64,000 nucleotides of DNA from Marinobacterium mangrovicola (GCF_004339595.1 NZ_SMFU01000008.1:310001-374000), one strand, 5' to 3'. Positions 1-64,000 are shown, counted from the first letter of the stretch. Program-made: numbers and translations. Notes: generated from the letters alone by a model not told the origin.

Positions 1-363
1 GACCAGCAGCAGAGGGGCGCTGAGGCTAAACAGAGTGCTGGCTGCCACCAGGAAAAACATGGCGCCGGCGTTGATACCGAGAATGCCGGGAGAGGCCAGC
101 GCGTTGCGTGTCAGGGTCTGCATCAGCGCGCCGGATACCGCCAGGCTGGCGCCTACGCACAGGGCGATCAGGGTGCGGGAAAGCCGTTCGGTGCTGAGAA
201 TCAGGTGGTCGGTGTTCGATGGATCGAAATGACCGATGGCGCTGATTAGTGTCGCGGCTGATATATGCGTGTAGCCCAGCAGCAGGCTGCATACAGCGGC
301 CATCAGAAGCAGGGCAGCCCCGACCAACAGGAGTGCCGTACGCTGAGTGTTAGAGGTAAACAT
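1..363 (-). CDS. FecCD-family iron-siderophore ABC permease (N-terminal part, cut by window edge)
   Basis: Inner-membrane permease of a ferric-siderophore ABC importer; only the first ~121 residues are in the window. Reverse translation gives a hydrophobic first helix, then the segment with ERLSRTLIALCVGASLAVSG and QTLTRNALASPGILGINAG, typical of the first part of FecCD/BtuC permeases. Its ATG overlaps the stop of the upstream binding-protein gene by one base, so the two are translationally coupled. With the divergent ATPase at 1440 it makes a full importer. Confidence 0.88.
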   Translation of the reverse strand, partial: MFTSNTQRTALLLVGAALLLMAAVCSLLLGYTHISAATLISAIGHFDPSNTDHLILSTERLSRTLIALCVGASLAVSGALMQTLTRNALASPGILGINAGAMFFLVAASTLFSLSAPLLLV

Positions 364-1316
364 CAATGGCTCCCCGGCGTGTCTTGCGGGCTGTACAGGG
401 CGTTCAAATCGTCCAGCATCCTGTTGGCCGCCAGGATCCCGCCGCCCATATTCCAGGTGATGGGATCGACCAGGTACACCTGGTTGTTTTTCACGGCGTT
501 GAGGTTTTGCCACAGCGGGTGCTGCTGCCAGCGCTGGAAGGTCCGTTGCACGGCCGGGTCCTGCTGGCGCATGAAGATAAAGATCACATCGGCATCCATG
601 GCCGGAATGCTTTCCAGGCTGGTCAGTTTGATACCCCAGCCATCCTTCTTCTGGCTATTGGGCCGGTCAAAACCGATCTCGTCGAGAATACGCCGGGCGA
701 AACTGTCGTAGTAGATCCGCGCATGGTCGGCGCGAAAACTGATGACCGCAGCCTGCTGGGGCCAGCCTTTTCCGAGCTGGCGGCTAAGCCGGTTGCGTGT
801 GGACTCGACCCGTTTATCCCACTGGTTTAATAGCTGATCGGCCTGCTGCTGCCGCCCGGCGGCCTCGCCGATCAGTTTGAGCATCGCCTTGAAGTCAAAG
901 GCGGTATCCGGCACCACGGTGGGGGCTATCCGCGACAGCAGCGGATAGATCTGCTCGTGGCGGTAACGGGCGCCCACAATCAGGTCGGGCTTAAGCCAAG
1001 CGATGCTTTCCAGGTCAGGCTGGGTTTCAAGCCCCAGGTAGTCCGTGTGCTCAAGCGCCTCGCGCAGGTAACTGTACATCGGTTTTTCCAGCCAGGATTC
1101 AACGGCGCCCACGGGCGGAATTCCCAGTGCTACGGCGGTATCGGTGGCGCCCTGGTACAGGCTGACGACTCTCTCAGGCTTGCCGCTGATATGAGTGATA
1201 CCGAAGGCGTGTTTGATGACACGCTCGCTGGCGAAGACAGAAGTGGACAGCGTTAGCAGAGCTAGAAGCGTGATGATCGCGGTGCGATTGCAAAAAGGCG
1301 GGTACAGCTGGCTCAT
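363..1316 (-). CDS. Iron-siderophore ABC transporter substrate-binding protein (FecB/FhuD-like)
   Basis: Periplasmic binding protein of 317 residues that would deliver a ferric siderophore to the FecCD permease encoded just downstream. The N-terminus has a charged start and a hydrophobic stretch ending in STSVFA, a signal peptide. The mature part carries the family pattern: PERVVSLYQGATDTAVALG near the start, PDLESIAWLKPDLIVG in the middle, and a C-terminal lobe ending in the region around VYLVDPITWNMGGG. The gene is divergent from the ATPase gene and probably iron-repressed. The siderophore cannot be named from sequence. Confidence 0.88.
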   Translation of the reverse strand: MSQLYPPFCNRTAIITLLALLTLSTSVFASERVIKHAFGITHISGKPERVVSLYQGATDTAVALGIPPVGAVESWLEKPMYSYLREALEHTDYLGLETQPDLESIAWLKPDLIVGARYRHEQIYPLLSRIAPTVVPDTAFDFKAMLKLIGEAAGRQQQADQLLNQWDKRVESTRNRLSRQLGKGWPQQAAVISFRADHARIYYDSFARRILDEIGFDRPNSQKKDGWGIKLTSLESIPAMDADVIFIFMRQQDPAVQRTFQRWQQHPLWQNLNAVKNNQVYLVDPITWNMGGGILAANRMLDDLNALYSPQDTPGSH

Positions 1317-1358
1317 GGGTTCCCGGTGGAGGTCTGCGTTATTGTTTAAGATCGAATT

Positions 1359-1377
1359 GTAAATAAGAATGATTTAG
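1359..1377. promoter_or_regulatory. Candidate Fur box between divergent siderophore genes
   Basis: The 19-mer GTAAATAAGAATGATTTAG sits in the 123-bp gap between the divergent binding-protein and ATPase genes. It is AT-rich and shares the A/T-rich hexamer pattern of Fur boxes (NATAAT-like halves), but matches the 19-bp consensus only partly. Location between iron-uptake genes is the main support. Confidence 0.4.
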
Positions 1378-1439
1378 AATTCTCTGATTGCCGTGGGCAT
1401 TTTTGCAGTAGTGATCAAACCCGCCGACCCGGAGCGTCG

Positions 1440-2276
1440 ATGACCGCCAGTTTTACCCCTGTTTCGCGTCTTAAAGCCGAAGGGCTCAAAGCCGGATACG
1501 GCGAGCGTACCGTGCTCGATGGTGTGGATTTCTCTGTGCCGGAGGGGCGGCTTACGGCCTTGCTCGGGCCTAACGGCAGCGGCAAATCCACCCTGTTGAA
1601 AACCCTGGCCCGCACCATCGTGCCCAGCTTTGGTAAGGTCCTGCTGGATGGTGTGGATATCCATCGTCACAGCACCCGCGATGTGGCGCGCAATCTGGGT
1701 CTTCTGCCGCAAGGGCCGGAAGCACCGGAAGGATTGACCGTGCGGGAGCTGGTATCCCTTGGGCGTTCACCCTACCAGAGTTTCTGGCGGCAAAACTCCC
1801 GTGAAGATGAAACTGCCGTCACTGAGGCGATGGAGCGCACCGATGTCGCCCAGTTTGCCGACCGTTCCGTGGATGCGCTTTCCGGCGGCCAACGTCAGCG
1901 CTGCTGGATTGCACTGGTGCTGGCGCAGCAGACCGACATCATCCTGCTCGACGAGCCAACCACCTACCTGGATCTGAGAGTGCAGGTGGGGTTGCTGGAA
2001 CTGCTTAGCTCCCTGGCCCATGACAGCGGACGCACGCTGCTGGTGGTGCTGCATGATCTGAACCTGGCTGCCGCCTACGCCGATGAGCTGGTAATGATGC
2101 GTGATGGCCAGATACTGCATCGCGGCACGCCGGATGAGGTGTTTACCCCGTCTAATCTAAACCAGGTGTTCGGCCTGGATGCCAACGTGATTCGCGATGC
2201 GGAAAGCTCCACGCTGGTGTGTGTGCCACGTCGCTATAGCAGCAGGGCGGGAGAGGAGCGGTCATGGGGAGTATGA
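1440..2276 (+). CDS. Iron-siderophore ABC transporter ATP-binding protein (FecE/FepC-like)
   Basis: ATPase of 278 residues for the siderophore importer. Walker A is LLGPNGSGKSTLLK, the signature is LSGGQRQRCWIAL, and Walker B is IILLDEPTTYLD; the Y-L-D after DEPTT is typical of the FepC/FhuC group. It is divergent from the binding-protein/permease pair and overlaps the next gene by 13 bases, so the iron-reductase-like protein downstream is likely co-translated. Start chosen at ATG 1440, which gives the usual family length. Confidence 0.92.
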   Translation: MTASFTPVSRLKAEGLKAGYGERTVLDGVDFSVPEGRLTALLGPNGSGKSTLLKTLARTIVPSFGKVLLDGVDIHRHSTRDVARNLGLLPQGPEAPEGLTVRELVSLGRSPYQSFWRQNSREDETAVTEAMERTDVAQFADRSVDALSGGQRQRCWIALVLAQQTDIILLDEPTTYLDLRVQVGLLELLSSLAHDSGRTLLVVLHDLNLAAAYADELVMMRDGQILHRGTPDEVFTPSNLNQVFGLDANVIRDAESSTLVCVPRRYSSRAGEERSWGV

Positions 2277-3196
2277 AGCGCCGTTTCTGCACCACGGAAA
2301 GCCTAGAGATCGATGAGCCGCTGGCCGGCACCGGCAATCATCCCGTACGCAACCTGCTGATCAGCTGGCCGCGCTCGAAATGGACCCGCAGTGCGCGTCG
2401 CGCCAGTGATATGAGCGATGCCGTAAGCGGGCTGCTGGATCGGCTTGCGAAGCAGGGACTGCGGGTTAATCTGATAGACCGCCGAGAGGACAGGGAGAAG
2501 AGTCATCGTATCTTCCTGATGCCGGAGAACCAGAGTTACCGGGTGCTGCCCGAGCAGTTGCCAGCGTTTCTGGAGCAATTGCTGGCGGGGGCCCAGGAAC
2601 CCGGTGAACCGCTAAACCATCCACTGCTGCTCTGCTGCACCCACGGACAGAAGGATCGCTGCTGCGCCAAGTTTGGTTTCCAGGCGTATAAGGCGCTCGC
2701 CGAGAGCGCGCAGCAGGAGGCGTTGCCGTTTTCCGTTTGGGAAAGCAGTCATCTGGGCGGCTGCCGCCTCGCCGCCAGCGCCGTGGTGATGCCGTCCATG
2801 CGCAAATACGGGCGGATCAGCCCGGAACATGCACTGCCGCTGCTACAGAGTGAACTGAAGGGGCGCCCCTATCTGCCTTGCCTGCGCGGTGAAGCGGAGC
2901 TGAGTTCTCTGCAGCAGGTGGCACGTATTGCCGCAATGGAGGCCCTGGCTGCGACCGCACCGGATGCAGAGTTGGAGATCCTCAGTGAAGAGACGCTTGC
3001 CGGAGAGCGCGAGTGTGCAACAGCCTGGTTGGTACTGCGCTGGCGTGTGGGTGAAACGGAAGGTTTCCTGCGAGTTAAGTGCCGCGAAGAGGAGTTGATC
3101 CGCTTCGATACCTGCGCCGACGTGGATGCTGAGGAAGCAAAACCCGCCAGGGTATGGCGGGCTGTAGATGTGGCTGACTGCGAGGCTCCGGCCTAG
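2264..3196 (+). CDS. Sucrase/ferredoxin-like family protein, probable [2Fe-2S] iron reductase
   Basis: A 310-residue protein of the sucrase/ferredoxin-like (Apd1-type) family, which has a thioredoxin-like fold holding an iron-sulphur cluster. Visible motifs: CCTHGQKDRCCA (Cys124, Cys125, His127, Cys133, Cys134) followed by SSHLGGCRLA (His163, Cys167). In characterised relatives Cys and His residues in this region bind a [2Fe-2S] cluster. Its overlap with the siderophore ATPase gene suggests it reduces imported ferric siderophore in the cytoplasm; that role is inference from context. It ends tail-to-tail with the XRE regulator gene, overlapping by four bases. Confidence 0.8.
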   Translation: MGSMKRRFCTTESLEIDEPLAGTGNHPVRNLLISWPRSKWTRSARRASDMSDAVSGLLDRLAKQGLRVNLIDRREDREKSHRIFLMPENQSYRVLPEQLPAFLEQLLAGAQEPGEPLNHPLLLCCTHGQKDRCCAKFGFQAYKALAESAQQEALPFSVWESSHLGGCRLAASAVVMPSMRKYGRISPEHALPLLQSELKGRPYLPCLRGEAELSSLQQVARIAAMEALAATAPDAELEILSEETLAGERECATAWLVLRWRVGETEGFLRVKCREEELIRFDTCADVDAEEAKPARVWRAVDVADCEAPA

Positions 3197-3846
3197 TCGT
3201 CGTAATGGATAATCGACAGCAGCTGCAGCGGTACTTTCTTTAGCTCTTCCGGGCCGTGAGGCACCTCGGCATCGAAGGAGAGTGAATCGCCGGGGCCCAT
3301 CTCGTAAAGGTGGTTGCCGTGACGATATAGAATCTCGCCCTTGAGGATGTAGATAAATTCCTGGCCCGGGTGCGAGAAGGTGGGGAACACCTCGCTGGCA
3401 TCATCCATGGTGATCAGGAACGGCTCGTAGCTTTTCTTCTTGCCACGGTGGTAGTTGAGCAACTGATAGGTGTGGCCCTTCTCGGTACCGCGACGCACCA
3501 CTTCCATCCCTTCGCCCGCCTTGGTTAGCTGAGCGCCGCCAGAGGGGCGGTCATAATCGCTGAACAGTTGAGAGATCGGCAGGCCGATGGCGTCACAGAG
3601 TTTGCTGAGCGTTTCCAGGCTGGTGGAGACCTGAGCGTTTTCGATCTTGCTCACCATACCCTGGCTGAGGCCGGCGATACGCGCCACATCGGTGATCTTC
3701 AAACCCTGCTCGGTACGCTTGCGCTTTACCTGCATGGCGATGTACTGCTCCAGACGCAGGCGCGGATCGCTGTTCTCCCGGCTAAGGCTGATCTCGCCTT
3801 TTTCCAGGGCGTCGATGTGTCGTGAAGCCGTATTTTTTTCGCTCAT
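3193..3846 (-). CDS. XRE-family transcriptional regulator with C-terminal cupin sensor domain
   Basis: Cytoplasmic regulator of 217 residues. Residues about 32-90 form a Cro/C1-type helix-turn-helix (KITDVARIAGLSQGMVSKIE), and residues about 140-215 form a cupin barrel (HPGQEFIYILKGEILYRHG, then MGPGDSLSFDAEVPHG), the PuuR-like layout. Regulators of this type sense small amines or their products. Paired palindromes of one consensus lie upstream of this gene and of three methylamine-related promoters, so I infer it is autoregulated and controls that regulon. The inducer is unknown. Confidence 0.88.
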   Translation of the reverse strand: MSEKNTASRHIDALEKGEISLSRENSDPRLRLEQYIAMQVKRKRTEQGLKITDVARIAGLSQGMVSKIENAQVSTSLETLSKLCDAIGLPISQLFSDYDRPSGGAQLTKAGEGMEVVRRGTEKGHTYQLLNYHRGKKKSYEPFLITMDDASEVFPTFSHPGQEFIYILKGEILYRHGNHLYEMGPGDSLSFDAEVPHGPEELKKVPLQLLSIIHYDD

Positions 3847-3895
3847 AATCCTTCGCTCAAACCTGTTCTCTCGTGTTCCCAGGACTCAGTGTGAC

Positions 3896-3933
3896 ATTCC
3901 TGTTAAGAAACTTTATTGATTCTTGGCGAGAAA
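3896..3933. promoter_or_regulatory. Paired 15-bp operator upstream of the XRE-cupin gene
   Basis: Two sites, ATTCCTGTTAAGAAA (3896-3910) and ATTCTTGGCGAGAAA (3919-3933), fit the pattern WTTCY-N5-RGAAA. They start 50 bases upstream of the regulator's ATG (minus strand), with centres 23 bp apart. Similar pairs occur at 8748-8782, 55893-55927 and 56275-56309. Assignment to the XRE protein is inference. Confidence 0.6.
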
Positions 3934-3984
3934 AGCGAAGTTTTTTTCCAGAAAATCCGCGGGCTTTTTGGCTGGGGGCGAAAT

Positions 3985-4011
3985 GCCCCGCCATCAGAGT
4001 AGTGGCGGGGC
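3985..4011 (-). terminator. Hairpin terminator after the orphan TRAP binding-protein gene
   Basis: On the minus strand, just past the dctP-like stop, a 9-bp perfect stem (GCCCCGCCA with TGGCGGGGC) closes a 9-nt loop and is followed by ATTTCG. The T-run is poor, so termination efficiency is uncertain. Confidence 0.6.
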
Positions 4012-4024
4012 AGGGGATATAACC

Positions 4025-5050
4025 CTAGCTTGCGCAGACCGGTACCAGGGATTTGGCGCGGTCGTAGACCTGGTCAGCCGGCAGTGATTTCGCCGTGAGC
4101 ATCTCGATATTGTGGTCGATCACGCCCTGCAGGGTCTCTTTCCAGGCCGGGTTCTCGGTACCGCCTTCCACGGTGTAGAAACTGTGCCCATCCTTCAGCG
4201 CTTCCTCGCGGCCTCGGGCATCCAGGTCGTCCAGCTCCTTGCCCATGGCGCGGGCCCACTCCATACCACTGTTGCTATCGATTACCTGCTTCAGGTCATC
4301 CGGCAGCCGTGCATAAGTGGCGTTGTTCATGGTGGTGATAAACGACAGGGTATAGAGACCGATCTCGGTGTGCTGGGTCAGCTGTTCGTTGAGGCGAAAA
4401 TCTTTCATCGCCTGCCAGGGGAAGGCGACACCGTTCATCACACCGCGCTGCACGGCGGTGTAGGTTTCCGGTGCAGGCATACCCACCGGCTGGGCACCCA
4501 GGCCTTCGAGCAGGTCGCCGACCACGGTGGTGGCGCGACGGATACGCAGGCCGGCAAGATCTTCCGGTGTTTTCACCATTTTCTCACCGGTATGGATGTG
4601 GCCAGGGCCATGTGCGAAGAAGAACAGCGGATGGGTATCCTTGTACTCGTTACTGATCAGTTCCTCGTCGTAGAGATTCTGCAATACACAGCTGGCGTTT
4701 TCGGCGCTGGTGACGATGCCGGGCAGTTCGATCACCTGAGTCAACGGAAAGCGTCCGGCGCTATAGCCCTGGGCGGTCACGGTGATATCGGCGACGCCGT
4801 TAACGGTCGCATCATAGCTGGCGGGCGCCTTGGCCAGGGTTTGAGAGGGGTAGATATCGATAGTTAGACGACCATCCGAGCGCTCGTTGAGGCGCTCGGC
4901 CCAGGCGTTAACCACCTTGTCGACGCTGGAGCCTGACGGCCAGAAATGAGCCAGGCGCAGGGTATAGGAGTCAGCGGCCTGGGCGGCGGAAGCGGAGAGG
5001 CCCAGCAGCACGCCGGCCGCAAGCGGCTTGATCAGAGAGGTCAGTTTCAT
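4025..5050 (-). CDS. Orphan TRAP transporter substrate-binding protein (DctP family)
   Basis: Periplasmic binding protein of 341 residues with a clear signal peptide (ending near SASAAQA). DctP features: LRLAHFWPSGSSVDK at the mature start, LRIRRATTVVGDLLEGLGA in the ligand-binding region, and the Arg-containing GLRIRR patch that in DctP proteins pairs with a carboxylate ligand. No DctQ or DctM gene is adjacent. It lies 210 bases downstream of the P450 fusion gene on the same strand, separated by a hairpin and a repeat array, so it may deliver the P450 substrate through permeases encoded elsewhere. Ligand unknown. Confidence 0.85.
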   Translation of the reverse strand: MKLTSLIKPLAAGVLLGLSASAAQAADSYTLRLAHFWPSGSSVDKVVNAWAERLNERSDGRLTIDIYPSQTLAKAPASYDATVNGVADITVTAQGYSAGRFPLTQVIELPGIVTSAENASCVLQNLYDEELISNEYKDTHPLFFFAHGPGHIHTGEKMVKTPEDLAGLRIRRATTVVGDLLEGLGAQPVGMPAPETYTAVQRGVMNGVAFPWQAMKDFRLNEQLTQHTEIGLYTLSFITTMNNATYARLPDDLKQVIDSNSGMEWARAMGKELDDLDARGREEALKDGHSFYTVEGGTENPAWKETLQGVIDHNIEMLTAKSLPADQVYDRAKSLVPVCAS

Positions 5051-5143
5051 GGTGCTTATCCTTTATCTTTATTTTTAAACGGATGTTGTTGGGTTTTCGG
5101 TGACTTGGGTTTTCACTTACTTAGTTTTTCGGTTAGCAAGTGG

Positions 5144-5181
5144 CGCCTTCCGGGAAGGGGGAACAGCTTCTCCGGAAGGCG
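5144..5181. terminator. Strong stem-loop between the P450 fusion and dctP-like genes
   Basis: A perfect 10-bp stem, CGCCTTCCGG (5144-5153) with CCGGAAGGCG (5172-5181), closes an 18-nt loop. On the plus strand it is followed by TAACTTTTT. On the gene-coding minus strand the T-run precedes the stem, so it may act as an mRNA-stabilising or attenuating hairpin between the two genes. Confidence 0.55.
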
Positions 5182-5188
5182 TAACTTT

Positions 5189-5272
5189 TTACAGGCCCAG
5201 TTACAGGCCCAGTTACAGGTCCAGTTACAGGCCCAGTTACAGGTCCCGTTACAGGTCCCGTTACAGGTCGAG
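5189..5272. repeat. Seven tandem 12-bp repeats overlapping the end of the P450 fusion gene
   Basis: Seven consecutive 12-bp units, written on the plus strand as TTACAGGYCCAG, TTACAGGTCCCG or TTACAGGTCGAG. The unit at 5261-5272 contains the last three codons and the TAA stop of the P450 gene. Because 12 is a multiple of 3, every other unit repeats the pattern (L/R)-(D/G)-L-stop in the same reading frame. It looks like a minisatellite expanded from the gene's own 3' end. Confidence 0.95.
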
Positions 5273-7492
5273 AGTCAGGGTGCCTCCCTTGGCTCTTGAG
5301 CAGCAGGGCGTGAACTGGTCGTTTGTATGTCTCTCCTGAGGGGTCAGGAAGTGGTCCCTGTGATCGGGTTCGCCATCGATAACACCGGTCAGACAGCTGC
5401 CGCAGACACCCTGCTCGCAGGACTTGGGAATATCAAAGCCCGCCTCTTCCAGGGTCGACAGTACGCTGGCGTTAGCCGGCACGGTGAGCGTTTGTCCGGT
5501 GCTGGCGATACGCAGCTCGATCGCCTGGTCATCGTCGCTGCTGGTGGGCGTTGCAGCGAAGTACTCGTAGTGCAGTTTCTCCTCCGGCCAACCCAGCTCC
5601 CGGGCGCCTTCGAGCACCGCCTGCAAAAAGCCCTCGGGGCCGCAGACGTAGATCTCGGTATCCCGCTCTGTCTGGCTAAGCAGCGCCTTGATATCCAGGC
5701 GCGCGCCGTCATCGTGATGCAGGTTGACCTGGTCGGCAAAGCTTGAGCTTTCTATCTCATCGATGAAGGCGGTGTGAGCGCGTGATCGGGTGCAGTAGTG
5801 CATGCCAAAGGGTTGCTGGCGCTTCTGCAGCTCGTAGGCCATGGCCAGGATCGGAGTGATGCCGATGCCACCGGCCAGCAGCAGGCTCGGTGATGAGTTC
5901 TCACTCAGGGCAAACAGATTGCGCGGGGCACTGATCTGCAGGGCACTCCCCGGGTTCAGCTGCTCATGCATCCAGGTGGAGCCGCCACGGCTTTTGGCAT
6001 CTTTAAGCACTCCGATTCGGTAGGCCGAGCTTTCTCCCGGCAGGTTGCAGATCGAATACTGGCGGATCAAGCCGTTACCGGTATGCACATCGATGTGGGC
6101 GCCGGCTTCGGCGACAGGCAGAGGTGCGCCATCGGTACTTACCAGTTCGAAACTGCAGATATCGGCGGTTTCCAGCCGCTTGCCGCGAATACTGACGCTG
6201 AGCAGGCTGGGATCAGCTTTCGATTGGGCCGGCGCCTGTTCTGCAGAAGTCGTCTCTGCTGCGGCGGGCTCTGTCGTGGTTTCTGTGCTGGCGGCTTTCA
6301 GGCGCAGCGGCAGTGCGGCCAGACCGCGCAGGGTGTTGTTCAGCCACCACTGGGGTTCGCCGCACAGCTCTATGCTTTCGATCCGTTTCGCCAGCGCGGT
6401 AAAGAGCAGCTCGGTTTCCAGGCGGGCCACCATCTGGCCGACACAGACATGGATACCGTGGCCAAAGCCGACGTGTCCTGCGGCTTTACGCTGGATATCA
6501 AAGTCGTTGGGGTTTTCCCACTGGCGTGGATCCCGGTTGGCCGACGCCAGGAATAGCAGCACCTTGGAGCCTTCGGGGATGGTCTGCCCCTCGATATCCA
6601 CGTCACGGGTGGTTGTGCGCAGGAAGGTCTGTACGGGAGACGCATACCTCAGCACTTCCTCGAACGCCTGGGGTGCCAGGGAAGGATTCTCACGCAGGAT
6701 CTGCCACTGCTCGGGATGGCGGGCGAAGCAGAGCAACGCGTTGCCGATACCAAAGATGGTGGTGTCCAGCCCGGCGGTCAGCAGCGAGCGCACCAGCAGC
6801 CCCGCCTCTTCGTGGGTGATATTGCCAGCATCCGCTTCTGCATAGATCTTCGCGCCAAAGCCTTCGTCCGTCAGGGCTTCTCTGCGGCACTGATCGGTAA
6901 TCCAGGAGATCACTTTCTGAGCGTCGGCCATCGATTTTTCCAGCCGCTCATTGCGGGGGCCGAAGGCGTTGAAGGCCATGTCACCGTAAGGCAGCAGGTT
7001 CTCGCGCCCCTCAGGAACCAGACCAACCGAATCGGGAAATACGCGCAGCGGATAGGCCTTGGCGATCTCTGCGACACCATCGAGTTCACCCCTGTCGGCC
7101 AGGCGGTTCACCAGCTCTTCGGCTTTGCGGGCGAAAGGTTCACGCAGAGCTTCCAGCGCCGGGCGCGACAGGATGCGGGACATCACGCCACGGGTACGGT
7201 CATGGAAGGGCGGATCAACCTCAAGCAGCAAACTCGGCGGACGCCAGGGTTTTTCTTTCTTGAAATCGGTCAGGCCGACGCCGCGTGATGAACAGAAGGT
7301 TTCCCAGTCGCCGAGTGCCGCTTTCACATGTTCGAAACGGGCCATGGCCCAGACCTGGTATTTCGGCAGCCAGACCAGCGGGCCGGCTTCACGCAGTTGC
7401 TCGTGGAAAGGGTAGGGGTTCAGCAGGAATTCGTCGCTGTAGGGGTCTACATCAAGTACCGGTACGTCATGCTGGACGGCATGCATATTCAT
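5261..7492 (-). CDS. Self-sufficient cytochrome P450 fused to a VanB/PDR-type reductase and [2Fe-2S] domain
   Basis: Predicted 743-residue cytosolic monooxygenase. Residues 1-~405 are a P450 with I-helix AGLDTT (240-245), ExxR-type EEVLR (278-282) and haem loop FGHGIHVCVG with Cys350 as thiolate ligand; the sequence resembles CYP199-type enzymes that act on para-substituted benzoates. An Ala/Thr/Glu-rich linker (~405-430) leads to a phthalate-dioxygenase-reductase-like FMN/NAD domain and a C-terminal plant-type ferredoxin (SCEQGVCGSCLTG, then CC near the end). ATG 7492 is used because upstream codons lack homology. Divergent LysR at 7624 is its likely regulator. Substrate unproven. Confidence 0.9.
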   Translation of the reverse strand: MNMHAVQHDVPVLDVDPYSDEFLLNPYPFHEQLREAGPLVWLPKYQVWAMARFEHVKAALGDWETFCSSRGVGLTDFKKEKPWRPPSLLLEVDPPFHDRTRGVMSRILSRPALEALREPFARKAEELVNRLADRGELDGVAEIAKAYPLRVFPDSVGLVPEGRENLLPYGDMAFNAFGPRNERLEKSMADAQKVISWITDQCRREALTDEGFGAKIYAEADAGNITHEEAGLLVRSLLTAGLDTTIFGIGNALLCFARHPEQWQILRENPSLAPQAFEEVLRYASPVQTFLRTTTRDVDIEGQTIPEGSKVLLFLASANRDPRQWENPNDFDIQRKAAGHVGFGHGIHVCVGQMVARLETELLFTALAKRIESIELCGEPQWWLNNTLRGLAALPLRLKAASTETTTEPAAAETTSAEQAPAQSKADPSLLSVSIRGKRLETADICSFELVSTDGAPLPVAEAGAHIDVHTGNGLIRQYSICNLPGESSAYRIGVLKDAKSRGGSTWMHEQLNPGSALQISAPRNLFALSENSSPSLLLAGGIGITPILAMAYELQKRQQPFGMHYCTRSRAHTAFIDEIESSSFADQVNLHHDDGARLDIKALLSQTERDTEIYVCGPEGFLQAVLEGARELGWPEEKLHYEYFAATPTSSDDDQAIELRIASTGQTLTVPANASVLSTLEEAGFDIPKSCEQGVCGSCLTGVIDGEPDHRDHFLTPQERHTNDQFTPCCSRAKGGTLTLDL

Positions 7493-7623
7493 TGTTGAGC
7501 CTCGCTTATTATTTTTATCTTGTGTCGGGACGGCTGCTCTGGCCTGTCCCAAACTTGTGTTCGAGACTAGAAACTGGACTACTATCTGTAAATCATCGTT
7601 TGTTTATTTCGAATATAAAAATA

Positions 7624-8583
7624 ATGAATATTAAAGATATCGATTTGAATTTATTGAAGGTTTTCGACGCCATCCAGACGACGAAAAGTGTCTCAGAGGG
7701 GGCGGCGCTGATCGGATTAAGCCAGCCTGCCATGAGTTTTGCGCTGTCAAAACTGCGCCGGCAGTTCAACGATCAGCTGTTTGTGCGCACTGCCAAAGGC
7801 ATGACCCCCACGGCCCGGGCGATGGAGTTGGCCGACCCTGTCAGCCGGATTCTGGAAACGGTTAACCGGGAGTTGTTGCAGGAGGCCGAGTTCGATCCGG
7901 CCCGTGCTGAGCGCACCTTCACCTTCAGCATGTCGGATATCGGTGAGATGGTATTTCTGCCGAAACTTCTGAAAAGGCTGCTGCAGGTTGCCCCAGGGGT
8001 ATCGATCAAAACCCTGGTAATGCCGCCCGCGAGGCTGGAACGGGCGATGGAGGAGGGTGAGGTAGACCTGGCGCTCGGCTATTTCCCGGACCTGGTTAAA
8101 AACGGTTTTTATCAGCAGCGGCTGTTTCGGCATAACTTCGCCACCATCGCCCGTGCCGACCACCCGGTTATCGGCGACAGCCTCAGCCTTGAGCAGTTTA
8201 TCGAAGTGCCCCACGCCATAGTGACGCCGCAGGCGCGCAGCCAGGAGATCTTCCACCGGATGCTGGCGAAGCAGGGGATCAAACGGAATATCGTACTGAC
8301 AATCCCGCACTTTATGAGCGTGCCGTTTATCGTCAGCACTTCCGATCTGATCGTGACCCTGCCGCGGGCGGTGGGGACCTCCTTTGCGCAGCTGGCCAAT
8401 ATCAAGGTGCTGGAGCCGCCGCTGGAAAACCCGGTGTTTGTGCTCAAGCAGCACTGGCATGTCCGCTTCCACAAGGACCCGGCCAACCGCTGGATGCGCA
8501 GTCTGATCTATGAGTTATTCCACGAGGAGTTTCCGCTAGAGGATGATTCCGAGATCAGCTCTCCAGAACCCTGGGAGCTCTAA
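7624..8583 (+). CDS. LysR-family transcriptional regulator
   Basis: A 319-residue LysR regulator. The N-terminal winged helix reads DLNLLKVFDAIQTTKSVSEG, with LSQPAMSFALSKLRRQFND as recognition region; the rest is a LysR substrate-binding domain. The upstream in-frame stretch is non-coding in character, so ATG 7624 is chosen. It is divergent from the P450 fusion gene across a 131-bp gap, the standard layout for a LysR protein controlling its neighbour. The effector is probably the P450 substrate or a related aromatic acid; that is inference. Confidence 0.9.
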   Translation: MNIKDIDLNLLKVFDAIQTTKSVSEGAALIGLSQPAMSFALSKLRRQFNDQLFVRTAKGMTPTARAMELADPVSRILETVNRELLQEAEFDPARAERTFTFSMSDIGEMVFLPKLLKRLLQVAPGVSIKTLVMPPARLERAMEEGEVDLALGYFPDLVKNGFYQQRLFRHNFATIARADHPVIGDSLSLEQFIEVPHAIVTPQARSQEIFHRMLAKQGIKRNIVLTIPHFMSVPFIVSTSDLIVTLPRAVGTSFAQLANIKVLEPPLENPVFVLKQHWHVRFHKDPANRWMRSLIYELFHEEFPLEDDSEISSPEPWEL

Positions 8584-8721
8584 AACCCCTTACTCAGCGA
8601 ACGTACAACGCCTCAATTCGAGCCGTTTTCCCTGCGCTTTGCACCAAAATGAGCAGTTATTCTCCATCTTAATGGCAGGGGAAAACGTGCTACGGAGCTA
8701 ACTTACTTATTTATCAGTTGG

Positions 8722-8741
8722 TTACGCATTCTGGTGCGTAA
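8722..8741. promoter_or_regulatory. Palindrome in the dimethylamine operon promoter region
   Basis: A perfect inverted repeat, TTACGCA (8722-8728) and TGCGTAA (8735-8741), with a 6-bp centre, about 120 bases upstream of dmmA. It lies in the 279-bp gap after the LysR gene and just upstream of the paired WTTCY-N5-RGAAA sites. The protein that binds it is unknown. Confidence 0.45.
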
Positions 8742-8747
8742 ATTGCC

Positions 8748-8782
8748 TTTCTTCATGAGAAATAAACTATCCCAATGGGAAA
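8748..8782. promoter_or_regulatory. Paired 15-bp operator upstream of the dimethylamine monooxygenase operon
   Basis: Two palindromes, TTTCTTCATGAGAAA (8748-8762) and TATCCCAATGGGAAA (8768-8782), have centres exactly 20 bp apart. They match the sites near the XRE-cupin gene and at the purU-mgd promoter. The dmmA ribosome site AAGGAGG follows at 8847-8853. Probable binding site of the XRE-cupin regulator. Confidence 0.65.
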
Positions 8783-8862
8783 TAAAATGAGGCGGTTTTA
8801 GAGTGCTGCCTGTTTATTCCCACTGGCGATAAGACTCAACCTTATGAAGGAGGCGAGTGGTA

Positions 8863-9387
8863 ATGCAGATCGATCCGCGTATCAAAAGCCGGCCGCTCTA
8901 TGACCCGGTCGTTATCCGGTCAAAGGCGAAAAAACATCTCTTCATTGGTGCAGGTGCAGAGCTCGATGCTCTGTACGCCAGCCTGCCGCAGGAACAGTGC
9001 ATCCGCGTCGCTGGCGGGGCGGATGGCCTGACCGAAGCGCTCCGTGCTGAGCTGGATAAGGTGTTCGACACACTGCCGCTGGCGAGTGCCGTTTATGTCT
9101 GCGGCAGCGAAGGCTTTATGTGGGATATCCGCAACCTGGCGCTGGCGGCGGGTCTTGCCGACGAACAGGTGCAGATGTGCAAGCCTTCCACGAAAGAGCG
9201 CCGTCTCTTCTGTACCCACTGCTACGAAATCACCGAGGGCGTAACTCATTCGCCGCAAGTCTGCTCCGCCTGCGGGCGCCTGCTGCTGGTGCGTGATCAC
9301 TACTCCAAGCTGCATGGTGCTTACGTGGGTGTTCAGATCAATGCCGAAGACCCGGCCGATATCCCGGAAACAGAGGAGCTGGTGTGA
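8863..9387 (+). CDS. dmmA: Dimethylamine monooxygenase small subunit, DmmA family
   Basis: A 174-residue protein of the DmmA family, part of the multi-subunit haem-dependent enzyme that oxidatively demethylates dimethylamine to monomethylamine and formaldehyde. The N-terminal part looks like a nucleotide-binding-type alpha/beta fold (YVCGSEGFM motif). The C-terminus has two Cys pairs, CTHC (117-120) and CSAC (134-137), a rubredoxin- or zinc-ribbon-like knuckle that may carry iron or zinc. ATG 8863 is preferred over GTG 8857 because AAGGAGG ends nine bases before it. It overlaps the reductase gene by four bases. Confidence 0.85.
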   Translation: MQIDPRIKSRPLYDPVVIRSKAKKHLFIGAGAELDALYASLPQEQCIRVAGGADGLTEALRAELDKVFDTLPLASAVYVCGSEGFMWDIRNLALAAGLADEQVQMCKPSTKERRLFCTHCYEITEGVTHSPQVCSACGRLLLVRDHYSKLHGAYVGVQINAEDPADIPETEELV

Positions 9388-10337
9388 TGAGTACCGATAG
9401 CATTCGTGTGCGTGTCAGCGGCATCGAGCAGGTCTCTCCGCTGATCCGTGAATTTACCCTGGAAGCGATCGATGGCGAATTCCTGGCATTCTCCCCCGGC
9501 AGCCATGTGGTGGTTGAGATGCCCGCTGAGCCGCGTCCGCACCGCAACGCCTACTCACTGCTGAGCGATCCGCGCGACAGCGGCTGCTACCGAATCGCCG
9601 TGCGCCTGCAGGAGCAGTCCCGCGGTGGCTCCGTCTATATGCATGAGTCGGTGAAGGTGGGTGATGAACTGACGATCACACCGCCGGCCAACCTGTTCGC
9701 GCCGAACTGGAACGCCGGCAAGCACCTGTTGCTGGCCGGTGGCGTGGGTATTACGCCGTTTATGGCGTACCTGCCGGAGCTGAAGCGCCGCGGTGCCGAT
9801 TTCGAACTGCACTATCTCTACCGTGGCTCCAGCACCGGCGCCTACCGCGAACAGCTCAAGGCCGAGCTCGGCGAGCAGTGCTTCCTCTATGACTCCGAAG
9901 CCGGTGAGCGCTGTGCCCTGGGCGAGCTGCTGGCAGAGCAGCCGCGCGGTACCCATGTCTATATCTGTGGTCCGGAAGAGCTGATAGCCGGCGTACGTGA
10001 GGTCACCGAAGAACTCGGCTGGCCCGCCAGCCATGTTCACTTCGAAGCGTTCGCCGCGCCCCAGCCGGGTAATCCGTTCGAGGTGGAGCTGTCGCGCAGT
10101 GGCCGCACCGTGAAAGTCGATGGCGAGACCACGCTGCTGGAAGCGCTGGAAGATGCCGAGGTTGATGTGCCGCATCTATGTCGCGGCGGCGTCTGTGGGC
10201 AGTGTGTCACCCGCGTGCTGTCCGGCGATATCGAACATCGCGACGAATTTCTATCAGCGGCCGAGCGCGAGCAGGGCGACTGCATTATGCCTTGTGTTTC
10301 CCGCGCTTCCGGTAAGCGCCTGGTTATCGATCTTTAG
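9384..10337 (+). CDS. PDR/VanB-type reductase subunit of dimethylamine monooxygenase
   Basis: A 317-residue flavin/iron-sulphur reductase that should pass electrons from NAD(P)H to the haem N-demethylase encoded next. Order: ferredoxin-reductase-type FMN domain (HRNAYSLLSD, typical flavin site), NAD-binding domain (LLAGGVGITPFMAYL), then a C-terminal [2Fe-2S] ferredoxin domain with CRGGVCGQC and Cys304 (ligands 266, 271, 274, 304). It starts inside the dmmA stop (ATGA overlap) and is followed 11 bases later by the DUF3445 subunit. It is a close architectural match to the reductase part of the P450 fusion. Confidence 0.9.
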   Translation: MMSTDSIRVRVSGIEQVSPLIREFTLEAIDGEFLAFSPGSHVVVEMPAEPRPHRNAYSLLSDPRDSGCYRIAVRLQEQSRGGSVYMHESVKVGDELTITPPANLFAPNWNAGKHLLLAGGVGITPFMAYLPELKRRGADFELHYLYRGSSTGAYREQLKAELGEQCFLYDSEAGERCALGELLAEQPRGTHVYICGPEELIAGVREVTEELGWPASHVHFEAFAAPQPGNPFEVELSRSGRTVKVDGETTLLEALEDAEVDVPHLCRGGVCGQCVTRVLSGDIEHRDEFLSAAEREQGDCIMPCVSRASGKRLVIDL

Positions 10338-10348
10338 GAGTTATCCCC

Positions 10349-11368
10349 ATGAGAATGGCACCCAAACCGATTCAGAGTTTTCGCGACGATTTCACCTATT
10401 CCAACAGCCCCGGCGCGGTGGCGCGTTTTCCCTTCCCCTTCCCGGAAGATGAGTACATGTACTCGGTCAATATCGAGCCGCATGTGACACCGGGCCCTGA
10501 GGGCAGTGTCTACGAGCACCTGCTCGATATCGACGAGCACTATCTCTCCGAGATGCATGAGCGTGACCTGGTGCTGAAAGAGAATCCCAAGCGCTGCCTC
10601 GCCATGCCGCATATGGATCTGGCCTGCTGGGACATGATCGACCGCGTCATGCACTGCTTCTCTGAAGATTACCCGGAGCACTTCAAGCTGACCAAAGCCG
10701 GCGATCAGTGGAGCTGGGAAAACAAGCTGCTCAACATCAACGACAGCTTCACCTTCGGTGACAGCAGCACGCTGCCGCTGCCGCCGATGGAGTATATCGG
10801 CCGCCAGGTGCAGGGCGATTTTGCGCTGCTGGATCAGCGCGACGGTGATCTGTTTATGGATGCCGGTATCGTCACCTGCCCGGCGGACTGGTCGCTGGCA
10901 TTCGATGCCGGTATGGGCTTCAAGGAGTGGCACGGCCCGGTGCCCATGGCTCATGAGATGGGTATCTTTGACCGCGCCCTGAAATACCTCTGCGCGATTC
11001 CGCTGGGTCGCCCGGTACGCCGCCTGAACTGGACTCTGACCGTGAATGCACGCATGGATACCTCACCGGAAACCTACCCAAGCTGGGGTTCTGACCGTGC
11101 GAGTGTTACGCCGGAAAACGTCGGCGAGAAGGTGCATCTGCGTGTGGAGCTGCAGGTGCTGGATCGCATGTCACGCAGTAACGCGCTGATGTTCAGCATC
11201 CGTACCTACCTGATCAGCCTGGAAGATTTGGTCACCAACCCGGAATGGGCCAAGCGGATGCACCGCGTAATGAAAGGTCTGCCGGAGCAGCTGATCGAGT
11301 ACAAAGGTCTGACCCGCTTCCATCCGCTGGTCGTGGAGTGGCTGTCCAAGTACGACCCGGCGAACTGA
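10349..11368 (+). CDS. Haem-dependent oxidative N-demethylase subunit (DUF3445) of dimethylamine monooxygenase
   Basis: Catalytic subunit, 339 residues, of the DUF3445 family, whose characterised member is a haem enzyme with a PAS-like fold that demethylates dimethylamine. Recognisable blocks include YMYSVNIEPHVTPG near the start, GRQVQGDFALLDQRDGD in the middle, and RVELQVLDRMSRSNALMFSIRTY near the C-terminus, the family's signature around the haem region. It sits in the expected operon with DmmA and a VanB-type reductase. Subunit lettering differs between studies, so no symbol is given. Confidence 0.92.
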   Translation: MRMAPKPIQSFRDDFTYSNSPGAVARFPFPFPEDEYMYSVNIEPHVTPGPEGSVYEHLLDIDEHYLSEMHERDLVLKENPKRCLAMPHMDLACWDMIDRVMHCFSEDYPEHFKLTKAGDQWSWENKLLNINDSFTFGDSSTLPLPPMEYIGRQVQGDFALLDQRDGDLFMDAGIVTCPADWSLAFDAGMGFKEWHGPVPMAHEMGIFDRALKYLCAIPLGRPVRRLNWTLTVNARMDTSPETYPSWGSDRASVTPENVGEKVHLRVELQVLDRMSRSNALMFSIRTYLISLEDLVTNPEWAKRMHRVMKGLPEQLIEYKGLTRFHPLVVEWLSKYDPAN

Positions 11369-11408
11369 GCCAGTGACTATTCTGAAACGCTAAAAGAAGG
11401 AGAGACTC

Positions 11409-11741
11409 TTGGGCTGGATATACCTGTTGATCGCCGGAGTGCTGGAGTGTCTCTGGGCCATCGGTCTCAAGTACAGCGATGGCTTTACCCGTCTTTGGCC
11501 CTCGCTGATCACGGCGGTGCTGATCGTGGTGAGCCTGGCGCTGCTGTCGTTTGCCATGCGTACCATTCCGGTGGGGACTGCCTACGCGGTCTGGTCCGGC
11601 ATCGGCGCCTCGGCGCTGGCGATTGTCGGCATCCTGTTTATGCAGGAGCCCGGCGGCGCGCTGCGGATCTTCTGTATCGGCATGATCATCGCCGGCGCGG
11701 TGGGGCTGAAGCTGGTGGGTGGTGAAGGCAGCACCGCCTGA
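11409..11741 (+). CDS. Small multidrug resistance transporter of SugE/Gdx type
   Basis: A 110-residue, four-helix inner-membrane exporter. It begins [20 protein letters not shown] with the essential Glu13, and [14 protein letters not shown] resembles SugE/Gdx proteins, which export guanidinium and small cations. The start is TTG 11409, preceded by the strong site AAGAAGGAGAG. It lies 40 bases after the dimethylamine oxidase subunit and is probably co-transcribed. In this setting it may export guanidinium or a methylated cation; the substrate is inference. Confidence 0.85.
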
Positions 11742-11946
11742 ATCTCCCGGCCGTTGGGTAAATCGACATTCGCGAGCGGCATTTGCAGCTATCCTGAGTG
11801 AGGGCTGCAGATGCCATACGGAACGCAATGGAATGCTTTGTAGATAGCAGCGTACCTGCGAACAAAAATGTCGCTGTCGGGAAGGACGGGGCCGGAACCT
11901 AAGGCTATCGTCTCAGGCAACATATCCACAGTTCTGGAGAGAGCTC

Positions 11947-12357
11947 ATGAGCAGAGCCGAAACCGAAGCGTTGATCTTCGAATACTACCGCGCCTTCAAC
12001 CAGGGCGATATGGAATGCTTCCTCGGTCTTCTGACCGAAGATGTAGTCCACGATATCAACCAGGGTGAGCGTCAGGTTGGCCGCGATGCGTTCGCGGCAT
12101 TCATGGATCATATGAACCGCTGCTACCGCGAGGAGCTGACCGGTATCTCCATCATGAGCAGTGCCGACGGCAGCCGCGCAGCGGCCGAGTTCGTCGTTAA
12201 CGGCGAATACCTGGTGACCGATGAAGGTCTGCCGGAAGCCAAGGGTCAGACCTACAAGCTGCCCGCCGGTGCGTTTTTTGAAGTACGTGGCGGCAAGGTG
12301 GCTCGGGTCACCAACTACTACAACCTGGAAGACTGGATCGCTCAGGTGGTTGGCTAA
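11947..12357 (+). CDS. NTF2/SnoaL-like ketosteroid-isomerase-related protein
   Basis: A 136-residue single-domain protein of the NTF2-like fold: helix FEYYRAFNQGDMECFLGLLTED, then DINQGERQVGRDAFAAFMDH and a C-terminal sheet. Named ketosteroid-isomerase-related in databases, but the family has many functions. It follows a 205-base gap after the exporter, with AGGAG-like AGAGAGCTC before the ATG. It is in line with GNAT and nitrilase genes, which suggests a shared pathway. Reaction unknown. Confidence 0.75.
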   Translation: MSRAETEALIFEYYRAFNQGDMECFLGLLTEDVVHDINQGERQVGRDAFAAFMDHMNRCYREELTGISIMSSADGSRAAAEFVVNGEYLVTDEGLPEAKGQTYKLPAGAFFEVRGGKVARVTNYYNLEDWIAQVVG

Positions 12358-12395
12358 GCTGACCGCCGCGATCTAACTCAACGGCCTCACCGAAT

Positions 12396-12421
12396 TACCG
12401 CCTTTTTTTCAAAAGGCGGTA
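12396..12421 (+). terminator. Perfect 11-bp hairpin, probable terminator
   Basis: TACCGCCTTTT (12396-12406) pairs with AAAAGGCGGTA (12411-12421) around a 4-nt loop in the 75-bp gap between the NTF2-like and GNAT genes. U-rich loop and stem base, but only ATTAT follows, so it may attenuate instead of stop. Confidence 0.6.
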
Positions 12422-12432
12422 TTATCCCGCGC

Positions 12433-13026
12433 ATGAACGATTACAAGCTTCTTACCCTGAGTGGTGCCGAGCTCGAGCCCTGGCTCGACCATGTGGCGGC
12501 GCTGCGAATCCGGGTTTTCCGTGACTTCCCCTATCTCTACGACGGCTCGCTCGAATACGAGGCGAAGTACCTGCGTACCTATGTGGAAACCGACTCCGCC
12601 GTCTGCGTGCTGGCGCTCAATGGCGAGCAGGTCGTTGGCGCCTCCACCGGGCTGGCGCTGGCCGATGAGACCGAAGAGTTTCGCCGCCCCTTTGAACAGT
12701 CCGGCTGGAACGTGGACGATATCTTCTACTGTGCCGAGTCCGTGCTGCTGCCGGAACATCGCGGCGCCGGTTTCTACAAGGGGTTCTTCCGCGAACGTGA
12801 GGCCCAGGCGCACGCTTTGGGTAAGTCGATCAGCGTGTTCTGCGCCGTACAGCGCCCCCAGGATCATCCGTTAAAACCCGCCGATTACCAGCCGCTGGAC
12901 GCTATCTGGCAGCACTTTGGTTACAATGCCGAAGCTGGTCTGCTTACCGAATTCAGCTGGAAGGATGTGGGCGATGCGGAAGAGACCGCCAAGCCGATGC
13001 AGTTTTATCTCAAGCAGCTTGTTTAA
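12433..13026 (+). CDS. GNAT-family N-acetyltransferase
   Basis: A 197-residue acetyltransferase-fold protein. The acetyl-CoA region is seen at VLLPEHRGAGFYKGFFRERE, the Q/R-x-x-G-x-G/A motif. Early residues ALRIRVFRDFPYLYDG and the later QRPQDHPLKPADYQPLDAIWQ are shared by a GNAT subgroup often encoded next to nitrilase-family genes. No good ribosome site precedes ATG 12433, which directly follows the hairpin. The nitrilase-like gene starts 54 bases downstream. The amine substrate is not known. Confidence 0.8.
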   Translation: MNDYKLLTLSGAELEPWLDHVAALRIRVFRDFPYLYDGSLEYEAKYLRTYVETDSAVCVLALNGEQVVGASTGLALADETEEFRRPFEQSGWNVDDIFYCAESVLLPEHRGAGFYKGFFREREAQAHALGKSISVFCAVQRPQDHPLKPADYQPLDAIWQHFGYNAEAGLLTEFSWKDVGDAEETAKPMQFYLKQLV

Positions 13027-13080
13027 ACGCCTAGCCAGGCCTGCCCCTAATAATTAACGCTCCGCGCCCAAGAGACTCCC

Positions 13081-13950
13081 ATGAACCGTACCCTGACCCT
13101 CGCTGCCGCCCAATACCCGATCAACTTTGTCGGTAGCTGGGAAAACTTCCGTACCAAGATCCAGGGCATGGTGAACGATGCCGTCGGTAAGGGCGCCAAC
13201 TTCCTGCTGTTTCCCGAATACTTCAGCATGGAGCTGGCTTCGCTGTTTGAGGCCAACGTCTACCGCTCCCTGTCAGGTCAGCTGGAGGCGATGCAGAGCC
13301 TGCATCAGCCGTTCCTGGATCTGTTCACCGAGCTGGCGCAGGAACACAAGCTGTATATCCAGGCGGGGACTTTCCCGCTGTTGCAGGAGAATGGCCGCTA
13401 CGTGAACCGCGCCTGGCTGTTCCGACCCAATGGCACCCGCGACTACCAGGATAAACTGCAGATGACCCGCTTTGAGTCGGAGCAGTGGCTGATCAGCGCC
13501 GGCAGCGAGATCCGCGTGATCGACACCGTTTTCGGCAAGGTTGGCATCTCTGTCTGTTACGACAGCGAATTCCCGGCCATCGCCCGCAAGCAGGTGGAGA
13601 TGGGCGCCGATCTGATTCTGGTGCCGAGCTGCACCGATACTCAGGCCGGCTACAACCGCGTGCGTATCGGTTGCCAGGCGCGGGCGCTGGAGAACCAGTG
13701 CTTCGTCGCCCAATCACCGACCATCGGCGAGGCACCCTGGTCTGAGGCGGTGGATATCAACAGTGGCCGCGCGGCGATCTATACTCCGGTTGATTACGGC
13801 TACCCCGATGATGGCGTGCTGGCGCAGGGGGAAGAGGGCGAAGCCGGTTGGGTCATCGCCGAATTGGACCTGGAAGCCCTGGCGCAGGTACGCGCCAACG
13901 GTCAGGTATTCAACCACCGCGACTGGGACAGCCAGTTCCGCTTCAAATGA
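13081..13950 (+). CDS. Carbon-nitrogen hydrolase (nitrilase superfamily amidohydrolase)
   Basis: A 289-residue cytosolic amidase of the nitrilase superfamily. The catalytic triad is visible: Glu46 in FPEYFSME, Lys125 in YQDKLQMTRFE, and Cys159 in GISVCYDSEFPA. It hydrolyses C-N bonds, most likely a non-peptide amide. It is clustered with the GNAT and NTF2-like genes downstream of dimethylamine oxidation; an acetylation-then-hydrolysis or amide-salvage role is possible but speculative. Confidence 0.88.
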   Translation: MNRTLTLAAAQYPINFVGSWENFRTKIQGMVNDAVGKGANFLLFPEYFSMELASLFEANVYRSLSGQLEAMQSLHQPFLDLFTELAQEHKLYIQAGTFPLLQENGRYVNRAWLFRPNGTRDYQDKLQMTRFESEQWLISAGSEIRVIDTVFGKVGISVCYDSEFPAIARKQVEMGADLILVPSCTDTQAGYNRVRIGCQARALENQCFVAQSPTIGEAPWSEAVDINSGRAAIYTPVDYGYPDDGVLAQGEEGEAGWVIAELDLEALAQVRANGQVFNHRDWDSQFRFK

Positions 13951-14040
13951 TTTCTTCGTTTTCCTGAACGGAGCTTTTTGATGCCGTTTGGCAGCCATGG
14001 CTAGCGGAGTGGTGCAGTGTCCCCTTCTGCGATGCCGAGC

Positions 14041-14224
14041 ATCGGAGGCTGAAAGAGAAACAAGGGACAGGCTGTTTGAGCAGCGAAGCTGCGAGTTTCC
14101 TGTCCCGCTCTTTCAGACGAGAAGCGCAGGGGAATCGGCGCAGCCGATCAAGCAGTAGGGGCGGTTTGGGATCGTTAAGGCGCTTGTCCGCACAAGCGCC
14201 TTGACTCGCCAGCAGGCGAAAACC
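14041..14224. ncRNA. Structured dispersed repeat, copy A (putative ncRNA)
   Basis: The 354-base gap between the nitrilase and cupin genes (convergent) has no supported gene but is full of inverted repeats. CTGAAAGAG (14049-14057) pairs with CTCTTTCAG (14108-14116), enclosing GGGACAGG/CCTGTCCC and a GCAGC-GAA-GCTGC tip. TCGG-CGCAG-CCGA follows, then the conserved TAGGGGCGGTTTGGGAT, an 11-bp hairpin AAGGCGCTTGT/ACAAGCGCCTT, and CGCC-AGCA-GGCG. A second copy near 25.7 kb keeps the same hairpin order with compensatory changes. The strand of any transcript is unknown. Confidence 0.6.
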
Positions 14225-14304
14225 TGAGCAGAGAGCGAGAGACGCTCTCAATCCAGGTGCAGCGGCGCAGGCGAGTCCCTGACCGCTTTAGGGCTTCACT
14301 TCAG

Positions 14305-14655
14305 TTACTTCATCCGAATGGTGAAGTGCTTCAGGATCGGCTCGATAATCTCCCAGGTGCCGACAAAGTCCGCTTCAATCACGAACGCATCGCCTGGGCC
14401 CACTTCCACCGACTCACCGCCTTCCGGCGTGATGATCGCCTTGCCTTCGATCAGGTGAATGAACTCCCAACTGGCGTAGGTGGCGTGGTAGGTACCCGGC
14501 GTGGCGGTCCACCAGCCGGCGATCATCGACTCGTCCGGCGCGGTGTATTCGATCCAGGTGGACATGCTTGGCGTGCCTTCCTGTTTCACCCAGCCCGGCA
14601 GGTCATCGGTGATCGGTTCAACGCTGCGTACCGGCAGTTTGGTAATGCTGCTCAT
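14305..14655 (-). CDS. Small cupin-domain protein (DUF861/ureidoglycine aminohydrolase-like cupin)
   Basis: A 116-residue single cupin. Motifs: GWWTATPGTYHATYASWEFIHLIEG (first cupin motif) and EVGPGDAFVIEADFVGTWEI (second). The protein resembles small DUF861-type cupins commonly encoded beside amine and sarcosine catabolic genes. It starts 27 bases after tmm on the same strand and is probably co-transcribed with it. Metal-binding His residues are few, so it could be a binding or sensing protein rather than an enzyme. Confidence 0.75.
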   Translation of the reverse strand: MSSITKLPVRSVEPITDDLPGWVKQEGTPSMSTWIEYTAPDESMIAGWWTATPGTYHATYASWEFIHLIEGKAIITPEGGESVEVGPGDAFVIEADFVGTWEIIEPILKHFTIRMK

Positions 14656-14681
14656 GGTGAATCTCCTGTTAAAGGGCCAGC

Positions 14682-16049
14682 TTAGCTGGCCTTTTTAGCC
14701 TTGGTTTCGGCGTCGCCCAGGTAGGCTTCCATGGAATCGTCCAGCGCATCCAGCCAGGGGGTGTGGTGCGGCGGCGCCATGGTGCCGGTCATCAGTGAGG
14801 CGTAGGAGTGATCACGGAAGGTCATGATGTTTTCCTTCTTGTGATTCTTCCACTCCAGGAAGGTGCGGTTCACGCCATCGATATCGAAGGTGGGGTAATC
14901 GGTCTGCTCGATCAGGTGCAGGATGTAAGCGCCTTGGTATTCGTACATCTCCTTCGCTGTTTCCAGCGCCAGCTCCTCTTCGCGCCACTTCAGGCTGTCG
15001 GCGGTCATCTCCTCCTTGGATGGCAGCGGGATGCGGCCGAGGATGATGTCGCGTACAAACCAGGCCTGGGCATCGAACATGTTGAAGGAGTACCACTGGT
15101 CCTGCATGCCGACGTAGAAGAACTGCGGGTTATCTTCCCAGACCACGCCTTTATAGAGGTCCAGCGGCCAGAGGCGGTTGTCGGTCTTCAGCGCAAGTTC
15201 GTCATCAAGGAAGGGGAAGTGGTGCAGGTAACCGGTACAGAGGATGATCGCGTCGATCTTTTTGCTGCTGCCATCGGCGAAGTAGGCGTTCTCTACATCG
15301 ACGTGGGTCAGGTTGGGTTTCTCTTCCCAGTTTTCGGGCCATTTGAAGCCCATCGGTGCGGTGCGGTAGCAGCTGGTGATGCTGCGAGCGCCGTACTTGT
15401 AGCACTGGGAGCCGATATCTTCGGCGGAGTAGCTGGCGCCGACGATCAGAATATCCTTGTCCTTGAATTCCAGCGCGTCGCGGAAGTCATGGGCGTGCAG
15501 GATACGGCCGCCAAACTGCCTGAAGCCCGGGAACTCCGGCACCTTCGGTGTGGAGAAGTGACCGCTGGCGCAAACTACATAATCAAACTCTTCGCTGTAG
15601 CTGTTACCGGTGTTGTGGTCCTGAACCTCGACGGTGAACATCTTGGTGTCGGCGTCGAAGGTGATATGGCGGACCGGGGTGTTGAAGCGGATATATTTGC
15701 GTACATCGGCCTTTTCCACACGGCCCTTGATGTAGTCGAAAAGCACTTCGCGAGGAGGGTAAGAGGCTATCTGCTTGCCGAAGTGTTCCTCGAAGGTGTA
15801 GTCGGCGAACTCCAGACACTCTTTCGGTCCGTTGGACCAGAGGTAGCGGTACATGCTGCCGTGTACCGGCTCGCCGTTTTCATCCAGTCCGGTGCGCCAG
15901 GTGTAGTTCCACATACCACCCCAATCGCTCTGCTTTTCAAAACAGACCAGCTCCGGAATATCGGCACCTTTGGCCTGGGCAGACTGGAAGGCTCTAAGCT
16001 GCGCCAGGCCGCTGGGACCGGCGCCGATAATGGCTACTCGTTTGTTCAT
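14682..16049 (-). CDS. tmm: Trimethylamine monooxygenase (Tmm), bacterial flavin-containing monooxygenase
   Basis: A 455-residue cytosolic FMO that oxidises trimethylamine to trimethylamine N-oxide with NADPH and O2. FAD motif GAGPSG (9-14), FMO-type stretch [14 protein letters not shown] (~179-192), NADPH motif [11 protein letters not shown] (203-213) with Tyr207 at the position known to gate NADP+ in Tmm, and LCTGY near 270. Length and the YLWSNGPKE and [10 protein letters not shown] blocks match Tmm specifically instead of Baeyer-Villiger enzymes. The product feeds Tdm encoded at 36591. A GntR gene lies 232 bases upstream on the same strand. Confidence 0.95.
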
Positions 16050-16281
16050 GAATCTCTCCAGTTATCTTGCAGGTTCTAAAAATAGTCGTGCGCAAAATGT
16101 GTGTAAGATCCAAGTTAAGCGCTGGAGGGCGCGCTGATAATTCCCCGGTGGGGGTAGGTAAAAAGGGGTAGTTGCTGGGGTAGTAAGAGGGGGTGCTCGA
16201 AGGGAATAGTCAGAGGTGTAGTTGGCGATACAGCCGGAAGCGGGGCGGATGAAACGGAGCAGAGAGCGTGAGCCGCTAAGG

Positions 16282-16941
16282 CTAGTCACGCTCCATGTAT
16301 TGCAGGGAGGTACGGTGTGAGCGGCCCACATGCTCACGCAACAGCTGCGCGGCCAGGTCGGACTGCCCCTTGAGCACCGCCTTGACGATCTCGCCATGCT
16401 CGCTGAACGAGGTGTGCAGCCGGTCCTCTACCCGGAACTGGGCGCGGCGGTAGGGCGTCACCTTGGCCCGTGCCAGCAGCACCGCTTCGGCCAGAAAGTG
16501 GTTGTGGGCACCTTCAAACAGGGCCTCGTGCAGCTTGATATTGGCAGCCTCGTAGGCGTCCACATTGCCGTTGAGCACATGGGCGTGGCTGTCCAGGTGG
16601 ATCGCCAGCAGCGCCTCGCGCTCCGCCTGTTTCATGTTGATCGACGCCATGCGGGCGCAGAGGGCTTCCATCTCGGCGGCATACTCAAACATCTCGGCCA
16701 GCCGGTCTGAGGTGATCTCGGTGACGAACACGCCGCGGCGGTGGCGGTGTTCCACCAGGCCGGTGGCGATTAGCTGCTTCAGCGCCTCGCGCACCGGCGT
16801 GCGGGATACTTCGAACTGGTCGGCCAGGGCCACCTCATCAAGACGGGCGCCGGCTTCGATACGCCCGGAGAGAATATCGTCCGACAGGGCGCTGCGGATG
16901 CGTGCCGCCAGTGGCAGGTCTTGTGTTGTTTGCTCAGTCAT
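16282..16941 (-). CDS. GntR-family transcriptional regulator (FadR/FCD subfamily)
   Basis: A 219-residue regulator. The N-terminal winged helix includes RLDEVALADQFEVSRTPVREALKQL, and the C-terminal FCD helical domain has metal-binding His residues (NIKLHEALFEGAHNHFL, then FSEHGEIVKAV). It is last in a run with the HpxZ-like, amidase and TRAP genes. TTGTATACAA-type palindromes, typical of this subfamily, sit upstream of dctP at 21513 and 21617, so it likely represses that operon. Whether it also controls tmm, 232 bases downstream, is unknown. Confidence 0.9.
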   Translation of the reverse strand: MTEQTTQDLPLAARIRSALSDDILSGRIEAGARLDEVALADQFEVSRTPVREALKQLIATGLVEHRHRRGVFVTEITSDRLAEMFEYAAEMEALCARMASINMKQAEREALLAIHLDSHAHVLNGNVDAYEAANIKLHEALFEGAHNHFLAEAVLLARAKVTPYRRAQFRVEDRLHTSFSEHGEIVKAVLKGQSDLAAQLLREHVGRSHRTSLQYMERD

Positions 16942-17015
16942 AACGGTGCCTTGCTGCTAGCGCTGCCTGAATACTCAGGGTTTCAAGCCTGTTCTTTTTC
17001 GTTGGCCGGCGCGAC

Positions 17016-17399
17016 TCAGCTCGCCGGGTCCATCAACGACACATGGGCGGCGACGATGCGCCAACCCTCCGGGCGCCGTGCCCAAACCTGGCTCTGGCGA
17101 CCGATCCGCTCCGAGCCCGGACGGGTGAACTCGGTCCAGGCGGTGGCCAGATCCGCGCCGTGGGCGGTGATCACCGTGTTACGCAGCTCGCGATAGAGCC
17201 CCTTGCTCGGGCGCTGTTTACGAAACTCGGCAATCTGGTCATAGCCGTACAGGTTCTCGGTGGCGCCGTAGCGTACCACCCGCGGATCGTTCCAGAACAG
17301 CTTGTCCAGGGTCACAACATCGTTGCTGATCAGGGCCTGTTCGTACTCGCCAAAAGCGGCTTTCACCTCTTCCAGCACGGCTGCATCATCCAGTATCAC
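17016..17399 (-). CDS. HpxZ/AtzH-like NTF2-fold protein (DUF3225)
   Basis: A 127-residue NTF2-fold protein resembling HpxZ of oxalurate catabolism and AtzH of the cyanuric acid pathway: VKAAFGEYEQALISNDV, LFWNDPRVVRYGATENLYGYDQI and TEFTRPG-type blocks. Such proteins are encoded with amidase-signature hydrolases, as here (14-base gap). AtzH is reported to act with a carboxybiuret-hydrolysing amidase, so this protein may be an accessory or second hydrolytic step for the neighbouring amidase. Exact reaction unknown. Confidence 0.8.
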   Translation of the reverse strand: MILDDAAVLEEVKAAFGEYEQALISNDVVTLDKLFWNDPRVVRYGATENLYGYDQIAEFRKQRPSKGLYRELRNTVITAHGADLATAWTEFTRPGSERIGRQSQVWARRPEGWRIVAAHVSLMDPAS

Positions 17400-17412
17400 T
17401 CATACTCTCCTT

Positions 17413-18588
17413 TTATTTGTGGTTATTCCAGCCGGCGTCCAGCTCGGCAGCCAGATTCAGCAGCGCTCGGTCGCTACCGGCGGGGCCGATGAGTGACAGA
17501 CCCACGGGGCCCGTGCCGTCATGCAGCAGCGGCAGGCTGATCTGCGGCAGGCCTGCGATACCGGCGATGGCGTTCATCCGCATGGTGCGGGTGCGGGTCG
17601 CATCCACCTCTTCCGGGGACGCATCGATCGCTGGCGCATGGCCAGGCGCCGTGGGCATACACCAGACGGTGTTGTTATCGAACAGGCTGCGGACTTCGTT
17701 ACGCAGGGCATCGGCGGCGGCCAGCGCGGTGGCGTATTCGTCGCGGCTGATCTTTGAGGCGGCTTCAAAACGCTCGCGGATGCCGGGGCCAAAGTCCGGT
17801 CGGGTCGCCTCTATCCATTCACCATAGGCCTGCCAGGCCTGATAGCCCTGCACCACGCGGAACAGTGAGGGGAAGCGGTCAAGCTCACCGAGGGTGATTG
17901 CGTCGATCTGGGTGAGTAGCTTGTTGGCGTCGAGCCGTTCCTGCAGTTGGGTGAGCAGTACCGGTTCCACATTGGAATACACATCGGTAATCCCGCGTAC
18001 CCGGGAAAATTCGAAGCTGTCGGCATCCTTGGGCAGCAGCACCTTGCCGACCTTGCTCAGCGTTTCGATATCGCGGGCAAACCAGCCCAGGGTGTCGAAG
18101 CCGGGCGCCAGTGGCGCGGCGCCTTCGCTGGAGATCGCTGCATGGGTGGGGCGGATGCCGTAAACGCCGCAGTAGCTGGCGGGAATGCGCACCGAGCCAC
18201 CGGTATCGCTGCCGATGGCGAAATCCACCAGCCCGGCAGCAGTCACCGATACCGAGCCACTGGACGAGCCGCCCGGAATCGCGCCCGGCAGTGCCGGGTT
18301 AGGCGGTGTGCCGTCATGGGCGTTCTGCCCGGCGATGCTGTAGCAGAGCTCGTCGGTATGGGTCTTGCCGATCAGGTGAGCACCGGCGTCCAGCAGAGTG
18401 GTGATTACCGGGGCGTCCGCAGTGGCGGGGGCGTGGGTTGCGCGCCACTGGGGCTGGCCGAGGCCGGTGATATGCCCCTTGAGCTCGAAGATATCCTTGC
18501 TGGCGAAAACCAGCCCATCCAGAAGGCCGCTGCCCTGGGGCAGGCGCTCCACCGGGTCGTTCTCGATAAAACCTGTGGTCAGTTGCAT
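17413..18588 (-). CDS. Amidase-signature family hydrolase
   Basis: A 391-residue cytosolic amidase, shorter than many family members. The Ser-cisSer-Lys triad is visible: Lys31 in FASKDIF, the GGSSSGSVS Ser block (107-114) and Ser132 in GSDTGGSVRIPASYCG. Overall it resembles the AMI1/AtzE-like branch. It is 20 bases after the DctM gene and 14 before the HpxZ-like gene. This suggests it hydrolyses an amide or ureido acid brought in by the TRAP importer. Confidence 0.9.
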   Translation of the reverse strand: MQLTTGFIENDPVERLPQGSGLLDGLVFASKDIFELKGHITGLGQPQWRATHAPATADAPVITTLLDAGAHLIGKTHTDELCYSIAGQNAHDGTPPNPALPGAIPGGSSSGSVSVTAAGLVDFAIGSDTGGSVRIPASYCGVYGIRPTHAAISSEGAAPLAPGFDTLGWFARDIETLSKVGKVLLPKDADSFEFSRVRGITDVYSNVEPVLLTQLQERLDANKLLTQIDAITLGELDRFPSLFRVVQGYQAWQAYGEWIEATRPDFGPGIRERFEAASKISRDEYATALAAADALRNEVRSLFDNNTVWCMPTAPGHAPAIDASPEEVDATRTRTMRMNAIAGIAGLPQISLPLLHDGTGPVGLSLIGPAGSDRALLNLAAELDAGWNNHK

Positions 18589-18607
18589 GGGGGCTTTCCC
18601 TATCCTG

Positions 18608-19906
18608 TTAGCCGGAAATACCGGACATGACGGTGCGTGGCAGCCAGAGGCTGATTTCCGGCACGGCGTTGATAACGAAGAGTACGATCAGTGCGAGCCA
18701 CACCAGCGGCAGGGCGCCCTTCACCGCCTGGCCATAAGTGACGCCACCCAGGCTGCTGGCCACGAACAGGTTCATGCCGAAGGGCGGGGTGAACATGCCG
18801 ATGGCGCAGTTGACGCAGAGGATCACGCCCAGGTGCACCAGATCCACACCGGCCATTTCTGCCACCTTGATCACCAGCGGCACCAGGATGATGACGATGG
18901 AGTTGGGGTCCAGGAACATGCCGGCGATCAGCACCACCACGTTGATCAGAAGCAGCAGCACCACCGGGTTATCGCTCAGGGAGAGCAGGCCGGTGGCGAG
19001 CTGCTGGGTCAGGCCGGAGGTAGTCAGGTACCAGGAGAAGGCCGCGGCGGAAGCGACGATGATCATCACCTGGGTGGTCACCACGGCGCTATCGACGCAG
19101 ACCCGCCAGAGATCCTCAACGCTAAGCTCACGGTAGATAAACATGCCAACGACAGTGGCGTAGACCACCGCCACGGCGGCCGCCTCGGTGGGGGTGAAAA
19201 TACCGCCGTAGATACCGCCCAGAATCAATACCGGAATCGCCAGCCCCCAGGAGGCTTCACGCAAAGCGGTGAACAGCTCCTGGCGGGAGGGGAAGGGGCG
19301 TGACTCCATGCCCGACTTGCAGGCGCGGTAGTAGCAGTAAGCGAGGAACACCAGGCCATAAACCAGGCCCGCGCCGATGCCCGCCATAAACAGAGCACCG
19401 ATCGATACGCCGGCCATGGCGCCGTAAACGATCATAAAAATGCTCGGCGGAATGATGATGCCCACGGCACCGGTGGCCATCAGCAGGCCCACGGAAAACT
19501 TCTGGTCGTAACCCTCTTTCAGCATCGACGGCAGGATCAGCCGACCCACCGACACCACGGTGGCGGGGCTGGAGCCGGAGATAGCGCCGAAGAACATGGA
19601 GCCGGTCACGGTGGTCATCGCCAGGCCGCCGCGGAACGGGCCCACCAGCATCTGCGCCACCTTGAGGATACGGTTGGAGAGGCCGCTGGTGCTCATCAGG
19701 TTACCGGCCAGAATAAACAGCGGGATCGCCATCAGCGGAAAGCTGTCGAGGCCGGAGAACATGCGCTGCACGATCAGCATCGGCGGTGTGGTGCCGGCCA
19801 CACTGAGGCCGATAAACACGGCCAGCGTCAGCGCGACGAATATCGGTAGTCCGGCGGCGAGCAGGCCGGAGGTAAGAAAAAGAAATCCTGAACCCATATT
19901 AAGCAC
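18608..19906 (-). CDS. TRAP transporter large permease (DctM family)
   Basis: A 432-residue, about 12-helix inner-membrane protein, the ion-coupled transport subunit of a TRAP importer. Blocks such as FFGAISGSSPATVVSVGRLILPSM, GIIIPPSIFMIVYG and a C-terminal GMFTPPFGMNLFVASS are standard for DctM. Its ATG overlaps the DctQ end by eight bases. With DctQ and DctP just upstream the importer is complete; the substrate is probably a carboxylate with an amide or ureido group, judging by the amidase gene. Confidence 0.93.
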   Translation of the reverse strand: MLNMGSGFLFLTSGLLAAGLPIFVALTLAVFIGLSVAGTTPPMLIVQRMFSGLDSFPLMAIPLFILAGNLMSTSGLSNRILKVAQMLVGPFRGGLAMTTVTGSMFFGAISGSSPATVVSVGRLILPSMLKEGYDQKFSVGLLMATGAVGIIIPPSIFMIVYGAMAGVSIGALFMAGIGAGLVYGLVFLAYCYYRACKSGMESRPFPSRQELFTALREASWGLAIPVLILGGIYGGIFTPTEAAAVAVVYATVVGMFIYRELSVEDLWRVCVDSAVVTTQVMIIVASAAAFSWYLTTSGLTQQLATGLLSLSDNPVVLLLLINVVVLIAGMFLDPNSIVIILVPLVIKVAEMAGVDLVHLGVILCVNCAIGMFTPPFGMNLFVASSLGGVTYGQAVKGALPLVWLALIVLFVINAVPEISLWLPRTVMSGISG

Positions 19907-20405
19907 CTGCCGGGGTATTGCTGTATTCGAGGGACTGGTTGCGCAGCAGGCGCACCAGGGTTTCCGACAGCCGGATCAGCATCAGCGCCGAACTGAGCGG
20001 AATAGAGATGTAGAACAGGTACATCGGTGCTTCCATGGCCGGTGAGCTCTGCCCGAACATCATGATCTGGCGGGTCAGGTGATAACCGTGCCAGGTCAGC
20101 ATCGCGCACAGCGCCATGCAGGTCAGGGTGATCAGAATCTGCAGCGGCTTCTGCATGTTCTCGGGGGCGATCTGCTTGAGCACATCGATACGGATATGAG
20201 CGTTCTGGCGGAAGGCGATGCTACCGGCGATAAACACCATCCAGATAATCGAGTAGCGCACGCTCTCTTCGGCCCAGCTGAACGAGTAGTTAAACAGGGC
20301 GCGGGCGCCGATCTGAATACAGAGCATGGAGGCGGCAAAGATGATCAGCACACCCACGGTGCCGTTCTCGATCCACGCCAGCAGACGACTGAAACTGTTC
20401 CACAT
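19899..20405 (-). CDS. TRAP transporter small permease (DctQ family)
   Basis: A 168-residue, four-helix membrane protein that pairs with DctM. The stretch YSFSWAEESVRYSIIWMVFIAGSIAFRQNAHI is the DctQ signature (W-x-E-E and the conserved Arg/Asn loop). Start ATG 20405 is chosen because GGAG lies shortly before it; a longer in-frame start at 20447 has no ribosome site and would add non-conserved residues. It overlaps DctM. Confidence 0.9.
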   Translation of the reverse strand: MWNSFSRLLAWIENGTVGVLIIFAASMLCIQIGARALFNYSFSWAEESVRYSIIWMVFIAGSIAFRQNAHIRIDVLKQIAPENMQKPLQILITLTCMALCAMLTWHGYHLTRQIMMFGQSSPAMEAPMYLFYISIPLSSALMLIRLSETLVRLLRNQSLEYSNTPAGA

Positions 20406-20470
20406 AAAGAGTCTCCAGCCCGGGGCCTGGGAGGCTGTGAACAGCACAGCCCCGGGACGTTCTGATCGGC

Positions 20471-21466
20471 TTACTGGGCGGCGAGGGCTTGCTGGGTACG
20501 CTCAAGCAGGTTGTCGTCGAGCTTGCCGGCGAACTCGTCATACACTGGGGTCATCGCCTGGCTGAACTTCTGCAGCTGCTCCGGGCTCAGGCTGACGATC
20601 TCGGTACCGCCGGCGGCTTCGATGCCATCCAGGTAGGCCTGCTCGCGGGCGATGGAGCGCTCACGCTGGTACTCACCGGCTTCACGCACGGCGGCTTTCA
20701 GCATCTGCTGGTTTTCCGGACTCTGCTGATCGAACCAGGTTTTGCTGAAGATAAACGCGGTAGCCAGGTAGCCGTGGTTGGAGAGCATCAGGTCATCCTG
20801 CACCTCGTAGAACTTCATCTGCGAGATGGAGACCAGCGGGTTCTCCTGGCACTCCACCACACCCTGCTGCAGCGCGGTGTAGGTTTCGCTGAAGGCGATC
20901 GGTACCGGGTTGGAGCCCAGCGCCTTGTACTGGGAGATCAGCAGCGGGCTTTCCATCACGCGCACCTTGCGGCCATCCAGATCGTCGGGGGAGGTTACCG
21001 CGTGGTTGCAGGTCAGCTGCTTGAAGCCGCTTTCCCAGAACATGGCCGGTTCAAAACCCGCCTTGCGCAGGCCAGAGAGCACCTCGTCACCGATGGGACC
21101 GTCCAGCAGTTCATAGGCCGCTTCGCGGGACGGGAACAGGAAAGGCATATCGATCAGCTGCAGGTTCTTGTTAAAGCCGCTGAGCTTGGCGGTGGGGATC
21201 GGGGCGGCTTCGACGGCACCGAACTGCATCTGCTGCGCTACCTGAACATCATCGCCGAGGGCGTTGTTCGGGTAGATGTTGACCTCATATTCGCCGTTGG
21301 AGCGCTCCTCGATCAGCTGCTTCAGGCGCTCGGCGCCTTCGTGCTGGGCGCTGTCTTCCGTCATATCGTGATGCAGCTTGATCACGGAGGCTGCCTGAGC
21401 GGTCAGGGCGGTGGCAGACATGGCCAGGGTCATGGCGCTGATCAGGGTTTTGAGCGGCTTATTCAT
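20471..21466 (-). CDS. TRAP transporter substrate-binding protein (DctP family)
   Basis: A 331-residue periplasmic binding protein with signal peptide ending near TALTAQA. DctP blocks: IKLHHDMTEDSAQHEGAERLKQLIEERSNG, DLDGRKVRVMESPLLISQYKALGSNPVPI with the conserved carboxylate-binding Arg, and YTALQQGVVECQENPL. First gene of the dctPQM-amidase-HpxZ-gntR run; GntR-type palindromes lie 47 and 151 bases upstream. It is unlike the orphan DctP at 4025, so two different ligands are expected. Confidence 0.93.
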   Translation of the reverse strand: MNKPLKTLISAMTLAMSATALTAQAASVIKLHHDMTEDSAQHEGAERLKQLIEERSNGEYEVNIYPNNALGDDVQVAQQMQFGAVEAAPIPTAKLSGFNKNLQLIDMPFLFPSREAAYELLDGPIGDEVLSGLRKAGFEPAMFWESGFKQLTCNHAVTSPDDLDGRKVRVMESPLLISQYKALGSNPVPIAFSETYTALQQGVVECQENPLVSISQMKFYEVQDDLMLSNHGYLATAFIFSKTWFDQQSPENQQMLKAAVREAGEYQRERSIAREQAYLDGIEAAGGTEIVSLSPEQLQKFSQAMTPVYDEFAGKLDDNLLERTQQALAAQ

Positions 21467-21512
21467 CTATCTCTTTCCTTGTCTCGGCGGTTAGGGATTG
21501 TTAGTAACCTTT

Positions 21513-21522
21513 TTGTATACAA
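21513..21522. promoter_or_regulatory. GntR-type operator, site 1
   Basis: TTGTATACAA is a perfect 10-bp palindrome 47 bases upstream of the dctP start, and this sequence is common for FCD-type GntR repressors. The rest of the 365-base gap (21467-21831) holds one further related site and no supported gene. Confidence 0.65.
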
Positions 21523-21616
21523 GAGCAAGATGAGTGCCAGTTATAAAAACAACTAAGAATCAATGGGTTGTGAATATTCAGGGAGAGGTGGTCTAAATTG
21601 GTGCGCTATTTTGGCT

Positions 21617-21626
21617 TTGTATACAG
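21617..21626. promoter_or_regulatory. GntR-type operator, site 2
   Basis: TTGTATACAG, nine of ten bases identical to the first site, with centres 104 bp apart. Two spaced sites would allow looping or cooperative repression by the GntR protein encoded at the end of the operon. Confidence 0.5.
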
Positions 21627-21831
21627 AGATTCTGTCTGCTTTTGGTGCGTTTGTGGTCAGACGCCTTGGCGAGCTAAGTGTGAAGGGGCGGGATGAGCGC
21701 AGATTGTCTCGGATAGCTCGAGACCCAGGGCGGGAAAAGTGGCTCTTAAGAAAGGTGTCTCGACATTGTGTAGCGAGGGAGGGGGAGCTAAAAGCGCCAG
21801 TGCGCCGTCGCTGCTAACTGGACGAAGTTGG

Positions 21832-22254
21832 TCACTTCAGCGGCAAAACACCGTAGTGCTTACCCATGCTGGCGCAGTACTTGGTCCATTCGATGTTCTC
21901 ACTGAAGTTGGCCAGAAAACTGAAATCGGAAGAATCAAACCAGCGCTCAGCCCAGTACAACCGCTTATCCGCGTAGATCTGTGCGATAAACTGGTCCGGG
22001 TCCGCCTTGCCTTCCGTTTCGGCGCGGGGAACCGCATGGATTTTAAATTCAGTGGATACCGCCTGCATCCGCTGGATCTGATCATCGGGCTTGCCCTGGT
22101 AACCCGCCGACTCGGCCAGCACATCATAGATCGCCGCACACTCCGCCATGCTGACAGAGATATCCTGAGCAGTGGCTTGGCCAGTGGTGCAGGCCAGTAG
22201 GGTTAGTAGCAACAGGTGTGGTGATTTCGTTGGTCGAGTGAAGGTGTTAGGCAT
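21832..22254 (-). CDS. Secreted protein of unknown function
   Basis: A 140-residue protein with an N-terminal hydrophobic run (HLLLLTLLACTTGQATAQ) that reads as a signal peptide, with a Cys that could alternatively be lipidated. The mature part has two Cys and no motif I recognise. Its GC content is nearer to the chromosome than to the AT-rich genes to its right. The ATG lies within the last codons of the neighbouring cassette gene (8-base overlap), so a later start is possible. Function unknown. Confidence 0.6.
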   Translation of the reverse strand: MPNTFTRPTKSPHLLLLTLLACTTGQATAQDISVSMAECAAIYDVLAESAGYQGKPDDQIQRMQAVSTEFKIHAVPRAETEGKADPDQFIAQIYADKRLYWAERWFDSSDFSFLANFSENIEWTKYCASMGKHYGVLPLK

Positions 22255-22942
22255 ATTTGTACCTCAATTCCTCCTCGGCTATGGGTACTAAGTTAAACAG
22301 CTCAGAATCGTTCTCGCGATGAACGCAAAAAACTTGGCCATTACCGTTGGGGCCCAATGCCCAAAAAAGCTTTGGCCAAGACCTGCGGATGCTCTGAACT
22401 TTACGATACGCATTCTTTTCTACAGAGTTTTCTGGGTCTGCATTGAGAGGAGGGTTTCTGCAATGCTCATTCATAAACGCTAATAGCTTTTCTATTTCCT
22501 TCATGTCCTTCTTAACTTCACAGGCGACCAGCTCTTTATTCGACGCATTTTCATAACAAACCAAGTCAAACGCCCAAGTTTTTGATTGAGCACCAAGGTT
22601 ATCAATGGGCCACCCATACTCCACATGTAACCTCGCAAGAGCGCCGATTGTGATAATTGGCTCTATCCAAAGCGTTATAGGCCGGGGTATTACGCTCTTT
22701 TCACCTTCCCAAAAGATCTGCTCTTTTGCAGAGCTTTTAGGTGCAACAAAGGACCCCTTTGACTCAGAGACAAGTCCATCATCGACTGCTTGCATAAACC
22801 AGAGTGCATCAAATTCATGGAGCCTTTCAATCGATGATAACTTAAATCCATCTAGTGGGTACTTTCGGTGGGGGGCATTGCAGAAAGATGGTAACCACTC
22901 CTTTTGCAACCGGTCAGTGAATGCTGTAATTATATCTTTCAC
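22247..22942 (-). CDS. Integron-cassette protein of unknown function with a PD-(D/E)XK-like motif
   Basis: A 231-residue cytosolic protein I do not recognise. Residues ~124-146 read AFDLVCYENASNKELV followed by ACEVKKD; Asp126, Glu142 and Lys144 fit the D-x(15)-E-x-K pattern of the PD-(D/E)XK nuclease fold, so a nuclease-like domain is possible. AT-rich relative to neighbours. An attC site (22967-23053) lies immediately upstream and marks it as a cassette. Its TAA stop falls within GCCTAAC, a canonical core-site sequence, but no convincing attC follows. Confidence 0.65.
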   Translation of the reverse strand: MKDIITAFTDRLQKEWLPSFCNAPHRKYPLDGFKLSSIERLHEFDALWFMQAVDDGLVSESKGSFVAPKSSAKEQIFWEGEKSVIPRPITLWIEPIITIGALARLHVEYGWPIDNLGAQSKTWAFDLVCYENASNKELVACEVKKDMKEIEKLLAFMNEHCRNPPLNADPENSVEKNAYRKVQSIRRSWPKLFWALGPNGNGQVFCVHRENDSELFNLVPIAEEELRYKYA

Positions 22943-22966
22943 TGGAAATTCCTATCTTGAATCTTG

Positions 22967-23053
22967 AGGTAACGCTGCAGTTAAAGGGCCGAAAAAGCGT
23001 AGCTTTGGATGTACCAGTAAGCAAAGCGAATGATTTTCAACGCTTTGTTATGT
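22967..23053 (-). other. Integron attC recombination site (cassette of the 23054-23662 gene)
   Basis: On the minus strand the site runs from ACATAAC (R'') to GTTACCT (R'), 87 bp. TAAC pairs with GTTA; after short unpaired spacers, GTT-(G)-AAA pairs with TTTAAC, leaving one extrahelical G, the mark of attC sites. R'' is the exact reverse complement of GTTATGT at this cassette's upstream boundary (23684-23678), as expected of a mobile cassette. It abuts the stop codon of the gene at 23054. Confidence 0.82.
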
Positions 23054-23662
23054 TTATTTAGTTCGAACCTTTTCTCCAAAGAACTCTTCAACTTTCGCCG
23101 TTGATTCGGCTATTTTCTGGCTGAACTCATCCTCGTCAGATGTAAAATAGACAACCTTGTCATTCTCTATGATTCGCTCCGGGCTATTATCTACACTAGC
23201 TCCTGGCCCCGCATAGGCACCTTTCAACCAAAAGTGAAGCCAAATCGCTCCGCGGACATTTCCAATTCTCTGCTGAATTTCATTGAAGCAATCCTCTGCC
23301 TCTTTACCCCAAATAACTTTTGCCTCAAGACGAATCGTTTGTAACTCTACCCATTTCTCATTGAGGTACGTTATTCGCTCGCTATAAATTCGTTGTTCCT
23401 CTTCAAGTCGGCGACCAGCCTCGACTTCCTCTTGGCTAAGATAAAGCATTGGATTTCTCACGGACTGAAGTGCCTGCTGGACTTCGTATGTCTTTAGTAT
23501 GGCTTTCTTTGCAATCTCATACTCACTTGTGCCCCTGAGCTGCCTATTCCACGTAAAAAGCCCAAGTCCACCAATAGTAAGGGCGCCAATCGTACCGAAA
23601 ATAGAGACTACATCTTTCGTCAGTGACCAGTTTATATCGCTTATTGTGATACAAAGGTTCAA
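23054..23662 (-). CDS. Integron-cassette membrane-anchored protein of unknown function
   Basis: A 202-residue protein with one N-terminal membrane helix (about residues 17-37, VVSIFGTIGALTIGGLGLFTW) and then a long, charged, mostly helical region likely to form a coiled coil (YLSQEEVEAGRRLEEEQRIY and following). No enzyme motif seen. The gene is flanked on both sides by attC sites and AT-rich, so it is a mobile cassette. This layout recalls small membrane-anchored accessory proteins, but no function can be given. Confidence 0.75.
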   Translation of the reverse strand: MNLCITISDINWSLTKDVVSIFGTIGALTIGGLGLFTWNRQLRGTSEYEIAKKAILKTYEVQQALQSVRNPMLYLSQEEVEAGRRLEEEQRIYSERITYLNEKWVELQTIRLEAKVIWGKEAEDCFNEIQQRIGNVRGAIWLHFWLKGAYAGPGASVDNSPERIIENDKVVYFTSDEDEFSQKIAESTAKVEEFFGEKVRTK

Positions 23663-23677
23663 TACAGTCTCCTAGAA

Positions 23678-23746
23678 ACATAACGCCATTATAAATTGCC
23701 GAAAGAAGCGCAGCGTATTGAGGTCAATTTCATAATTTTGTTAGTA
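23678..23746 (-). other. Integron attC recombination site (cassette of the radical SAM gene)
   Basis: On the minus strand a 69-bp site from TACTAAC (R'') to GTTATGT (R'). TAAC/GTTA pair; then AAA and GGC are spacers; ATTAT-(G)-AAATTG pairs with CAATTT-ATAAT leaving a single extrahelical G. R'' equals the reverse complement of GTTAGTA at the upstream boundary of the radical SAM cassette (25134-25128). These independent matches make the site convincing. Confidence 0.88.
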
Positions 23747-23769
23747 TTCCATCAATACGACCACACCTA

Positions 23770-25113
23770 CTATCGAGTTAAATCATTCTTAAAATCTTCA
23801 AACCTATAATCTCTAGAAAAATATGAAAAGGACTTAAGATAGAAATAGTCTTCCTTAGTCATAAATTCTTCGCTTATTTCTTTAGATATATCTATAGCCT
23901 TGCCGTGGTCTATTTCATCACTTAAATTAATATGCTGAACACCCTCTGTAGGCATGTGGCTCCTTGACGCGCCATAACTCTGCAACTCTTTTATATAATC
24001 CTCAGTATTGCACTCCCAACCAAAAACAATTAAAGGCCCTACAGAAACACCCTTTATGTATTGCCTATGAAGCATCAACCACTCGATAGTTTCAGAAATA
24101 GTTTCACTTGTTTCTCCGGCAAAAAGAAGTATGTTAATCTTTACAAAGATGCCATTAACGTGACACTCTTTCAACAATCTCGAAGCGCGATCCAAATATA
24201 ATGCAGCGTTTCTTGTTTTGCCCATTCTAATAAGTTGAGATTTTGAAGCGCTCTCCAGCCCCAAATCTAGAACTTTTAAGCCAGCTTCTGCCAAATGCTT
24301 TACTAGCTTCAAATTTATAGTATCGACTCTGCTTTCCGAGCGCCAATCAAAAAATAATAACTCATGCTCTCGCTTCTCTTTAAGACTTTCAACCCATGAT
24401 CTTGTAGGGATAAACATTGACGACTCAAAATATATATTCATTTTATTTAGATTATCGTCAATAAGTATTGATTTCGCCTCATCAATAATAATTGATGATG
24501 ATTTTAATCTTTGCAGTGGCTCGTTTTTTTCCTGACAAAATGAACATCCCATACCACACCCTCTAGAAACTTCTAGACTAGGCTGATAAAGCTCTCTTTC
24601 ATATAACAAATTATAGTCAAGAGAGTTTTTCAGGGTGGAAACAGGTATCTTTAATTTTTCAAACTCAAAAGATAGACATGACTCAACAATTCTAGTGATA
24701 TTTCTATCAGCCAAGCCAGGAACAACTATATCGGCATCAGGAACAAGTGATTGCATTAAGTCACTTCTGTCTGCAATTACCCACCTTCCTCCAATTATTA
24801 TTTTCACCGATGAATTTATTTCTTTAATAAGGGATATAAATTCATTCACCCACGATATTGCATAAAAACTTGGAACTGATATTAAAAAAGGCAATGTGCT
24901 TAAATTACAAAAACCAAAATCAATACATTTTTTTACTGTTTCAATAGGGCTTTCGAAAAGACCTTGAATCTGTAATGCATTCCAACCCGATTTCCTTAAC
25001 TCCGTAGCAAGTGATAACAAGCCATAATTTAAATATCTATTCTGCCTATTTATCACCGTATCTGATTTTTTAACGATCAACTGGCCTGCACTTATACAAA
25101 ATATACGATCCAT
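23770..25113 (-). CDS. Cobalamin-type radical SAM protein carried as an integron cassette
   Basis: A 447-residue enzyme. Residues ~25-165 resemble a B12-binding-type Rossmann domain (VKIIIGGRW, DADIVVPGLADRN), though without an obvious D-x-H-x-x-G motif. The radical SAM core follows with the [4Fe-4S] motif CGMGCSFC (Cys186, 190, 193) and GLKVLDLGLESASKSQLIRMGK, a typical TIM-barrel strand with the conserved Glu. Strongly AT-rich and bounded by attC-type sites, so horizontally acquired. No precursor peptide or pathway partner is adjacent; reaction unknown. Confidence 0.85.
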   Translation of the reverse strand: MDRIFCISAGQLIVKKSDTVINRQNRYLNYGLLSLATELRKSGWNALQIQGLFESPIETVKKCIDFGFCNLSTLPFLISVPSFYAISWVNEFISLIKEINSSVKIIIGGRWVIADRSDLMQSLVPDADIVVPGLADRNITRIVESCLSFEFEKLKIPVSTLKNSLDYNLLYERELYQPSLEVSRGCGMGCSFCQEKNEPLQRLKSSSIIIDEAKSILIDDNLNKMNIYFESSMFIPTRSWVESLKEKREHELLFFDWRSESRVDTINLKLVKHLAEAGLKVLDLGLESASKSQLIRMGKTRNAALYLDRASRLLKECHVNGIFVKINILLFAGETSETISETIEWLMLHRQYIKGVSVGPLIVFGWECNTEDYIKELQSYGASRSHMPTEGVQHINLSDEIDHGKAIDISKEISEEFMTKEDYFYLKSFSYFSRDYRFEDFKNDLTR

Positions 25114-25127
25114 GTATGACCTCTAAA

Positions 25128-25177
25128 TACTAACAGTCTGTTAATGAGGTCTGCGACCTCATAATAATTATTAGCGG
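25128..25177 (-). other. attC-like or attI-like site at the upstream end of the radical SAM cassette
   Basis: On the minus strand CGCTAAT ... GTTAGTA bracket an 8-bp perfect hairpin, ATGAGGTC-GCA-GACCTCAT, and TTAACAGACT precedes the GTTAG core much as in other attC right arms. The left core is CTAAT, not CTAAC, so this may be a decayed attC or the attI remnant. No integrase gene is seen to its right. Confidence 0.5.
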
Positions 25178-25589
25178 GTATACCTTTTAATTATCGATAT
25201 TGTGGCTTCTGTAAAATAAGCTATTGAAAATAAAAAGAAAAAAAGACAGCTATTCGCAGCAGACAGATTAAAAGGTAGACGATTCGCTCGATGTAGGCCT
25301 GAAAAGGTAAAGCGCTCTAAAGTTGCTGAGGAAGCTGCCGGAGGCGCTGGGGCGGTGTGCAGAGGTATGCAATTTACCGTTAACGCTGGGAGTGCACTGC
25401 AGGTATTCATTATCAGTCCCTTAGCTTACCTACCGTAGAATCTATGCGTCTACTGCTTGTCTGACGCTGGAGTCAGTTTGCTACGGTTGGGAGAAAGGCA
25501 CAAGGTAGATAAGGGAGTTCTTGTGTAAGCACTTTGTATGAGGTTCGCTAACCCGGCTGGGGATGCGACGAATGCCTTTGATTGTTGCT

Positions 25590-25821
25590 CTTAAACCACC
25601 TCCGATGGAGGTGGTGATCGTTTAGTCGAGGCTCTGCCTTTCTCTTGCCGTATCGATAACGGGGCTCGGTGTCTCATGGCTGTCTGAGCGCATAATCGAT
25701 CCCCTTTGGCACAGGGAAGTCGGCGTAGCCGACCAAGCCTTAGGGGCGGTTTGGGATTGCAAAGGGACTTACTTAGCAACGAAAGCCGCACAAGTCTCTT
25801 TGCTCGGCAGCAGCCGAAACC
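25590..25821. ncRNA. Structured dispersed repeat, copy B (putative ncRNA)
   Basis: Most of the 912-base stretch 25114-26025 has no supported gene. It contains ACCACCTCC-GAT-GGAGGTGGT (25597-25617), then a core homologous to copy A from 25715: GTCGGC-GTA-GCCGAC, TAGGGGCGGTTTGGGAT, a hairpin GCAAAGGGACTT/AAGTCTCTTTGC, and CGGC-AGCA-GCCG. Hairpins occupy the same order as in copy A, but their stem bases differ in matched pairs. That points to selection on RNA structure instead of protein coding. Confidence 0.6.
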
Positions 25822-25964
25822 GGCCTAAAAAAGGACACGGATGTGGGGGCTCCCGGCATTCGTCGGTGGGTTTAGCCAGGCTCCCTGCTATGCAGGTGGA
25901 TTTTTATTCTTAGCTGGCCTGAATCCGTGGAAACGCTGGCCTCATCCGTGGCTGATGAGAAGCC

Positions 25965-25997
25965 AATAAAAAAGCGCGGAGCCAGAAGCTGCCGCGC
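25965..25997 (-). terminator. Rho-independent terminator after the amino-acid-type ABC/ureohydrolase operon
   Basis: On the minus strand GCGCGG (25997-25992) pairs with CCGCGC (25979-25974), followed by TTTTTTATT. It starts 29 bases past the stop of the ABC ATPase gene and closes the six-gene run that begins at 31079. Confidence 0.8.
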
Positions 25998-26025
25998 CAA
26001 AACAGGTTGGGTAAACCTTGGAAAA

Positions 26026-26823
26026 TCAGAGGGTGCCGTTGCGCTCGGACCAGGTGGCCAGAAACGCTTTCAGGCGCGGTGATGTGGGGTTGGCGAACAG
26101 TTCTGACGGCGGGCCCTGTTCTTCGATACGGCCGTCGGCCAGGAAGATCACCTTGTCCGATACCTGGGCGGCAAAGCCCATTTCGTGGGTGACGATCACC
26201 ATGGTCATCCCTTCCTCCGCCAGCTGGCGCATTACCTTGAGTACCTCGCCGACCAGTTCCGGGTCCAGCGCTGAGGTGGGTTCATCGAACAGCAGGATGC
26301 GCGGTTCCTTGGCCAGCGCACGGGCGATGGCGACACGCTGCTGCTGACCGCCAGAGAGAGTACCGGGGAATACATCGGCCTTGTGCGCCATATCCACCTT
26401 GGTCAGGGCGGCCAGGGCTTTCTCCTTGGCTTCGGCGCGGGAGAAGCCGGCCACCAGCATCAGCGGCGCCATCACGTTCTCCAGCACGCTTTTGTGCGGC
26501 CAGAGATTGAACTGCTGGAACACCATGCCCACGTTGCGCAGGTCTTTCTGAACCTGGTGCTTGGGCAGGGGCTTGAGGTTACCGGCGTTATCGGAGCCGT
26601 AACCGATCATCTTGCCTTCGACGGTGATCTCGCCACCCTCATAGGTTTCAAGAAAATCGATACAGCGCAGCATGGTGCTCTTGCCGGAGCCGGAGCCGCC
26701 GATGATGCAGACGACCTCGCTCTGGTAGACATCCAGGTCGATCCCCTTGAGGACCTCGTTGTCGCCGAACCTTTTCTTCACGTCGATCATGCGGATGACC
26801 GGCTTCTGTTTCACGTTGCTCAT
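26026..26823 (-). CDS. Polar amino-acid-type ABC transporter ATP-binding protein (GlnQ/HisP family)
   Basis: A 265-residue ATPase with Walker [15 protein letters not shown], signature [15 protein letters not shown] and Walker [20 protein letters not shown], the last being the hallmark of polar amino-acid importers. It energises import through the two permeases just upstream. The four transporter genes surround two ureohydrolase genes, so the cargo is probably a guanidino or amidino compound. Last gene before the terminator. Confidence 0.93.
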
Positions 26824-26870
26824 GGGCAGTCTCTCTTCAATCTCTTTTCAGTCTGGCTGCAAAGTGCGGC

Positions 26871-27530
26871 TCAACGGGCGGCGATATAGGCGGTCAGCCG
26901 GGTTTCGACGCGACGGGCGGCCCGTGACAGCGTGAAAGTGATCAGCCAGTAGGTGAATCCAAGGAACAGGTAAGGCTCGATCACCGAGAAGGTCTCGGTG
27001 GACATCCGCGTCGCGGCAGTGGTCATCTCCGGCACGGTGATCACCGACAGAATCGCGGATTCCTTCACCAGAAGGATGGTCTGGTTCACCAGTGTCGGCA
27101 GCACGCCGGCAAACATCTGCGGCAGGCTGACGTGGAAAAAGGTCTGGCTGCGCGAGAAGCCCAGGTCCGTGGCCGCTTCGATCTGTCCCTTGGGGATACT
27201 CTGAAAGCCGCTGCGGAAAATCTCGGCAAAGTAGGCCGCGGTATAGAGGCCAAGGCCGCCGATACCCACCTGGATTTCGCTGAATTCCAGGCCCACGAAC
27301 GGGCCGCCGTAGAACACCAGGTAGATCTGTACCAGCAGCGGCGTGCCGCGGAACAGGGTGATGTAAAGACGGTAGAACACGTAGAGCGCGCGGTTGCCGC
27401 TGCGGCCGATAATGCAGAGCAGCATCCCCAGCAGCAGGCCGATCACCAGGGCGCCGCCGCAGACGTAGAGGGTGAACATCACCCCTTTGAGAAGCTGTGG
27501 GCCGTAGGTAACGAAGAGTGTCAGGTCCAT
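26871..27530 (-). CDS. Amino-acid-type ABC transporter permease (HisM/GlnP family)
   Basis: A 219-residue inner-membrane permease with about five helices. The EAA-type loop EAATDLGFSRSQTFFHVSLPQ, which contacts the ATPase, and the early RGTPLLVQIYLVFY segment are typical. It pairs with the second permease gene, which ends ten bases upstream, giving a heterodimeric membrane channel. Confidence 0.9.
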   Translation of the reverse strand: MDLTLFVTYGPQLLKGVMFTLYVCGGALVIGLLLGMLLCIIGRSGNRALYVFYRLYITLFRGTPLLVQIYLVFYGGPFVGLEFSEIQVGIGGLGLYTAAYFAEIFRSGFQSIPKGQIEAATDLGFSRSQTFFHVSLPQMFAGVLPTLVNQTILLVKESAILSVITVPEMTTAATRMSTETFSVIEPYLFLGFTYWLITFTLSRAARRVETRLTAYIAAR

Positions 27531-27539
27531 GCTTGTCTC

Positions 27540-28190
27540 CTAGCGGTAGCTGAGTCGGCGTTCGAGATACTGACCGGCCTGGCTCACCGCGGTGGTCAGC
27601 ACCAGATAGAGCAGCCCGGCGGCGATGAAAAACTCGATCGGACGGTAGGTGGTGGACGAATACTGCTGTGCCACCCGCATCAGCTCGGTTACGGCGATGG
27701 TGGAGATCAGCGACGAGTTCTTGATGATATCGATGGCATCATTGACCAGCGCCGGCAGGGTGTTGCGGGCCACCTGGGGCAGCTCCACATGGATCAGTGA
27801 CTGCCAGCGGCTGAAGCCGAAATCCCAGGCGGCTTCCAGCTGGCCTTTCGGCAGCATCTGGAATCCGCCGCGCAGGATCTCGGCCTGAAACGCGCTGCTG
27901 TTAAGTGACAGCGCGATGATCGCCGCGAGAATCGAGGGGATGTTGATCCCGGCCAGTGGCAGAAAGAAGAAGATGATCGCCAGCTGGATCAGTATCGGGG
28001 TACCGCGCAGGGCGCTGATATAGACCGTGGCCAGTCCTCTGATCACCGGGTTTTCGGCACGGCGCGCCTGACAGATCAGGGCGCCGATAATGAAGCCGAA
28101 AAAGATCGAGATACCTGAAATCCAGAAGGTCATCCACAGCCCGTTAAGCAGAGCGCCGCGGTATTCCCAGACTACTCCGAGATCAAACAT
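27540..28190 (-). CDS. Amino-acid-type ABC transporter permease (HisQ/GlnP family)
   Basis: A 216-residue permease with RGTPILIQLAIIFFFLPLAG and the EAA loop EAAWDFGFSRWQSLIHVELPQVARN. It lies two bases after the ureohydrolase stop codon (28193), showing tight coupling of transport and hydrolysis genes. It is a paralogue of the next permease. Confidence 0.9.
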   Translation of the reverse strand: MFDLGVVWEYRGALLNGLWMTFWISGISIFFGFIIGALICQARRAENPVIRGLATVYISALRGTPILIQLAIIFFFLPLAGINIPSILAAIIALSLNSSAFQAEILRGGFQMLPKGQLEAAWDFGFSRWQSLIHVELPQVARNTLPALVNDAIDIIKNSSLISTIAVTELMRVAQQYSSTTYRPIEFFIAAGLLYLVLTTAVSQAGQYLERRLSYR

Positions 28191-28192
28191 CC

Positions 28193-29161
28193 TTAGCCTC
28201 CGTTTTCGCAGCTAGTAGAGTCGCCGCGCTGACGCTTAAGCGACACGGCAGAGACGCAGAGCAGTTCAAACATCATGGTGGCGCCGGTCAGAGCGGTAAC
28301 GCCGCTGGGATCGAATGGCGGAGCCACTTCCACCACATCGCCACCGATGATGTTGAGATCCGCCAGGGAGCGGATCATCTGCTGCGCTTCGAAGGTGGTG
28401 AAACCGCCGATCTCCGGGGTGCCGGTGCCGGGCGCGTAGACCGGGTCCAGACCATCCACGTCGAAGGTGACGTACACCGGGCTGTCGCCCACCACCTGCT
28501 TGATCTCGTCGATCACCGCGTTCAGGCCCATCTCGTAGAACTCTTCGATATGGATAACGCGCATGCCGCTTTCGTAGCTGAACTTCCAGATATCGCGGTC
28601 GGTGACGCCGCCACGGATACCGATCTGGATTGTCTTCTTCGGATCGATCAGGCCTTCCTCAGCGGCCACCTTGAACGGTGAGCCGTGGTGGAACTTGGAG
28701 CCGAGGTAGAAATCGCCGGTGTCGCAGTGGGCATCGAAGTGCACCATGGCCACCGGGCCATCCTTCGCCAGCGCCCGCAGGATCGGCAGGGTGACGGAGT
28801 GATCGCCACCGGCGGAGATCGGCATGACGCCGGCTGCCTTGATGCCCTCGTAGAACTCTTCGATGGACTTGTGCGCCGCCAGCAGTTCGAACGGGGTGTC
28901 CGGCACCGCATCGCCGGCATCGCCGACGCGCACCAGGTCAAAGGGCGCAACGCCGGTGGCCTGGTTGATGGTGCGCATCAGGCTGGACTGGTTACGCACC
29001 TCGCGCGGCCCGTGACGGGCGCCGGCGCGGTTGGTGACGCCGCCGTCGAAGGGCACGCCGATCAGGGCGATATCGATATCTTCCAGCGTCGGTGCGTAGG
29101 GCGTACGCATAAACGTGGGGATGCCGGTATAGCGCGGCTGAACCTTGGGATCCTTGCTCAT
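28193..29161 (-). CDS. Agmatinase/arginase-family ureohydrolase, second of a tandem pair
   Basis: A 322-residue binuclear metallohydrolase that would release urea from a guanidino compound. Metal ligands are all present: GGDHSVT, FDAHCDTGD and TFDVDGLDPVYAPGTGTPE. The His in FHHGSPF matches the active-site loop of agmatinases. It overlaps the other ureohydrolase by four bases (ATGA), which favours co-assembly as a heteromer. Candidates are agmatinase, guanidinobutyrase, or a hydrolase of methylated guanidines such as dimethylguanidine; sequence alone does not decide. Confidence 0.9.
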   Translation of the reverse strand: MSKDPKVQPRYTGIPTFMRTPYAPTLEDIDIALIGVPFDGGVTNRAGARHGPREVRNQSSLMRTINQATGVAPFDLVRVGDAGDAVPDTPFELLAAHKSIEEFYEGIKAAGVMPISAGGDHSVTLPILRALAKDGPVAMVHFDAHCDTGDFYLGSKFHHGSPFKVAAEEGLIDPKKTIQIGIRGGVTDRDIWKFSYESGMRVIHIEEFYEMGLNAVIDEIKQVVGDSPVYVTFDVDGLDPVYAPGTGTPEIGGFTTFEAQQMIRSLADLNIIGGDVVEVAPPFDPSGVTALTGATMMFELLCVSAVSLKRQRGDSTSCENGG

Positions 29162-30138
29162 GCTTCGGCTCCGAGGGCTTTCTGTTCGCGGTGGTGAGCG
29201 ATGTAGCCGATGGTGTTCATCAGCAGCTGGGCTGCGAGGATAGAGGTCACCTCGGCGGAGTCGTACGGCGGTGCCACTTCACAGACGTCCACGCCGACGA
29301 TATCGCCGCGCTGGGCCAGCTGTTCGATCACTTCCAGCACTTCGTAGTAAGCGAAGCCGCCGTGGCTCGGAGTGCCGGTGCCCGGTGCGATGGACGGGTC
29401 GAAACCGTCGATATCGATGGTCAGGTAGTAGCGTTTGCCCGCCGGGATCTTCTCCAGCAGCGCTTCCAGACCCAGCTTACGCACCTGGCGCACGGACAGG
29501 ATGGTGGAGCCTGCATCTTTCGCCGCCTGGTGGTCGGCCTGGTTGGAGGAGGAAACGTTGCGGATACCCAGCTGGGTCATGCCGGACACGTGTTCCATCT
29601 CGGAGATACGGCGCATGCAGTTGCCGTGGCCGTAACGCACGCCGTGGCGCTCGTCGACGAAGTCCAGGTGAGCATCAAACTGCACAACGTGGATCGGCTC
29701 TTCTTCGGAGTAGGCCGCCACGTTGGCTGCGGTGATGGCGTGGTCGCCGCCGAGGATTACCGGGGTGGCGCCGCTTTTCAGGATCTCACGCACTGCTGCT
29801 TCGGTGTTTTCCAGGCATTTTTCGGTGTTGGTGTGGATCATGTCCACGTCGCCCAGATCGACGATGCGGACCTTGTCCTTCTGCAGGTACAGGGTGTCGC
29901 CTTCGTAGTCGTAGGCACCGCTGTGGCCGAAGCTGAACAGGGTAGAGGAGGCGCGGATGCCACGCGGTCCGAAGCGGGCGCCGGAGCGGTACTGGCAGCC
30001 CATGTCGTAGGGCACGCCGAGTACGGCGAAGTCGGCGTCGATCTCATTCCAGTTGGAAACAACCGGGCTCTTGGCAAAAGTGGTGTGGCCAACAAACGGC
30101 AGGTTCAGGCGGCCGGTTTCGTAGGAGTTTTCGCTCAT
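29158..30138 (-). CDS. Agmatinase/arginase-family ureohydrolase, first of a tandem pair
   Basis: A 326-residue ureohydrolase distinct from its neighbour. Metal-binding motifs are intact: GGDHAIT, FDAHLDFVD and TIDIDGFDPSIAPGTGTPS. The substrate loop differs: RYGHGNCMRRI replaces the FHHGSPFK of the partner, so the two subunits may have different roles. Known heteromeric, nickel-dependent ureohydrolases (for metformin) pair two agmatinase-type chains; that precedent and the nearby dimethylamine pathway motivate the methylguanidine hypothesis. Its gene follows the ABC binding protein after a hairpin. Confidence 0.9.
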   Translation of the reverse strand: MSENSYETGRLNLPFVGHTTFAKSPVVSNWNEIDADFAVLGVPYDMGCQYRSGARFGPRGIRASSTLFSFGHSGAYDYEGDTLYLQKDKVRIVDLGDVDMIHTNTEKCLENTEAAVREILKSGATPVILGGDHAITAANVAAYSEEEPIHVVQFDAHLDFVDERHGVRYGHGNCMRRISEMEHVSGMTQLGIRNVSSSNQADHQAAKDAGSTILSVRQVRKLGLEALLEKIPAGKRYYLTIDIDGFDPSIAPGTGTPSHGGFAYYEVLEVIEQLAQRGDIVGVDVCEVAPPYDSAEVTSILAAQLLMNTIGYIAHHREQKALGAEA

Positions 30139-30161
30139 GAGGGGACTCGCTTTTAAGGCAG

Positions 30162-30192
30162 AACGTCCGCCGTGTTAAAGCGGGCGGACGTT
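30162..30192 (-). terminator. Intercistronic hairpin after the binding-protein gene
   Basis: AACGTCCGCC (30162-30171) pairs perfectly with GGCGGACGTT (30183-30192) in the 95-base gap between the ABC binding-protein gene and the first ureohydrolase. No T-run follows. Such hairpins commonly raise the binding-protein mRNA relative to downstream genes. Confidence 0.6.
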
Positions 30193-30233
30193 GAATAAGT
30201 ATTGTTAATCGATACTGTTGTTTACTGTGCGGC

Positions 30234-31079
30234 TTACTGTGCAGGAGTGGGCAGTTCGCCTTCCGGCAGCTCCATGGTGAAGCCGAACCACTTCTGCTGA
30301 AGTTCTTCCAGCTTGCCGCTCTGCTGCAGCTTCAGCAGGCCCTGGTTGAAGAACTCGACCAGACGCTTGGAGTCGTCATCCTTGCGGCCAGCCCAGCCGT
30401 AGTAGGCGGTCGGGCCAAAGGCCGGCTGTACCAGTTCGAACATGTCCGGACGCTTCTTGACGATGGGCGCCAGGTTCGGGATCGCCTGGGGTACAAAGTC
30501 GACGCGGCGTGAAGCCAGGGCAGCGTAGGCTTCGTTGTAGTCGGTGAACTCCTTGATATCCTTCACGCTTTCACCCTTGGGCTCGAGCACGGTCTTTTCG
30601 TACTCGCGGACACCGGTGAGCTGTGCGGAACCCGCCTGTACACCGGCGACCTTGCCGGCCATATCTTCCGGTGAGTTGATGCTGTCATCGCCCTTGCGCT
30701 TGAGCATCGCCAGAGAGGCGTCGGCAATCGGATTGGTGAAGGCGTAAGCGTCGAGACGCTTCTGGGTCATCATCAGCGAGGTGGCGACGAAGTCGTAACG
30801 CTCGGCGTTCAGGCCCGCCAGGATGCCCTGGAACGGCAGGTCGAGCTGCTTGAGCTCAACGCCCGGAAGGTCTTTCAGGATCTCGTCGAGGATATCCTTG
30901 CCGTAACCGACGATCTTGCCGTCCTGGAGCATTTCAAACGGCTCGTAACGCGCTTCGGTAGCGATCACGATCTCGCCACGGTCCTTGATATCGTCCAGCA
31001 GATCGGCCTGGGCGCCCATGGCGGTGAGCGATAGTCCGGCGACGCAGAGAAGCTTTTTAAAACGGTTCGTGCTGTTCAT
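30234..31079 (-). CDS. ABC transporter substrate-binding protein, polar amino-acid type
   Basis: A 281-residue periplasmic binding protein (SBP_bac_3 family) with signal peptide ending at GAQA. The mature start DLLDDIKDRGEIVIATEARYEPFEM and the loop VAGVQAGSAQLTGV are standard for the family. Start ATG 31079 is preferred over the longer in-frame option at 31133, which would spoil the signal peptide. First gene of the ureohydrolase operon. Ligand probably a basic or guanidino compound, by context only. Confidence 0.9.
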   Translation of the reverse strand: MNSTNRFKKLLCVAGLSLTAMGAQADLLDDIKDRGEIVIATEARYEPFEMLQDGKIVGYGKDILDEILKDLPGVELKQLDLPFQGILAGLNAERYDFVATSLMMTQKRLDAYAFTNPIADASLAMLKRKGDDSINSPEDMAGKVAGVQAGSAQLTGVREYEKTVLEPKGESVKDIKEFTDYNEAYAALASRRVDFVPQAIPNLAPIVKKRPDMFELVQPAFGPTAYYGWAGRKDDDSKRLVEFFNQGLLKLQQSGKLEELQQKWFGFTMELPEGELPTPAQ

Positions 31080-31166
31080 GTCATAACCCCGTACGTTAGA
31101 GAAAGAGGGCCGGTTAAGGCATGGGGCTATCATCAGAACAACGCATTAACCCTACAAACGGTATTT

Positions 31167-31186
31167 CCTTATTGTCGGGGATAAGG
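31167..31186. promoter_or_regulatory. Inverted repeat between the ureohydrolase operon and the LysR gene
   Basis: CCTTAT-N8-ATAAGG is a perfect 6-bp inverted repeat in the 273-bp divergent intergenic region, and a further CTTAT follows at 31191. Length and position suit a LysR-type binding site for the regulator encoded at 31353. Confidence 0.5.
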
Positions 31187-31352
31187 TTTTCTTATGTATT
31201 TTTTTGGTTCGCGTTAACCGAGGTTATGCATCAAATTTGTGCGCTGTTTTTGCCGCTATCCCCGCTGTGGCGCGAATCGGTGCAGTGGTACGAATCCTGC
31301 TTGTTTTCTGCGTGAGGTGTCTCTTGTTGGATACCCTATACAGGAAAAATTG

Positions 31353-32333
31353 ATGTCTATACGTTTACCCCCGCTTGAATCCCTGCGCTATTTTGAAGCA
31401 GCCGCTCGCCATCTCAGCTTTACCCTTGCCGCCGAAGAACTGTGCGTTTCGCAGAGTGCCGTCAGCCAGAAGGTGATTCAGCTGGAGGGGCGTCTGGGCT
31501 ATAAGCTGTTTGAGCGCAGAACCCGGCAGCTGGTGCTGACCGATGCGGGCGCCACGCTCTATCCGGTGGTTCACACCTCGCTGATCGATATCCGTGATGT
31601 ACTCAGCGATATCGAATCCGATAACCGCATGAGCAAGCTCACCGTCTACTGCATGCCGTCGTTTGCCAGCCGCTGGCTGATGCCGCGTCTGCATGACTTT
31701 CATATCAAACACCCGAATATCGATGTGCACCTGGTGGCGGAACTGGCCGAGCCCAACTTCCATAACGAGATTGTCGATATCGGTATCTGCCACGGTATCG
31801 GCGATCAGCCGGCCATGGAGCAGCAACTGCTGTTCTGGGACTACATCTACCCGGTAGCCAGCCCGGAGCTGCTGAAAAACCACGCCATAGCGGCACCGAA
31901 GGATCTGGTGGGTGTCTCGTTGATCCATGATTCTTTGCCCCAGGCAAAGTTATCCACATCCTGGCAGCGCTGGCTGGTGGAACGCGGAATCCGCGAAGTG
32001 GATTGCAGTAGCGGTTATCGGTTTAACCAGGCAGACCTGATTGTGCGCGCGGCGCGGGATGGCCGTGGCGTGGCGCTGGGGCGCCATGTGCTGGTGGCTA
32101 ACGAGGTTCAGCGTGGGCGTCTGATACCGCTGTTCGGCGAGTGCGAAAAGGATGATGGCGTTTACGTGGTGTGTCTTAAAAAACTGCTGGAACGGCCCCA
32201 GGTGGCGGCATTTTTCACCTGGCTGCAGGAACAGGCGGCGGAGTTTCAGCAGGAGTTCGCCGTGGATAAGTTGCTGCCCAGGGCGGCGCAGCTGGCGCAG
32301 AGTGATCCATTAGCAGAGGTTATTGCTGAATAA
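31353..32333 (+). CDS. LysR-family regulator of the GcvA type
   Basis: A 326-residue LysR protein. The winged helix LPPLESLRYFEAAARHLSFTLAAEELCVSQSAVSQ is characteristic of the GcvA group, and the effector domain follows (FASRWLMPRLHDFHIKHPNIDVHL). ATG 31353 is chosen because family homology begins there. It is divergent from the ABC/ureohydrolase operon and is its probable regulator; it could instead control the creatinase-like gene 64 bases downstream. Confidence 0.9.
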   Translation: MSIRLPPLESLRYFEAAARHLSFTLAAEELCVSQSAVSQKVIQLEGRLGYKLFERRTRQLVLTDAGATLYPVVHTSLIDIRDVLSDIESDNRMSKLTVYCMPSFASRWLMPRLHDFHIKHPNIDVHLVAELAEPNFHNEIVDIGICHGIGDQPAMEQQLLFWDYIYPVASPELLKNHAIAAPKDLVGVSLIHDSLPQAKLSTSWQRWLVERGIREVDCSSGYRFNQADLIVRAARDGRGVALGRHVLVANEVQRGRLIPLFGECEKDDGVYVVCLKKLLERPQVAAFFTWLQEQAAEFQQEFAVDKLLPRAAQLAQSDPLAEVIAE

Positions 32334-32397
32334 GTAATAGCGGTTTGTACCCCCGCTGAGGCGGGCGCATGATCTTCCTTATGATTAAGGAGGGTAT

Positions 32398-33627
32398 GTG
32401 TTTGCCGATCTGACCGATATACGCACGGGGGTTAAGTCCCGTGCGGCCTTCTCGGCGGAAGAGATGTTCCGCCGTCTGAGTGTGGTGCGCGAGTTGATGC
32501 GCGATCAGGGACTGGATGCGTTGATACTGACCGACCGGGCCAGCATCGCCTATTACAGTAATCTGTTGCCAACCTCTGCACAGCAACCCACGCTGCTGAT
32601 CCTGACGCCGGAGCGCTCCGTCACCCTGGCCCCGATCAGTGAAGGGGGCCACGCTTACCGTTACAGCTTTGGCGACAGCCTGGTTTACCGCGATGCCGAG
32701 CAGCTGTTCGGCACTGTTCGCCGCCTGCTTCCCGCTGCGCGCGAGATCGGTATCGAATCCTGGAGCTTCTCTGCGGCCCTGAGGGCTGGCATCAAGGCGG
32801 CGCTGGGGCAGCTGAAAAACCTGCAACCGCTGGAGCAGCAGTTGCTGGCACTGCGTATACGTCGCTCGGAAGAGGAGATCCAGCTGCTGCGCAGAGTCGC
32901 CGCGCTTGGTCGACTGGGTTACGACACCTTTGTCAGTGCCCTCAGCGACGGGCTGGCGGAGTATACGCTGGCAGAGGTGACGCGGGGCGCCATGCTGGAT
33001 GAGGCGGCGATCTATTATCCCCACCTGGAGATCAGCGATATCTCGGCGCTGGTACAGTCGGGTAACAATACCGATGGTCGCTTCAATCCGCCCGGCGCTC
33101 GCTGGGTTCAACCCGGGGATCTGCTCAGCCTCTGCTGCCTTCCGGCGCTGGCCGGATATCGGCTGCACAGTGCCCGCACCTTTTTCCTGGGCTACTGCGA
33201 AGATGAGCAGCTTAGGCTTTGGGACATCAACTGTGCGGCACATCGCAGAGCGCTTGAGCTGGTCGCTCCCGGCGTTAAGCCCGCCGATGTGAGCGCCGAG
33301 CTGGATGCGATCTATCGGCGCTTCGATCTGATCAACCGGGGGACCCGAAACTACCTGACGCTGTTTGGCGGGAGTGCGCTGGCAACAGGCGCGGAGTTTA
33401 TGCAGCGGCCACTGGAAGCGGGGACAGTGCTGACGTTGACCACCGAACTGTTGTTGCCGGATACCAGTGCCGGGGGCGCGGGTTATCGCGAGGTCAGCCA
33501 GTTACTGGTGACCGAGAGCGGCTGTGAACTGCTCACCGATCTGCCGCTGGGTGCCGCCAGTAACCGGGTGGTTCAGGATTCCAGAGAAAGCGCGGAGCTC
33601 GGGCGCGCCTGGGAGGGCGTGCCCTGA
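32398..33627 (+). CDS. Creatinase-like M24-fold protein lacking the known catalytic residues
   Basis: A 409-residue pita-bread-fold protein starting at GTG 32398. The stretches SGNNTDGRFNP, GDLLSLCCLPALAGY and GGAGYRE align without gaps to my recollection of Pseudomonas creatinase, which cleaves creatine to sarcosine and urea. However, the catalytic His (creatinase 232) is Phe229, Glu262 is Ala259, and Glu358 is about Thr348; the GHSFG block is replaced by FGGSAL. M24 metal ligands are also absent. It may be a pseudoenzyme, a binding protein, or have new chemistry. Its end overlaps the convergent PAS gene by 55 bases. Confidence 0.8.
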   Translation: MFADLTDIRTGVKSRAAFSAEEMFRRLSVVRELMRDQGLDALILTDRASIAYYSNLLPTSAQQPTLLILTPERSVTLAPISEGGHAYRYSFGDSLVYRDAEQLFGTVRRLLPAAREIGIESWSFSAALRAGIKAALGQLKNLQPLEQQLLALRIRRSEEEIQLLRRVAALGRLGYDTFVSALSDGLAEYTLAEVTRGAMLDEAAIYYPHLEISDISALVQSGNNTDGRFNPPGARWVQPGDLLSLCCLPALAGYRLHSARTFFLGYCEDEQLRLWDINCAAHRRALELVAPGVKPADVSAELDAIYRRFDLINRGTRNYLTLFGGSALATGAEFMQRPLEAGTVLTLTTELLLPDTSAGGAGYREVSQLLVTESGCELLTDLPLGAASNRVVQDSRESAELGRAWEGVP

Positions 33628-34391
33628 GCCTCCAGGGTGAAAATCACGCCCTCGACACCCAGTACCGTGCCGGATTCCGAGTAGATGCCCTGGCCCTTTT
33701 CGCTTACCTCACGTTCGCTGCCATCGGCGTGGTGAATGCGGTAGTGCAGGTCGAAGCTCTCGCGGCGATGCAGCGCTTCCTGTACCTGGTCCCAGACCGG
33801 GCTGGCATCTTCGGGGTGGATCAGCGCGCCGTAGCTTAGCCGGGGCTGGTTCACCAGGGCATCGGCGCTGTAACCCGTGACTTCCAGGCAGCCCTCGCTG
33901 ACATACTCCATGCTCCAGTTACGGTTGTTGCGGGCGCGATAGAGCATCACCGGCAGGTTGGCCATTAACTGGCTCAGGCTGCGGTGGCTGGCGTCACGTT
34001 GCTGATCCTTGCGCACCTGCGGGGTGATATCGCAAAGGCTCAGGCTCACCGGCCAGTCCGAGTCGTTGTTGAGTGGCTGGGCGCGCAGTTCGCACCAGTG
34101 CAGTTCGCTGTCGCTGAGGAGGCGTAGCCAGACCGGTGCCGGCCGCTCGCCTTTACGCAGCTGCTCCAGCTGTTCGCGCCAGAGGTTGTGATCCCGGGGG
34201 TGCAGATAGCGATGCAGCGGCGCGCCGATGAACGGCTCGCCATCAAGCAACTGCTGCCAGCGGCGGTTAGCCTGCAGAATGGTTTCGTGCTGATCGATGA
34301 CCAGAATCGCCTCATCCAGGCTGTCGAGCAGTGCTTGTGGATCGACGACCGTTTTGTCGCGGCGTAGCCAGGCAGGTTTCAGCAGGCTCAT
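33573..34391 (-). CDS. Tandem PAS-domain protein without output domain
   Basis: A 272-residue cytosolic protein with two PAS domains. The first (about 20-130) begins LLDSLDEAILVIDQHETILQANRRW and ends ELRAQPLNNDSDWPVSLSL; the second (about 145-260) includes YVSEGCLEVTGYSADALVNQP and a PAC-like IYSESGTVLGVEGVIF. No kinase, GGDEF or HTH is attached. It overlaps the response-regulator gene by four bases, so it is probably a partner sensor for that two-component system. Confidence 0.85.
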   Translation of the reverse strand: MSLLKPAWLRRDKTVVDPQALLDSLDEAILVIDQHETILQANRRWQQLLDGEPFIGAPLHRYLHPRDHNLWREQLEQLRKGERPAPVWLRLLSDSELHWCELRAQPLNNDSDWPVSLSLCDITPQVRKDQQRDASHRSLSQLMANLPVMLYRARNNRNWSMEYVSEGCLEVTGYSADALVNQPRLSYGALIHPEDASPVWDQVQEALHRRESFDLHYRIHHADGSEREVSEKGQGIYSESGTVLGVEGVIFTLEAQGTPSQARPSSALSLES

Positions 34392-35101
34392 GCTTCGCCC
34401 TCCAGCTCTACCTCCGGGTGCGCATGAACCCAGGCCGCCAGCTCCAGGCGGGAGTGCAGATCCAGTTTGCGCAGCAGGGATTTGACGTAAACCTTGACGG
34501 TGCCATCACTGATCCCCAGCTCCCGGGCGATCAGCTTGTTGCTCATGCCGGCGGCGATCAGCGACAGGGTCTGGCGCTCACGCAGGGTGATCTCACCCAG
34601 CGAGTTGTCGGCCTGTACCGGGGCTTGGGTATTTCTCAGGCGCTGGGTCAGAATCACCAGGGCTTCATCATCCAGCGCGACTTTGCCCTCCAGCACGCCT
34701 TCCAGCCGCTGCAGAATCAGTTCGGCATCGGTCTCTTTTAGCAGGTAGCCGTCGGCACCGGACTGAATCGCCTGCAGCAGATGTTCGCTGTCATCCGAGG
34801 CGGTGAGCATAACGATTCGCAGGTCAGGTGAACGTCCCTTCAACTGTTGCAGTAAAGAGAGCCCATCATCGCCGGGCATCTGCAGATCGATCACCGCGAG
34901 GTCTGGTTGCAGCTCGTCGATCACATCCAATAGCGCGCGGGCGGAGCTGAAGTCAGCGATCACTTCGAAGCGTCCGCTTTCATTGAGCAGTTCCGCCACA
35001 CCGCGACGGAAGATGGGGTGATCATCGACCAGAACGACCCGGGCGCAGCTTTGGCTTTTAAAATCGGGGCTGCCAGGGGCGCGGATCTCAAGATCGGGCA
35101 T
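34388..35101 (-). CDS. NarL/LuxR-type response regulator
   Basis: A 237-residue regulator. Receiver domain with acidic pair VDDHP (26-27) and phospho-acceptor Asp72 in AVIDLQMPGDDG; then a LuxR-type HTH at ITLRERQTLSLIAAGMSNKLIARELGISDGTVKVYVKSLLRKL. It overlaps the histidine kinase gene by 14 bases. Divergent tdm is the most likely target, with palindromes in the intervening region as candidate sites. Confidence 0.92.
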   Translation of the reverse strand: MPDLEIRAPGSPDFKSQSCARVVLVDDHPIFRRGVAELLNESGRFEVIADFSSARALLDVIDELQPDLAVIDLQMPGDDGLSLLQQLKGRSPDLRIVMLTASDDSEHLLQAIQSGADGYLLKETDAELILQRLEGVLEGKVALDDEALVILTQRLRNTQAPVQADNSLGEITLRERQTLSLIAAGMSNKLIARELGISDGTVKVYVKSLLRKLDLHSRLELAAWVHAHPEVELEGEA

Positions 35102-36323
35102 CGTTGTCCTCCAGTATCAGCTCTATGCGGGTGCCGCCGCCGGGACGCTCTTCGATGCTGAAACGGGCGCCGATCCGGGCCGCCCGCTCCTGCATGATGC
35201 CCAGGCCGAAGCTGTCGCCGCGACGGCGCTCCGGGTCCAGGCCCTCACCGTTATCCTCAACCCGCAGGTGCAGGCCGCCGTTGTCCAGCGGCAGCAGCTG
35301 GATACGCAGATGGCTGGCATGGGCGTGGCGCACGGCATTGCTGAGTGCTTCACGCACGATCATCAACAGCTGGATCGCGCTGGATTCATCGGGCTCCCGC
35401 TGCGGGCAGCGATCATCCAGTTCAAACACCAGCGCCGAGCGCTGTTCGAACTCCCGCACCACCGCGGCCAGGGCCGAGTGCAACGAGCCGCCTTCCAGCG
35501 TCAATCGTGAGCTGCTGATCAGGTCGCGCAGCATGCGGTAGGCGTGGCGGGTTTGCTGCGACAGGTCGGCAGCAATCGCCTGCAGCTCCGGCTGATCGCA
35601 GCGGCCGCAGCGGGCATCCAGGCGCGAGGTGCCCAGGCGCAGATAACCCAGCACCTGGGCCAGTGAGTCGTGCAGTTCGGCGGCATGGGTGCGGCGTTCG
35701 TGGGTGATCGCCTGCTCCAGACGCTGGCGGTGAGCCGCATGGATCGCCAGCCCCTGGCCCAGCGAGCGGGCCAGGGATTCAAGGGTGGCCGCAGCGGCCT
35801 TGGGCAGGCTGACCGGCCCAGACAGCATCAGCCAGGCGTCGGCGGGTGTCGATTGCAAGCGGATCGCATGCAGCGCCTCGGTGGAGGCGGGCAGTGGCAT
35901 GGCCAGTGAGTGCAGCTCGTCGAGGCTGCCCAGGGTGCCGCTCAGTTGGTAGCGAACGAATCCGGTCACGCCGGGGGGCAGATCATCCGTCCTGCCTGGA
36001 TGTGCCCCGGGAGTATGCAGCTGGAGCTCTTCGCCCGGGCAGCGTGTAGCGATGAGCAGATGGGCCGATTCCAGCCCGTTGTACTGCCTGAAGGAGCGCT
36101 CCAGCGTCTTCAGTTGCGCGGGTAAGACGTTTTCCAGCTTGTCACAGCCGGCTATCTCCAGGGAGAGGGCCGAGAGGCGTGCCGAATCCGACGGCTTGCC
36201 GGTCTGCTCCTGTGGGACGGCAGAGCGGTTCAACAGCGCGTCGATCAGACGCCGGAGCCAGCCCGTCGATGGTTGATAAGCCTGGTTGCCTGTTCTTTGC
36301 ATCACTTGGGTATCCCGAGCCAT
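35088..36323 (-). CDS. Soluble NarX-type histidine kinase
   Basis: A 411-residue kinase with no membrane segment or periplasmic sensor. The N-terminal ~200 residues look GAF-like; then HisKA_3 with ERRTHAAELHDSLAQVLGYL (phospho-His218), a CGRC pair (239-242) that could bind metal or sense redox, and an HATPase with NAVRHAHA, DNGEGLD and GLGIMQERA. It is divergent from tdm by 267 bases. The signal is therefore cytoplasmic, perhaps via the PAS protein in the same operon. Confidence 0.9.
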   Translation of the reverse strand: MARDTQVMQRTGNQAYQPSTGWLRRLIDALLNRSAVPQEQTGKPSDSARLSALSLEIAGCDKLENVLPAQLKTLERSFRQYNGLESAHLLIATRCPGEELQLHTPGAHPGRTDDLPPGVTGFVRYQLSGTLGSLDELHSLAMPLPASTEALHAIRLQSTPADAWLMLSGPVSLPKAAAATLESLARSLGQGLAIHAAHRQRLEQAITHERRTHAAELHDSLAQVLGYLRLGTSRLDARCGRCDQPELQAIAADLSQQTRHAYRMLRDLISSSRLTLEGGSLHSALAAVVREFEQRSALVFELDDRCPQREPDESSAIQLLMIVREALSNAVRHAHASHLRIQLLPLDNGGLHLRVEDNGEGLDPERRRGDSFGLGIMQERAARIGARFSIEERPGGGTRIELILEDNDARS

Positions 36324-36363
36324 TGAATCAGGTTTAACAGTGGGAAGAGCAGCAAATATGCCA

Positions 36364-36387
36364 ACTTTGGCAACTTACCCACTAAGT
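36364..36387. promoter_or_regulatory. Two adjacent palindromes between the kinase and tdm genes
   Basis: ACTTA-CCCAC-TAAGT (36373-36387) is a perfect inverted repeat, and directly before it GCCAA-CT-TTGGC forms another. Both lie about 205-235 bases upstream of the tdm start and near the kinase start. They are candidate sites for the NarL-type regulator. Confidence 0.45.
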
Positions 36388-36477
36388 AGTATCTCCATAG
36401 ATGCATTGAAGCTCTAGCTATTGTAAGTAAAGATTTTTTCCTATCAGTGATCGGTTTCGGGCGTTTTGGCTCCTTCT

Positions 36478-36521
36478 CCGGGTGCACCAGTCTGAGTCTG
36501 AACAGAGTGGAGTGCACCCGG
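36478..36521 (+). other. Leader hairpin upstream of tdm
   Basis: CCGGGTGCAC (36478-36487) pairs perfectly with GTGCACCCGG (36512-36521) around a 24-nt loop, ending 54 bases before the tdm ribosome site GAAGGAGG (36575-36582). It could be an mRNA leader element or a large operator. Confidence 0.5.
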
Positions 36522-36590
36522 ATGAGGCCTTCCTGGACTGAGTTCAAACCCGTTACGCACAACCCTTTATTTTTGAAGGAGGGCCCAGGC

Positions 36591-38927
36591 ATGACCGCTT
36601 TGCAAACACAGCTGCCTCGTGATTCCGGCTGGGGCAGTTTGCGCCAGTCGCGCAGGCTCAGGATCAAACCCCAGGATGGCCTGCGCCTGCGGCTAAACCC
36701 CGGAGAGCGGCTGCAGATAGACAGTCTGGACGGCATGCAGTGCTGTGAGCTGGTGGGGCTGGATGCTTATAGCCAGGATTATCTGAGCACACTTGAGCTG
36801 GCGCCCGCCTCGCTGTTTCAGCGACAACTGGCGACTGAGCGGCCCAGTGCGGTGCGTTTGAATGCGCTGCTGACAAGTTCAGGTGTGGCCGAACCGATGA
36901 GTCAGCCGGGTGTGGCGGTTGCCTCCGAGCAGATGCCGCTGGAACTCAAGGCGGTGGAAGAGGGCGACCCGCTGGAGCTTGTGCTGATAGCGCCGGGGCT
37001 GGATATGCCGGTGGATGAACAGGTCGCACCCGGCGAGCTGGAGCTGCTGCATCATTATCGTACCGCCTCTGTGGATCTGCTGCCGACGCCCTATACCGGC
37101 GACAGCCGCAGTGTGGCGCCGGTCCGTGAAGTGCACGTTCCGAACTCCAGCGCCCGCGCCTACGAGGTGAAGGCGGGCGAGTGGATTCAGATCAGCGATG
37201 TGGCCGGCAAGCAGTGCTCCGATTTTATCGCCTTCGATCTGGAAGCGCTGCAGCGGGGTGAGGAGATCACCCTGGATTCCACCGCCACGCGCACGCTGGC
37301 GGGTGTCTCGCTGCCGCAGCCGGGGCTTTACTCCCGCTTTGCTGACCAAAAGATGCAGACCATGCTGGAGCTGGTGCAGGACAGCGTTGGTCGTCACGAC
37401 AGCTTTCTGCTCGCCTGTACGCCCAAGTACTACGAGGACGCCGGTTATTTCGGCCATATCAGCTGTACCGCCAACTTCAACATGGCGCTCAAGCCCTACG
37501 GCATCAAGCCACGTTCCGGCTGGCCGGCGATCAACTACTTCTTCAATACCTCCGCTGAACCCTGCGGCGCCATCGGTATGGATGAGCCCTGGTCCCGTCC
37601 GGGGGATTACGTGCTGATGCGCGCAAGTCGCGACCTGCTCTGTGTTTCATCCGCCTGCCCGGACGATATCGACCCGGCCAACGGCTGGTGCCCCACCGAT
37701 ATCCAGGTGCGGATCTACGCCGCCGACGAGGAGTTTCCCCGTGCCATCGCCTACCGCAACCAACCCGAGGAGCCTGCCCGCATGACGCAGCAAACCGCTT
37801 TCCACAGCCGCACCTCCGCGCTGACACGCCATTTCAGTGAATACCGTGGCTACTGGATGCCCTCCGAGTTTGATGGCTGGGGCGCCCGGGCTGAATACCT
37901 GGCCTGTCGCGAGAAGGTGGCGGTGATGGATCTGTCGCCGCTGCGTAAGTTCGAGGTTACCGGCCCCGATGCGGAAGCGCTGCTGCAGAAGGCGCTGACC
38001 CGCAACGTGCGCCGGTTGGCGGTGGGTGCTGTGGTTTATTCCGCCATCTGCCATGAGACCGGCGGCATGATCGATGACGGCACCCTGTTCCGCATGGACG
38101 ATCAGGCGTTCCGCTGGATCTGCGGCGACCCGTACACCGGCACCTGGCTACGTGAACTGGCCGAGCGGGACGGCTTTCGCGTGCGGATTCAGGAATCCAC
38201 CGATCAGCTGCACAACCTGGCTGTGCAGGGGCCGTTGAGCCGCCAGTTACTTAGCGAAATTATCTGGACCCCGGAGACCCGCACTCCGGTCAGCGAGCTG
38301 GCCTGGTTCCACTTTACCGTGGGGCGTCTCGGCGGGCCTGCGGGCACACCGGTGATGATCTCCCGTACCGGCTATACCGGCGAGCTGGGCTTTGAAATCT
38401 GGTGTCATCCAAGCGATGGCGAAACTGTCTGGGACGCGATCTGGGAGAAGGGCAAACCGCTGGGGCTGGCGCCGCTGGGCTTCGATGCCCTGGATATGCT
38501 GCGCATCGAAGCGGGGCTGATCTTCGCCGGCTACGAGTTCTGCCCGGAGACCGACCCCTACGCCGCGGGTATCGGCTTTACCGTACCGCTGAAAACCAAG
38601 GAGGAGGATTTCATCGGCCGTGCTGCGCTGGAGCGGGTACCAGCGGCAAACCGGGAAAAACTGATGGGACTGGTGCTGGATACGGAAGACGCCATCGCCC
38701 ACGGCGATCAGATCTTCAATGGCCGCTTCCCGGTAGGCGTGGTGACCAGCGCGATCCGTTCACCGCTGATCGGTAAAACCATCGCCCTGGTGCGGCTGCA
38801 GCCGGACTTTGCAACGCCGGGAACAAAGCTGGAGGTCGGTCAGCTGGATGGCCACCAGAAACGCCTCGGCGGTGAGGTGGTAAGCCTGCCGTTCCACGAT
38901 CCAGAGCGCATCAAGGTTCGCAGTTAG
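36591..38927 (+). CDS. tdm: Trimethylamine N-oxide demethylase (Tdm), DUF1989 plus GcvT-like fusion
   Basis: A 778-residue enzyme that converts TMAO to dimethylamine and formaldehyde; characterised Tdm is about this length and has the same two-part build. The N-terminal half (about 1-390) is the DUF1989 domain holding the zinc site, with Cys276 (LLACTP), Cys351, Cys356 and Cys367 as candidate ligands and GKQCSDFIAFD upstream. The C-terminal half (about 400-778) is a GcvT/THF-binding domain (MISRTGYTGELGFEIW) that captures formaldehyde. ATG 36591 follows a strong GAAGGAGG. Confidence 0.93.
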   Translation: MTALQTQLPRDSGWGSLRQSRRLRIKPQDGLRLRLNPGERLQIDSLDGMQCCELVGLDAYSQDYLSTLELAPASLFQRQLATERPSAVRLNALLTSSGVAEPMSQPGVAVASEQMPLELKAVEEGDPLELVLIAPGLDMPVDEQVAPGELELLHHYRTASVDLLPTPYTGDSRSVAPVREVHVPNSSARAYEVKAGEWIQISDVAGKQCSDFIAFDLEALQRGEEITLDSTATRTLAGVSLPQPGLYSRFADQKMQTMLELVQDSVGRHDSFLLACTPKYYEDAGYFGHISCTANFNMALKPYGIKPRSGWPAINYFFNTSAEPCGAIGMDEPWSRPGDYVLMRASRDLLCVSSACPDDIDPANGWCPTDIQVRIYAADEEFPRAIAYRNQPEEPARMTQQTAFHSRTSALTRHFSEYRGYWMPSEFDGWGARAEYLACREKVAVMDLSPLRKFEVTGPDAEALLQKALTRNVRRLAVGAVVYSAICHETGGMIDDGTLFRMDDQAFRWICGDPYTGTWLRELAERDGFRVRIQESTDQLHNLAVQGPLSRQLLSEIIWTPETRTPVSELAWFHFTVGRLGGPAGTPVMISRTGYTGELGFEIWCHPSDGETVWDAIWEKGKPLGLAPLGFDALDMLRIEAGLIFAGYEFCPETDPYAAGIGFTVPLKTKEEDFIGRAALERVPAANREKLMGLVLDTEDAIAHGDQIFNGRFPVGVVTSAIRSPLIGKTIALVRLQPDFATPGTKLEVGQLDGHQKRLGGEVVSLPFHDPERIKVRS

Positions 38928-38940
38928 GATAAAGAGCTAA

Positions 38941-38959
38941 GGCGGCCGTGCAGGCCGCC
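38941..38959 (+). terminator. GC hairpin downstream of tdm
   Basis: GGCGGCC-GTGCA-GGCCGCC lies 13 bases past the tdm stop and before the convergent toxin gene. It has a 7-bp perfect stem but only ATTAGG follows, so it is a weak or bidirectional terminator candidate. Confidence 0.5.
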
Positions 38960-38983
38960 ATTAGGTAGTAAGTCAGGGGGCGC

Positions 38984-39484
38984 CTAACTAATCAGCTTGT
39001 TTGCCACTTCATCCAGCCGGTCCAGAGCACCTTTGGCTTCTGCGAGCAACGATGCCCAGTCGTCTGGCGGATGCCCTGTATCAAACATCTTCTCAAAGAC
39101 GCGATAGGCATCCGTTTTGCTGCCATAGGCGCGTTTGTTTTTTTCGTCATTCACCCAGGCAAAGACAATAATTTTCGACGCTGAGTCAAAGCGGAAAAAC
39201 AGCCGGTACTGCTGGAAAAATTTCGCCCGAAACCAGTGCTTATGCTCGTTTCCCAGGGTCTCACCCTGGCGATACTCTGGAAGTGCCGGGTTCTGCGGTA
39301 TGACCTCAAATGCCAGTTTGGCTATGGCCGCGAGGCGCTTGGTGGCGTTTTTCCGGGCAAAGTTTTCAGGGTCTTTGGCTTTGAGTGCTTCGACCTGAGT
39401 GAGGAGTGAATCAACCTCATCGAGAAATAGCGGGTGGCAGAAAAGAGTCCACCCGTTGATAACGAGACTGGATTGATTCGGCAA
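38984..39484 (-). CDS. yhaV: YhaV-family toxin (type II toxin-antitoxin)
   Basis: A 166-residue ribosome-dependent RNase-type toxin of the RelE/YhaV superfamily. Family blocks: VINGWTLFCHPLFLDEVDSLLTQVEALK, KRLAAIAKLAFEVIPQNP, HWFRAKFFQQYRLFFRF and WVNDEKNKRAYGSKTDAYRVFEKM. It starts two bases after the antitoxin stop, the normal antitoxin-first order. Confidence 0.93.
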   Translation of the reverse strand: MPNQSSLVINGWTLFCHPLFLDEVDSLLTQVEALKAKDPENFARKNATKRLAAIAKLAFEVIPQNPALPEYRQGETLGNEHKHWFRAKFFQQYRLFFRFDSASKIIVFAWVNDEKNKRAYGSKTDAYRVFEKMFDTGHPPDDWASLLAEAKGALDRLDEVANKLIS

Positions 39485-39486
39485 AA

Positions 39487-39816
39487 CTATTCGTCCTCAT
39501 CATCCAGCGGTGCATCCAGATCGACGTCGATATCGCCGACCAGCGTTTGGATGCGCGAGAGCAGTTCCGGAGTGGCTGACTGCAATCGTTGCGGGTTGGA
39601 CTGAATATCCTTGGCCAGAAACGTCAAAAAGCTACCCAGCGCAGGATCGGATTCATCCTGATCCGCGCGCGACAGCAGAACCTGTCCATCAGGCTGGATG
39701 GTGTAGCGAATCTTTTCCCGTTTGCCCAGATTCAGTGCTTTACGCACGGCATCGGGAACGGTGGTCTGGTACCGGTCGGTCAGGGTGGATTCTGTAGTGA
39801 GCAGGGACTTGGCCAT
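39487..39816 (-). CDS. prlF: PrlF-family antitoxin (type II toxin-antitoxin)
   Basis: A 109-residue antitoxin with an N-terminal AbrB/SpoVT-like swapped-hairpin DNA-binding domain (TLTDRYQTTVPDAVRKALNLGKREKIRYTI) and an acidic, probably disordered C-terminus that would neutralise YhaV. It is likely to repress its own promoter; a perfect palindrome lies 40 bases upstream. Confidence 0.93.
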   Translation of the reverse strand: MAKSLLTTESTLTDRYQTTVPDAVRKALNLGKREKIRYTIQPDGQVLLSRADQDESDPALGSFLTFLAKDIQSNPQRLQSATPELLSRIQTLVGDIDVDLDAPLDDEDE

Positions 39817-39855
39817 GGTGGACCTCGGTACATAAAATCAACGTACCGAAAAGGT

Positions 39856-39869
39856 AATGCAATTGCATT
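39856..39869. promoter_or_regulatory. Palindromic operator of the PrlF-YhaV operon
   Basis: AATGCAATTGCATT is a perfect 14-bp palindrome 40 bases upstream of prlF. Such sites are commonly bound by the antitoxin or the toxin-antitoxin complex. Confidence 0.6.
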
Positions 39870-39911
39870 GTCTGGTCAAGGTGTGTCCAGATCTCTACTA
39901 GACTTCGCGGT

Positions 39912-40922
39912 TCAACCGCGCCGAGCAAGCGTCTGCGAAGGCAGCTCCCCAAACAGGCGCTTGTAGTCAGTGGCAAACTGGCTCAAGTGATAAAACCCAT
40001 AGTGAGCCGCGGCATCGGAGACCGATTCGGTCTCACTGTTACTCAGGCGACGCCTAACCTGGTTCAGTCGGTTGGTGCGCAGGTAGAGCTTGGGATTAAT
40101 CCCCAGAATACTCTCGAAACTGTACTGCAGTGTGCGCCGGCTGACGCAGGCGATTTCGCACAGTTCGGTGAGGGTCACGGGCAGGCTGCCGGTATCGGCC
40201 ACATGTTCTCTTACCCTATCCACTACTGCCTTACGGTGGGCATGGCTGGGCGTTAGCCGGTCGTTGATCTTCGCATCGCGCAGCACGTTGAGCAGGGTCT
40301 GCATCACCAGGTCTTCATGAATACTACGGTCGATGCTGCCTGCGCTGGCCGAGATCACCCGGTTGATCAGTACACCCATCTGTTCGATTTGGCGCGGGTC
40401 CACCTGAATTCTCGGGTTGCCGCCGATCTGCGGCAGCTGAATCGCTATTCCCTGAGCTTCGGCCTGTTGCAGCAGTGACTGCTCATGCACCGCGATGCTG
40501 AGGATATTGGAGTTGTCCGGCGTCATCAGCTCGAAGGCGTCCTGGCCGCGCCGCCAGAGCAGATCGCAGCTTTCCGGCGCTTCGCCATTGATGCGAAAAC
40601 CCTCCCGCACCACCGGAATGCCGACCCAGATGGCGTCCTGCCAGATCTCGCAGGTTTGTCTCAGAGTTTTGCTGGTGTGCTCGCGAAACACCTGCAGGGC
40701 GCCGATATGGCACTCCTCGATGGAGCCATGAAAAGCGCCGGCGCTCACCTGGTCATATTCCTGCTGCCAGTCGGTGATGCCACCGGCCTGCTCGTTCAGG
40801 TCATCGGAGAATACCGCGCACCTAAGGGGTGCGTTGCTCAGCGTGGGTGAGCCAATAGGGGCCTCTGGTATTACCTCGTGCTGCGAGGTCTGGGCTACCT
40901 CGTTCAATAGAAACCTGGTCAT
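39912..40922 (-). CDS. AraC-family transcriptional regulator (EutR-like)
   Basis: A 336-residue regulator with an N-terminal sensory part (FHGSIEECHIGALQVFREHTSKTLRQT) and a C-terminal AraC double HTH (LTELCEIACVSRRTLQYSFESILGINPKLYLRTNRLNQVRRRL). The AraC domain with LQYSFESILGINPKLYLR resembles EutR-type activators of ethanolamine use. It is divergent from the kinase/aminotransferase/SDR genes by 148 bases, so it probably activates them in response to an amino alcohol or related compound. Confidence 0.9.
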   Translation of the reverse strand: MTRFLLNEVAQTSQHEVIPEAPIGSPTLSNAPLRCAVFSDDLNEQAGGITDWQQEYDQVSAGAFHGSIEECHIGALQVFREHTSKTLRQTCEIWQDAIWVGIPVVREGFRINGEAPESCDLLWRRGQDAFELMTPDNSNILSIAVHEQSLLQQAEAQGIAIQLPQIGGNPRIQVDPRQIEQMGVLINRVISASAGSIDRSIHEDLVMQTLLNVLRDAKINDRLTPSHAHRKAVVDRVREHVADTGSLPVTLTELCEIACVSRRTLQYSFESILGINPKLYLRTNRLNQVRRRLSNSETESVSDAAAHYGFYHLSQFATDYKRLFGELPSQTLARRG

Positions 40923-41070
40923 GGCCGCCGTACCGCTCCTTTGCCGGTTTTCGATAACCCAGGCTTAGTTGCCTGCTCTAGTCTGGAATGACAGGAAGCA
41001 ATAACCGTTCCGCCAGGGGCTTTATGCGGTTGCAGCTCCATTGCGCGAAACAAGATGAGTCAGGAGTCCC

Positions 41071-42057
41071 ATGATCTATACCGACGCACTGATCGAGGCG
41101 ATCCGGCAGCGGCTGGAGGAGTCTCTGGCCAACTGGCGTTTACCCCCAGGTTCCAAGGTGGAGATGCTCACCGTCTCGGAGAACATCACTTATCTGGCCC
41201 GCTCGGCAGACGACAGCCAGCGCCTGATCCTGCGTCTGCACCGGCCGAACTATCATCAGCCGGGGGAGATCGAGTCAGAACTGGCCTGGATCGAAGCACT
41301 GCGCGCCGATAATGCGCTGCATACGCCGGCAATTATTGATGGCGAGGCGGGGCGTGTTTGCTCGGTCGAGGTCGATGGCGAAAGTTACGCGGTGGTGGCG
41401 TTTGATTTTGTGGCCGGCAACGAACCCAACGTGGGTGAAGATCTGCCACGCTGGTTTGAACAGCTGGGTGCGGTGACGGCCACCTTGCATCAGCACAGCC
41501 GCCGGTGGCCAAGGCCGGAAGGTTTTGTGCGCAAGGAGTGGAACTTGAACACCATGCTCGCCGCCGATGGTCATTGGGGTGACTGGCGCAGCGCAGAGGG
41601 GCTGGATGCGCAGAGCGAGGCGTTGATAGCGGCTGCTATCGCGAAAATAGAGCAGCGTGTCGAAGCATATGGCGCCGGCTCTGACCGCTTTGGCTTGGTA
41701 CATGCTGACCTGCGCCTGGCGAATCTGCTGGTCGATGATGACCGACTCTGGGTGATCGATTTCGATGACTGCGGTATCAGCTGGTTCGCCTACGATTTTG
41801 CCGCCGCCATCAGCTTCTACGAGCTGGATCCGTCGATCCCTGAACTGCAGAGCGCCTGGGTGAAGGGCTACCGATCAAAAGGGGAGTTCACCGCTGAGGA
41901 TGAAGCGATGCTTGCCAGCTTCATCATGATCCGCCGTATCATGCTCACCGCCTGGTTGGCCAATCACAGCGAAAGCGGCACCTATGCAGAGTTTGGCGAG
42001 GGGTACGCGGCGGGCACGGCCAGCCTGGCTCAGCGCTATCTCGAGGGGGAGTTCTAA
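41071..42057 (+). CDS. APH-family small-molecule kinase (hydroxylysine/amino-alcohol-kinase-like)
   Basis: A 328-residue phosphotransferase of the aminoglycoside/choline-kinase fold. Catalytic loop LVHADLRLANLLVDD (His-x-Asp with Asn) and metal site VIDFDDCGISWFAYDFA are visible. It is coupled by one shared base to a class-III PLP enzyme that resembles phospho-lyases. That pairing occurs where an amino alcohol is phosphorylated and then eliminated, as in hydroxylysine or aminopropanol pathways. Substrate inferred, not shown. Confidence 0.87.
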   Translation: MIYTDALIEAIRQRLEESLANWRLPPGSKVEMLTVSENITYLARSADDSQRLILRLHRPNYHQPGEIESELAWIEALRADNALHTPAIIDGEAGRVCSVEVDGESYAVVAFDFVAGNEPNVGEDLPRWFEQLGAVTATLHQHSRRWPRPEGFVRKEWNLNTMLAADGHWGDWRSAEGLDAQSEALIAAAIAKIEQRVEAYGAGSDRFGLVHADLRLANLLVDDDRLWVIDFDDCGISWFAYDFAAAISFYELDPSIPELQSAWVKGYRSKGEFTAEDEAMLASFIMIRRIMLTAWLANHSESGTYAEFGEGYAAGTASLAQRYLEGEF

Positions 42058-43412
42058 TGAGCGCGGAAACGAAGCGCGATACGCGTTCAATCCTCGACCA
42101 GAACGCTTTTAACTTTGCGCGCAGCAGCGGCAATGACCATCTGGACTCACTGATCCGCCAGCGCCGCGAGCTGGTGGGTCCCACCTCTATGCTGTTTTAC
42201 GACCAGCCGATCGAGATGGTCGAGGGCCAGGGTGTCTGGCTGTTCGATGCCGAGGGCAAACGCTATCTCGATGTTTATAACAACGTACCGGTGCTGGGGC
42301 ATTGCCACCCCAGGGTGATCGATGCGGTGGCGCAGCAGATGGTGCGGCTCAATGTTCATACCCGCTATCTGGACGAGGCGCTGCACCGCTACGCCGAGCA
42401 GCTGCTCGGCACGCTGCCTTTGGATAGCGGGCGGCTGGTGATGACCTGTACCGGCAGCGAGGCCAACGATCTGGCGCTTCGGCTGGCGCGCCTGCACAGC
42501 GGCAAACAGGGCGTGATCGTCTCGGCGGCGGCTTATCACGGTAATACGGCGGCGGTGACCGAGGTTTCGCCCTCGTCGATGAAGCAGGGGCAGGTGCCGG
42601 ATTTTGTGGTCTGTATCGACCTGGAACCGCTCAACGATGAAAGCCTGGATGCAGCGGCTTACCTGGATACCCAGGTAGCGAACGCCATCGAACTCCTTGA
42701 TGAACGCGGCTTTGGTTGTGCGGCGCTGCTGATCGATACCATCTTCTCCAGCGATGGTGTTTATGCCGATCCCGCCGGCGCTTTGGCGCCTGCGGTGCGA
42801 AGGGTTCAGCACGCCGGCGGTCTGCTGATCGCCGATGAGGTGCAGCCCGGGTTTGGCCGCACCGGCTCCGAGTTCTGGGGCTTTGCCCGCCACGGACTGA
42901 TGCCGGATATCGTCACCTTCGGCAAGCCGATGGGTAACGGTTATCCGGTGGCGGGGCTTGCGGCGCCGGAAGCGCTGCTGGCGGAACTGGCTGCCCAAAC
43001 CGGCTATTTCAATACCTTCGGTGGCTCTTCGGTGGCGGTGGCGGCGGCCCAGGCGGTGCTCGATACGCTGGTGGAAGAGGAGCTTCAGGCCAATGCTCTG
43101 AGCACCGGCAATGAGCTGCTTGCTGGCCTAAGTGGGCTCTGCGATGAGTTTCCGCAGCTGGCGCGGGTGCGTGGCGCCGGGCTGTTTATCGGTGTGGATA
43201 TCGTTGCTGCGGACAACCAGCCGGACCCGCTCGCCTGCAGCCGGATCATCAATGCGCTGCGCCATCGCGGGGTACTGATCGGTGCTGCCGGCCTCTATGG
43301 CAACGTGCTGAAGATCCGTCCGCCACTCTGTTTTAAACCCGAACATGGGCACCTGCTGCTGGAGCAGCTCCGCCAGGTGCTGATCAATGATCTTGGAGGA
43401 GTTACATCATGA
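42057..43412 (+). CDS. Class III PLP enzyme resembling O-phospho-amine phospho-lyases
   Basis: A 451-residue PLP enzyme with Schiff-base Lys290 in TFGKPMGNGYP and TCTGSEANDLALRLAR near 130. The stretch ADEVQPGFGRTGSEFWGF, the later YFNTFGGSSVAVAAA and the C-terminal LKIRPPLCF are closer to AGXT2L1/AGXT2L2-type phospho-lyases than to ordinary aminotransferases. It would turn an O-phosphorylated amino alcohol into an aldehyde plus phosphate and ammonium. Overlaps the kinase gene by one base and the SDR gene by four. Confidence 0.85.
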   Translation: MSAETKRDTRSILDQNAFNFARSSGNDHLDSLIRQRRELVGPTSMLFYDQPIEMVEGQGVWLFDAEGKRYLDVYNNVPVLGHCHPRVIDAVAQQMVRLNVHTRYLDEALHRYAEQLLGTLPLDSGRLVMTCTGSEANDLALRLARLHSGKQGVIVSAAAYHGNTAAVTEVSPSSMKQGQVPDFVVCIDLEPLNDESLDAAAYLDTQVANAIELLDERGFGCAALLIDTIFSSDGVYADPAGALAPAVRRVQHAGGLLIADEVQPGFGRTGSEFWGFARHGLMPDIVTFGKPMGNGYPVAGLAAPEALLAELAAQTGYFNTFGGSSVAVAAAQAVLDTLVEEELQANALSTGNELLAGLSGLCDEFPQLARVRGAGLFIGVDIVAADNQPDPLACSRIINALRHRGVLIGAAGLYGNVLKIRPPLCFKPEHGHLLLEQLRQVLINDLGGVTS

Positions 43413-44179
43413 CTGAGACAAGCAAGCGTGTCGCAATGGTGACTGGTGCCAGCAAAGGCATAGGTCTGGGTATCGCCCGTGTTTTCGCCGCCCAGGGCTA
43501 TAAGGTGGCGCTGGTGGCCCGCCATGCGGAGGCTGCCGAAGAGGCGGTGGCCGCTATTGTTGTAGCCGGCGGCGAGGCGATCGCGGTCAGCGCAGATGTG
43601 ACCGATCGCGCCTCGCTGAAGAGCGCGGTGGAAAAGGTGCAGAGCGCCTTTGGTGGTTTGGATGTGCTCTGCGCTAACGCCGGTATCTTTCCCTCTGCGG
43701 ATCTGGAAACCATGAGTGAGGACGACTGGGACCTGGTGCTCAATACCAACCTTAAGGGGATGTTCAACACTGTGCAGGCGGCGATTCCGGCGCTGAAAGA
43801 GAGCAGCGCGGGGCGCATTGTGGTGACCTCTTCGATTACCGGCCCGGTCACCGGCTTTCCCGGCTGGTCCCACTACGGCGCCAGCAAGGCGGGGCAGCTT
43901 GGCTTTGTGCGCACGGCGGCGATCGAGATGGCGAAGTACGGGATTACCGTCAATGCGGTGATGCCGGGCAATATCATTACCGAGGGGCTAGAAGGTATGG
44001 GTGAGGAGTACCTGGGCCAGATGGCGGCATCAATTCCACTGAAGCGTCTTGGCAGCGTGGAAGATATCGGCGAGGCGGCGGCGTTTTTCGCCTCACCGGC
44101 GGCGGCCTATATCACCGGCCAGACTCTGGTGGTGGATGGCGGCCAGATTTTGCCCGAATCGCTGGAAGCTTTGGGATAA
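43409..44179 (+). CDS. Short-chain dehydrogenase/reductase
   Basis: A 256-residue SDR of FabG-like build: cofactor motif TGASKGIGLG, CANAGIF, catalytic Ser in VTSSITGP and Y-x-x-x-K in SHYGASKAG. It overlaps the PLP enzyme gene by four bases. It may oxidise or reduce the product or substrate of the kinase/phospho-lyase pair. Cofactor preference is not evident. Confidence 0.92.
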   Translation: MTETSKRVAMVTGASKGIGLGIARVFAAQGYKVALVARHAEAAEEAVAAIVVAGGEAIAVSADVTDRASLKSAVEKVQSAFGGLDVLCANAGIFPSADLETMSEDDWDLVLNTNLKGMFNTVQAAIPALKESSAGRIVVTSSITGPVTGFPGWSHYGASKAGQLGFVRTAAIEMAKYGITVNAVMPGNIITEGLEGMGEEYLGQMAASIPLKRLGSVEDIGEAAAFFASPAAAYITGQTLVVDGGQILPESLEALG

Positions 44180-44333
44180 GTCGCTGGCAGCGCTGGAATA
44201 AGCCGTTTGCTCCGGCGAGTTTCCGTGAAGGCGGCCTTCCGGGTTGCCTTCCCTTTACGCTGGTGTCAGCATCCTCAGCCTCGGGCACGCCACAGGGGGT
44301 GGCGCCGTCGTTAGTTTGATAGAGGTAAGGTTA

Positions 44334-44666
44334 ATGAATCCCTGGTTGTTGCTGACTATCGCCATCGTCTCGGAGGTGATCGGGACCTCGGCGCTGAAGG
44401 CAAGCGAAAGCTTTACCCGCCCCATCCCTGCCACCATCGCTGTGGTCGGCTATGTGCTGGCGGCCTATCTGCTGGCGCTGACATTGAAGACGATCCCCGT
44501 GGGGGTCGCCTACGCGATCTGGGCCGGCATGGGCGTGGTGCTGGTGGCGCTGGTGTCCTGGCTGCTCTATGACCAGCGCCTGGATATGCCGGCGGTGGCG
44601 GGTATGTGTCTGGTGATCGCCGGAGTTGCCGTGATCAACCTGTTCTCGAAAACGGCAGTTCATTAA
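44334..44666 (+). CDS. Small multidrug resistance transporter of EmrE/QacE type
   Basis: A 110-residue, four-helix exporter with the essential Glu14 (MNPWLLLTIAIVSEVIGT) and EmrE-like TLKTIPVGVAYAIWAGMGVVLVALVSW. ATG 44334 follows GAGGTAAGG. It is of the quaternary-cation subtype, unlike the SugE/Gdx protein at 11409. The 154 bases before it contain GC-rich inverted repeats, but nothing I can name. It may export quaternary amines. Confidence 0.9.
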   Translation: MNPWLLLTIAIVSEVIGTSALKASESFTRPIPATIAVVGYVLAAYLLALTLKTIPVGVAYAIWAGMGVVLVALVSWLLYDQRLDMPAVAGMCLVIAGVAVINLFSKTAVH

Positions 44667-44706
44667 GAAGGAAGGCGCTGGTAATCGTATCGCCGGGTAG
44701 CAGAAG

Positions 44707-46359
44707 TCAGTCCTGAGCGGGGCTGACCGCAGCTCTTACCACCTGGTTTCTTCCCCCTTCCTTGGCGCGATAAAGCGCATCATCCGCGGTTTTCAGCAGG
44801 TCGCTGGAACTGGCTTCCGATATTCTGGGTAGATAGGACAGACCACAGCTGATGGTGACGAAGCCACGTGCGGCGCCTTCGTGTCTGAGCACAAGCGCTT
44901 CGATACCGCGTCGTATCGCTTCTGCCAGTTCTACAGCCTGGGTTTCCTCGACGCCGGGCAGGATCACCGCAAACTCCTCTCCACCGATACGTGCCAGAAG
45001 CGCATCAGCACCCGCCTCGGAACTGACCGTTCGCTGCGCGCTATCTGAAAGCATGATCAGACATTGGTCGCCCGCCTGGTGACCATAGCGGTCGTTATAA
45101 GCCTTGAAGTGATCCACATCGAACAGGATCGCCGCCACTGGCTGGCCTTTATGCTCGACCTTGTTGAACAGTGCTTTTAGCCGGTCATCAAAACAACGTC
45201 GGTTCGCCAGCCCGGTCAGGTGGTCGGTCAGTGACAGGTTTTCCAGGCTGGTGCGCTTCATCCGCTGCTGCTGGATAAGGTGGGTAAATTCCCGTGCCAG
45301 CTCGCCGACCTCATCACGGCGTTCCAGCAGCGCAGAGCTCAGCGTGGCCTCGTTGATCTCTGCCCGCGCCTCTCGGGTAAAGCGTGCCAGCTGACGCAGT
45401 GGCAGAAGTACCGTCCGTTCAAGCAGTACAAGGACCAGAAGAATCACTGTTGCCAGCAAGCCTGCTGTCCAGAGCTGGCTGTAGCGCATGGCGGCAAGGC
45501 GTTCCATGAAGTTACTGCGATGAATCTTAATGCCGATCTGTACTGGTACATCTGTGCCGGAGAGCTGTTTCCGAGCGATGAGTTGTTCATCCGAAATCGG
45601 CTCAATACTCGGTGTACCCAGATCCTCCTGCTGGCCTAACTGAAACTGCATCGCCAGTGCCGTTTGTGTTGAAATCTTTTCGACCCAGGCCTCGTCCAGC
45701 ACCTGCAGTTGCACCAGCCAGCCTTCAGAAGGGCCGGTATCGTCGGTGTGGTGAATGGCGTGTGCCGCCACATTGAACACCTGGCCGTCATTGACGAGGA
45801 GAAAATTGGTTTCTGGTTCGCCCTCCAGGTTGTGATCGATCTCCACAACCGCTCGGTTGGCGAGCTTGTCACGTGCCAGAGACGCAAGAGGCGCCGCCCA
45901 GGAGCAGCGTTGGGTAAGATCCGGGCAGGAGCTGAAGTTGCCAGTGTTGGAATCGATACCGGCCGTCCAGTGCAGCTCAAGCTCCGGTGTGAAAAACAGC
46001 ATCAGGTCGTAGTCCATATCGTTGAACATTTCGAAGCTGAAGTTTCTCACCGGGTAGTCGTTTTGTTTGCCTTGAATAAAGGCGTAGGTGTCATCCCAGG
46101 CGGCCCAGTCCTTGGTGGTGGTGGCCAGATAATGCAGGTCAGTGTGGATAACGCGATCCAGCCGATTGAGCTCGCCAAGTGCGTCATCGCGTTCATGCAC
46201 CAGGAGCTTGGGCAAAACGATGAGCTTGCCGGTCAGTATTATCGCCAACAGGGCCAGGAGCAGAAGGATGACAAGGCCTGAGAAAAAGCGCCCGCATAAG
46301 GAGCTGGGTGCCAGCCTGCTTGGCCAGTGGCGCGTAGGTTTACGTGGAGTGTTGGGCAA
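44707..46359 (-). CDS. Membrane diguanylate cyclase with CHASE4-like periplasmic sensor
   Basis: A 550-residue protein. The first helix (about 25-50, FFSGLVILLLLALLAIILTG) and a second near 300 flank a periplasmic CHASE4-like domain; a HAMP-like segment follows (LPLRQLARFTREARAEIN). The C-terminal GGDEF domain has the active signature ARIGGEEFAVILPG, so it should make cyclic di-GMP. No RxxD inhibitory site is seen five residues before GGEEF. The signal is unknown. Confidence 0.9.
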   Translation of the reverse strand: MPNTPRKPTRHWPSRLAPSSLCGRFFSGLVILLLLALLAIILTGKLIVLPKLLVHERDDALGELNRLDRVIHTDLHYLATTTKDWAAWDDTYAFIQGKQNDYPVRNFSFEMFNDMDYDLMLFFTPELELHWTAGIDSNTGNFSSCPDLTQRCSWAAPLASLARDKLANRAVVEIDHNLEGEPETNFLLVNDGQVFNVAAHAIHHTDDTGPSEGWLVQLQVLDEAWVEKISTQTALAMQFQLGQQEDLGTPSIEPISDEQLIARKQLSGTDVPVQIGIKIHRSNFMERLAAMRYSQLWTAGLLATVILLVLVLLERTVLLPLRQLARFTREARAEINEATLSSALLERRDEVGELAREFTHLIQQQRMKRTSLENLSLTDHLTGLANRRCFDDRLKALFNKVEHKGQPVAAILFDVDHFKAYNDRYGHQAGDQCLIMLSDSAQRTVSSEAGADALLARIGGEEFAVILPGVEETQAVELAEAIRRGIEALVLRHEGAARGFVTISCGLSYLPRISEASSSDLLKTADDALYRAKEGGRNQVVRAAVSPAQD

Positions 46360-46440
46360 GCCTTGAATCCTGTTTTCCGCAAATGGGGCGTTCGGTCATC
46401 AGAGACTGAGCGCGTTTAATCACCTTCCATGATAGATGCT

Positions 46441-46575
46441 ATGCCGTGAAATTCCCTTTTGCGGTGTGCCGGGTAAACCCCGAGCGGAGCCTTGCTGAGA
46501 GATCCGCGAGCGAGAATCTACATCCGTTTGTAGCTGGATGGAACCTAATCCTTCTAGCGGGTGGATGATTGCGGC
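46441..46575 (+). promoter_or_regulatory. Riboswitch-like leader with thiamine-pyrophosphate-aptamer resemblance
   Basis: Most of the 404-base gap 46360-46763 has no gene. It contains GCTGAGAGATCCGC (46494-46507) and, 33 bases later, GGAACCTAATCC then CTAGCGG (46540-46560). These echo the CUGAGA and GAACCUGAUC...AGCG boxes of TPP aptamers, and GCGG (46461-46464) can pair with CCGC. The spacing is longer than usual because of an extra hairpin, and the downstream LacI/ABC genes are not clearly thiamine genes, so this is tentative. Confidence 0.3.
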
Positions 46576-46677
46576 TTAACTGTTCGGCTTGGCGGCTGGT
46601 GATCTGCTGAATGAATACGTGAAGGATGAGAAACCGGATCATCTGCACATCCGATTCGAGATTGTCTTTGGGCTGTC

Positions 46678-46693
46678 ATGTAAACGTTTACAT
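46678..46693. promoter_or_regulatory. LacI-family operator upstream of the lacI-type gene
   Basis: ATGTAAACGTTTACAT is a perfect 16-bp palindrome with the central CG typical of LacI/PurR-family operators, 71 bases before the regulator's ATG. A weaker GTTAATCGTTAAC follows at 46700. Autoregulation and control of the ABC operon are inferred. Confidence 0.75.
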
Positions 46694-46763
46694 ATCGTAG
46701 TTAATCGTTAACACTTCTGTAATTTGGCGCATCTAACCTTGCTTTCCATCGGAAGGAGGGCGG

Positions 46764-47789
46764 ATGAACAAACCAGCCACAATCAAGGATATAGCCAGCT
46801 ACTGCGGTCTGTCGGTCGCTACGGTTTCCCGGGTGATCAATGACAAGGGGCCGATCAAGGCGGATACGGCTGAGCGGGTGCGTCAGGCGGTGGATGCCTT
46901 GGGTTACGCGCCCAGTATGGCTGCCCGTGCGCTGAAAACCGCCAGCAGCAGTGTCATCGGTGTCATCCTGCCCAGCCTCACCAACCCGGTGTTTGCCGAG
47001 ACCGCCTCGGGCATTCAGCAGCGTGCCCGCGAAAAGGGGCTGACGCCGATTATCCTCTCCTCAGACTATGACCTTTCGCTGGAGCGCAGTGCCGTGGCCA
47101 CGCTGCTGGGCTACCAGGTTGAGGGTGTGCTGCTGACGGTGAATGACGCCGCCAGTAGCGATGCCCTGGCGCGGCTTGATAAAGAGGGCGTGCCCTACTG
47201 CCTGATGCACAATGTGCCGCGGCAGCAGGTATGCGGATATATCGGTGTGGATAACTATCGCGCCGCCGCTGAGGTGGCCGTGCATCTGGCTGACCTGGGG
47301 CATCGCTGCATCGGCATGGTATCCGGTGATTTTCAGCGTACCGACCGGGCGCGGGACCGCCACGCCGGTTTTCTGGCCGGGCTCAGGTACCGCAACCTGG
47401 AGCTGGCGCAGCTGGTACAGGTGGACCCGGTCAATGCCGTTGGGCTGACGGGGGAGATCCACCGCGTTTATGAGCAGCCCGGCTCAGCGCCCACGGCCTG
47501 GTTCTGCTCCAACGATCTGCTGGCCCTGGCTACCATCGCGAAACTTCAACTCCTGGGCATTCGCGTGCCTGAGGATGTGTCCATCGTCGGCTTTGACGGC
47601 ATTCAGGCCGGCACCCTGAGACAACCCAACCTGGCCAGTATCCGCACGCCGAATGCAGAGATCGGCGCGGCGGCTGTGGACCAGCTGTTAACCAATAAAC
47701 GGGGTATCCCCGGGCAAACGGGCCGGACTCTCGGCCATCAGTTGCTCATGGATGGCACCGTGGCACCACCTCCTGATCATCTATCCTGA
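46764..47789 (+). CDS. LacI-family transcriptional regulator
   Basis: A 341-residue repressor with HTH ATIKDIASYCGLSVATVSRVINDKG, hinge, and periplasmic-binding-protein-like effector domain (VIGVILPSLTNPVFAETASGIQ). It is followed 21 bases later by the ABC binding-protein gene and a perfect LacI-type operator lies upstream. The effector is probably the transported ligand. Confidence 0.93.
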   Translation: MNKPATIKDIASYCGLSVATVSRVINDKGPIKADTAERVRQAVDALGYAPSMAARALKTASSSVIGVILPSLTNPVFAETASGIQQRAREKGLTPIILSSDYDLSLERSAVATLLGYQVEGVLLTVNDAASSDALARLDKEGVPYCLMHNVPRQQVCGYIGVDNYRAAAEVAVHLADLGHRCIGMVSGDFQRTDRARDRHAGFLAGLRYRNLELAQLVQVDPVNAVGLTGEIHRVYEQPGSAPTAWFCSNDLLALATIAKLQLLGIRVPEDVSIVGFDGIQAGTLRQPNLASIRTPNAEIGAAAVDQLLTNKRGIPGQTGRTLGHQLLMDGTVAPPPDHLS

Positions 47790-47810
47790 CCCACTCAAGA
47801 GAGAGTTCTC

Positions 47811-48830
47811 ATGTTCAAGAAACCTGCGACCAAGCTGTTTTCTGCCCTGGTACTGACCACCGGAATGTTCCATGGATCGGCCCAGGCAGCCGATGCTGAT
47901 GCGATCTGCTACAACTGCCCGCCGCAGTGGGCCGACTGGGGCACCCAACTGGAGGTGATCAAGGAGGAGCTGGGCTATACCGTTCCCTTTGATAATAAGA
48001 ACTCCGGCCAGACCCTGTCCCAGCTGCTGGCAGAGCAGAACAACCCGGTGGCGGACGTGGCTTACTACGGCGTCTCTTTCGGCATCACCGCCCAGGAAAA
48101 GGGCGTGACCCAAGCCTATAAGCCTGCGCACTGGGATGAGATCCCGGACGGCCTGAAAGACCCGGAAGGCAACTGGTTTACCATCCACTCCGGCACCATC
48201 GGTTTCTTCGTGAATGTGGATGCCCTGGATGGCAAGCCCGTGCCGCAGAGCTGGAACGACCTGCTCGACCCGCAGTACAACGGCATGGTGGGTTACCTGG
48301 ATCCGACCAGCGCCTTCGTCGGTTACGCCGCGTCGGTGGGTCTGAACGGTGCTCTGGGCGGCGACCTGGATAACTTCGAACCGGCCATCGAGTACTTCAA
48401 CAAGCTGAAGGACAACGACCCGATCGTGCCGAAGCAGACCGCTTATTCCCGCGTGATCTCCGGCGAGATCCCGATCATGCTGGATTACGATTTCAACGCT
48501 TACCGCGCCAAGTACAAGGATGGCGCCAACGTCGAGTTCGTGATTCCGCAGGAGGGCACAGTGGTGGTGCCTTATGTGATGAGCCTGGTGAAAAACGCAC
48601 CGCACGCCGAAGCGGGCCGCAAGATCCTCGATTTCATCCTGTCTGACAAAGGCCAGGCGGTTTGGGCCAACGCCTTCCTGCGCCCGGTACGTCCGGGAGC
48701 GATGAGCCCGGAAGTGGAAGCCAAGTTCCTGCCGGCCTCCGATTACGCCCGTGCCGAGTCCGTGGATTACGCCAAGATGGCGGAAGTACAGAAGACGTTC
48801 CAGAGCCTTTACCTCGAAGGCGTCAACTGA
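47811..48830 (+). CDS. ABC transporter substrate-binding protein (putrescine/2-aminoethylphosphonate-like)
   Basis: A 339-residue periplasmic binding protein with signal peptide ending near GSAQAA. It belongs to the SBP_bac_1/6-like group (SGQTLSQLLAEQNNPVADVAYYG, then NAYRAKYKDGANVEFVIPQEG). The following permeases and ATPase resemble spermidine/phosphonate/Fe(III)-type importers. With the GpdQ-like phosphodiesterase in the operon, a phosphodiester or other phospho-compound ligand is likely, by inference. Confidence 0.88.
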   Translation: MFKKPATKLFSALVLTTGMFHGSAQAADADAICYNCPPQWADWGTQLEVIKEELGYTVPFDNKNSGQTLSQLLAEQNNPVADVAYYGVSFGITAQEKGVTQAYKPAHWDEIPDGLKDPEGNWFTIHSGTIGFFVNVDALDGKPVPQSWNDLLDPQYNGMVGYLDPTSAFVGYAASVGLNGALGGDLDNFEPAIEYFNKLKDNDPIVPKQTAYSRVISGEIPIMLDYDFNAYRAKYKDGANVEFVIPQEGTVVVPYVMSLVKNAPHAEAGRKILDFILSDKGQAVWANAFLRPVRPGAMSPEVEAKFLPASDYARAESVDYAKMAEVQKTFQSLYLEGVN

Positions 48831-48847
48831 TCCTGACAGTTGACCTT

Positions 48848-48871
48848 GGGTGCCGGTGCAAGCCGGCATCC
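48848..48871 (+). terminator. Intercistronic hairpin after the binding-protein gene
   Basis: GGGTGCCGG pairs with CCGGCATCC (one G-T pair) around a 6-nt loop, followed by GTTTTACCC, in the 66-base gap before the first permease gene. Likely an attenuator that keeps the binding protein more abundant. Confidence 0.6.
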
Positions 48872-48896
48872 GTTTTACCCGTTGGACGAGTGATTG

Positions 48897-49745
48897 ATGA
48901 AATACACCCTTTCCGGACGCTGGCTGCGCGGCGAGCAGTCGGCACGCCTGTTACTGCTGTTGCTGCCGGTGCTGATTATCTCCGCCGCCTTCTTCCTGCT
49001 GCCGCTGGCGCGGTTGCTGGTGATCTCTTTTGAGGGCGATCAGTGGGGCGCCAATTACTGGCAGGCGCTGACCGAGGCGCGTTATCTAAGCAGCCTGATC
49101 GATACGCTGCTGCTGTCGGTGTCCGTCACCCTGGTAACCCTGGCGATCTCCGTGGTTTGCGGCCTGTTTCTGGCGCGCAACGAGTTTGCCGGCAAGTCGC
49201 TGCTGGTGTCGCTGCTGACCTTTCCGCTGGCATTTCCCGGTGTGGTGATCGGCTTTCTGGTAATCATGCTGGGCGGCCGCCAGGGGCTCAGTGCCGAGCT
49301 GGGCCTGATGCTGGACGGGACCCGCTGGACCTTTGCCTACTCCATCGCCGGTCTGTTTGTCGGCTATGTCTATTTTTCCATTCCGCGGGTGCTGCTCACG
49401 GTGATCGCCGCCGCAGAAAAGCTGGACTATCAGCTGGAAGAAGCCGCGCGCTCCTTCGGCGCTTCCCGCTACCGCATCTTTCGCGATGTGATTCTCACCG
49501 GTCTCAAGCCCGCGCTGCTGGCGAGCGGGGCGATCTGTTTCGCCACCTCCATGGGAGCCTTCGGTACCGCCTTTGCGCTGGCCACCGATATCAATGTGCT
49601 GCCGATGACCATCTACACCGAGTTTACCCTGGGCGCCAACATCGCCATGGCCGCGGCGCTGAGCATACTGCTGGGGCTGATTACCTGGCTGGTGCTGTTT
49701 CTGGCCCGCATGCTGTCTGGCGCCGATGCCAGCCCGGCGGCCTGA
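48897..49745 (+). CDS. ABC transporter permease (spermidine/putrescine-like, first)
   Basis: A 282-residue inner-membrane permease with six or so helices and the EAA loop QLEEAARSFGASRYRIFRDVILTGLKPALL. Start ATG 48897 is preferred over the adjoining TTG 48894. It pairs with the next gene product to form the channel. Confidence 0.9.
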   Translation: MKYTLSGRWLRGEQSARLLLLLLPVLIISAAFFLLPLARLLVISFEGDQWGANYWQALTEARYLSSLIDTLLLSVSVTLVTLAISVVCGLFLARNEFAGKSLLVSLLTFPLAFPGVVIGFLVIMLGGRQGLSAELGLMLDGTRWTFAYSIAGLFVGYVYFSIPRVLLTVIAAAEKLDYQLEEAARSFGASRYRIFRDVILTGLKPALLASGAICFATSMGAFGTAFALATDINVLPMTIYTEFTLGANIAMAAALSILLGLITWLVLFLARMLSGADASPAA

Positions 49746-49760
49746 GTGGAGGAATCGAGA

Positions 49761-50597
49761 ATGAAACGAACGCCTTCCTATTATCTGCAGCTGGGATTCA
49801 CCCTGCTGATCTGCGCCTTCATGCTGGTGCCGGTGCTGATGTCGGTCACCGCCGGGGTTACCGAAAACTATTTCAAAGGGATCAGCAGCGGGCTGACGCT
49901 GCGCTGGGTGCAGGAGGTGCTGTCGATCTACAGCGATACCCTCTGGCTCACGCTGAAGCTGGCGCTGGCCACCCTGGCGGTGAACCTGCTGGTGGGCGTA
50001 CCAGCGGCCTATGTGCTGGCGCGCTCTAAAAGCCGCTGGGCACGCCTGTTCGAGGAGATTCTGGTGCTGCCGGTGGCGATTCCGGGACTGGCGATCGCGC
50101 TGGCGCTGATCATCGCCTACGGCGGCGTGCAGGACCTGCGTACCAGCTGGCTGTTTATCCTGATTGGGCACGTCATCTATACCCTGCCGTTTATGGTGCG
50201 GGCGGTGGTCGCGGTGCTGCACAGCATCGATTTCCGCCAGCTGGAAGAGGGCGCATCGAGCCTGGGCGCCGGATTCCTGCGCCGCTTCTTTGATGTGATC
50301 GTGCCCAACTGCCGCGGCGGTATCGTCAGCGGTGCACTGATGACGCTGACGCTTTCGGTAGGCGAGTTCAATCTGACCTGGATGCTGCATACGCCGCTGA
50401 CCAAAACCCTGCCGGTGGGGCTGGCCGATGCCTATGCCTCGATGCGGCTGGAGATCAGCAGCGCCTACACGCTTATCTTTCTCGTGATGCTGCTGCCGCT
50501 GTTGCTGGCGACGCAGTGGAACGGTCACCGTCGCAAGGCTCAAGCCAGACCTGCAGTGCAGACGCCGGCGCCGGTTGCTAAAGGAGTTACCTCATGA
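49761..50597 (+). CDS. ABC transporter permease (spermidine/putrescine-like, second)
   Basis: A 278-residue permease with EAA loop QLEEGASSLGAGFLRRFFDVIVPNCRGGI. ATG 49761 is used because GGAGG at 49748-49752 sits eight bases before it; an in-frame GTG at 49746 lacks this spacing. Its stop overlaps the ATPase start (ATGA). Confidence 0.9.
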   Translation: MKRTPSYYLQLGFTLLICAFMLVPVLMSVTAGVTENYFKGISSGLTLRWVQEVLSIYSDTLWLTLKLALATLAVNLLVGVPAAYVLARSKSRWARLFEEILVLPVAIPGLAIALALIIAYGGVQDLRTSWLFILIGHVIYTLPFMVRAVVAVLHSIDFRQLEEGASSLGAGFLRRFFDVIVPNCRGGIVSGALMTLTLSVGEFNLTWMLHTPLTKTLPVGLADAYASMRLEISSAYTLIFLVMLLPLLLATQWNGHRRKAQARPAVQTPAPVAKGVTS

Positions 50598-51694
50598 AGC
50601 TAGATCAACAGGGCGTATCGATCCGCCTGGAAAACTGCAGCAAAACCTTTGCCGATGGTAATCGAGCGCTGCAGCCGCTGGACCTGGAGATCCGCGCCGG
50701 TGAAACCCTGGTGCTGCTGGGGCCTTCCGGCTGCGGTAAAACCACCACGCTGCGCATGATCGCGGGGCTGGAGTTCCCGGACGCAGGCGGGCGGATACTA
50801 TTCGGCGATGAGGATGTGACCCGGCTGCCGATTGAAAAGCGTCAGGTCGGTATGGTGTTCCAGTCCTATGCGCTGTTTCCCAATATGAGCGTGGCGCAGA
50901 ACGTGGCCTACGGCCTGAAGGTGCAGAAGTGCGCCAAGGCAGAGATCCGTCAGCGCGTCGATGAGATGCTGCAGATGATGGAGCTGAGTCACCTGGCCGA
51001 GCGCAAGATCGATCAGCTCTCCGGCGGCCAGCGTCAGCGGGTGGCGCTGGCACGGGCGATAATCACCAACCCTCGCGTATTGCTGCTGGATGAACCGCTG
51101 ACAGCACTGGATGCGATTCTGCGTGACCGCCTGCGCGCCGATATCGACCGGCTGCTGCGCTCGCTTGGGATCACCGCGATCTACGTCACCCACGATCAGG
51201 AGGAGGCGATGGCGCTGGGCGACCGTATCGTGGTGATGGATCACGGTCGGGTGGCACAGATCGGTACGCCAAAGCAGATCTACTTCCAGCCGCAGAGCGA
51301 TTTTGTCGCCGACTTTATCGGCCAGATCAACGCCTTTGAGGGCGAAGTCCGAAACCAGTGGATGACGCTGCCCGGCGGCCGTCTGCACTGTCCGCACCTG
51401 GCCGATGGCGAAGCGCGGGTTTATTGCCGCCCGGAAGATATCGAGCTGGTTGATATGGATAGCGTCGATGCGCATCTGCAGGGCGTGGTTGAACAGACTC
51501 AGTTTGTCGGCGACCGTAACCGGCTCTGGCTTGCCGGCATCATGCCGCGTCAGGTGCTGGTGGAAAGTAGCGGCCGGGTCGAGTTTGCCCCGGGGCAGCG
51601 GGTCGGTATCCGTGTGCGCAGCGAGAAAATGATCGCTCTGGAACCCCGTGAACCGATCCGCAGCGAAAGTGTGCGGGAGGTGAGCCCATGCTGA
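50594..51694 (+). CDS. ABC transporter ATP-binding protein with TOBE domain (PotA/PhnT-like)
   Basis: A 366-residue ATPase: Walker A LLGPSGCGKTTTLRMIAG, signature QLSGGQRQRVALARAI, Walker B LLLDEPLTALDAILRD, and H-loop YVTHDQEEAM. The last ~100 residues form a TOBE/OB domain (VYCRPEDIELV), as in PotA-type transporters. Overlaps the phosphodiesterase gene by seven bases. Confidence 0.92.
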   Translation: MKLDQQGVSIRLENCSKTFADGNRALQPLDLEIRAGETLVLLGPSGCGKTTTLRMIAGLEFPDAGGRILFGDEDVTRLPIEKRQVGMVFQSYALFPNMSVAQNVAYGLKVQKCAKAEIRQRVDEMLQMMELSHLAERKIDQLSGGQRQRVALARAIITNPRVLLLDEPLTALDAILRDRLRADIDRLLRSLGITAIYVTHDQEEAMALGDRIVVMDHGRVAQIGTPKQIYFQPQSDFVADFIGQINAFEGEVRNQWMTLPGGRLHCPHLADGEARVYCRPEDIELVDMDSVDAHLQGVVEQTQFVGDRNRLWLAGIMPRQVLVESSGRVEFAPGQRVGIRVRSEKMIALEPREPIRSESVREVSPC

Positions 51695-52515
51695 TAGCCC
51701 AGCTTAGCGACCTGCATATCAAGGCGGGCGGCGCTCTGGCGTACGCCGGCAAGGTGGATACCTACACGGCGCTGGAGCGTGCGGTGGATCACCTTAATGC
51801 AATGAAGCCCCGCCCGGATCTGGTGATGGTCAGCGGTGATCTGGGCGACTTCGGCACCCTGGCGGAATACCGTCAGGCGCGGCTCGCGCTGGATCGTCTG
51901 CAGATGCCGTTTCACGTCATTCCCGGAAACCACGATGAACGCGGCGCCATGCGCGAGGGGTTTGCCGATCATGCTTATCTGCCCTCCGGCGACGGGCACC
52001 TGAGTTATGCCCTGGAAGATCAGCCTTTAAGGCTGGTCGCACTGGATACCAGCGAACCGGGCAAACCCTATGGTCTGATGGATTCAGAGCGGGTGCAGTG
52101 GCTTGAGGCGACGCTGTCCGAACGGCCGGAGGAGCGCACTCTGCTGTTTATGCACCATCCGCCGTTGGCGGTGGGGATCACCCATATGGATGTGCAGTGT
52201 CTGCAGGAGGCGGAACGGCTGGCGGTGGTGCTGCGGCGTCATCCCCAGGTGGAGCTGATCCTGTGCGGGCATCTACACCGTCCGGTGGAGTTTATCTGGG
52301 AGGGACGGCCGGTTTATGTGGCGCCGGCCCATAACCACGCGGTCACCCTGGATCTGGAACCGGGCGCAGCGTCCAGCTTTACGCTGGAGCCCGCGTTGAT
52401 CCGCTTACTCTACCTGCATCCGGATAGCGGTACCCTGCTCAGCCATATGACGCCAGTGGGTAACTGCGACGGGCCCTATCCCTTTTTTGATGCGGCGGGG
52501 CGGCTGATCGACTGA
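51688..52515 (+). CDS. Class III phosphodiesterase of the GpdQ/CpdA metallophosphoesterase group
   Basis: A 275-residue binuclear metallophosphoesterase with motifs QLSDLHIK, VMVSGDLGDFG, VIPGNHDERGAM, LLFMHHPP and LILCGHLHRP, all metal ligands present. Family members hydrolyse glycerophosphodiesters or cyclic nucleotides. Its start overlaps the ABC ATPase stop, so it most likely acts on the imported ligand, for example glycerophosphocholine or -ethanolamine; the ligand is inferred. Confidence 0.9.
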   Translation: MLIAQLSDLHIKAGGALAYAGKVDTYTALERAVDHLNAMKPRPDLVMVSGDLGDFGTLAEYRQARLALDRLQMPFHVIPGNHDERGAMREGFADHAYLPSGDGHLSYALEDQPLRLVALDTSEPGKPYGLMDSERVQWLEATLSERPEERTLLFMHHPPLAVGITHMDVQCLQEAERLAVVLRRHPQVELILCGHLHRPVEFIWEGRPVYVAPAHNHAVTLDLEPGAASSFTLEPALIRLLYLHPDSGTLLSHMTPVGNCDGPYPFFDAAGRLID

Positions 52516-52606
52516 GCCGTCACGGCCGCATGGTTTTCAGCACCGGTTCAGCTCGGGGGGAGTCTTATGTGGGTAAGGCTCCTTGACGATCTGAGGGAGG
52601 TGCATC

Positions 52607-53059
52607 ATGTCTGCCAACAACACCTGTCTTAACAACACTTGGCTTCACATCATCGGTCTCAACAACATCTGTCTGGTGTTGCTCGCGTCGCTGCTGCTGG
52701 GTGGCTGCAGCTACGAAGCCTACAACGGCCACGGCAGTGGTTACGTTAATAGTCACGTCAGCAGCCGCACCACTGTGGGTGTGCAGGGTTACTACGACAG
52801 TGACTACGACGATTTCTTTTTCTACCCCGATGTGAATGTCTACCTGGGGATTAACTCGGGGAGCTATTACTACCGGCCCCGTCCTTCACATCGGAGCAGC
52901 TGGGTGGGTGTGCGGGTGCTGCCCGGTTATATCAACCTGCGTCCGTCTCATCGGGTCAGAATCGACCGTTTACCGCGTCACAGCCCCTATCGGCATCACC
53001 GCGACCATCGCTTGCGTTACCGTCGCGATCATCACTATCGCTACCGCCAGCATCGCTAA
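52607..53059 (+). CDS. Small basic lipoprotein of unknown function
   Basis: A 150-residue protein with a lipobox LLLGGC (Cys about 34) after an unusually long 33-residue leader; the preceding DNA is a degenerate AACAACA-type repeat. The mature part has a Tyr/Ser-rich segment (YYDSDYDDFFFYPD) and a C-terminus dense in Arg, His and Tyr (HRDHRLRYRRDHHYRYRQHR). Probably outer-membrane or cell-surface; an RNA/DNA- or metal-binding role is possible. Its end overlaps the convergent cyclase gene by four bases. Confidence 0.7.
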   Translation: MSANNTCLNNTWLHIIGLNNICLVLLASLLLGGCSYEAYNGHGSGYVNSHVSSRTTVGVQGYYDSDYDDFFFYPDVNVYLGINSGSYYYRPRPSHRSSWVGVRVLPGYINLRPSHRVRIDRLPRHSPYRHHRDHRLRYRRDHHYRYRQHR

Positions 53060-54513
53060 ACAGCCGGGACTGCTACCACGTGGCTGACCACCCTGTTGCG
53101 GCCCTCATCCTTGGCCGCCAGCAGGGCGTGATCGGCGCGCAGGATCAGGTCGTCCGGTGAGTCATGTTTTTCCAGCTGCGCCACACCCAGGCTGACCGAC
53201 ACACTGATCAGCTCCTTGTTGACCTTCAGGTGGTGTTTCTCAACGGCATGACGCAGGCGCTCGGCAAAGTGCTGCGACTGTTCCAGGTTGCTGCCGGGCA
53301 GGAAGAAGATAAATTCGTCCCCGCCCCAACGGCAGACCAGATCGGAGGAGCGGGTCAGCGGCGCAAACTGCTCGACAATGGATTGCAGCAGCAGGTCGCC
53401 GGTGGGATGACCGTAGTTGTCGTTCACCTCTTTGAAACCGTCCAGATCCGCAATCACGCAGCTGAGTGCTTCAGAGCGCCGTTGAGCCTGGGCGATCTGT
53501 AGCGGCAGCCACTGATCCAGCATCTGGCGGTTGGCCAGGCCGGTAAGCTTGTCGGTATGCGCCATCGCTTCCAGGCGACGCTGGAACTTGCCCACGGTGA
53601 GCCAGGCCAGTAGCAGTACCGCCAGGGTGATCAGGGCCGAGCAGATCAGGTTCCAGATCAGCGTGGTGTAGATCTGCTCGGTGGCACGGTTGTTGGCCTG
53701 CTGTACGATCAGGTACCACTGAAACTCCGGCACCAGCCGGCTGTTAACGTAGTGGGTCTGGCCCTCGTCATCGCTGTAATTGAAGCTGGTGCTGGGCGAG
53801 GTGAGAATCCGGGTGGCATAGATGCCCAGCTCTTTGCTGTCGCGCAGCTGCTCCTCACCATCGAAGGAGTCACCGTGCATGGTGACCTTGCCGAGCCGGT
53901 CTACGAAGAAGATCTCGCGGTTATAGCGGCGCTGGTAATCCTCGATCAGCTGCTTCACCAGTGAGGTGGAGAGCCCCACGCCAGTGGCGCCGATAAAGTT
54001 ACCGTCGTAGTCATACACCTTGTAGTTGATGAAGACGGTGATCTGGTCCGGCTTGGCGGTGTCCGTATCGATATTGATCTCGTACTGATCGACCTTGTTC
54101 TTGAAGTCGAAGTACCAGGAGTCCTGTGGGTCGTTTTTGTCCACCGTTTTGATCATGCCCTGAGGATGATAATAGTGGCGCGTTTTTTCCGACACGAAGA
54201 AGGCGGTTTCGGTGTCGTAGCGCTTTTCGATCTCGCTCAGGTAACGGGTGATGGCGCTGTCATCCTCCTCGCCAGCCAGGGCCCAATCGCGCACGAAAGT
54301 ATCGTGGGCCATCAGTGACGAGATAAAGATAGGCCGCAGCAGATCCTGCTGAATCTCTGAATAGATGTTATCGCCGGTGAGCGGCAGGGTGCTCTCTTCA
54401 ATCTCGCGCGAAAGTGTATCCCGGGCGGTGAAGTAGCTGATCAGGCTGGTGGAGATAAAGCCTGTGAACAGAATCAGGCAGAGAACGATAAGGATCTGGT
54501 ATTTCTTGGTCAC
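53056..54513 (-). CDS. Membrane diguanylate cyclase with dCache-type sensor
   Basis: A 485-residue protein with an N-terminal helix (about 6-28), a periplasmic dCache-like double sensor (DNIYSEIQQDLLRPIFISSLM, DSWYFDFKNKVDQYEI, IFINYKVYDYDGNFIGATGVG), a second helix near 290, and a C-terminal GGDEF domain with RWGGDEFIFFLPG. An RxxD product-inhibition site, RSSD, lies five residues upstream. Predicted to make cyclic di-GMP in response to a small external ligand. Confidence 0.92.
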   Translation of the reverse strand: MTKKYQILIVLCLILFTGFISTSLISYFTARDTLSREIEESTLPLTGDNIYSEIQQDLLRPIFISSLMAHDTFVRDWALAGEEDDSAITRYLSEIEKRYDTETAFFVSEKTRHYYHPQGMIKTVDKNDPQDSWYFDFKNKVDQYEINIDTDTAKPDQITVFINYKVYDYDGNFIGATGVGLSTSLVKQLIEDYQRRYNREIFFVDRLGKVTMHGDSFDGEEQLRDSKELGIYATRILTSPSTSFNYSDDEGQTHYVNSRLVPEFQWYLIVQQANNRATEQIYTTLIWNLICSALITLAVLLLAWLTVGKFQRRLEAMAHTDKLTGLANRQMLDQWLPLQIAQAQRRSEALSCVIADLDGFKEVNDNYGHPTGDLLLQSIVEQFAPLTRSSDLVCRWGGDEFIFFLPGSNLEQSQHFAERLRHAVEKHHLKVNKELISVSVSLGVAQLEKHDSPDDLILRADHALLAAKDEGRNRVVSHVVAVPAV

Positions 54514-54678
54514 GGGCGGCTAATCCAAAGAGCGTATCAGAGCTTCGAGCTGTGCTGAGCACGTTGACGTGCCGGTCAGGTTTGCGAGTTTGAGAAGGTT
54601 ATAGCGAAGTGTGAGGCAAGTCCATGCAGGATGCATTGTCAGCGGATGGGTTACAGGGGAGTTGCGGGGGGAATAATG

Positions 54679-54705
54679 CAGGAGGGCGCACTCGGCGCCC
54701 TCCTG
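54679..54705 (-). terminator. Terminator hairpin after the GcvT-like gene
   Basis: A perfect 11-bp stem, CAGGAGGGCGC with GCGCCCTCCTG, closes a 5-nt loop just past the GcvT-like stop (minus strand) and is followed by CATTATTCC. The T-run is weak but the stem is strong. Confidence 0.65.
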
Positions 54706-54715
54706 GTTAGTGGGC

Positions 54716-55855
54716 TTAGCCCTTGGCGGTGCGTTTTTTCTTTTCCGGATCGTCGAACGGCAGGGTGTGTGAAATGGCAGATACCTCGATGCTGCCCTTC
54801 ACCTGCAGCGGTGTGCCCTGTTCGGCGTAAGGTACTTCCAGACGGGCGATTGCCATGGAGCGGTCGGTGAGGCGGGAGTACATGGCGCAGGTGATCACGC
54901 CGACCTTCTTGCCGTCAGCCCAGAGCTCGTCACCCTCGGCTGCGGCTTCCTTGCCATCGAGCAGCACGCCGAAGATCTTGAAGCGCTCTTTGCCCTGCAG
55001 GCGGAAGTGTTCGAAGGCGCCGCAGAACTCGGTCTTGTCCTTGGAAACGGTGAAGTCCAGACCCAGCTCCCAGAGCGTGTCGCCGGCGGGCTCGTTTTCG
55101 AACGGGTAAAACTCGGAGTTATCGAACGGGTAGAACAGCAGGTAGCTCTCGGTACGCAGCCAGTCCAGCGCGGTGAAGGAGCAGGGGATGATGCCGAAAT
55201 CCTTGCCCTGTTCCAGGATACCGTCCCAGATGGTCGCCGCGTCAGCTGCCTTGCAGAAGATCTCATAGCCGCGTTCACCGGTGTAGCCGGTGCGGGAGAT
55301 GGTGATCGGGCAACCGAACAGACGGGCGTGGGTGTGGTGGAAGTAGGCCAGGTCGCGGATACCGGGAATATGCTCGGCGAGGAAGTCCACCGCAGCCGGG
55401 CCCTGCAGCGACAGGTCGTGCAGGTCGTCATCAAAGAGTACCGCCACGTTCTTGCCGAGCGCGGCCTGGGTCAGCTGCTCGTAGCCGCGGCCGGTGCCGT
55501 GTACCACCATAAAAGCGTTGGGTCCGGTGCGGTAGATCACGCAGTCATCGATGAACTTGCCGCCATCGTTAAGCATGGTGGCGTACACCGCCTTGCCCGG
55601 ATACAGCTTGGAGATGTCGCGGGTGGTCGCCCACTCCAGCAGACTTTCGGCGTGGGGACCCACGTAGTGAACTTTCTTCAGGCCCGACACATCCATCAGA
55701 CCCGCCTTGGTACGGATCGCTTCATGTTCATCGGCCAGGGTGTAGCCGCTGTTGCTATAGGTCCAGGCAGTGGGCATGCCGTTCCAGTCTTCCAGGTTGG
55801 AGCCCAGTGCGCGGTGCTTGTCCGCCAGTGCGGCGATACGCCAAGAATTTGCCAT
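54716..55855 (-). CDS. GcvT-like tetrahydrofolate-dependent aminomethyltransferase
   Basis: A 379-residue protein of the glycine-cleavage T-protein fold. It carries the THF-site hallmarks LMDVSGLKKVHYVG, LSLQGPAAVDFLAEH and ISRTGYTGERGYEIFCKAADAATIW, the last very like the C-terminal parts of Tdm and MgdC. No gcvH or gcvP is adjacent. It is divergent from purU-mgd and shares the paired WTTCY-N5-RGAAA sites, so it probably moves a C1 group to or from THF in methylamine breakdown. DMSP demethylase is a related possibility. Confidence 0.85.
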   Translation of the reverse strand: MANSWRIAALADKHRALGSNLEDWNGMPTAWTYSNSGYTLADEHEAIRTKAGLMDVSGLKKVHYVGPHAESLLEWATTRDISKLYPGKAVYATMLNDGGKFIDDCVIYRTGPNAFMVVHGTGRGYEQLTQAALGKNVAVLFDDDLHDLSLQGPAAVDFLAEHIPGIRDLAYFHHTHARLFGCPITISRTGYTGERGYEIFCKAADAATIWDGILEQGKDFGIIPCSFTALDWLRTESYLLFYPFDNSEFYPFENEPAGDTLWELGLDFTVSKDKTEFCGAFEHFRLQGKERFKIFGVLLDGKEAAAEGDELWADGKKVGVITCAMYSRLTDRSMAIARLEVPYAEQGTPLQVKGSIEVSAISHTLPFDDPEKKKRTAKG

Positions 55856-55892
55856 TGTTGCCTCCTTATATAGAGCAAGCTAAGAACTGTTA

Positions 55893-55927
55893 ATTCCTGA
55901 TAGGTGATTTTTATTCCCTAAAGGAAA
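55893..55927. promoter_or_regulatory. Paired 15-bp operator upstream of the GcvT-like gene
   Basis: ATTCCCTAAAGGAAA (55913-55927) matches WTTCY-N5-RGAAA fully; ATTCCTGATAGGTGA (55893-55907) matches its first half. Their centres are exactly 20 bp apart, the same spacing as at the dmmA and purU promoters. Lies 38-72 bases upstream of the GcvT-like ATG. Confidence 0.55.
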
Positions 55928-55994
55928 GGCAAGAGTTGGGCCAGTTCGATAAAAGCGCAAATTCCCTTTGGTTAATAAATATTCCTAGCGTAGG

Positions 55995-56080
55995 TGCTGC
56001 CTGTAGTAGAGCTGGTATCGAGGCAGGAACCGTCTATAAGGGTGCAATACCCTGTAAGCCCGTCGATAAGGCGGTTTCGT
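55995..56080. other. Structured segment in the GcvT-like/purU intergenic region
   Basis: The 467-base divergent gap has no gene. This part folds well on paper: CTGCCT ... AGGCAG closes one hairpin; GGAACCGTC (56026-56034) can pair with GGCGGTTTC (56070-56078); inside it AGGGT-GCAAT-ACCCT forms a hairpin. It might be an RNA leader of purU or part of a complex promoter. Confidence 0.35.
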
Positions 56081-56119
56081 GCATGTCTCTGGTGCGCCGG
56101 TGCATGCTTCTGGTGCGAT
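56080..56119. repeat. Two tandem 20-bp direct repeats
   Basis: GTGCATGTCTCTGGTGCGCC (56080-56099) is followed at once by GTGCATGCTTCTGGTGCGAT (56100-56119): 16 of 20 positions agree. They end next to the FNR-type box, so they may bind an activator. Confidence 0.6.
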
Positions 56120-56120
56120 A

Positions 56121-56134
56121 TTGATCTGGATCAA
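56121..56134. promoter_or_regulatory. Perfect FNR/Anr-type box
   Basis: TTGATCTGGATCAA fits the FNR/Anr consensus TTGAT-N4-ATCAA without mismatch. It lies about 190 bases upstream of purU and 266 upstream of the GcvT-like gene. Oxygen control of methylamine C1 metabolism is suggested but not shown. Confidence 0.65.
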
Positions 56135-56274
56135 GAAAGCGCGGATGCAATCATCCGGTAAAAATAAATATTCCTATAAAGAAAATAATATTCACAAGTT
56201 CAGTGTTTTCAGGCCCTTGAAGCTACGGGGCGGAAAAAGTTTGTCGGGGCTTTCGAAGTTGGCAAAGAACTTGC

Positions 56275-56309
56275 TTTCTCATTGAGAAATTAATTTTCTT
56301 AACGAGAAA
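56275..56309. promoter_or_regulatory. Paired 15-bp operator just upstream of purU
   Basis: TTTCTCATTGAGAAA (56275-56289, perfect palindrome) and TTTCTTAACGAGAAA (56295-56309) have centres 20 bp apart. The second ends 13 bases before the purU ATG, so a bound protein would block initiation or the ribosome site region. Confidence 0.68.
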
Positions 56310-56322
56310 GTAGGTGAGGAAG

Positions 56323-57195
56323 ATGGCTCTCGATCCCCAAAACACCCAGCGTTATCGCATCACGATTTCTTGTCCTGACAAGGTCGGCATCGTTGCCGCG
56401 GTCACTCAGTTTATCTCCGAATATAACGGCTGGATCAGCGAGGCTCACCAGTTTGCCGACGCGGAAAGCTGCACCTTCTTTATGCGCTATGAAGTCGTTG
56501 CCGATTCGCTGCCGTTCGGCCTTGAAGAGCTGAAAGAGAAGTTCGCGCCGGTGGGTGACAAGTTCCAGATGAACTGGAACATCACCGACTCCGCAGCTCG
56601 CAAGCGTGTCGTGCTGATGGTCTCCAAGGAAGCCCATGCGCTGTCCGACCTGCTCTATCGCTGGAGCGCTGGCGAGCTGAACATCGATATTCCCTGCGTT
56701 ATCTCCAACCACGACAAGCTGCGCTCCTATGTGGAGTGGCACGGCATTCCCTTCGTCCACGTGCCTGTGGATATGAGCAACAAGGAGCCGCACTTCCAGG
56801 CGGTACGTGAGCAGATCGCCGCTGCCGATGCGGACGCCATCGTCCTCGCCAAGTACATGCAGATCATTCCGGAAGAGCTCTGCGAGGTCTATCCGAACAA
56901 GATTATCAACATCCACCACAGCTTCCTGCCGTCCTTCATCGGTGCGCGTCCTTATCACCAGGCGGCCGAGCGCGGCGTGAAGCAGATCGGTGCGACCTGC
57001 CACTACGTCACCTCCGAGCTGGATGGCGGCCCGATCATCGAGCAGGACGTACAGCGCGTGACCCACCACAACTCCACCCAGGACATGGTGCGCCTCGGTA
57101 AGGATGTGGAGAAAGCCGTATTGGCGCGCGGCCTGCGTTACCACATCGAGGACCGTGTCCTTGTTTACGGTAACAAAACCGTCGTTTTCGCCTGA
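56323..57195 (+). CDS. purU: Formyltetrahydrofolate deformylase
   Basis: A 290-residue enzyme that hydrolyses 10-formyl-THF to formate and THF, disposing of C1 units from demethylation. N-terminal ACT domain (YRITISCPDKVGIVAAVTQFISE) and C-terminal formyltransferase-type domain with catalytic region INIHHSFLPSFIGARPYHQAAERG and ELDGGPIIEQD (Asn, His, Asp). ATG 56323 follows GAGGAAG; an in-frame GTG at 56314 would sit on the ribosome site. First gene of the purU-mgd-gmaS-mgs operon. Confidence 0.95.
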   Translation: MALDPQNTQRYRITISCPDKVGIVAAVTQFISEYNGWISEAHQFADAESCTFFMRYEVVADSLPFGLEELKEKFAPVGDKFQMNWNITDSAARKRVVLMVSKEAHALSDLLYRWSAGELNIDIPCVISNHDKLRSYVEWHGIPFVHVPVDMSNKEPHFQAVREQIAAADADAIVLAKYMQIIPEELCEVYPNKIINIHHSFLPSFIGARPYHQAAERGVKQIGATCHYVTSELDGGPIIEQDVQRVTHHNSTQDMVRLGKDVEKAVLARGLRYHIEDRVLVYGNKTVVFA

Positions 57196-57216
57196 TTCAC
57201 CCTCTGGAGACGAGCA

Positions 57217-58458
57217 ATGCCCTGGCGCTTACTGAAATTCGGGTTGCAGAGCGAGCATAACGAGCCCCGCTTCTTCCCGGAGAGCAAACCGCTCAAATCG
57301 CACTACGACGTAGTCATCATCGGTGGCGGCGGCCACGGTATGGCCTGCGCCTATTACCTGGCAAAAGAGCACGGCATCACTAACGTGGCGGTGCTCGAGC
57401 AGGGGTATATCGGCGGCGGCAATACCGGTCGTAACACCACCATCGTCCGCTCCAACTACCTGACGCCGGAAGGGGTCAAGTTCTACGACACCAGCGTCAA
57501 GCTGTTCGAGGACCTGGCCGATGACTTCGACCTGAATATCTTCTACTCCACCCGCGGCCACTTCACCCTGGCCCACACCGACAGCGCGCTGCGCACCATG
57601 CGCTGGCGTGCCGAAGTGAACAAGCATCAGGGCATCGACAGTGAAGTGGTAGGGCGCGAGGAGATCGCCAAAGAGGTTCCGTACATGGACCTGGACTGCA
57701 ACGGTCACGCGCCGGTGATGGGCGCGCTGTACCACGCACCGGGCTCGGTGGCGCGTCACGATGCGGTGGCCTGGGGCTATGCCCGCGGTGCTTATAACCG
57801 TGGTGTCGAGATCCACCAGAAGACCCGCGTCACCGCGATCCGCACCCAGGGCGACAAGGTGGTGGGTGTGGATACCGACCGGGGTCAGATCAGCTGCAAC
57901 AAGGTGATCTCCATGGTGGCTGGCTCCACCCCGCGCATCACCGAGATGCTGGGGATTCGCACGCCGATCGAGATCTTCCCGTTGCAGGCCTGCGTCTCCG
58001 AACCGGTGAAGCCGTTTATGGACACCATCGTCGTCTCCGGCAGCCTGCACGTGTATGTCAGCCAGTCCTCCCGCGGTGAGCTGGTGATGGGCGCCTCGGT
58101 GGACCCGTCGGTGCTGCACTCCACCCGCTCCAGCTTCGACTTTGTCGAAGGCCTGGCGGACCAGATGCTCGACCTGTTCCCGTTCATGAGCCGCATGAAA
58201 GTGATGCGCCAGTGGGCCGGTATGTCGGACATCACCCCGGACTTTGCGCCGATCATGGGCAAAACCCCCATCGACGGCTTCTACCTGGATGCCGGCTGGG
58301 GCACCTGGGGCTTCAAGGCGACACCGGTCAGCGGCAAGACCATGGCCTGGACCGTCGCCAACGATAAAACCCATGAATTGATTGAACCCTTCCGTCTGTC
58401 CCGCTTTGCCGACTTCGATCTGGTCGGCGAGAAAGGCGCGGCGTCGGTGGGCCATTAA
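57217..58458 (+). CDS. mgdA: N-methylglutamate dehydrogenase subunit A (sarcosine-oxidase beta-like)
   Basis: A 413-residue FAD protein like SoxB. Dinucleotide motif VIIGGGGHGMACAYYLAKEHG near residue 31, GGGNTGRNTTIVRSNY (the covalent or close flavin region in SoxB), and C-terminal WAGMSDITPDFAPIMGKTPIDGFYLDAGWGTWGFKATP. In the Mgd complex it oxidises N-methylglutamate to glutamate and formaldehyde. It starts 21 bases after purU. The gmaS gene downstream distinguishes this set from sarcosine oxidase. Confidence 0.92.
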   Translation: MPWRLLKFGLQSEHNEPRFFPESKPLKSHYDVVIIGGGGHGMACAYYLAKEHGITNVAVLEQGYIGGGNTGRNTTIVRSNYLTPEGVKFYDTSVKLFEDLADDFDLNIFYSTRGHFTLAHTDSALRTMRWRAEVNKHQGIDSEVVGREEIAKEVPYMDLDCNGHAPVMGALYHAPGSVARHDAVAWGYARGAYNRGVEIHQKTRVTAIRTQGDKVVGVDTDRGQISCNKVISMVAGSTPRITEMLGIRTPIEIFPLQACVSEPVKPFMDTIVVSGSLHVYVSQSSRGELVMGASVDPSVLHSTRSSFDFVEGLADQMLDLFPFMSRMKVMRQWAGMSDITPDFAPIMGKTPIDGFYLDAGWGTWGFKATPVSGKTMAWTVANDKTHELIEPFRLSRFADFDLVGEKGAASVGH

Positions 58459-58470
58459 GGAGACGGGATT

Positions 58471-58752
58471 ATGAAACTGCTTGATTGTCCCGATATCGGC
58501 AAACGCCCGATCAGCGAATTCGACTACCTGGGCGAGATTCGTATCCCGCCCTCCGACGCTGACGAGGCTACCTGGGCCGACTACGTCTTTAACCGCGATA
58601 ACGCCCCTGGCGTGCTGCGCGAGCGCTGGTATCACCGCCCCACAGGACGCTGGTTCATTCTTGAGCGCAACACCCTGACCGATGAAGTGGTCGGTCTGGT
58701 TGACCCCGCTGACGTTCGTTACAAGGAGCCGAATTATGAAGTACCGGCTTGA
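58471..58752 (+). CDS. mgdB: N-methylglutamate dehydrogenase subunit B (sarcosine-oxidase delta-like)
   Basis: A 93-residue subunit like SoxD. It has only one Cys at the N-terminal motif (LDCPDIGKRPISEFDYLG), where SoxD of sarcosine oxidase usually has C-x-x-C for zinc, followed by WADYVFNRDNAPGVLRERWYH. My recollection is that Mgd-type subunits lack the second Cys. Overlaps mgdC by 17 bases. Confidence 0.9.
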   Translation: MKLLDCPDIGKRPISEFDYLGEIRIPPSDADEATWADYVFNRDNAPGVLRERWYHRPTGRWFILERNTLTDEVVGLVDPADVRYKEPNYEVPA

Positions 58753-61687
58753 TCCCCAGCCGCTGGAGTGGATCGACCGTCGCGAGTCGGTCAGCTTCCG
58801 CTTCGAAGGCCAGTCTTTTTCCGGTTTCCGCGGCGACAGCCTGAGCTCCGCGCTGCTGGCCAGCGGCCAGAAACTGCTGGGTCGCAGCTTTAAGTATCAT
58901 CGTCCGCGCGGTGTGCTCTCCATGGCCAACCACGATGTGAACGCGCTGTTCCAGAGTGACGAGGCCACCAACATCCGTGGCGACGTAACGCCAGTCAGCG
59001 AAGGTCTGGACCTGCGTGCGTGCAACGTTAACGGCTCGCTTGCTAACGACAAGGACAGCTACATCGGTCTGCTGTCGCGCTTCCTGCCGGTGGGCTTCTA
59101 CTACAAGGCGTTCCACAAGCCGAAGAAATACTTCCCCTTCTGGGAAAAAATCATCCGCGAGAAAGCGGGCCTCGGCGAAATCAATACCGACTGGACCGCA
59201 ACCCGTCAGCCCAAGCAGTACGGTTTCTGTGATGTGCTGGTGATCGGCGCTGGCGCCAGTGGCATGAGTGCCGCGCTGACTGCTGCAGACGCCGGTGCCG
59301 ATGTGGTGCTGGTGGATGAGAACCCGCATATCGGCGGCAGCCTGGACTATCAGCTGGCCAATGTGGAAGAGGCTGCCGGCGTTCGTGCGGATCTCAAAAC
59401 CCGGGTCCGCAGCCACGCCAATATCCGTCTGCTGGAAGGTCACTACGCCGCCGGTTGGTACACCGACCACTACGTTCCGCTGGTGGGCGCAGACGGCATC
59501 GTCAAAATGCGCGCCGAGCAGGTGATCATGGCCACCGGCGTGATGGAGCAGCCCTCCGTCTTCCGTAACAACGACCTGCCGGGTGTGATGCTGGCCTCTG
59601 CGGCGCAGCGCCTGATCACCCGTTACGCGGTCAAGCCGGGCCAGCGCGCCGTGGTGCTCACCGGTAATGATGAAGGCTATCGTGCGGCGCTGGACCTGCT
59701 TGAAGCGGGTATCGAAGTGGCCGCGGTGGTAGATCTTGAGTGGCTCGACAAGCGCGGCCCCTGGGCTGAGCAGGTCAAGGCGAAGAACATCCCGATCCTG
59801 GAGCAGAGCGCGATCTACGAAGCCAAGGGTAAGGATGCGCTGACCGGTGTGGTGGTTGGCGAGTTCGATGGTCGCGGCTGTGATTCCGGCCTGACCCGCA
59901 AGTTTGCCTGCGACCTGCTGCTAATGAGCGTGGGCTGGGCGCCAGCATCGCAGATGCTGTACCAGTCCGGTTGCAAGCTCGGTTACGACAAGAAGGCACA
60001 CCAGATTCTGCCGCGTGCGCTCTCCAACGGTCTGCATGCCTGCGGTCGCCTGAACGGCGCCTTCACCCTGGAACAGCGTCTGGCCGATGGTGAGCGCGCC
60101 GCCAAGGACGCGATGGCTCAACTCAAGGGTGAAGCCATCAACATGGATCTTACCCTCCACCGCGACAGCGCGGCCCATAGCCACGACTGGCCGATCATCC
60201 GCCATCCGAAGGGTAAGAACTTCCTCGATATCGATGAAGATCTGCAGCTTAAGGATCTGATCAACGCCGCCAAAGAAGGCTTCGACAACATCGAGTTGAT
60301 GAAGCGTTTCTCCACCAACGGCATGGGTCCGAGCCAGGGCAAGCACTCCAATATGAACGGTATCCGCGTGCTGGCGGAAATCACCGGCAAAAGCATCGAC
60401 GAGACCGGTTCCACCACCGCGCGTCCCATGTTCCACCCGGTACCGGTCAGCGCCATGGCGGGCCGCCGTTTCCGTCCGGAGCGTCTCACGCCGATGCATC
60501 AGTGGCACCTGGATAACGGTGTTCAGCTGATGGAAGCGGGCCAGTGGATGCGTCCCGAGTACTATCTACCTGTTTCAGAAGCTGGCGCTTCTGACGCCGC
60601 GGGCGCTGGACAGATCGATCAGCGTCAGCAGGCGATTCTGCAGGAAGTGCAGGCGGTGCGTAGCGGCCTTGGTCTGATCGATGTCTCCACCCTTGGCAAG
60701 ATCGAGGTGATGGGGCCGGACGCGGCGCGACTGTTGGACGTGGTGTACACCATGAAGATGTCCACCATCAAAATCGGCATGACCCGTTATGCCCTGGCAG
60801 TGGATGACAGCGGCGTGATCATCGACGACGGTATCGTCGGCCGCATCGCCGAAGACCGCTTCTACGTCACCGCTACCACCAGCCACGCGGCGGCGGCTTT
60901 CCGCACCCTGTCACTGAAGATTCAGGAGCTGGGGCTGAACGTACGCCTGGCTAACCTGACCGGCTCCATGGCGGCCATGAACCTGGCGGGACCGGCTTCA
61001 CGCAAGCTGCTTAGCGGCCTTACCGATGTGGACCTGAGCGAAGCGAACTTCCCCTATCTGGGTATGCGCGAAGGCACCCTCTGCGGCTACCCGGTACGCC
61101 TGATCCGTGTCGGTTTTGTCGGTGAGCTCGGTTACGAGATCCACCTGTCGGCAGCGGGCGCGATGGAGGTCTGGGAAACCCTGATGCGTGAAGGTCAGTC
61201 CGCCGGCATCCGTCCGTTCGGTGTCGAGGCCCAGCGTATTCTGCGCCTCGAAAAAGGTCACATCATCGTTGGCCAGGACACCGACGGTCTGACCAACCCG
61301 TTCGAAGCCAACATGAGCTGGGCGGTACCGCTGAAGAGCAAGCCCTGGTTCACCGGCAAGCCGTCGCTGGCGCTGCTCAAGGCACGCTGCCAGCGCAAGC
61401 TGATCGGCTTCCGCCTGCCGCAGGGCTTCACTGGCGAACTGCCGAAAGAGTGCCACCTGATTATCGAGAACGGCGAGATTGCCGGCCGTATCACCAGTAT
61501 CGCCTACAGCCCCTCGCTGGGTCGCACCATTGGCCTGGCCATGGTCGATCTGCCGCTGGCCGATGAAGCCACCGAGCTGAAGGTGCGGGTCGATGGTGGC
61601 GCCATGGTCAGCATCGAGCCCTGCCCAACACCTTTCTACGATGCCGATGGCGCCCGCCAGACGGCGGACCTGACGGAGGTGGCCTGA
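58736..61687 (+). CDS. mgdC: N-methylglutamate dehydrogenase subunit C (sarcosine-oxidase alpha-like)
   Basis: A 983-residue large subunit. Order: N-terminal ferredoxin-like fold (GFRGDSLSSALLASGQKLLGRSFKYHRPRG), NAD/FAD domain (DVLVIGAGASGMSAAL near 165-180, then VIMATGVMEQPSVF), and a C-terminal GcvT/THF domain (about 600-980, with LIRVGFVGELGYEIH) that takes the methyl carbon as methylene-THF. Start ATG 58736 follows AAGGAG and lies inside mgdB; an upstream ATG at 58682 is out of family register. Confidence 0.92.
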   Translation: MKYRLDPQPLEWIDRRESVSFRFEGQSFSGFRGDSLSSALLASGQKLLGRSFKYHRPRGVLSMANHDVNALFQSDEATNIRGDVTPVSEGLDLRACNVNGSLANDKDSYIGLLSRFLPVGFYYKAFHKPKKYFPFWEKIIREKAGLGEINTDWTATRQPKQYGFCDVLVIGAGASGMSAALTAADAGADVVLVDENPHIGGSLDYQLANVEEAAGVRADLKTRVRSHANIRLLEGHYAAGWYTDHYVPLVGADGIVKMRAEQVIMATGVMEQPSVFRNNDLPGVMLASAAQRLITRYAVKPGQRAVVLTGNDEGYRAALDLLEAGIEVAAVVDLEWLDKRGPWAEQVKAKNIPILEQSAIYEAKGKDALTGVVVGEFDGRGCDSGLTRKFACDLLLMSVGWAPASQMLYQSGCKLGYDKKAHQILPRALSNGLHACGRLNGAFTLEQRLADGERAAKDAMAQLKGEAINMDLTLHRDSAAHSHDWPIIRHPKGKNFLDIDEDLQLKDLINAAKEGFDNIELMKRFSTNGMGPSQGKHSNMNGIRVLAEITGKSIDETGSTTARPMFHPVPVSAMAGRRFRPERLTPMHQWHLDNGVQLMEAGQWMRPEYYLPVSEAGASDAAGAGQIDQRQQAILQEVQAVRSGLGLIDVSTLGKIEVMGPDAARLLDVVYTMKMSTIKIGMTRYALAVDDSGVIIDDGIVGRIAEDRFYVTATTSHAAAAFRTLSLKIQELGLNVRLANLTGSMAAMNLAGPASRKLLSGLTDVDLSEANFPYLGMREGTLCGYPVRLIRVGFVGELGYEIHLSAAGAMEVWETLMREGQSAGIRPFGVEAQRILRLEKGHIIVGQDTDGLTNPFEANMSWAVPLKSKPWFTGKPSLALLKARCQRKLIGFRLPQGFTGELPKECHLIIENGEIAGRITSIAYSPSLGRTIGLAMVDLPLADEATELKVRVDGGAMVSIEPCPTPFYDADGARQTADLTEVA

Positions 61688-62199
61688 TGAATGCTTATGC
61701 CTCAACAGATATGAGCAACCTGAGTTTGAGTGTGCGTGATGACCTCTGCGGGTATCTGCTGACCGGTCCGGAAAGTGCCAGTGCGCTCTCCGCCGCCGGC
61801 CTGCCGCTGCCCGAGGCGCAGCTGAGCGCAGAGGAAGCCGGGGGGGCGCTGGTCGCCCGCACCGGCAGCGATGAATACCTGGCCTTCCTGCCCAAGGGGC
61901 AGAACGCGCCCGCCTGTGCATGGTGCTTCCCGCGTGCGGATCGCATCCTCGCGGTGCAGGGCGAGGGCTGGATTGAACTGATGGCGCAGCTCTGTCAGTT
62001 CGATTTTCGCAAGATGCAGCCGGGCGACTGGCTGATGGCTTCAGTAGCCGGCGTTAACTGCTGGCTCTACCGCGAGCAGAGCGGCAACGCCCTGCTGATC
62101 GGCTTCGACGCCGGTTTCGACCACTACCTGAGCGACGTTTTTAACACCCTGGTCAGCGAACTGGGTGGCAAAGAATCTACTAAAGGAGGTGCACTATGA
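61687..62199 (+). CDS. mgdD: N-methylglutamate dehydrogenase subunit D (sarcosine-oxidase gamma-like)
   Basis: A 170-residue subunit like SoxG, the structural gamma chain. It shares one base with the mgdC stop (TGATG). Visible blocks: [48 protein letters not shown] and a C-terminal helix [16 protein letters not shown]. Gamma subunits are poorly conserved, so the call rests mainly on position and length. Confidence 0.85.
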
Positions 62200-63530
62200 T
62201 GCCCGCAGAGATCGATCGTTTTATCAGCCAAAATGACATCAAGTACATCCTGGCCCAGTTCGTCGACATCCACGGCGTTGCAAAGACCAAGTCGGTACCG
62301 GCCAACTGCCTGACCGATGTGGTCGAGAAGGGCGCGGGTTTCGCCGGCTTCGCCGTCTGGGGCCTGGGTATGGAGCCGCACGGTCCTGACTTCCTTGCCC
62401 GCGGTGACCTGAGCACCCTCAGTGCAGTGCCCTGGCAGCCGGGTTATGCCCGCATCGCCTGCGACGGTTACGTCAACAACGCGCCGCACCCGTACTGCTC
62501 CCGCGTGGTGCTGAAAGAGCAGCTGAAGAAGATCAGCGAACGCGGCTGGACCCTGAACACCGGTCTTGAGCCCGAGTTCTCTCTGTTCACCCGTGGTGAA
62601 GACGGCTCCCTGCAGCCGGTGGATGAGAGCGATGTGCTCGACAAGCCCTGCTACGACTACAAGGGTCTGTCCCGCTCCCGCGAGTTTCTTGAGGAACTTG
62701 TGGAATCGCTGCAGGCGGTGGACTTCGACGTCTACCAGATCGACCACGAAGACGCCAACGGCCAGTTCGAGATCAACTACACCTACAGCGACGCGCTGAC
62801 CTCCGCTGACCGCTTCACCTTTGTGCGCATGGCATCCGGCGAGATCGCCAACAAGCACGGTATGGTCTGCTCCTTTATGCCCAAGCCCGCGTCTGATCGC
62901 ACCGGCAACGGTATGCACTTCCACCTGTCGATCACCGATGAGAAGGGCAAGAACCTGTTCAACGACGACAGCGACAAGAATGGTATGGGCCTCTCCAAGA
63001 TGGCCTACCACTTCACCGCTGGCATCCTCGCTCACGCCGACGCGATCTGCGCTTTCGCGGCGCCGACCGTGAACTCCTACAAGCGTCTGGTAGTCGGCGG
63101 CAGCGCTTCTGGCGCGACCTGGGCGCCGGCCTATGTCTGCTACGGCGACAACAACCGCTCCGCCATGGTTCGTGTGCCTTACGGTCGCCTGGAATTCCGC
63201 CTGCCGGACTCCGGCTGCAACCCCTACCTGGTACATGCGGCACTGATCGCCGCCGGTATGGACGGTATCGAGCGTGAGCTGGATCCGGGTGAGCCGATGA
63301 ACGTGAACCTGTACAGCCTGAGCCTGGAAGAGATCAAGGAGAAGGGCGTCAGCATTCTGCCGCAGAACCTGAACGAAGCGCTGGACGCGCTGGAAGCCGA
63401 CACCCTGTTCACCGAGAAGATGGGCGAGGAGATCGTCTCCGAGTTCCTGAAGGTGAAACGTCAGGAGTGGGTTGAGTACAGCCGCCACGTCTCCGATTGG
63501 GAAATCAAGCATTACGCCGAGTTTTTCTAA
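62196..63530 (+). CDS. gmaS: Gamma-glutamylmethylamide synthetase (glutamine-synthetase family)
   Basis: A 444-residue ATP-dependent ligase that joins methylamine to glutamate, giving gamma-glutamylmethylamide. GS-type active-site blocks: [12 protein letters not shown] (metal-binding Glu), [24 protein letters not shown] and [14 protein letters not shown]. Length and the [10 protein letters not shown]-like [22 protein letters not shown] region match GmaS instead of GlnA. A strong AAAGGAGG precedes the overlapped start. It is the entry to the indirect methylamine pathway. Confidence 0.93.
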
Positions 63531-63585
63531 TTCTCTATTTAGCGCGAATTGTGTGATGCCGGGCGACCGGTAAGAGGACAAAAAT

Positions 63586-64000
63586 ATGTGTGGAATTGTT
63601 GGACTTTATCTGAAGAACCCGGCGCTTGAGAGCAAGCTTGGTGAGCTGTTCGAGCCGATGTTGATCGCCATGACCGACCGCGGTCCGGACAGTGCCGGTT
63701 TCGCCATCTATGGCGACGAAGTGGGTGAGGGCAGCATCAAGCTGACACTGCGTCATCCGGACGATGAGTACGATTGGGAAGGGCTGGCGGACTCCATGCG
63801 CCACCAGCTCCGCGTTGAGCTTTCCTGGATGCAGAACGCCAACGTCACCGTGTTCAAGGTGGTTGGTGAAGAGGCTCAGGTACGCGGCTGGCTGGAAGAA
63901 AACGCGCCGGATGTACTGATCCTCAGCGTCGGTCAGTCGATCGAGATCCTGAAAGAAGTGGGTCTGCCGGAAAACATCGCCGGCAAGTTCAACCTGAAAA
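63586..64000 (+). CDS. mgsA: N-methylglutamate synthase subunit A, class II amidotransferase (partial, cut by window edge)
   Basis: The first 138 residues are present. The protein begins MCGIVGLYLKNPALESKLG with Cys2 as the Ntn-type glutaminase nucleophile after Met removal, then AMTDRGPDSAGFAIYG, as in glutamate-synthase and PurF amidotransferases. Position after gmaS identifies it as MgsA, which transfers methylamine from gamma-glutamylmethylamide to form N-methylglutamate. mgsB and mgsC should follow beyond the edge. Confidence 0.93.
   Translation, partial: MCGIVGLYLKNPALESKLGELFEPMLIAMTDRGPDSAGFAIYGDEVGEGSIKLTLRHPDDEYDWEGLADSMRHQLRVELSWMQNANVTVFKVVGEEAQVRGWLEENAPDVLILSVGQSIEILKEVGLPENIAGKFNLK

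What the first reader, a model, noticed from the sequence alone, without database searches (positions are those of the whole stretch)
22247..25177. Integron cassette array without an integrase, carrying a large radical SAM cassette
Two attC sites with R boxes, paired L boxes and one extrahelical G each (22967-23053, 23678-23746) bound AT-rich genes on one strand. In both, the cassette's upstream core matches the reverse complement of its own R'' (GTTAGTA/TACTAAC and GTTATGT/ACATAAC), the signature of true cassettes. No intI lies within view, so this is a CALIN-type cluster. A 1.45-kb cassette encoding a cobalamin-type radical SAM enzyme is unusual cargo.
Basis: partly seen in the sequence, partly recalled or inferred. 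Interest (0 to 1): 0.8.

Follow-up and report, generated by a model that had tools for sequence, protein, structure and literature searches.

The report
Integrase-less integron dock with exchanged cassettes
This stretch is a gene-capture site (an integron "dock") that lacks its own integrase but keeps a real attI insertion site; related bacteria carry several such docks around the chromosome, and different genes have been plugged into the same dock in two closely related species, which suggests that one distant integrase serves many docks.

Summary
A covariance model trained without window sequence finds both attC sites at the stated coordinates (31.1 and 19.9 bits), and both upstream cores match exactly. 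The genome is a Marinobacterium close to M. lutimaris. "Without an integrase" is true only locally: an intact intI with its own array lies on another contig. It is the same element that adjoins intI here and in related genomes. This genome has four attI copies and one intI; across the family 112 copies occur in 44 of 116 genomes, only 16 near intI. In M. lutimaris the orthologous dock has matching flanks and attI, no intI, and entirely different cassettes; homology stops 1 nt past attI. Seven orthologous dock pairs break within 8 nt of attI. I read the window as an integrase-less attI dock, loaded and reloaded by IntI acting in trans: a multi-dock integron. Dock leaders in the genus share a second element, which also precedes a Lamassu defence operon. 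I could not test recombination, so the trans step, and which IntI did it, are inferred. New variant of a known kind.

The parts
25131..25194 (-). attI module: 64 bp with a covarying hairpin (TGAGGTC-GCA-GACCTCA) and TTAACAG-A-CTGTTA; inferred crossover between G25134 and T25133
   Evidence: Same element adjoins intI in this and related genomes; CM hit E 3.9e-13 in the whole genome; hairpin covaries; homology to M. lutimaris stops 1 nt past it
25161..25190 (-). possible cassette promoter Pc inside attI (TTAAAA-18-TATTAT)
   Evidence: Consensus scan only, no more hits than shuffles; TATTATG nearly invariant across attI copies
25392..25534 (-). element E: conserved dock 5' leader with a covarying hairpin and Shine-Dalgarno sequence
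   Evidence: Shared by 12 integrase-less docks of the genus; absent from the intI-adjacent integrons and other genera fetched; whole-genome hits; fold
25171..25410 (-). leader ORF, 79 aa, starting in E and ending in attI; open in all docks with E but sequence not conserved
23684..25133 (-). cassette 1, 1450 bp
   Evidence: core GTTAGTA (25128-25134) = reverse complement of R'' TACTAAC
23770..25113 (-). cassette 1 gene: 447-aa B12-binding radical SAM protein
   Evidence: Pfam PF04055 8e-13, PF02310 2.8e-5; nearest NCBIfam models only partial
23678..23746 (-). attC site of cassette 1
   Evidence: 31.1 bits; fold
22973..23683 (-). cassette 2, 711 bp
   Evidence: core GTTATGT = reverse complement of R'' ACATAAC
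23054..23662 (-). cassette 2 gene: 202-aa protein with an N-terminal hydrophobic stretch, no known family
22967..23053 (-). attC site of cassette 2, with a bulged L box
   Evidence: 19.9 bits
22240..22972 (-). truncated cassette 3: upstream core GTTACCT, R''-like GCCTAAC at the stop codon, rest of attC missing
   Evidence: Chromosomal homology to M. lutimaris resumes at 22239; no attC hit there
22247..22942 (-). cassette 3 gene: 231-aa protein, no known family
21832..22254 (-). chromosomal gene closing the dock (140 aa); 88% identical in M. lutimaris; its first codons here come from the array
26026..26823 (-). chromosomal gene upstream of the dock (ABC transporter ATPase), identical protein in M. 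lutimaris

Best explanation
The window holds an integron dock without an integrase: element E, a leader ORF and a genuine attI site, followed by two complete cassettes and one truncated cassette. An IntI encoded elsewhere in the cell binds this attI and recombines cassettes into and out of it in trans. The intact IntI on contig 1 is the candidate now; an IntI since lost may have done it earlier. The dock is a fixed, inherited chromosomal site whose cargo is swapped. The genome has four such attI sites and one intI, so the system works as one integrase serving several docks. Shown: the attC sites, the attI module, the missing local intI, the intact distant intI, and replacement of cargo exactly at the attI crossover between sister species. 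Inferred: that IntI acts on this attI in trans, which IntI did so, and that the leader or attI drives cassette expression.
For: attC. attI: 64-bp module shared with the intI-adjacent attI of this genome (81.7% over 60 bp) and of another genus (96.8% over 62 bp), with a covarying hairpin. Four attI and one intI in the genome. Family: 112 attI modules (E<=1e-5) in 44 of 116 genomes, 16 with intI within 1.5 kb. Of 49 attI loci read, 41 are followed by attC (110 hits downstream in cassette direction, 2 reversed, 2 upstream, 1 in 266 kb of shuffled control), and 33 show no intI homology. Exchange: in M. lutimaris the orthologous dock has 95%-identical flanks, an 85%-identical leader plus attI, no intI and five other cassettes; homology ends at +1. 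The other two docks of this genome break at 0 and +8, and four pairs in other genera at +1, +2, -1 and +6. At the C8 dock the attI-distal cassettes are shared at 97% while the attI-proximal ones differ, as insertion at attI would give. The contig-1 IntI aligns end to end with a solved integron integrase (2A3V, 1.3e-110), with catalytic residues conserved.
Against: No recombination was observed. The window attI is closer to the attI of another genus's integron than to the resident one, so a lost IntI could have done the work. The intI of M. lutimaris carries three stops, so part of the difference may predate its decay. Some docks in other genera keep 34-91-aa intI remnants, so such docks can arise by integrase loss. 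Some turnover could be differential loss from a longer ancestral array rather than new insertion.
Confidence: 0.82

Rival explanations
1. Relic of a second complete integron that lost its own integrase and is now static: the cassettes are a fossil array.
For: Window and C8 attI belong to a hairpin type (GAGGTC) that matches another genus's integron better than the resident one. intI fragments remain at 7 of 49 attI loci, all outside this genus. An intI C-terminal remnant with a stop lies at C3:314765.
Against: No intI trace at the three docks of this genome. The E-leader-attI arrangement without intI is shared with M. lutimaris, so it predates their split, yet the cassettes differ completely and the break lies at the crossover.
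Confidence: 0.13
2. Ordinary off-target insertion: cassettes landed at a random attG-type genomic site.
For: Off-site insertion of cassettes is a described activity (cited in PMC12901181 and PMC12444791).
Against: A full 64-bp attI with hairpin precedes the array and recurs at three other arrays. The site is present in M. lutimaris with other cassettes.
Confidence: 0.02
3. The dock itself is mobile: E-leader-attI is a small element that has been copied around the genome, cassettes following. This concerns the origin of the docks and is compatible with the best explanation of how they work.
For: Non-orthologous docks in one genome share E and attI but not the spacer or flanks. One E copy has no attI.
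Against: No terminal repeats, transposase or target duplication were identified. Dock positions are conserved between sister species. No empty site could be examined because the locus exists only in these two genomes of the genus.
Confidence: 0.2

Closest known systems
CALIN (cluster of attC sites lacking an integron-integrase; IntegronFinder, PMC9024848)
   Different: Has a genuine attI and conserved leader, and the cargo has been replaced at that attI; [quoted passage not shown]
Sedentary chromosomal integron
   Same: Same attI, attC and cassette structure; a complete one exists on contig 1
   Different: Integrase is not local; several attI docks per intI
Shewanella prophage M16-3 (PMC9892861)
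   Different: Single prophage case; no family-wide set of docks and no exchange at orthologous docks
Xanthomonas CALINs at conserved loci (PMC12444791)
   Same: intI-distant cassette clusters at recurrent chromosomal positions
   Different: The passages I read report no attI at those loci
Delta-attI-type cassettes (PMC12901181)
   Same: Truncated attI copies inside arrays, as at C8:55986 and its M. lutimaris counterpart
   Different: The window attI is full length and heads the array
ORF-11 of attI1 in class 1 integrons (reviewed in PMC8876359)
   Same: Short ORF with its own ribosome site running into attI
   Different: Leader is 50-92 aa, starts in a separate conserved element, and is found here at docks without intI

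Membership tests
CALIN | two or more attC sites | tested here: met
   attC2 is weak
CALIN | no intI within reach of the cluster | tested here: met
Complete integron platform | attI at the head of the array | tested here: met
Complete integron platform | intI adjacent to attI | tested here: not met
   no intI homology in 3 kb upstream; intact intI only on contig 1
Complete integron platform | Pc promoter driving cassettes | tested here: inconclusive
   consensus match in attI not above shuffles
Complete integron platform | IntI recombines attC with this attI | not testable with these tools
   only indirect: cargo exchange exactly at the crossover
attG (off-site) insertion | array starts at an unrelated genomic GTT site without attI | tested here: not met
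Cobalamin-dependent radical SAM enzymes | radical SAM domain with CxxxCxxC and a B12-binding domain | tested here: met
   (B12-binding domain below the curated cut-off); CGMGCSFC read; subfamily not assignable

The most novel reading that the evidence does not exclude
A distributed integron: one integrase in trans serves several fixed, inherited attI docks. In this genus the dock leaders carry a shared 5' element (E) that also heads a Lamassu defence operon, so exchangeable cassettes and fixed defence genes would be placed under one common control.
Probability: 0.3. Interest if true: 0.88.

Novelty: new variant of a known kind. Interest (0 to 1): 0.77.

Why it matters
Integron tools look for intI and attC; attI is poorly described outside class 1 and is not searched, so cassette clusters without intI are counted as debris. 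Here the attI can be recognised and followed: most copies in a whole bacterial family have no integrase beside them, and dock cargo differs between sister species exactly at the attI crossover. If confirmed, counts of functional integron platforms per genome are too low in such lineages, and whether IntI works in trans on natural chromosomal sites becomes directly testable with matched docks. The leader element shared with a defence operon suggests a regulatory link between captured cassettes and phage defence.

Tried and rejected
Rfam over 20-27 kb: no hit. The first pattern search for a joined core gave nothing. The first attC score was too strict and missed both window sites; replaced by a relaxed score and a covariance model. 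The attC model with filters off gave only spurious short hits. No intI remnant beside the three docks. Empty-site test failed: the locus exists only in this genome and M. lutimaris within the genus, and a search with the flanking solute-binding protein found M. lutimaris plus only distant genera. E was tested as the far side of intI and rejected: it occurs at no intI-adjacent integron held. attI in plasmids and phages: none. Radical SAM: no solved relative by sequence; weak PADLOC matches not taken as evidence of defence. The leader ORF as a conserved protein was rejected: in two of the three orthologous pairs it diverges faster than attI and E while staying open. The high covariation in the attC training set is not used as evidence, because those sites were picked for pairing.

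Full report
Observation. The minus strand reads, in order: attI, radical SAM gene, attC, 202-aa gene, attC, 231-aa gene, then a chromosomal gene. Both attC sites are confirmed at the stated coordinates by a covariance model built without window sequence (31.1 and 19.9 bits) and, for the stronger one, by a box-based score that no shuffled control reached. Whole-genome use of the same model gave seven hits at E<=10, all inside the three other arrays described below, so it is specific, though not fully sensitive.

The genome is not without an integrase. The window is part of contig 2 of a 4.98-Mb draft genome with 15 contigs. One full-length integron integrase lies on contig 1 (438 bits, no stops). 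It aligns end to end with the solved integron integrase 2A3V and keeps the catalytic R, HxxR and Y. An array of cassettes with good attC sites follows it. The sister genome G003 is Marinobacterium lutimaris DSM 22012 (its contig has the length of NZ_FNVQ01000002.1), so the window genome is a close relative of it.

The missed part is attI. Immediately before cassette 1, at 25131-25194, lies a 64-bp element that also stands next to intI on contig 1 and at two further places in the genome (C1:972739, C8:52003). The same element adjoins intI in other genomes of the genus and in another genus. Its hairpin changes by compensating pairs. It ends in CTGTTA at the point where the cassettes begin. I therefore call it attI. 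This rests on position, conservation next to intI, and the evidence of exchange below, not on a recombination assay.

Family survey. A covariance model of this attI finds 112 copies (E<=1e-5) in 44 of 116 genomes of the family; only 16 have an intI match within 1.5 kb. Twenty-three genomes have at least two attI and more attI than intI matches. Among 49 attI loci read in detail, 41 are followed by attC sites in the right direction (110 downstream hits against 2 reversed, 2 upstream and 1 in 266 kb of shuffled control); 33 have no intI homology upstream, 7 have fragments of 34-91 residues, and 9 have a substantial intI. Draft assemblies may hide some intI genes, but the single-contig genome G080 also has attI copies and no intI match. 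The fragments show that some docks arose by loss of intI.

Exchange at the dock. In M. lutimaris the same locus has the same ABC-transporter gene upstream and the same 140-aa gene downstream (flanks about 95% identical), the same leader and attI (85%), no intI, and five cassettes none of which is related to those of the window. Homology stops one nucleotide past attI. The other two integrase-less docks of the window genome are also orthologous to docks in M. lutimaris, with homology ending at 0 and +8; four dock pairs in other genera end at +1, +2, -1 and +6. At the C8 dock the far cassettes are shared at 97% and the near ones differ. Since both sister species have the integrase-less leader and attI, their ancestor very probably had it too, and the cargo changed afterwards. 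That implies an integrase acting from elsewhere. Whether it was the present contig-1 enzyme is not shown: the window attI is nearer in sequence to the attI of another genus's integron (96.8% over 62 bp) than to the contig-1 attI (81.7% over 60 bp).

Leader. Twelve integrase-less docks of the genus (eight after merging orthologues) share a second element, E, about 200-340 bp upstream of attI (window 25392-25534). E carries a ribosome site and the start of an ORF of 50-92 codons that ends near attI; it is open at all twelve docks (single-dock shuffle probabilities 0.006-0.07; combined 2e-11 over all twelve, about 2e-7 by my arithmetic over the eight independent ones). In two of three orthologous pairs its sequence diverges faster than attI or E, and the only indel in the three pairs is of three bases, so translation rather than the peptide seems to matter. 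This recalls ORF-11 of attI1, which helps translation of cassettes (PMC8876359). E is not confined to integrons: a fourth copy in this genome has no attI or attC and stands directly before a Lamassu defence operon (LmuA 1e-106, LmuB 4e-199). Its role is open.

Cargo. Cassette 1 encodes a B12-binding radical SAM protein with an intact CxxxCxxC motif. It matches only parts of NCBIfam models, has a relative of about 51% identity in one family genome without attC nearby and relatives of 38-40% on plasmids of other bacteria. The function is most likely a cobalamin-dependent radical methyl transfer, by family only. The other two cassette proteins match no known family.

Literature. [quoted passage not shown] One prophage with a complete integron and an attI-headed CALIN is described (PMC9892861). 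CALINs at conserved loci are known in Xanthomonas (PMC12444791). Searches of the held papers found no description of dispersed attI docks of this kind; papers not held could contain one.

Verdict. The window is one dock of a multi-dock integron: a new variant of a known kind.

Noticed in passing
G000 C2:688046-688175(-), locus L153: A fourth copy of dock leader element E stands directly upstream of a Lamassu anti-phage operon (LmuA, LmuB) with no attI or attC.
   Followed up: partly
L020 13956-14001 (C8:55986) and G003 C18:211449: Truncated attI copies inside the cassette arrays, like the delta-attI-type cassettes of class 1 and 2 integrons.
   Followed up: partly
G000 C3:314765-314929 (locus L006): A 53-residue C-terminal intI remnant with a stop, away from any dock read here.
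   Followed up: no
L009 1984-3146; G003 C18 dock; G012 docks: An IS3-like element with two transposase ORFs sits inside cassette arrays; copies are 98% identical between this genome and M. lutimaris and 82% in another genus.
   Followed up: no
window 25545-25905: About 360 bp upstream of the dock are absent at this point in M. lutimaris and hold an approximately 160-bp repeat found elsewhere in the genome, including upstream of the C1:972739 dock.
   Followed up: partly
G024 C10 dock and G115 C10:193903 integron: A roughly 515-bp segment with the extent of one cassette is 88% identical between an integrase-less dock and an intI-bearing integron in different genera, so docks seem to draw on the same cassette pool.
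   Followed up: partly
G005, G006, G002 (same genus): Some genomes carry two or three intI genes on different contigs.
   Followed up: no
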